Source: a virus. Taken from it: DNA of 20,355 nucleotides. The position numbers and the translations under genes are program-made. The stretch's first letter is position 1. Every line of letters begins with the position of its first letter. Below are positions 1 through 20,355 of the stretch, piece by piece. The notes beneath the pieces are model-generated. The model saw only the letters and a list, made by a program, of their open reading frames with translations. It made no database searches and was not told the DNA's origin. The stretch is taken from the IMG/VR virus record IMGVR_UViG_3300007539_000305, positions 1-20,355 of that record. One strand, written 5' to 3'.

Positions 1-2306
1 AAAGTACCTGTTGCACCACTAATATCACCAGTAAATGAAGATGAACCGTCTGAATTTATATAAAAATTCTTAGAATGTATAGATCCTTGTCTATGTAGTA
101 ATATTCCATTTTGGTCAGTGAAAAACGAGGGGGCAAAGCCTGAGGCATATTCTTCTGTAAGACCTGCATATATAGAATTCTCTGATAAATTCCAGCCCCC
201 TATGTTACCAGAGCTGGCCGTTATCTCGCCTCTAAAAAAGGCTCCTGTGCTGTCCATATAAAACTCAGGTGAGTGCATAGAACCAGAAGCGTGTAGAGTA
301 ATACCACTATTTGCATAACCGCTATCTGTTTTTTCGCCGGCATGCAAAGACGAGGAACTTATTGTCCAACTTGCAATTTGTCCAGCTGCTGCAATAACTG
401 ATCCTGTAATACTTACGCTGAAAGGTGCAGATTCTTTTGTATCACCACCTACGGTAAGCCCGTCTGAATCAAAGGTTATACTGTGATCCCCACTACCTAT
501 AGATACAGGTCTACTAATATTAGAGGGTACAGATACTCCGCTAATTCCATATACGCCCCTGACTTCTGCCCCAGACAATCGTTCGTCAAATAAAATTAAA
601 TCTGTTATTATACCTTTAAAAGGATCAGAGGCACTAATAGTAGAGCTACCTAGAATTAAGGGGGTTACATTTGAGGCGCTTGCCGGTAAAGAGCTCTCCG
701 CCCCAAAAGGTCTAAATGAATGAGTACCTGTAGAATTGAAAGCATCTACTAGTTTACCATTTATATATAAACCATAATTATAGTCCCCTGTTGTGTTTTT
801 ATCCGAAGCAAGGGCTATATTTGTCCATAGTGTGGCATCGATATCTCCTACTAAAAGAGTGTTTCCCGTATTTTCATCTATTAAGGATACAGCTTGTTTA
901 CCTATAGTAGATTGATCTATACGGAGGGACATAAAGCTATTGCTGGCATTGTTCCTACTAAGTATTCTTGCTGCGCTATTCCCTGATCCATCATTAACTG
1001 TAGACTTTATCCATATTGAAAAACATGCCCCATTTTGTGTCCAATTATAAGAGTCTCTATCTTTTGTTAATCTAAGACTGGCAGGGGAGCCCAGCTCTAA
1101 AGCATTACCAGAAGGAGAATCGGAAGTAATTGTACCAGATCCTGCACTAAAGAAAGCTCTTCTATTAGGTGATCTATCTACTGAAGGAATTTGATACCCA
1201 CCGTTACTTAAACTATCAAAAGTCCACTGAACAAGAACTTTACTAGAGGTTGAATTGACAGGTGCACTTTCCATTTCTACGGTTAGATAGTTTTCAACAG
1301 CGTATTCATTGTTATATTTAGCTACTGCACCTACTAGTGTATCTTTTTGTATTTGAAGTCTTAAGTTCGATCTTCCATAAATGCGTCTATCTCTTTGAAG
1401 AGCGCCGGGGTAAGCCTCTTTTAGTTTTAATTTTCTATCACTAATTATATTAGCTACAGTTCCTACAACTTGTGCACTCTGAGAATCTCTATAAAATAAA
1501 GTATCGCCATTTCGTAGCTGATCGTGAAAGTCAGTTCCATTATGACCTCTGACTACGTTACTGCCAGGAGTTACAGATATTGTCCCTGACAATGCAGTTA
1601 CATAAGAAGAAGTAGTTCCTGTAATAGACGTTTTTTCCCCCGATCCTGTATCATACCAATAAGGTACCCCTTGCTCATCAGAATATCTTATTAATTTAAA
1701 AGGATCATTTACATCACTTGCATCAAGAAGTATATAAGAGTACTCAGGGTTAAAGTCATTGTAATTATTTGTAGAAAAATCTATCGGGCCCGAAGAGTTT
1801 TCCATGTTAGTAACATTTTGGCGAATAGTATTTACATTTGCAGAAGAGCTAGAAACTCTAGCGGGTAAGTCATGAGGACCTTTTATACTCCATTTATGGT
1901 CAGAAGGCATAACATATGTATTATTTCCTTGGGAAACTATACTAAAGTCAACATTTGATAAACCGCCTTTTGCAACATACAGAGGAGCTACTACATGACC
2001 ACTTGTACCAATTTCTGTATCATCGTTTATCGAAAAATATTCAATATAAGGAAGTGAGTAGTTATTTTGTTTAGTGTTATAAATAACTGTTATGGCAAAA
2101 TAATACTCTCCATTTTCTACAGACTTAAAAGTAGTCTCTGTCGAGTTCGGGGGTAGCATTAAAACATTCGAATCTCTTCCAGCACGACGATTCCGACCGC
2201 TAGAATCAGCAGTAGGGAAATTATGATAAATTCTATATTTTAGTATTTGTACCCCTATTTGATCTATTAAGGGAGGGTTCCATGAAACTCTTACATCTTG
2301 TGCCAT
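1..2306 (-). CDS. Tail fibre / tip protein with FN3-like, laminin-G-like and repeat domains (C-terminus cut by window edge)
   Basis: I translated this frame by hand: 768 codons from the ATG at 2306-2304 to the left edge with no stop, so the C-terminus lies outside the window. The ATG follows the gpJ-like stop by one base (TAA-A-ATG), implying coupled translation. Residues 1-95 (VRVSWNPP at the start, later GEYYFAITV) look like a fibronectin type III domain. Residues about 239-305 resemble a small beta domain common in phage tip proteins (RNGDTLFY, then IISDRKLKL). Residues about 357-590 look like a laminin-G/concanavalin-type lectin domain (VQWTFD, FSIWIKS, LWTNIALA, YGLYINGKLV, GIITDLILFDERLS). 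From residue 642 a 58-residue repeat begins, typical of fibre shafts. The position after gpJ and the domain set support a host-binding role at the tail tip. Domain calls are by eye; the exact receptor is unknown. Confidence 0.85.
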   Translation of the reverse strand, partial: MAQDVRVSWNPPLIDQIGVQILKYRIYHNFPTADSSGRNRRAGRDSNVLMLPPNSTETTFKSVENGEYYFAITVIYNTKQNNYSLPYIEYFSINDDTEIGTSGHVVAPLYVAKGGLSNVDFSIVSQGNNTYVMPSDHKWSIKGPHDLPARVSSSSANVNTIRQNVTNMENSSGPIDFSTNNYNDFNPEYSYILLDASDVNDPFKLIRYSDEQGVPYWYDTGSGEKTSITGTTSSYVTALSGTISVTPGSNVVRGHNGTDFHDQLRNGDTLFYRDSQSAQVVGTVANIISDRKLKLKEAYPGALQRDRRIYGRSNLRLQIQKDTLVGAVAKYNNEYAVENYLTVEMESAPVNSTSSKVLVQWTFDSLSNGGYQIPSVDRSPNRRAFFSAGSGTITSDSPSGNALELGSPASLRLTKDRDSYNWTQNGACFSIWIKSTVNDGSGNSAARILSRNNASNSFMSLRIDQSTIGKQAVSLIDENTGNTLLVGDIDATLWTNIALASDKNTTGDYNYGLYINGKLVDAFNSTGTHSFRPFGAESSLPASASNVTPLILGSSTISASDPFKGIITDLILFDERLSGAEVRGVYGISGVSVPSNISRPVSIGSGDHSITFDSDGLTVGGDTKESAPFSVSITGSVIAAAGQIASWTISSSSLHAGEKTDSGYANSGITLHASGSMHSPEFYMDSTGAFFRGEITASSGNIGGWNLSENSIYAGLTEEYASGFAPSFFTDQNGILLHRQGSIHSKNFYINSDGSSSFTGDISGATGT
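36..383 (-). repeat. Two tandem 58-residue fibre repeats (protein level)
   Basis: Fibre residues 642-699 and 700-757 are successive copies of one unit. Each begins G-x-I-x-x-W (W647 and W705), continues with S-x-x-x-S-[IL]-x-A-G, then G-I-x-L-H and a G-S-[IM]-H-S element, then an F-Y-[IM]-[ND]-S-[DT]-G segment and F-x-G-[DE]-I-[ST]. A further partial copy may precede them near residues 629-641. The DNA copies have diverged, so this is an old duplication. The unit resembles shaft or knob repeats in phage fibre proteins. Confidence 0.75.
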
Positions 2307-2307
2307 T

Positions 2308-5300
2308 TTATTTTTTTCCTTCTGGTCCTAGTACCTCAAAGAATAGATCTGAAATTGGAGGTAGGGGTGTATTTTCTAAATCTACAGGTATCTTTACAGG
2401 TGTTCCATCACTTTCTACTGATTTTACCTGTATTTGTTCTTTTATAGTTGAAGCGGCTAATATTCCATCCGCTAAAATATTTGTATCTTCTACGGCGGCG
2501 GTTTGATAAGAAAGATCTTTTTCTACATCAACAAATTTTTCATTATAGTGCTCCACTGCTTGGATAGACGCTATCTTACTTTTATCAAATGAAATATTTA
2601 AAATTTTATACATTTTTGCACTAGATGACGTTAGTACTCCGGAGTATCTTTCTTCTAATAACCAAATAGCATTTCTTTTTGGAGTTTCTGAAAAAGCAGA
2701 ACTAACTGTTAAAGAAGTAAGAGCTGTGCTAGCAGTATGTCCTCCTGGAAGCACTATATCTCTTTCTTCGCTAATAACACTATCGGACCACTGTAGATTC
2801 ATACTATTTTGTGCTAATCTAGCAGGTTTTGCATTAGAGGCTTTCTCTTCTGTATCCAAATTTCCATATACATAACTGGTTCCATTAAATATCCAAGCCG
2901 CAGGAATATACGATCCTTGTTTATAGTCTATAAAGGTAGTTGCGGAATCGTTTGTATATATTCTAGTATCTTCCTGTGCTAAGTAAGCTCCAGGTTTTCC
3001 ATGGCTTATAAATAACTTATAAGACATATCTGGGTTTAAATAGGCATTCGCATCCAAAGGTATTATTGTATTACTCAATGTTTTAGAAGTATCGCTAGTA
3101 ATTCTGCCTGCAAATCTTTTCTTTTTCTTTGCATAGTCTGAAATACTAATAATGTCTCCTGGACTTAAAAAACTACTTTCTAAAAATGCTTGGAAACTAA
3201 CTATTTCCGTTTGATTTTTTGCAGTCCACAACTTCCATCTTCCATATCTCTCTGCTTGTTTTTCGCTAGTACATCCGAATGCAACACTATTTTCGTGTAT
3301 TATTTTTCCTTCCTGTATTACACTATTTCTATCTTCTACCAATAAACCCTCTAGTTGGTAGTTATTTTTTGGATTAACCCAACTAACTGTTACTTGATTT
3401 ATTCTAGTTTTACTACCTGTCCCTTCGTAGTTAAATGCTCCATCTATAACGTTTGCTTGTGTAAAGTTGTATACGGGATCTTTTTCTTGATCTATTACAG
3501 GAACAAGTTTGCCATTGTGCCAATAAAGCATTCCTCTAAATATAGTAGCAAAATCTTTAAGAAACTTATAGCAAGCAGTTTTTTTAGTCAAGTAAACATT
3601 TGCAGTAAATCTAGGCTCTTTACCTCCTCTGCCATCAGGGACTAGTGTATCACAATATCTACCAATTCTATATAGAGCATATATATCTATATCTTCCGGC
3701 TTTACGAAAGTTCCTAAACCAAATCTTTTATTTGTAAGTATATCATAAAATATCCAAGCAGGGTTGTTAGTATAATGTAATGTAGTAGTTAAGGAACCAT
3801 CCCAATCTTGATAAGATCCAGTATCTACTCCTGAAGAGTTTTTAGTATATTTTGCCACCCCTGAAGAACTAGCCTCTCTCGGTATATAGTTCGTAGGTAT
3901 CTTAACCTTTATCCCCCTAAGATGGTAGAATCTTTTAGGAGTCTGTTGAAATTCAGTAGTATTAAAACTTGTTCTCGCATAACAAGTGTAAGGATAACTT
4001 AATTTATATTTTAAAAAAGAAGTGCAAAGACCTATCTGACTTTGTGCAGTAACTTTATTGGCACTCGAGTTTCTTAAGCCCAGGTCTGAGGTGGTTTGAC
4101 TCATATAGCCTACTCCGGTATGGGCTGTCTTACGTTTAATTATAATTTTAAAATCATCATAAGGCTTTAATTTCCCTATGTCCAGTCTTAGTGGAAATGT
4201 TCTGGCTGCATTGGTAGCCGCTAAATGGCTTATGTTCTCATGTAGTATAACTGGGTCTTCAAAATCAGATTCGCCCGGCTCTTTCAGTGCAACAGATACT
4301 TCATAAAATGCAACATGATTCTGAATACCCCCATTTTTACTTTTATTTTGTCGAAGTCCACTAGGGTAGTCAAAATTTATTGTTATTGTATCTACAGCTC
4401 GTAACTGTGCGGAACTTAAGTTAAACCCATTTTCATCTAAAGCTTGTATTATTGTTTCGCTAACTCCTTGATTTATATTCTTATTGTTATCGTCAAGGTA
4501 ATCCTCTACAAAATCAGTATGAAGCTCTAGAGGAGAAGTAGGTTGAGGTATATTAGTAATAGCGGATTGCATTATATCACTAGAAGTTAGGCCCGTAATA
4601 GGGGTCTGATACTGATTTCCTACCCTAAACTGAACGCTCGAATTTTTAAAGTTACCTTTACCTAGTGCTTTTATAAAACCAGAATCTCCGGGGCCTTCTG
4701 GGAGATTGTTTTCCGCCGCTTCTTGTAAATCGAAATCAAACAAACCTCCTGTGTAGGGCCAAAAAGTAGTCATACTAAATTGATTCTGAGCGACCCAATC
4801 TTTGGCCGTAGGATAATAAAAATACTGTGATAAATCCGCGGAATAGCTATCACCTTGCTTTCTCCATTTAAAGCCAGCCTTTCCTTTAGCTCTGTGAGAA
4901 TGAAGCCCAAAACAAATTCTAATCGGATAATATCGATTAGAATACATTTTCAGTGTTGTACTATCTACTCTACTCGTTAGGACGTTCATTGGATGATGAC
5001 GAGAACCTTTTGACCTAGTTAGATGGGTAGTCATTTTAGAGTTGCCTTTAGTACACTTCAATTGAATATCTGCACCTGTACCAATCCACACAGTCATATT
5101 ATATGCCTCTATTTGGAAGTCATAATATCCTGTAGTAGGAGGCTTAAAGTAACCCATTACTGTATATCCGGAATCTTTATTACTGTCTATAAATAGATCG
5201 AGACTTGATAGAATAGGGGTAGCATCACTGTTTGGATTAAGCACTGGACAGTATGTTGTATCCGGGGCAGGCCATTCAATAGTATAGGTATTAAATGCAT

Positions 5301-6408
5301 CATGTGATCCTGTAACTTCGCCATAATAATGACCACCGAATTTGTTCTTGGAATTCTGATGCACAATATGGGAAAGAAGTAAACCACCTTGACTTAATCC
5401 TGTAAATAAAGATATTTCTTTTTCCCTTGTTCCTTCGACTGTTACATCCAAAGCCACAGTATAATCTCCGGATGGGGGTAGAGCCGTTGCAGCCGACGAA
5501 CCATCCCCTGGAATAAAGACAGCTACGCTGTTAGTTGATCTTTTAAGGGTGCCATTAACATCTTCAAAATTTGTTAAAGAATTTCCTATTAATCTTGCGG
5601 GAGCCATTTCAGAAACAATTCTTCCAGGTTTTGATACAACAAAAGCGTGTAACTCGCCAGTAGGTCCTGAATTTTGGGCCTGAATTTTACCAGAGCCCCC
5701 AAACGTAGCACTACGTTTACCTGCTTCTGTATCAGGGTAAAGAAATATTTTTCCATTCCTCTTATTTGCAATGGAACGAATATAATAAAAAGCCTCGTGT
5801 GTTAAACCTGCTATAGGAGTTTGCTCGTCATTTAAAGCTCGATATTGTACTCTTGTAGCATTATCCATGTGGTGAGACCCTATATCAATAGAGTAACTGT
5901 TGGTCGGATAATCTGATCTATCAAAATAGTAGTAAGTTTCTTTTCCTGACTCTCTTTCTACAACTAAGTCATTAGTGAAAAAACCAGTGGAAGACGTAAG
6001 CTTCATAGCAGGTAAAAATGCTCCGTTTGAATAGTAACTAGCCTGGGAAGCAGTAACTTCGGCACTACCCTTACCGCCCAAAATAGTAAGAGTTCTAGGA
6101 GTACTAGTTGCATTTAGTACACCAATATCACTGGGACTAATACTTTGTATAGTTGCATTTTTACTGCATTGACTTAGTAGTATCTGACTACTATTAGTAT
6201 TGGTCTTACTTGGAGAAACCGCTGTACTCATTAGCTGCTGGCCCCCTAAATATACACTAGCAGGGCCATGAACTAGACCCTCTACCGGTCCTTCCGATAG
6301 TAAATCCGTATAAGATACAGTTACATCAGAAAATCCAGTAGACGAATCTGGAGTACCATCTAAAATTCCTGGAACCATGTCGCGTTTTTGTTGGGGTGTA
6401 AGGCTCAT
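2308..6408 (-). CDS. Tail tip attachment protein, lambda gpJ-like, with internal PA14-like insertion
   Basis: At 1366 residues it is longer than lambda gpJ (about 1130). The N-terminus has the family opening (DLLSEGPVEGLVHG, residues 35-48). The core from about 820 on is classical gpJ: NNPAWIFYDILTNKRFGLG (881-899), then the cysteine- and aromatic-rich tip region (LKDFATIFRGMLYW) and SPGDIISISDY (1082-1092). Between these lie extra segments. Residues 187-240 contain the tail-protein motif TPIAGLT...YYI, and 592-607 repeat a TPITGL motif. Residues about 385-520 resemble a PA14-type carbohydrate-binding fold (GYFKPPTTGYYDFQI, then VWIG). gpJ forms the central tip that closes the tail and contacts the receptor. 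The lambda FN3 repeats that normally follow are absent here and an FN3-like domain starts the next gene instead. The start has a modest purine-rich RBS, 11 bases after the gpI-like gene. Confidence 0.93.
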   Translation of the reverse strand: MSLTPQQKRDMVPGILDGTPDSSTGFSDVTVSYTDLLSEGPVEGLVHGPASVYLGGQQLMSTAVSPSKTNTNSSQILLSQCSKNATIQSISPSDIGVLNATSTPRTLTILGGKGSAEVTASQASYYSNGAFLPAMKLTSSTGFFTNDLVVERESGKETYYYFDRSDYPTNSYSIDIGSHHMDNATRVQYRALNDEQTPIAGLTHEAFYYIRSIANKRNGKIFLYPDTEAGKRSATFGGSGKIQAQNSGPTGELHAFVVSKPGRIVSEMAPARLIGNSLTNFEDVNGTLKRSTNSVAVFIPGDGSSAATALPPSGDYTVALDVTVEGTREKEISLFTGLSQGGLLLSHIVHQNSKNKFGGHYYGEVTGSHDAFNTYTIEWPAPDTTYCPVLNPNSDATPILSSLDLFIDSNKDSGYTVMGYFKPPTTGYYDFQIEAYNMTVWIGTGADIQLKCTKGNSKMTTHLTRSKGSRHHPMNVLTSRVDSTTLKMYSNRYYPIRICFGLHSHRAKGKAGFKWRKQGDSYSADLSQYFYYPTAKDWVAQNQFSMTTFWPYTGGLFDFDLQEAAENNLPEGPGDSGFIKALGKGNFKNSSVQFRVGNQYQTPITGLTSSDIMQSAITNIPQPTSPLELHTDFVEDYLDDNNKNINQGVSETIIQALDENGFNLSSAQLRAVDTITINFDYPSGLRQNKSKNGGIQNHVAFYEVSVALKEPGESDFEDPVILHENISHLAATNAARTFPLRLDIGKLKPYDDFKIIIKRKTAHTGVGYMSQTTSDLGLRNSSANKVTAQSQIGLCTSFLKYKLSYPYTCYARTSFNTTEFQQTPKRFYHLRGIKVKIPTNYIPREASSSGVAKYTKNSSGVDTGSYQDWDGSLTTTLHYTNNPAWIFYDILTNKRFGLGTFVKPEDIDIYALYRIGRYCDTLVPDGRGGKEPRFTANVYLTKKTACYKFLKDFATIFRGMLYWHNGKLVPVIDQEKDPVYNFTQANVIDGAFNYEGTGSKTRINQVTVSWVNPKNNYQLEGLLVEDRNSVIQEGKIIHENSVAFGCTSEKQAERYGRWKLWTAKNQTEIVSFQAFLESSFLSPGDIISISDYAKKKKRFAGRITSDTSKTLSNTIIPLDANAYLNPDMSYKLFISHGKPGAYLAQEDTRIYTNDSATTFIDYKQGSYIPAAWIFNGTSYVYGNLDTEEKASNAKPARLAQNSMNLQWSDSVISEERDIVLPGGHTASTALTSLTVSSAFSETPKRNAIWLLEERYSGVLTSSSAKMYKILNISFDKSKIASIQAVEHYNEKFVDVEKDLSYQTAAVEDTNILADGILAASTIKEQIQVKSVESDGTPVKIPVDLENTPLPPISDLFFEVLGPEGKK

Positions 6409-6419
6409 AAAATTATCTC

Positions 6420-7046
6420 TTATTCTATAAATATGTTTCCGTGGCTATCTACTATATGTTGCTCGCTTACTTCTACATCTGTAAAACTAGCCATGCTTAT
6501 TGGACTTCCTGGTATTCTTAGCTCGCCGTAAAGTATCGGAACAGGATCTCCTTCTACTATATTCTGGGCTTCTCCATTAAATAAATAATTTGTAGGCTCA
6601 TCTCCGTCTTCTCCAGGATCAGGAGCCATTAAGGCATTTATGCCTCTACTAACTAAACTAGCTGCAATAGTATTTATAGCTGCATGTATAAATTTTTGCG
6701 TCATAGTCGCGCTCTTTGCAAGTGCGGGATTAATTGTAAATAATATCGCCCCGATAATTATATCTACAATAGGATTATCACCTCCCGCTCCAGCAGGAGT
6801 TAGTGCCATAGTTATATCACCTTTTTGCAGTGGTAGTATAACATCCTCAACAGAGTCCATAGGATTCTCTTCAACAGCTACCGATATTCCTATATTGTTC
6901 TCTATACAATCATATAAGTATTTGTCAAATCCTGGACGATTTACAGAAATAATCTTACACGCCTGCTCCAAAGTATCAGCATAGACTGTAAAAGAACTTC
7001 CAAATTTCTCTCCTAGCTCTCCTAATAAGTATACTTTACGGCGCAT
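6420..7046 (-). CDS. Tail assembly protein, lambda gpI-like
   Basis: A 208-residue protein with the gpI layout. Residues 1-80 form a probable ubiquitin-like beta-grasp domain (RRKVYLLGELGEKFG at the start). A glycine/hydrophobic stretch follows at about 86-145 (NPIVDIIIGAILFTINPALA). The conserved C-terminal segment is NYLFNGEAQNIVEGDPVPILYG (residues 153-174), a hallmark of the family. gpI is needed for assembly of the lambda tail tip but its presence in the mature virion is uncertain. The gene overlaps the end of the gpK-like gene by 11 bases and sits directly before gpJ, as in lambda. The hydrophobic middle could be mistaken for a membrane segment; in this family it is normal. Confidence 0.9.
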   Translation of the reverse strand: MRRKVYLLGELGEKFGSSFTVYADTLEQACKIISVNRPGFDKYLYDCIENNIGISVAVEENPMDSVEDVILPLQKGDITMALTPAGAGGDNPIVDIIIGAILFTINPALAKSATMTQKFIHAAINTIAASLVSRGINALMAPDPGEDGDEPTNYLFNGEAQNIVEGDPVPILYGELRIPGSPISMASFTDVEVSEQHIVDSHGNIFIE

Positions 7047-7734
7047 ATCTATAAATTCCTGTTAAATGCTGTTTCCATTGAGGAAATAAATTTTCTTTAC
7101 ATGATAACCTATTTACAGCGTGATGAAAAAATATATCATCACCTAGGTAAACCCCGCAATGATTTGGTATATCCGAAAAAACAGAGAAAGTTAAAAAATC
7201 TCCTTTTTTCATTTCATCAACTTTTTTAAAGTTCCATGTTCTTATATATTCCTCTGAAAAATAATTAATGTCTTTTAACCACCACTTCTCTTCAAAGGGA
7301 ATTCTATTTGGTATATCTAAACCTTCTTTTAAATAGTAATCTCTCGCAGCTTCGAAACAATCTTGAACCCCAAACTCATAAAGTCTTCCGTATAAAGGTT
7401 TATCTTCTCTTTCCGGATGCAGAGTATACAGTTCCATATCTGGATAGCTAAATATATAATATATTAATCCTGTAGAGTTACAGTACTTTATATCATTAAT
7501 ACTAGGAGTACTACTGCCATCTGGATGACTATGTACAATACCAATAATATCACATTTTTGTGCTATTTTCATATATTCTGTAGAGTCGAATACAAAAGTA
7601 TCATTTGTTTTTGCTATATTTTTACAAGGAAACCATACAGGTTTTCCTTTTACAACTGCTATAATGCCACAGGCTTCCTTAGGATACCACTCTTCAAAAT
7701 GTTGTTCTATTTCAAGTAAAAATTCTTGTATCAT
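7036..7734 (-). CDS. Tail tip protein, lambda gpK-like: JAMM metalloprotease-type plus NlpC/P60 peptidase domains
   Basis: Two domains with intact catalytic motifs. Numbering follows the longer frame, which begins at a TTG at 7770. The JAMM/MPN+ domain has Glu32, His80-x-His82 (HSHP) and S90-x-x-D93 as zinc ligands and acid. The NlpC/P60 domain has Cys138 (QDCFEAA) and His204 (NHCGVYLG), the nucleophile and general base of cell-wall hydrolases. In lambda-type phages gpK acts in tail-tip assembly and may cut peptidoglycan during DNA entry. I prefer the ATG at 7734-7732 (12 residues shorter, 232 aa): it sits one base after the gpL-like stop, the usual spacing in this operon, whereas the TTG overlaps gpL by 35 bases and has no visible RBS. 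Both catalytic domains are kept with the shorter start. Confidence 0.92.
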   Translation of the reverse strand: MIQEFLLEIEQHFEEWYPKEACGIIAVVKGKPVWFPCKNIAKTNDTFVFDSTEYMKIAQKCDIIGIVHSHPDGSSTPSINDIKYCNSTGLIYYIFSYPDMELYTLHPEREDKPLYGRLYEFGVQDCFEAARDYYLKEGLDIPNRIPFEEKWWLKDINYFSEEYIRTWNFKKVDEMKKGDFLTFSVFSDIPNHCGVYLGDDIFFHHAVNRLSCKENLFPQWKQHLTGIYRYAP

Positions 7735-7735
7735 T

Positions 7736-8851
7736 CTATCTAAACTTAGCGCTTCCAGGAAACGCTCCAAAAGGTAAAGTATGTGTATTATCTATTTCTG
7801 TTGAAGGCAGTTGAAAGTTAGTAGTTGCAGGAGTTCCTGCATAAAGAACATTAAATCTTGCAGCACAAGATCTTAAAGTTTTTCCACAAACATCTCCATG
7901 CTCCCAATAATAAGTAGATACTGCAGGACTATTATCAGAGGCTGAAGTATGGGCAGCTCTGCATTTAAAAACAGTATCCGCTAATGCTACAGTATTTACA
8001 CGTACAAAATCTCCAACATTATAACTATTACCAGACGCCCAAACTCCAAATGTAAGTACTTTCATCCACGGCCCGTCCCCGGTGCTATCTGGTGTAATTC
8101 CTTGTAATTCTGTAGTGGCCTGATAATATTCGGAAGCATGAACTACTATGTCATTCGCAGAATAGGAATCTGAAGTACTGAAAGTCGGAGCACCCGAAGC
8201 ATGGGCTGCCTCTATAATAGGTGTATCGTCTTCAGTCAGAAACCTCCTATGAGTTGTTGGATGGCCGTGAAAGTTTACAGATTTCCAAGTACAACCGCTT
8301 CCTTTATCATGGGTTTCTTTATATATCCAGCTACAGTACTTTCCTACAACAGTTCTTCTAGGTAGGTTTACGTTTTCTAACTCGAAGGGGCTTGCTAATT
8401 CAAAAGTTACAAAAGTAGACGTCTCTGCTTTTAGCCTATCTACAATATATGCAACTTTTGGAAACTCGGTGGGGGCCGACGAAGCACTTCCGCTAGTTAA
8501 ATATTTTTCTAGTGTAGTTCTAGCAATAAGTCTAGAACCTATTATACTATCATATTCAAACTCCGGTAGTAAATCTCTAAAAAGACTTAGTACATTTGCT
8601 ATTGTAAGTGTGGGTCTATTTGAAGCCCCTTCACCGGTAACTTCCACTCCCGCTAAGTCTATAGGTAAAGGAACATAAGTTCTACTGGTATAAGGTGCTT
8701 CATAGTCTCTCATAGAGATATTATTTAAAAGACCGTCGACTCCTGGATGAAAGTATAACTTTGTTCCGTCATTCAGCTCCAAAATAAATAATGTAACTAT
8801 ATTATCTATTGAAGAACCTCTTAAGTCTGTTGCTATAATATCGTTACTCAT
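7736..8851 (-). CDS. Minor tail protein, lambda gpL-like, with two CBM-like repeats inserted
   Basis: A 371-residue protein, longer than lambda gpL (about 232). The N-terminal part has the gpL pattern (LFILELNDGTKLYFHPG, then MRDYEAPYTSRTYVPLPID). The C-terminal domain keeps four cysteines: C173, C187, C322 and C329. In lambda gpL four cysteines hold an iron-sulfur cluster and the last pair has the same C-x6-C spacing. Here the second and third cysteines are 134 residues apart. The extra region, about residues 221-319, holds two repeats with the aromatic pattern of chitin/cellulose-binding modules: YSANDIVVHASEYYQA...GPWMKV and YNVGDFVRVN...VFKCRAAHTS...YYWE. The ATG overlaps the stop of the gpM-like gene (TAATG). 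The likely role is a tip component contacting gpK, with added surface binding. Confidence 0.88.
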   Translation of the reverse strand: MSNDIIATDLRGSSIDNIVTLFILELNDGTKLYFHPGVDGLLNNISMRDYEAPYTSRTYVPLPIDLAGVEVTGEGASNRPTLTIANVLSLFRDLLPEFEYDSIIGSRLIARTTLEKYLTSGSASSAPTEFPKVAYIVDRLKAETSTFVTFELASPFELENVNLPRRTVVGKYCSWIYKETHDKGSGCTWKSVNFHGHPTTHRRFLTEDDTPIIEAAHASGAPTFSTSDSYSANDIVVHASEYYQATTELQGITPDSTGDGPWMKVLTFGVWASGNSYNVGDFVRVNTVALADTVFKCRAAHTSASDNSPAVSTYYWEHGDVCGKTLRSCAARFNVLYAGTPATTNFQLPSTEIDNTHTLPFGAFPGSAKFR

Positions 8852-9264
8852 TAGCTTTCGTATACCCTTCTAAATGTTGCTGTACAACTATAAAAATTAT
8901 CGCTATCATATGAATGAGAGTAAGAGTGGCATACTACACGCACGGATCTCTCTGCTGCCGTTCCATCTGCATTTGTTGCTGGAATTGTAAGATCAAAAGC
9001 TGTAACTCCTTTTCTTAGTTCAAAGGTGGCAACAATAGCATCAACTTCCTCTTTATTTCTATTGTTAAAAGTTAGTGAATATTCTTCTTTTACGTTGTTT
9101 AAACCGTCTGGAGCGCGTTGTTCATATCCGTCCCCAAAAGTTGCTAAAAACACTTTGGGAGTACCTGCTCTTGACATTGTTTTATCAGGAGTTACTCGAG
9201 TGCTTGAAGTTGTTGTTCCATTTACAAACCCCAAGCCATCTTCTAATAAAAATCCTAGTGCCAT
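8851..9264 (-). CDS. Minor tail protein, lambda gpM-like
   Basis: At 137 residues it is a little longer than lambda gpM (about 109). The central motif FGDGYEQR (residues 43-50) followed by GLNNVKEEYSLTFNNR is characteristic of the family, as is the C-terminal aromatic stretch FYSCTATFRRVYES. gpM-type proteins join the tape-measure C-terminus to the tail tip. Its ATG overlaps the tape-measure stop by one base (TAATG), and its stop overlaps the gpL-like start in the same way, so the three genes are translationally coupled. Position between tape measure and gpL matches lambda. Confidence 0.87.
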   Translation of the reverse strand: MALGFLLEDGLGFVNGTTTSSTRVTPDKTMSRAGTPKVFLATFGDGYEQRAPDGLNNVKEEYSLTFNNRNKEEVDAIVATFELRKGVTAFDLTIPATNADGTAAERSVRVVCHSYSHSYDSDNFYSCTATFRRVYES

Positions 9265-12200
9265 TATGCTACTCCATACGGGTTAAGCATTCCCCCCGAC
9301 CTTTTTTGTGTTTTTAGTTCTTCTCTAACCGCTTTAGCTATCGCTTTACCCATGCGCTCTTGATCTCCTTGTACGTTTCCGTTTGCCGAAACAGAACCAT
9401 CAGAAGCTACATTGATAACAATATTATTATTTTGATCTCCGCCCCCACGCATTTCTACAGGTATTTTTTTATTATTTGGTAGAGGGACTACTGCTTCAGT
9501 TCCGTGCAATACCGCCGGATATCCTGCTGTAGACCCTGAGGCTATTCCGCCTGCTGCGTATCCAGGTAGTTTTCCTCCAGGACCAAAGACACCGCCATTT
9601 CTGGCCGCCGGAGCTGCTGACCCTCCAAACATACCTTTAAATAAGTCTCCAAGAAAGTCTTTTGAGGCAGTAAACATATTTTTCATCATAGCACCAAAAG
9701 ACGTAAAAGATTCACCAATTTTACTAAGGAAAGAGCTATCCGAATCAAAAATATCTCCTATCTCTGCTCCAAATTCTGTAAACGATTCTTTTATACTCAT
9801 GGTAGTGTCTCCCATGTCTTCCGCAAAGGTCTCGACAAGATTTACTTCACCATGATCACCAGCAGTAAAACTGGAGCTGAAAGTCGTAGGCTTTGCCATA
9901 CTAACGTCTACTTTTGAGCCACCGCCACCGCCAAGCCATCCAGGTAATTTAAAGTCTTTAAAAAAGTCTCCAACACCTCCTAATAAACCTTTAGATGTAT
10001 TTGCATTAGTAGCAACTGTTGCTCCTCCTAAAGCCGCAGTATTAGCATTTATAGCGGCAGTATTTGTAGCCATTGCAACTTCTAAAGATTGCTCAGGGCT
10101 TCCGAAAAGAAAGTCTGTAAATAGTTTTGCTGCTTTTTCTGCTACAGCATCAAGTACAGAATCTACTGCGGATTTTGCAATTCTTCCGAAAGCTTCTGAT
10201 ATACTGCTTTCTTCTCCTTTAAGTAATGCTGCAAACTCTTTTTTTGCACTACTTTCTGTACCCGCTTTTGCAGCTGCTAGTTGTTTCTGTGTAAAATCAT
10301 TTTGTAATTCTGCAACCGCTAATTGTTGAAGCAAAAGATTTAATTTTTCTTGTTCTTGTTCTACTTTTGTTTGATCTGTTTTAGCGCCTGCTTCCGCCAA
10401 TATTTTCATGCGTTCTTGTGAGGCTACGATAGAGTCTTGTAAAGTAACAATATTGCCCTGTCTTTCTAGTTCAGCTGCTTGTAGCGGGCTTGCTTGCATA
10501 CCAAGTCTTAGTATTTTTCTTTTTGTTTGAAGAGCCTGAATTTCAATCTTGTGTTCTGATTGTCTTATTCTAAGATTTTGTTCTGATAGTTTTTGAATTA
10601 CCTGCTCTTTTGTCATACTCTTTAAGGTTTCTAAACTAATCCCTAATAGTTTAGAATAGGCACTCATTCTTGCAAGACCTTCTTGACTGGGGCCGAAATA
10701 TTCTCCCATAGTTCCAGACATGGTAAGAGTATTTAGAGATTCTGCAAAAGATTTATTTATAGCCAAAAACTCACTGAACTGTGATTTTGCCTGTCCCACA
10801 CTCTCTCTAAATTTATCAAATACTTCTACATTTTGCCCTATTCCTTCTATGGCTGCTTTTTGTGCTGCAAGTACTGGATTTAGTTTTTGCGCTTCAGCCA
10901 CAATCCCTGGAAAGTTCTTCTGTATTAATAGAAGTGCAGCATTATAGTCTTCTGCTGAGGAGAATGGGTCTTCTAACGTACTCAAAGCACCTCCTATTCC
11001 CTCTATTCCTTCCATGAACTTAGCTGTTGCTCCATCTGCTGTAATCCCAAACTTAACCAGAGCTTCTCCCTGCAAAGACAAACTAGTAAATACGTCTCTA
11101 AGAGATTTTGTAACTTTTTCATTTTGTTCCGGAAGATCTTTTACTTCTTTTTGGACTTGTCTGAGTACTTCTAAAGGGTTTGCTCCTGTGGTATTAATAG
11201 GAGTCATTTCGGTTACAGTTACAGTTTTTGTGCCGGACATTCCTAACTTGTCAACCATGCCTTCTACACCACTAAACGAGAAATTAGCAAGTAAGTTTGC
11301 TTGCTTTACAATATTCTCCATAGGAGAAACACCTTCTTTAAAGTTTTTTACAAGTTTTGTTATTTCTTTATTTTGTTCTTGAAATCTCTCTGATAAAATA
11401 TCAGCAGCCTCTTGCATTTCTTTAATTGCAGGATCTTTGAACGTATTGATAAACTCTTTCGCAAGAGTAATCACAGTATATAACATACCAACAATAGCAA
11501 GTCCTGTAAGAAGTTTATTTACGCCTGAGACCATAGCAGCGGTAGAAGCTTTCATAAAGCCCATAGTTTTACCATGCTCTGCCTGTAAAGCTGCAAGATT
11601 TGCTTTCCAGTTAAGATACCACCTTCGTACACCTGACTTTTCATTAGCCATCGCCCGCAAGTGTGCCGCTTCAATTATATTAATATTTTTTAGTCTTTCG
11701 GTTTTCTCCATCTGATCAAGATTGATAACAGTAGAAGTTTTAGACTGGTGTGCTTTTTTCAATCGTCGAAGAACATCTTCATCAAAGGTTCCATCTCGCA
11801 TCTTATCAGCTGTTGCACCAGCACCGGCTATTCCCTGTAAATCCTTAGTTGCAGTTTTAGCAAGATCATCAATAGATTCCATTGCAGGCATCGCAGGCAT
11901 GAGTGCTCTACCAATAGAGATACCTAAACCACTAAAAGCTGCTGTGAGACCTACAATGTTATTTGCTAAAGCTCCTGATACAAATTTGGTAAGAGGATCT
12001 ATAAAGTCTCCCACATTTTTTACTAAGTCAGTGAATTTTTTACCTAAACGTGCAACTTGGTTAATATTGTTTCCGACTTCATCAAATTTTTCATTACCTT
12101 GAGCGAGTACAGCATTTACTACTGCTTGGGTTTTTTCAAACTGTGTAAGATCATCTGCTGCTTTGCCCACAACCCTGCCATACTCTTCTGTGACTGTATT

Positions 12201-12794
12201 CAATCGAATGATAATACCAAGTTCATCAAGAAGTTCAGGCTCTGCTTTAATAGCACCTCTAGTGAGTCGATTAAAGGAATCTGTAAGATCTCTACCTAGT
12301 GCCACAGAAGCATTTTTTGCTACTGTTGCTAAGCCTGTGAGTTGGTCTGAGGAAAGTCCTGCTGCAGTACCGATTGCTACTGCCTGAGATGCTTCATTAA
12401 AAGCTAGTATACCGCCTGTAGCTTCTTGAACTCTACTAGTTAAGAGTTTCATTGATGAACCAGTTTTAATTGCGTAAGCTTCTTGTCCACGAGAAAGTGC
12501 GGCCACATCTGCGGCTCGTTTAAAGAATCCAAAGGCTGCTGTAATTGCAAAGATATTTGCAGCAAGAGTTGCATAAGCACCTACTAGGCCGCCCATGCCT
12601 TGAGACATTTTTGAGAAGTTTTTACTTGCACCCGACGAGGCTTGTGCGGCACCTTTGATATTTCTATCTGCGGTACGTGCACCTTTGCCCACATCGTCCA
12701 TGCCTTTAGCTGCTTTTTTAGACTCAAGACCTAGTTTTTTAGTTTGGCCTTTATCATCTACTTCTACATCTATCTCAATTTTATTTTTTGCCAT
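9264..12794 (-). CDS. Tape measure protein
   Basis: At 1176 residues it is the second-longest complete gene here, alanine/glycine- and glutamine-rich, helical by composition. The N-terminus is charged, followed by hydrophobic segments at about 68-92, 273-297 and 420-446, as expected for a protein that is extruded into the host envelope. A heptad-like region follows at about 720-880 (many Q/E/K/L). The C-terminus has the family ending: repeated NGGVFGPGGKLPGYAAGGIA, then GTEAVVPLPNNKKIPV, and finally GGMLNPYGVA, where chaperones and the tip bind. It sets tail length; at roughly 1.5 angstrom per residue a tail near 175 nm would be expected (inference). The ATG overlaps the stop of the gpT-like frame (TAATG). 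No lysozyme or peptidase motif was seen inside it. Confidence 0.96.
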   Translation of the reverse strand: MAKNKIEIDVEVDDKGQTKKLGLESKKAAKGMDDVGKGARTADRNIKGAAQASSGASKNFSKMSQGMGGLVGAYATLAANIFAITAAFGFFKRAADVAALSRGQEAYAIKTGSSMKLLTSRVQEATGGILAFNEASQAVAIGTAAGLSSDQLTGLATVAKNASVALGRDLTDSFNRLTRGAIKAEPELLDELGIIIRLNTVTEEYGRVVGKAADDLTQFEKTQAVVNAVLAQGNEKFDEVGNNINQVARLGKKFTDLVKNVGDFIDPLTKFVSGALANNIVGLTAAFSGLGISIGRALMPAMPAMESIDDLAKTATKDLQGIAGAGATADKMRDGTFDEDVLRRLKKAHQSKTSTVINLDQMEKTERLKNINIIEAAHLRAMANEKSGVRRWYLNWKANLAALQAEHGKTMGFMKASTAAMVSGVNKLLTGLAIVGMLYTVITLAKEFINTFKDPAIKEMQEAADILSERFQEQNKEITKLVKNFKEGVSPMENIVKQANLLANFSFSGVEGMVDKLGMSGTKTVTVTEMTPINTTGANPLEVLRQVQKEVKDLPEQNEKVTKSLRDVFTSLSLQGEALVKFGITADGATAKFMEGIEGIGGALSTLEDPFSSAEDYNAALLLIQKNFPGIVAEAQKLNPVLAAQKAAIEGIGQNVEVFDKFRESVGQAKSQFSEFLAINKSFAESLNTLTMSGTMGEYFGPSQEGLARMSAYSKLLGISLETLKSMTKEQVIQKLSEQNLRIRQSEHKIEIQALQTKRKILRLGMQASPLQAAELERQGNIVTLQDSIVASQERMKILAEAGAKTDQTKVEQEQEKLNLLLQQLAVAELQNDFTQKQLAAAKAGTESSAKKEFAALLKGEESSISEAFGRIAKSAVDSVLDAVAEKAAKLFTDFLFGSPEQSLEVAMATNTAAINANTAALGGATVATNANTSKGLLGGVGDFFKDFKLPGWLGGGGGSKVDVSMAKPTTFSSSFTAGDHGEVNLVETFAEDMGDTTMSIKESFTEFGAEIGDIFDSDSSFLSKIGESFTSFGAMMKNMFTASKDFLGDLFKGMFGGSAAPAARNGGVFGPGGKLPGYAAGGIASGSTAGYPAVLHGTEAVVPLPNNKKIPVEMRGGGDQNNNIVINVASDGSVSANGNVQGDQERMGKAIAKAVREELKTQKRSGGMLNPYGVA

Positions 12795-13635
12795 TAGCCT
12801 TTGATATTATGGGTGTACTGTTTTCCACCGCTCGAAGCTTTTTGCTTCCTTTCTTCTGCTTTTCGCTTTTGTTCTGCTTTTTTAGCTTTATAATCCACTA
12901 CTAGTCCTTCGTATAGCTTTAATAAGTAGAGAATTATTCTTGGCTCTTGTACTTCATAAAGATTAAATAAATATTCTATAGTGCCCCAGTTTTTTCCTAG
13001 ATAAGTTCCTGACATTGTATCCCAGTTATCGTCTAAAAACCCAAATATAAAAAATGCCACTTGAACCTCCATCGGGAAGTCCGAGGGGTTTAGCGGCATC
13101 TTATTGGGGTCTGGCTCTTGATTTAGTTGTTCACAGATGTTTAAATATTTTTCAATATCTATACTAGAATCTTGTTCCTGAATGTATCGTTCAAGTAGCC
13201 TTTTTATCTGGGCTACTTGTTCCCAGTAAAATTTTCTAGATCGCTCACTGTTTCTGTAACCCAAGTATCAAAGTCCCCAGAGTTTTTCATTAGCAACTCT
13301 GCATTCTCTTGGGTAAAGGGCAGTTCATCTTCGGGGTCAAGAGCTGATATATCTACCAATAGAAGCTCTTCCAAGTAACGATATTTTAAGCCAGACCAAC
13401 CTTTAATAACTGATTTACAGTACTCTTTTAAGAATTTTTCTTCTTCTAGAAACTCTTCTGGTTGACGAGTTTTTTTACTAAATTTAGTTGTTACACATTT
13501 TTTTCTTAGCTTTACTAACTCTTCTCTTGCTAAATAGCATAAAAGAACTTTCATTCCGTCGTATCCGGGGAAGCTAATACTTACTGTCTTACTTGGAGTC
13601 ATTAGACTCGCTAAAGAAACGGGTGTTTCACTCAT
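12794..13635 (-). CDS. Tail assembly chaperone, gpGT-like -1 frameshift fusion
   Basis: The second chaperone frame (12794 to about 13264) has no convincing start of its own and overlaps the gpG-like frame by 52 bases. It lies in the -1 frame relative to it. A slip at 13228-13234 would fuse gpG residues 1-136 (ending LENF) to YWEQVAQIKRLL, giving about 280 residues, close to lambda gpGT. The added 144-residue part is charged and helical (IEYLFNLYEVQEPRIILYLLKLYEG, 94-118 of its frame) with a Lys/Glu-rich tail. In lambda, G and GT wrap the tape measure and recruit tube subunits; T is not in the mature virion. The stop overlaps the tape-measure start (TAATG). An in-frame ATG at 13264 exists but I see no RBS and judge it incidental. 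Confidence 0.85.
13192..13234 (-). promoter_or_regulatory. -1 programmed ribosomal frameshift signal of the tail chaperone genes
   Basis: The slip site A-AAT-TTT (13234-13228, minus strand) fits X-XXY-YYZ exactly in the gpG frame. After an 8-base spacer (13227-13220) comes a perfect inverted repeat: CAAGTAGCC (13219-13211), a 10-base loop, and GGCTACTTG (13200-13192). The gpG stop codon lies in the 5' arm. A CTGGG in the spacer could also pair with CCCAG (13212-13208), competing with or adding to the main stem. The shifted frame joins straight to the gpT-like sequence. All of this is read directly; shift efficiency is unknown. Confidence 0.88.
13213..13635 (-). CDS. Tail assembly chaperone, gpG-like (unshifted product)
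   Basis: 140 residues, the same length as lambda gpG. Family features include KSVIKGWSGLKYRYLEELLLVD (residues 74-95) and the C-terminal LPFTQENAELLMKNSGDFDTWV (105-126), the usual pattern around tail chaperones that precede a frameshift. It starts at the ATG 13635-13633 with an AAAGGA ribosome-binding sequence about 9 bases upstream, and ends at a TAG inside the frameshift hairpin. Most ribosomes should end here; a minority shift to make the longer fusion. The gene lies downstream of a promoter and terminator pair, so its mRNA comes from readthrough. Confidence 0.88.
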   Translation of the reverse strand: MSETPVSLASLMTPSKTVSISFPGYDGMKVLLCYLAREELVKLRKKCVTTKFSKKTRQPEEFLEEEKFLKEYCKSVIKGWSGLKYRYLEELLLVDISALDPEDELPFTQENAELLMKNSGDFDTWVTETVSDLENFTGNK

Positions 13636-13665
13636 GTTATATTTATCCTTTTGTTTATGGGAATG

Positions 13666-13689
13666 AAAAAGGGGTGAAAATCACCCCTT
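13666..13689 (-). terminator. Intrinsic terminator ahead of the tail chaperone genes
   Basis: On the minus strand: AA, stem GGGGTGA, loop TTT, stem TCACCCC, then TTTTT. The stem is 7 perfect G+C-rich pairs and can be lengthened by A-U pairs with the flanking runs. It follows the two major tail genes and would lower expression of the chaperone, tape-measure and tip genes relative to the tube. It also lies just downstream of a strong promoter, so a transcript started there would be only about 40 bases long unless polymerase reads through. Confidence 0.85.
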
Positions 13690-13709
13690 GTTTCGATTTT
13701 CTATTTCAT

Positions 13710-13738
13710 AGTATAGTCTAAAAGACCATAAATGTCAA
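13710..13738 (-). promoter_or_regulatory. Near-consensus sigma70 promoter facing the terminator
   Basis: Minus strand: -35 TTGACA (13738-13733, perfect), a spacer of exactly 17 bases, -10 TATACT (13715-13710, one mismatch from TATAAT). An A/T-rich tract (AAAAAATATTTC, 13750-13739) abuts the -35 like an UP element. The spacer contains GTCTTTTAGAC, a small inverted repeat that might bind a regulator. The expected start is an A near 13704-13702. It is the only promoter of this quality I noticed in the window. Confidence 0.78.
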
Positions 13739-13758
13739 GAAATATTTTTTACTACCTA

Positions 13759-14922
13759 TTACGAAGGTGGGTAGTATTCTAGTGTTGCTTCATAGTTAGT
13801 AGCGGTAGTATCTGGATCCAAACTAGCAGTTAGAGCATGGAAGTTTACATCTAGAGATATAACATCTTCAATAGAGTGCGTGGGTACTTCTAAATGGCAC
13901 TGAGGTAGTTTAATCTCTACTCTAGGGCTATTTGATGCTCCTCCTACTTTAAAGGTTAGGCTAAACTCATTACTTACCACTCTATCCTTTTCTACAATAT
14001 GTTTAAATAGATCATCTACATCTCCATCTGCGTTAGCATCCAGATAGCAAGTAAAATTGCCTGCAATGTTACGTGTTCCTGTAACATGTCCAATAGGTGT
14101 ATCAACTTTGCCCAAAGTTTCAGGTGTTAAAAATGTAATATTGTTTGAGAAAGTAATACTACCTCCGGTAAGAACAGTATTATATACACCATCAGAGCTT
14201 GCTCCCGGGAAATTTGTAGTATCTGCTGCAGTAATTGCCAAAGATGTTAAACGATTGCGTATAAAGTTATTTGTATCACTTATACCTTCATTTATAGTAG
14301 TTGTAGCCGAAGGAGTTGTGGAACCTTCATCAACAATCTTTGCTCCAAAACCAGACCAAGAAATAGTTGCAATTCCATCAATATCAAACTCAATAGAAGC
14401 TTCATTTACACAGCAGTTTGTAATTTTATAAACTTTATCTGTTCCGGTTCCCAGTACAAAGAAAAGTTCAAAAGTACCTAGCTCCGATACTTCAGAGCCT
14501 GTCCAATCTACCACTGTATAACTAGATCCGCTTGGTTCAATGCCGTCCGCCCAAGCAGATGCAGCACCCGAACCTCCTTTAGTAAGTGCATTATTTGCAA
14601 CGAAATTAGCCCATAAAGGTTCCTCTACTGAGTGAACTCTATTATAGTTAGCATGTTCCCAGTCGTTAGTGCCTCCAGTAGTACTTTTTAAAGGTCTGAT
14701 ATAGGTTGAGAAAGACCATTCTGCGGGAGAGTATGAGTCGTTAAACATTCTACGACTTCTTTTACTTTTTGATACTGATGAGCTTTCTCTTGCTTCATTC
14801 AGCGTAACTTCTGATGCGTTTGTGGCTTGGGAAAATTCAAAGCCATCTAAGACAGGTATTTCAAATAAAACATTATTCTGTTTTAAATATACCTTTGTAT
14901 CTCTACTAAAATATAATGACAT
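13759..14922 (-). CDS. Major tail (tube) protein, second paralog
   Basis: 387 residues, clearly paralogous to the preceding gene. Shared blocks include EIPVLDGF...SQATNASEVTLNE (residues 21-43), PAEWSFSTY (66-74), CCVNE...FDIDGIAT followed by a Trp-Ser-Gly, LTPETLG, GHVTGTR and CHLEVPTH-IEDVISL near the end. Position and size, as well as the neighbouring chaperone, frameshift and tape measure genes, make a tube protein the best call. It is much longer than lambda gpV (about 246), so it probably carries extra surface domains. It starts at an ATG preceded by a strong AAGGAG that overlaps the stop codon of the first paralog. It ends just before the promoter/terminator region. Confidence 0.82.
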   Translation of the reverse strand: MSLYFSRDTKVYLKQNNVLFEIPVLDGFEFSQATNASEVTLNEARESSSVSKSKRSRRMFNDSYSPAEWSFSTYIRPLKSTTGGTNDWEHANYNRVHSVEEPLWANFVANNALTKGGSGAASAWADGIEPSGSSYTVVDWTGSEVSELGTFELFFVLGTGTDKVYKITNCCVNEASIEFDIDGIATISWSGFGAKIVDEGSTTPSATTTINEGISDTNNFIRNRLTSLAITAADTTNFPGASSDGVYNTVLTGGSITFSNNITFLTPETLGKVDTPIGHVTGTRNIAGNFTCYLDANADGDVDDLFKHIVEKDRVVSNEFSLTFKVGGASNSPRVEIKLPQCHLEVPTHSIEDVISLDVNFHALTASLDPDTTATNYEATLEYYPPS

Positions 14923-14933
14923 TATAATTCTCC

Positions 14934-16172
14934 TTAGCCTGCGTAACTAATTACTAGCTCGTTTGTGCCGCCTACAGTTGAAGGAAGGGCATGGAAGTTG
15001 GTTTCAAGAGATATAACATCTTCAATATTATGTGTTGGTATCTCCAAGTGACAGTTTTCCATCTTAAACTCAATAGTAGGAGTAGTTGTAGCAATAGTGC
15101 CTCCTATTGAGAATGTAAGATTAAAGGAATTAGTAATAGTATCAGTTGCTCCAATCAAGTCGGAAAAAAGATCCGCACTTGCATTTGATTCGTTATTAAG
15201 ATAACAACTGACACTACCTGAAACAGTTCTTGTACCTGTAACATGTCCTAGAGGCTGATTAACAACTCCTAGTGTTTCTGGAGTAACAAAAGTCATATTA
15301 TTAGAAATAGTAATATTGCCTCCCGTTAAAGGTAAGGTTACCGATCCTGATGTGGTAGTCGAAGACGCACTCAAGTATGAAAGACGATTACGAATATAGT
15401 TAGTATCTGAATCGATTCCATCTACCGTGGGTTTAATTACTGCTGCAAAGTCAGTTGTTTTTGCAATCTGAATAGAAGAGTTACTATATGCTGGAGAGTC
15501 AGTTTTAAGCCAAATATCATCGCCTGCTACGCCCGTGGGGCTAGTATCGCTTGCTGTCACAGCTACTTCTTTTATAATTTTACCCATTCCTGACCAGTTT
15601 AAAGTTGCTATCCCGTCAATATCAAAATCAAAGGTTACTTCATTTACACAGCACCCTTCAATTTTGTATGCGGTTAATGCATCGCCCGCTGCTGCCGAAT
15701 CTGAAGAATCGCCCATAACAAACCAAATGCTTGCTGTACCTAAATTAGTTTTATTTGATTGTCCAAAATCAATTACTTGCTGGTTAGCTGTACCGCCAGT
15801 CCCTTGCGCTATATAAGAGCTTCCACTTACAGAAGAATCTCTGAAAGTATTATCCGCGGACTTATAGTATGCATCTCCTGCTAATAATGCCCACAGTGCT
15901 TGTTCTACAGATCTGTCTTTGCTGCTTGCAAAGAAAGGTCTTGCATAAGTTGAAAAAGACCACTCTGCCGGTGCAAAAGAGTCATTAAAAAGTTGTCGAT
16001 CCCTACGACTAACGCCGTCTGCATCTGCCATCTCATTCAATGTCACTTCTGAGGCATTTGTGGCTTGAGAGAAAGAAAATCCGTCTAATACAGGTATTTC
16101 CCAGGCAGCGTCTCCACTGTCTAACCGTATAAAGACTCTCGTATCTCTGCTAAAAAATAATGAATCTGCCAT
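14934..16172 (-). CDS. Major tail (tube) protein, first paralog
   Basis: 412 residues, homologous over its whole length to the next gene. The N-terminus SLFFSRDTRVF matches SLYFSRDTKVY there; the blocks PVLDGFSFSQATNASEVTLNE, GCCVNEVTFDFDIDGIATLNW, FVTPETLG, GHVTGTR and CHLEIPTHNIEDVISL recur in the same order. The two differ mainly in residues 80-150 and 200-270, where length and sequence vary. The start has a strong AGGAG about 7 bases upstream within a 61-base leader (16173-16233), in which I see no promoter or terminator. Together the two genes could build a mixed tube, or one could be a tube and the other a decorated or end-specific form; the sequence alone does not decide. Confidence 0.82.
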   Translation of the reverse strand: MADSLFFSRDTRVFIRLDSGDAAWEIPVLDGFSFSQATNASEVTLNEMADADGVSRRDRQLFNDSFAPAEWSFSTYARPFFASSKDRSVEQALWALLAGDAYYKSADNTFRDSSVSGSSYIAQGTGGTANQQVIDFGQSNKTNLGTASIWFVMGDSSDSAAAGDALTAYKIEGCCVNEVTFDFDIDGIATLNWSGMGKIIKEVAVTASDTSPTGVAGDDIWLKTDSPAYSNSSIQIAKTTDFAAVIKPTVDGIDSDTNYIRNRLSYLSASSTTTSGSVTLPLTGGNITISNNMTFVTPETLGVVNQPLGHVTGTRTVSGSVSCYLNNESNASADLFSDLIGATDTITNSFNLTFSIGGTIATTTPTIEFKMENCHLEIPTHNIEDVISLETNFHALPSTVGGTNELVISYAG

Positions 16173-16233
16173 AGTTTTCTCCTATGTTTCTTGAAAAGAC
16201 TTGGACGTGAACGTTTGTTCTTGCCAGTATTTT

Positions 16234-16686
16234 CTAGTATCGAACCTCTATTAGGATCTCTCCTACTCCTAAAGGTTCAAGTACACCTTCATCAGTGTCT
16301 ACACTGACTATTGTGATTTGTTGAGTATATTGAGTCGCTCCATTGCGATCCGAATATGCTAATCTTGAATTTGTTTCTATAACTGTTTCTACGTCTTCTA
16401 GTAGGCCGTCTAAAGCTTCTACCGAGTCTTCTGCTTGAACGTAGCAACGAATTGTTATATTTAAAAATCGATCTTTATATCCGCCAGATTGATACTCTCG
16501 TGTTTCTGATCCTGCATTTAAATGTATTGCCGGAAACTCTTCTACTTCGTCCCAGAACTTTAATCTCGGAGATACATTTCTATTTACATCTGTTAAGAAA
16601 GATCCGGTACCATTTATATCTTTTAATTTTTCAACAATAGCATTTACAATACCTAAACGTCTAGTTGTATAATCTCTTGTTGCCAT
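16234..16686 (-). CDS. Tail terminator / tail completion protein, gpU-like
   Basis: 150 residues. It begins TTRRLGIVNAIVEKLKDINGTG, contains FPAIHLNAGSETREY (residues 52-66), a beta strand FLNITIRCYVQ and an amphipathic helix ALDGLLEDVETVIE, and ends GVGEILIEVRY. This helix-strand pattern and its place just before the tail tube genes fit the gpU/gp10-type ring that caps the tail and joins it to the head. The start ATG overlaps the stop of the neck gene and has an AGGAG RBS 5-6 bases upstream. Similarity to lambda gpU itself is weak by eye, so the call leans on position. Confidence 0.7.
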   Translation of the reverse strand: MATRDYTTRRLGIVNAIVEKLKDINGTGSFLTDVNRNVSPRLKFWDEVEEFPAIHLNAGSETREYQSGGYKDRFLNITIRCYVQAEDSVEALDGLLEDVETVIETNSRLAYSDRNGATQYTQQITIVSVDTDEGVLEPLGVGEILIEVRY

Positions 16687-18119
16687 TATTGTCTCCTAGT
16701 ATAGAATCTGCCGATTGCAAATTGTATGGCTATTTCTCGTATAGACTTATCGATTAAAACTCTGGGGTCTCTGTCTCCATCTGCCCAGGGAGGTTTACCC
16801 GATCCATCTTCAAAAACTTGATAAGGGTTCTTTGCATAAGTATAGCCTATACTTGGAAAACCTTTTTTAGTTGTAGTAATATCTGTAACTTTTACACTTT
16901 CTGCAAATCTACCACTTTGATTTTCAAGAGCCGGGGCTCTCATATTTTTTCTTACTGTATTTGGAAGTTCTTTATTTAGAACTCCTATTAAATGCAAAGG
17001 GCTTGATGCAGTTCCTCTTTTTGGTTGAGGCTTCTTTCTTTTTCTTCTCTGTACTACTTTTGGAACTGCTGCACTTGGTAAAGTATTTCCTTTTGCTGAG
17101 CCCGCTTTTGCTTTTTTCTGCGATGTTTTTGCAGCTCTTTTTTTCAACTTAGGTTTAACAGCTTTAGTAGTTTTTAAATTAGGCTGTTTTTCGTACTCAC
17201 TCATAGCCGCATATTCGGCTTGTTTTGTTTTAACTTGCTCTATTGAGTCAGAACCTTTTAATCCTTTTATAGGGGTCGAATCTTGTAATCTTTCAATAGC
17301 GGCTTTTAACTGCTTTTTAAGTTTTTGCTTATCTTCACCAGATGCAAATCCCAGTGTTTGGTTTTCTACCCGACTTTGCATATAAAAGGTATGGTGATCT
17401 GATTTATCATCCCGTACAAAATGTAATTCTATACCCAGAGCATTTAGGTTACTTTTTAGAACCTCCTCACTAGCCTTAGAAGAGTATGTCTTATTCATCG
17501 CCCTTTCTATAGCATTACGAACATCTGTTTCTAAAATACCTTCACCTTGTACGTGCCCACCCTCTATTAAGTCTGAGCCATATTGTATTTCTTTATCACT
17601 GACTTCTAGAGTTCTTTTAAAGAGTCTTTCTTTTTTGTCGAATCTACCTTTTACTTCTGTTTTTGTAAGTTTTTTATTGTATTCTTGCTTCATAAACTCA
17701 TTTAAGTCTAAAGCAAACTTATCTAACTCTTCTTTATACAACTTCTTTAATTTATCAAAGTTATCGTAGTTTTTATTCTTCTTAGGGTTTACCTCTTGAG
17801 CAATATTTACTTTAATAGAGTGTTGATTTCCTTTTATAAGAACACCACGAGTCTTTTTAAAGTTTTTTGCTTGTGCTCTACAGGCTTTTAAAATTGCATG
17901 AGAGCCTTCTTCTATTCTTTTCTGTACTGGGCCTTTTTCAAAAATGTCTAAAATTTTTCTTTCTTTAAACTCTTTCCGTAATTCCTCTGCTAAAGATTTA
18001 GCATTGAAAAAGAAAATTAATTCATTTCTATCTGCTTCTTCTTTACGGAAAATAGAACTACTTCTTCTTAACTCACCTTGTAGCTTTACTAAAAAATCTT
18101 CGAGCTTCTTTTTGCTCAT
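16686..18119 (-). CDS. Neck / head-tail joining protein with long Lys-rich N-terminal extension
   Basis: 477 residues, strongly basic. The C-terminal domain (about 374-477) has PALENQSGRFAESVKVTD, GYTYAKNPYQVFE and DPRVLIDKSIREIAIQFAIGRFYTRR, a pattern I associate with neck or tail-completion structural proteins in many phages (recognised from memory, not confirmed by search). Ahead of it lies a Lys/Arg-Ala-Pro linker (about 315-370) and a 310-residue N-terminal region with many Lys/Glu helices and a GGHVQG element near 187-192. The N-terminal part is not recognised. Gene order (connector, this gene, tail terminator) places it at the head-tail junction. Its ATG overlaps the connector stop (TAATG). 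Confidence 0.72.
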   Translation of the reverse strand: MSKKKLEDFLVKLQGELRRSSSIFRKEEADRNELIFFFNAKSLAEELRKEFKERKILDIFEKGPVQKRIEEGSHAILKACRAQAKNFKKTRGVLIKGNQHSIKVNIAQEVNPKKNKNYDNFDKLKKLYKEELDKFALDLNEFMKQEYNKKLTKTEVKGRFDKKERLFKRTLEVSDKEIQYGSDLIEGGHVQGEGILETDVRNAIERAMNKTYSSKASEEVLKSNLNALGIELHFVRDDKSDHHTFYMQSRVENQTLGFASGEDKQKLKKQLKAAIERLQDSTPIKGLKGSDSIEQVKTKQAEYAAMSEYEKQPNLKTTKAVKPKLKKRAAKTSQKKAKAGSAKGNTLPSAAVPKVVQRRKRKKPQPKRGTASSPLHLIGVLNKELPNTVRKNMRAPALENQSGRFAESVKVTDITTTKKGFPSIGYTYAKNPYQVFEDGSGKPPWADGDRDPRVLIDKSIREIAIQFAIGRFYTRRQ

Positions 18120-18694
18120 TAGAAGTTTTTATATAGATCCAAGACTCTCTTAATATGGTCAGGGAACGCTACGTTATTACGCTGACTTGAAGATGATTGA
18201 TTTTGAATACTTGCACCTGCCAATGTCTGACGAGCTTTATGTTCGTCTTTTAGGTAGTAAGTGATTAAATCAAACACCGCTAGTTTTAAATCCTCTGGAC
18301 AAGAAGCATATCCTGCTGTATACTGTATTTGGACAGAGGCTGGTCCTGTAGGCCAGTTTTTTGCTACACCGCTTCGGGTAACGCTATATACACTATCTGT
18401 TGATTTTTCTAAAAAATACTCTGACGCTGGAACCCCTGTATACGAGTCGGCATAACTATTTCTAGTATTTACATACACGATACTATTAACAGGACTTTCT
18501 GTTAGTTGTACTAAATTAGTGCCCCAGTTAATACTAAAGTCTTCTGTATGTGTTGCTGATAGTATACTGTTGCCACAATAAGTTCTTACTAATGCACTCA
18601 CAGAAGTAATCAGAGTACTAATCCTAGTATCATCTTTGACACTTTGGATATTCTCTGCTATTTTATATTCATCAAGTGTTACTAAATTTGTCAT
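18119..18694 (-). CDS. Head-tail connector protein, HK97 gp6-like
   Basis: 191 residues, helical at both ends. It has the pattern of gp6-like connectors: an N-terminal LVTLDEYK followed by a helix of the type DDTRISTLITSVSALVRTYCG, a central beta region with WPTGPASVQIQYTAGYASCPEDLKLAVFDLITYY, and a short C-terminal FPDHIKRVLDLYKNF. The place directly after the major capsid gene is where this ring protein lies in HK97-type phages; it docks under the portal. The RBS is weak (GGACT about 10 bases ahead). Confidence 0.85.
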   Translation of the reverse strand: MTNLVTLDEYKIAENIQSVKDDTRISTLITSVSALVRTYCGNSILSATHTEDFSINWGTNLVQLTESPVNSIVYVNTRNSYADSYTGVPASEYFLEKSTDSVYSVTRSGVAKNWPTGPASVQIQYTAGYASCPEDLKLAVFDLITYYLKDEHKARQTLAGASIQNQSSSSQRNNVAFPDHIKRVLDLYKNF

Positions 18695-18712
18695 ATAAGT
18701 AAGTCCATTAGT

Positions 18713-18747
18713 AAAAACTTGGGGGAGATAAACTCCCCCTCGTTTTT
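18713..18747 (-). terminator. Hairpin terminator / attenuator after the major capsid gene
   Basis: Minus strand: AAAAAC, GA, stem GGGGGAG, loop TTTAT, stem CTCCCCC, AA, GTTTTT. The 7-bp core is perfect and the outer AAAAAC/GTTTTT arms also pair across a 2x2 internal loop. The U-rich tract lies at the 3' end on either strand, so it could act in both directions. It sits 18 bases after the capsid stop and would reduce readthrough into the connector and tail genes, keeping capsid protein in excess. Confidence 0.82.
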
Positions 18748-18764
18748 ATCGGTTAAAAACCAAA

Positions 18765-20355
18765 TTAGCTGAATTCAATCGCAACTGCAGGAGCGTGCTT
18801 ACCAGCACCAGTTTCAAACTGGTTGCTAGCAGTTGGAGCACTACCATCTGCACCGCCGTAGATTGAAGTAAAGCCTAGAGATTGAGAAGCTACTAGAGCT
18901 TTACGCTGCTTCTGAACTTCATAATCAGTCTCTACAGTTACACCGCGTAGACGTGGAATAACAAAGCCTTGGTTATATACTGCAACAGCTGCAACAGCTG
19001 AGCCACTATCTGCCGGCATTTGCTCAGATACAATTACAGGTGAACCATATACTGAACCAATTTGACCTACTAGACGTAGAGCTGTATCCGAACCTACTTC
19101 ATCAATAGTCTGGAAACCAGGATCTTTCAAAAGATCATAGTAAGAATCTTGACCTACGATGTAAGTAACGTCTGTTGGGTTAAGACCGAAGCGACCCATG
19201 CCAGTTCTAGCAGTTAGAAGTGCTGAAGCTGTTAGACCAGCGCCTGCTACGTTAGTACCAGCTTCTGGTGCAATCTCTAAGAGACCGTCAATTACGCCTG
19301 CTTGACCATTAATAATTGCATCTTCTACTTCACGAGCATGAGCACGTGCTAAACCGTCAACAATCATTGGCATTAGGTTTACAAGTACTGACTCTTCTAC
19401 ATCATTCTCAATGTAAGAGTTAGATACTAGACGATGAGCATTCATGATTACTTGACGAACTTGGAAAGCACTCGCTGATGAGTTACCACGGTTCCATAGA
19501 TTATCGTCTGCAGCATTAGCCCAAGAAGCGCCGCGACCGTCTGGCTGTACTGGTAATACTGTAGACTTACCATTTACATTGATTTCACGGAAAATAGCTG
19601 CAACTTTAAGTTGATCTTGAATTTCTTTTTCAATTAAGTTAGAAACTTCTTGATCAATATCTGCTGCTTGCAAGGTGTAGTTAATACCGGCTTTTTCGAT
19701 CAAACCACGACCGTAGTCAGTTCCATCGATACCTTTACCAGTAATAGTACCTAGCATTTTAGCTGATAAAAACTCTTTACCAAATGCAGTTAAATCGCCT
19801 TTAACGCCACGATCTGAAAACTGACGCTTGCTCTTAGTCATAGCTTCAATTTCAGCCGATTTTTCATCTAACTCTTTCTTGTACTGAGATAGAACTTCGC
19901 TCATTTGAGCATCTTTTTCAGTAAGTTTAGCTTCAACATCTGACATTAATTTTTCAACGCCAGTTTCGATGCCAGTGCTTACAACACTTTTAATTGATTC
20001 AGCTTCTAAAGCTTTCGCTTCTTCAGCTTCCTGAGCTGCTTTAGCTTTTGCTTCTTCAGCTGCTTTTTGCTCGGCTTGCTTCATAGCAATCTTAGCAGCA
20101 GTATCTTCTGCTACTTTTTTTGCAAAAGCTTCCAAGTCGATGTTTTGATTATCCATCTTGATCTCCTGATCCACGGATTTTTCCTCCGCGCTTACCGGTG
20201 TATCACTAGCTATGCTAGAAGTATTCACTTCATCCTTAGCCAGAGACTGACCGGCTAGATCTACACGATTTGTGAAAGTTTTTTTGAATTCATTGTACTC
20301 ATCCATCGAGTCAAATGATTTCGCGAGCGAAAAAGTAGCTGATTGATTGCATGGT
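18765..20355 (-). CDS. Major capsid protein, HK97 fold, frame open at right edge (possible protease-capsid fusion)
   Basis: From about residue 160 (numbered from the ATG at 20306) it has HK97-type shell features: RGLIEKAGINYTLQAADIDQEV, a capsid P-domain region with HAREVEDAIINGQAGVIDGLLE, TYIVGQDSYYDLLKDPGF, GSPVIVSEQMP and a C-terminal F-I-P/TDYEVQKQRKAL segment. Residues 51-158 are Ala/Glu/Lys-rich coiled coil, the delta/scaffold-like domain usually cut off in the prohead. The best independent start is M51 at 20156-20154, with AGGAG 6 bases upstream, giving 463 residues. However, the frame has no stop between it and the right edge, and the residues there (AKSFDSMDEYNEFKK...) resemble the C-terminal tail of HK97-type prohead proteases. 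Arginine codons are almost all CGT/CGC, unlike the tip genes, which suggests high expression. Confidence 0.92.
   Translation of the reverse strand, partial: PCNQSATFSLAKSFDSMDEYNEFKKTFTNRVDLAGQSLAKDEVNTSSIASDTPVSAEEKSVDQEIKMDNQNIDLEAFAKKVAEDTAAKIAMKQAEQKAAEEAKAKAAQEAEEAKALEAESIKSVVSTGIETGVEKLMSDVEAKLTEKDAQMSEVLSQYKKELDEKSAEIEAMTKSKRQFSDRGVKGDLTAFGKEFLSAKMLGTITGKGIDGTDYGRGLIEKAGINYTLQAADIDQEVSNLIEKEIQDQLKVAAIFREINVNGKSTVLPVQPDGRGASWANAADDNLWNRGNSSASAFQVRQVIMNAHRLVSNSYIENDVEESVLVNLMPMIVDGLARAHAREVEDAIINGQAGVIDGLLEIAPEAGTNVAGAGLTASALLTARTGMGRFGLNPTDVTYIVGQDSYYDLLKDPGFQTIDEVGSDTALRLVGQIGSVYGSPVIVSEQMPADSGSAVAAVAVYNQGFVIPRLRGVTVETDYEVQKQRKALVASQSLGFTSIYGGADGSAPTASNQFETGAGKHAPAVAIEFS
20154..20167 (-). 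promoter_or_regulatory. Strong RBS and ATG for an internal or independent capsid start
   Basis: On the minus strand AGGAGA (20167-20162) stands 5 bases before ATG (20156-20154). The protein from here begins MDNQNIDLEAFAKK, where the coiled-coil region starts. The ATG at 20306 lacks a comparable RBS. The site therefore probably marks the start of most capsid protein even if a longer fusion is also made. Confidence 0.75.

Follow-up and report, generated by a model that had tools for sequence, protein, structure and literature searches.

A conserved promoter directed into an intrinsic terminator between tail-tube and chaperone genes of T5-like marine phages, a candidate dosage boundary

The window analysed here, a virus record of 20,355 bases, carries on its minus strand a tail cluster in which a conserved σ70-type promoter directly precedes a covarying terminator hairpin, in the gap that separates the second tail-tube gene from the tail assembly chaperone gene. 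We consider it fairly probable that this site is a dosage boundary, combining a terminator behind an abundant tail gene with a local promoter for a low-copy unit. The intrinsic terminator that follows the strongly expressed tail-tube gene would cut most of the transcripts arriving from upstream, and the local σ70 promoter would supply the low-copy chaperone/tape-measure unit with its own limited RNA. In the lineage of the window, the promoter lies just 5' of the terminator; RNA started there would meet a stop about 40 nt later, and only the polymerases reading through it would make the chaperone and tape-measure RNA. As the source of this readthrough we favour partial termination, that is, simple leakage; a dedicated antiterminator is possible.

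Near loci were gathered through the chaperone (80-90% identity to that of the window) and by further scans, and distant ones through the tail-tube protein (about 38-58% identity). The 178 non-identical loci show three arrangements: 44 in which the promoter precedes the terminator, as in the window (window type), 83 in which the terminator precedes the promoter, and 51 with the hairpin only. At 95% chaperone identity, they form 30, 42 and 21 clusters, respectively. None of the 178 loci has terminators both before and after the promoter and none is without a terminator; all the 127 promoter-bearing near relatives have exactly one terminator in the gap, never one on both sides. Stricter thresholds change the class of none of these 127 loci and laxer ones move one or two.

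The promoter-terminator module

The genes of the cluster follow each other in the order major capsid, head-tail genes, two tail-tube genes, chaperone pair, tape measure and tail tip (Table 1). The tail-tube genes form a tandem pair (13759-16172), both members of which match the major-tail family phrog_3575, and the two chaperone frames (13213-13635 and 12794-13264) share 52 bases (13213-13264), as expected for a programmed frameshift. The tape measure is presumably in the same transcription unit as the chaperone. The tail-tube, chaperone and tape-measure proteins show 29-44% amino-acid identity to those of T5-like phages (Demerecviridae, Vibrio relatives), and no near match at the DNA level was found among named phages. 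The source group is that of the T5-like marine phages, and the late operon, which the earlier note had called lambda-type, is T5-type by its homologous tail genes. Two chaperone relatives (L184 and L185) come from contigs whose bins are assigned to a gammaproteobacterium and a euryarchaeon; these are probably phage contigs binned with cells.

Table 1. Features of the window at the tail-tube/chaperone boundary and at the capsid gene
Feature	Coordinates	Strand	Remarks
A/T-rich upstream tract GTAAAAAATATTTC	13739..13752	-	directly 5' of the -35; AAAAA.A.TTC kept in relatives
-35 element TTGACA	13733..13738	-	TTGAC[AT] in 127/127 near relatives
17-bp spacer	13716..13732	-	conserved GGTC at about -24 to -21
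-10 element TATACT	13710..13715	-	TATACT in 44/44 window-type loci
Nearly invariant, predicted initially transcribed motif TAGAAAATC	13695..13703	-	contains a possible -10-like GAAAAT
Predicted intrinsic-terminator hairpin AAGGGGTGA-TTT-TCACCCCTT and U-run	13666..13689	-	stem covaries in relatives
Chaperone ribosome-binding site AGGA	13646..13649	-	read from the sequence
Second tail-tube (major tail) gene	13759..14922	-	phrog_3575, E 2e-52; upstream of the module
Tail assembly chaperone	13213..13635	-	phrog_313, E 1.9e-12; first gene 3' of the module
Tape measure gene	9264..12794	-	phrog_3779, E 3.5e-42; downstream of the module
Predicted terminator hairpin GGGGGAGTTTATCTCCCCC-AAGTTTTT after the major capsid gene	18721..18739	-	no promoter following; parallel case

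On the minus strand, the 123-nt gap reads GTAAAAAATATTTC-TTGACA-17-TATACT-ATGAAATAGAAAATCGAAAC-AAGGGGTGATTTTCACCCCTT-TTTCATT, followed by AGGA and ATG; the promoter and same-strand terminator that the earlier note had placed between the second tail-tube gene and the chaperone are right in sequence and coordinates. The promoter scores 11/12, the top value among the 57 promoter-like sites of the window, and a match of this quality arises within the gap in only 0.4% of its shuffles. Anywhere in 20 kb it arises in 63% of the first-order Markov shuffles, so that the match alone is weak evidence; it is conservation, and not the match score, that establishes the predicted promoter. TTGAC[AT], the 17-bp spacing and TATA[AC]T are kept in 127/127 near relatives, as expected of a σ70-type promoter with conserved hexamers 16-18 bp apart, and the -10 is mostly TATAAT where the terminator comes first. 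The predicted transcription start lies at about 13702-13704, a nominal position, and a default RNA ending at the terminator would be about 40-45 nt long. The inverted repeat GTCTTTTAGAC of the spacer had been proposed as an operator; this candidate finds no support, the dyad arms not being kept among the 44 window-type loci (4-bp arms in 12/44 loci, all of one sequence type; 3-bp arms in 8/18 distinct types).

The hairpin consists of a 9-bp stem, AAGGGGTGA/TCACCCCTT, at 13689-13669 and a U-run at 13670-13666, and its outer stem runs into the U-tract, resembling bidirectional terminators. When covariation is counted by stem register across relatives, several stem positions present three or more pair types (A-U, G-C, C-G, U-A) with the pairing kept. 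The G+C-rich stem, the U-run and the compensatory changes are those of an intrinsic terminator, and the hairpin is predicted to act as an RNA element, with an efficiency of termination that we infer. The leader folds better than nearly all its shuffles (z = -3.4), and the median fold of the window-type leaders, which end in a U-rich tail, is about -21 kcal/mol. Such predicted strength is odd for a stop that the module's own promoter would have to pass.

The bases between the promoter and the hairpin are themselves constrained. An alignment of 34 rows shows no variation in the motif TAGAAAATC just 3' of the nominal start, and in the full set of 44 window-type loci only L098 and L105 deviate within or beside it. 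Compared at the same chaperone divergence (75-82%), leaders share 83% identity among promoter-then-terminator loci versus 59% among terminator-then-promoter loci; the corresponding values are 86% versus 55% for the six bases 3' of the -10 and 68% versus 58% for the spacer. TAGAAAATC is nearly invariant only where the terminator follows the promoter, and simple leakage leaves this constraint unexplained. All 44 window-type leaders contain GAAAAT or GAAACT, with A at position 2 and T at position 6 always kept, such matches being common in A/T-rich DNA.

The boundary in relatives of the window

The comparison in relatives that the earlier note had proposed finds the -35, the -10 and the 17-bp spacing kept in each of the 127 loci and the stem covarying. 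Loss of the promoter with retention of the terminator in close relatives, which would have spoken against the module, did not arise there; such loci occur only in the distant group. The suggestion that the promoter serves the chaperone/tape-measure genes is strengthened by the 83 relatives in which the same promoter, 3' of the terminator, leads straight into the chaperone. AGGA is found close to the chaperone start in 44/44 window-type loci.

The hairpin lies after an abundant structural gene, as does a step-down terminator, and the absence of other consensus promoters near the start of the chaperone/tape-measure unit, none of which was seen in relatives, suggests that the downstream genes would depend on readthrough. 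An unrecognised promoter 3' of the hairpin may feed the chaperone. In the distant group, the hairpin stands 10-25 nt after the tail-tube stop with no promoter there, and 383 kb of its sense strand hold no consensus promoter, which implies that readthrough of its hairpin is obligatory, barring promoters that escape recognition. A similar situation is found at the capsid gene: a terminator lies 3' of the major capsid gene in 61/63 relatives, in none of them does a consensus promoter follow within 110 bases, and readthrough would seem to be needed for the genes beyond it. In the T5-like phage saus47N and in Vibrio phage D239, a terminator-like hairpin directly precedes the tape measure (L182:6180-6213 and L183:3805-3835); the portions inspected showed no consensus promoter.

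In seven loci, which we call clade C, a strong terminator, GGGACTTCGGTCCC-TTTTT, has been gained 5' of the promoter; their downstream hairpin has decayed to GGAAA/TTTCC without a U-run and the leader motif is altered. Their chaperone is identical or nearly so to that of window-type loci: in the chaperone tree they group with the window-type loci L252, L254 and L270, and the chaperone protein of L252 is identical to that of two members. This pattern suggests that what must always be present is a single terminator separating the tail-tube and chaperone genes, and that these phages dispense with the hairpin and the leader motif as soon as a different terminator marks the boundary.

Near-perfect TTGACN-17-TATAMT sites occur every few kb on the coding strand in the relatives, with 1-14 copies per contig in 18 relatives versus a single match in total when the pattern was reversed as a control. 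Across the contigs inspected closely, the other promoters lie mostly in gaps near gene starts, and only the chaperone promoter is immediately followed by a U-tailed terminator; another hairpin (G002) has a poor tail and falls in a region lacking long frames. Strong σ70 promoters are known to precede early and late genes in T5-like phages (PMC7472727, PMC3326045). A consensus promoter set against a terminator had been considered unusual: the promoter itself is ordinary in this group, and it is its position facing a terminator that is not. In the terminator-then-promoter loci L186-L264, a different spacer element, ANCTCC, is conserved at about -24 to -20. Other promoters in the group look similar, and this likeness may be the signature of a phage promoter class.

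Alternative explanations

Loaded antitermination of the Q/AlpA kind is the rival that survives best, and we hold it possible although not probable. A phage or host factor would bind the spacer, catch the polymerase at a σ-dependent pause in the leader and make it terminator-resistant, while upstream transcripts would still stop, the site thereby acting as a one-way filter and possibly as a timing switch. The conserved GGTC lies at about -24 to -21, where the AlpA element GGGACG sits (-25 to -20; PMC9371919). It is followed by the nearly invariant leader with its possible -10-like GAAAAT and, directly after, by the intrinsic terminator, which is 3' of the promoter in the same unit in 44/44 window-type loci. 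The stronger conservation of the leader in this order (83% against 59%, at equal chaperone divergence) and the loss of the leader motif in the clade that lost the hairpin are both consistent with such loading. However, a 4-of-6 match to a -10 is easy to find in A/T-rich DNA, a spacer element (ANCTCC) is also conserved in the terminator-then-promoter loci and is thus not specific to the terminator-facing order, and clade C drops the arrangement while keeping the chaperone. Proteins of the Q families PF06530 and PF03589 were not found in 17 contigs, all of them fragments, but this search is weak, since no sequence similarity links AlpA to 21Q (PMC9371919). We are a shade more doubtful about the full proposal, in which a promoter-embedded, factor-loaded switch would let only its own polymerases pass the tail-tube terminator and would have been replaced in relatives by the terminator-then-promoter order. 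A switch of this kind is so far undescribed in T5-like phages.

The anatomy of the module, with its nearly invariant 5' bases, covarying stem and U-rich tail, also fits a phage-encoded small RNA about 45 nt long, composed of a constant unstructured 5' seed and the terminator hairpin, the downstream genes being reached by readthrough. We judge this role, which the earlier note had listed, improbable: the seed complement TCGATTTTC is absent from the sense strand in 286 kb of window-type loci, where shorter complements occur at chance level, and the Rfam matches are sub-threshold chance matches only. Furthermore, the decay of the clade C module once an upstream terminator appears fits a boundary element and not an RNA with a target of its own.

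An attenuator releasing tail expression had likewise been suggested, and the attenuator-like arrangement is real and conserved; its RNA antiterminator helix is weak and not conserved. In a classical RNA attenuator, GAAAAUC of the leader would pair with GAUUUUC at the hairpin tip and block the terminator under some signal. These segments are complementary over 7 bases in the window, where the partial transcript folds accordingly at -5.3 kcal/mol, but the perfect leader-tip complement is present in 9/44 loci (13 with G-U pairs), and the alternative pairing has a median of -3 kcal/mol, compared with -21 kcal/mol when the whole leader folds together with the terminator; the candidate helix was rejected on these figures. 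Neither a ligand-binding domain nor a leader peptide can be accommodated in about 15 nt, which leaves this mechanism very improbable.

That promoter and terminator are neighbours by chance and without function can practically be dismissed: an 11/12 match is expected in most A/T-rich sequences of 20 kb (63%), but the promoter, the spacing, the leader and the covarying stem are kept in 44 non-identical loci from 30 chaperone clusters, and the chaperone tree contradicts a single recent lineage for nearly all of them.

Known systems and meaning of the dosage boundary

The dosage boundary that we favour recalls phage T7, in which one terminator follows the capsid gene and genes 11 and 12 are made only by readthrough (PMC5592923). 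The capsid-gene terminator of the present group looks the same as T7 Tφ, located after major capsid gene 10. The promoters here are of the host σ70 type, in contrast to T7, and the tail-tube boundary adds a dedicated promoter, placed before the terminator in the window type. In the lambdoid PR'-tR'/21Q system and in AlpA PalpB-tB, the intrinsic terminator comes after an element in the promoter spacer and a -10-like leader sequence (PMC6606751, PMC9371919). The module shares with both a conserved element between the -35 and the -10, a possible -10-like leader and an intrinsic terminator downstream. It differs from them in that a cognate protein was not found in the 17 fragment contigs, that the terminator is only about 40 nt from the start, that the unit comprises the tail chaperone and tape measure and not all the late or lysis genes, and that relatives of the window swap to the terminator-then-promoter order.

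With the T5-like phages (Demerecviridae), the group has in common homologous tail genes, strong σ70 promoters and a terminator-like hairpin inside the tail cluster; in saus47N and D239 the hairpin comes before the tape measure, whereas here it comes before the chaperone and is accompanied by a promoter. Terminator-promoter pairs are found between phage transcription units, and the 83 relatives follow this order; in the window type it is reversed and the promoter faces the terminator. The parts are known, and what is new is their conserved order, a promoter directed into a terminator where two tail genes meet, and its alternation with the reverse order among near relatives.

In conclusion, how phages produce the large disparity in copy number between the tail tube and the tape measure of a single gene cluster has rarely been resolved, and the T5 early-to-late switch is still described as unexplained (PMC7472727). 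If the constrained leader does load an antiterminator, this would be a new instance of the mechanism outside lambdoid phages and AlpA. The locus constitutes a natural experiment, in which the promoter stands before the terminator, after it or is missing in the various relatives, and the effect of element order on gene dosage is directly testable.
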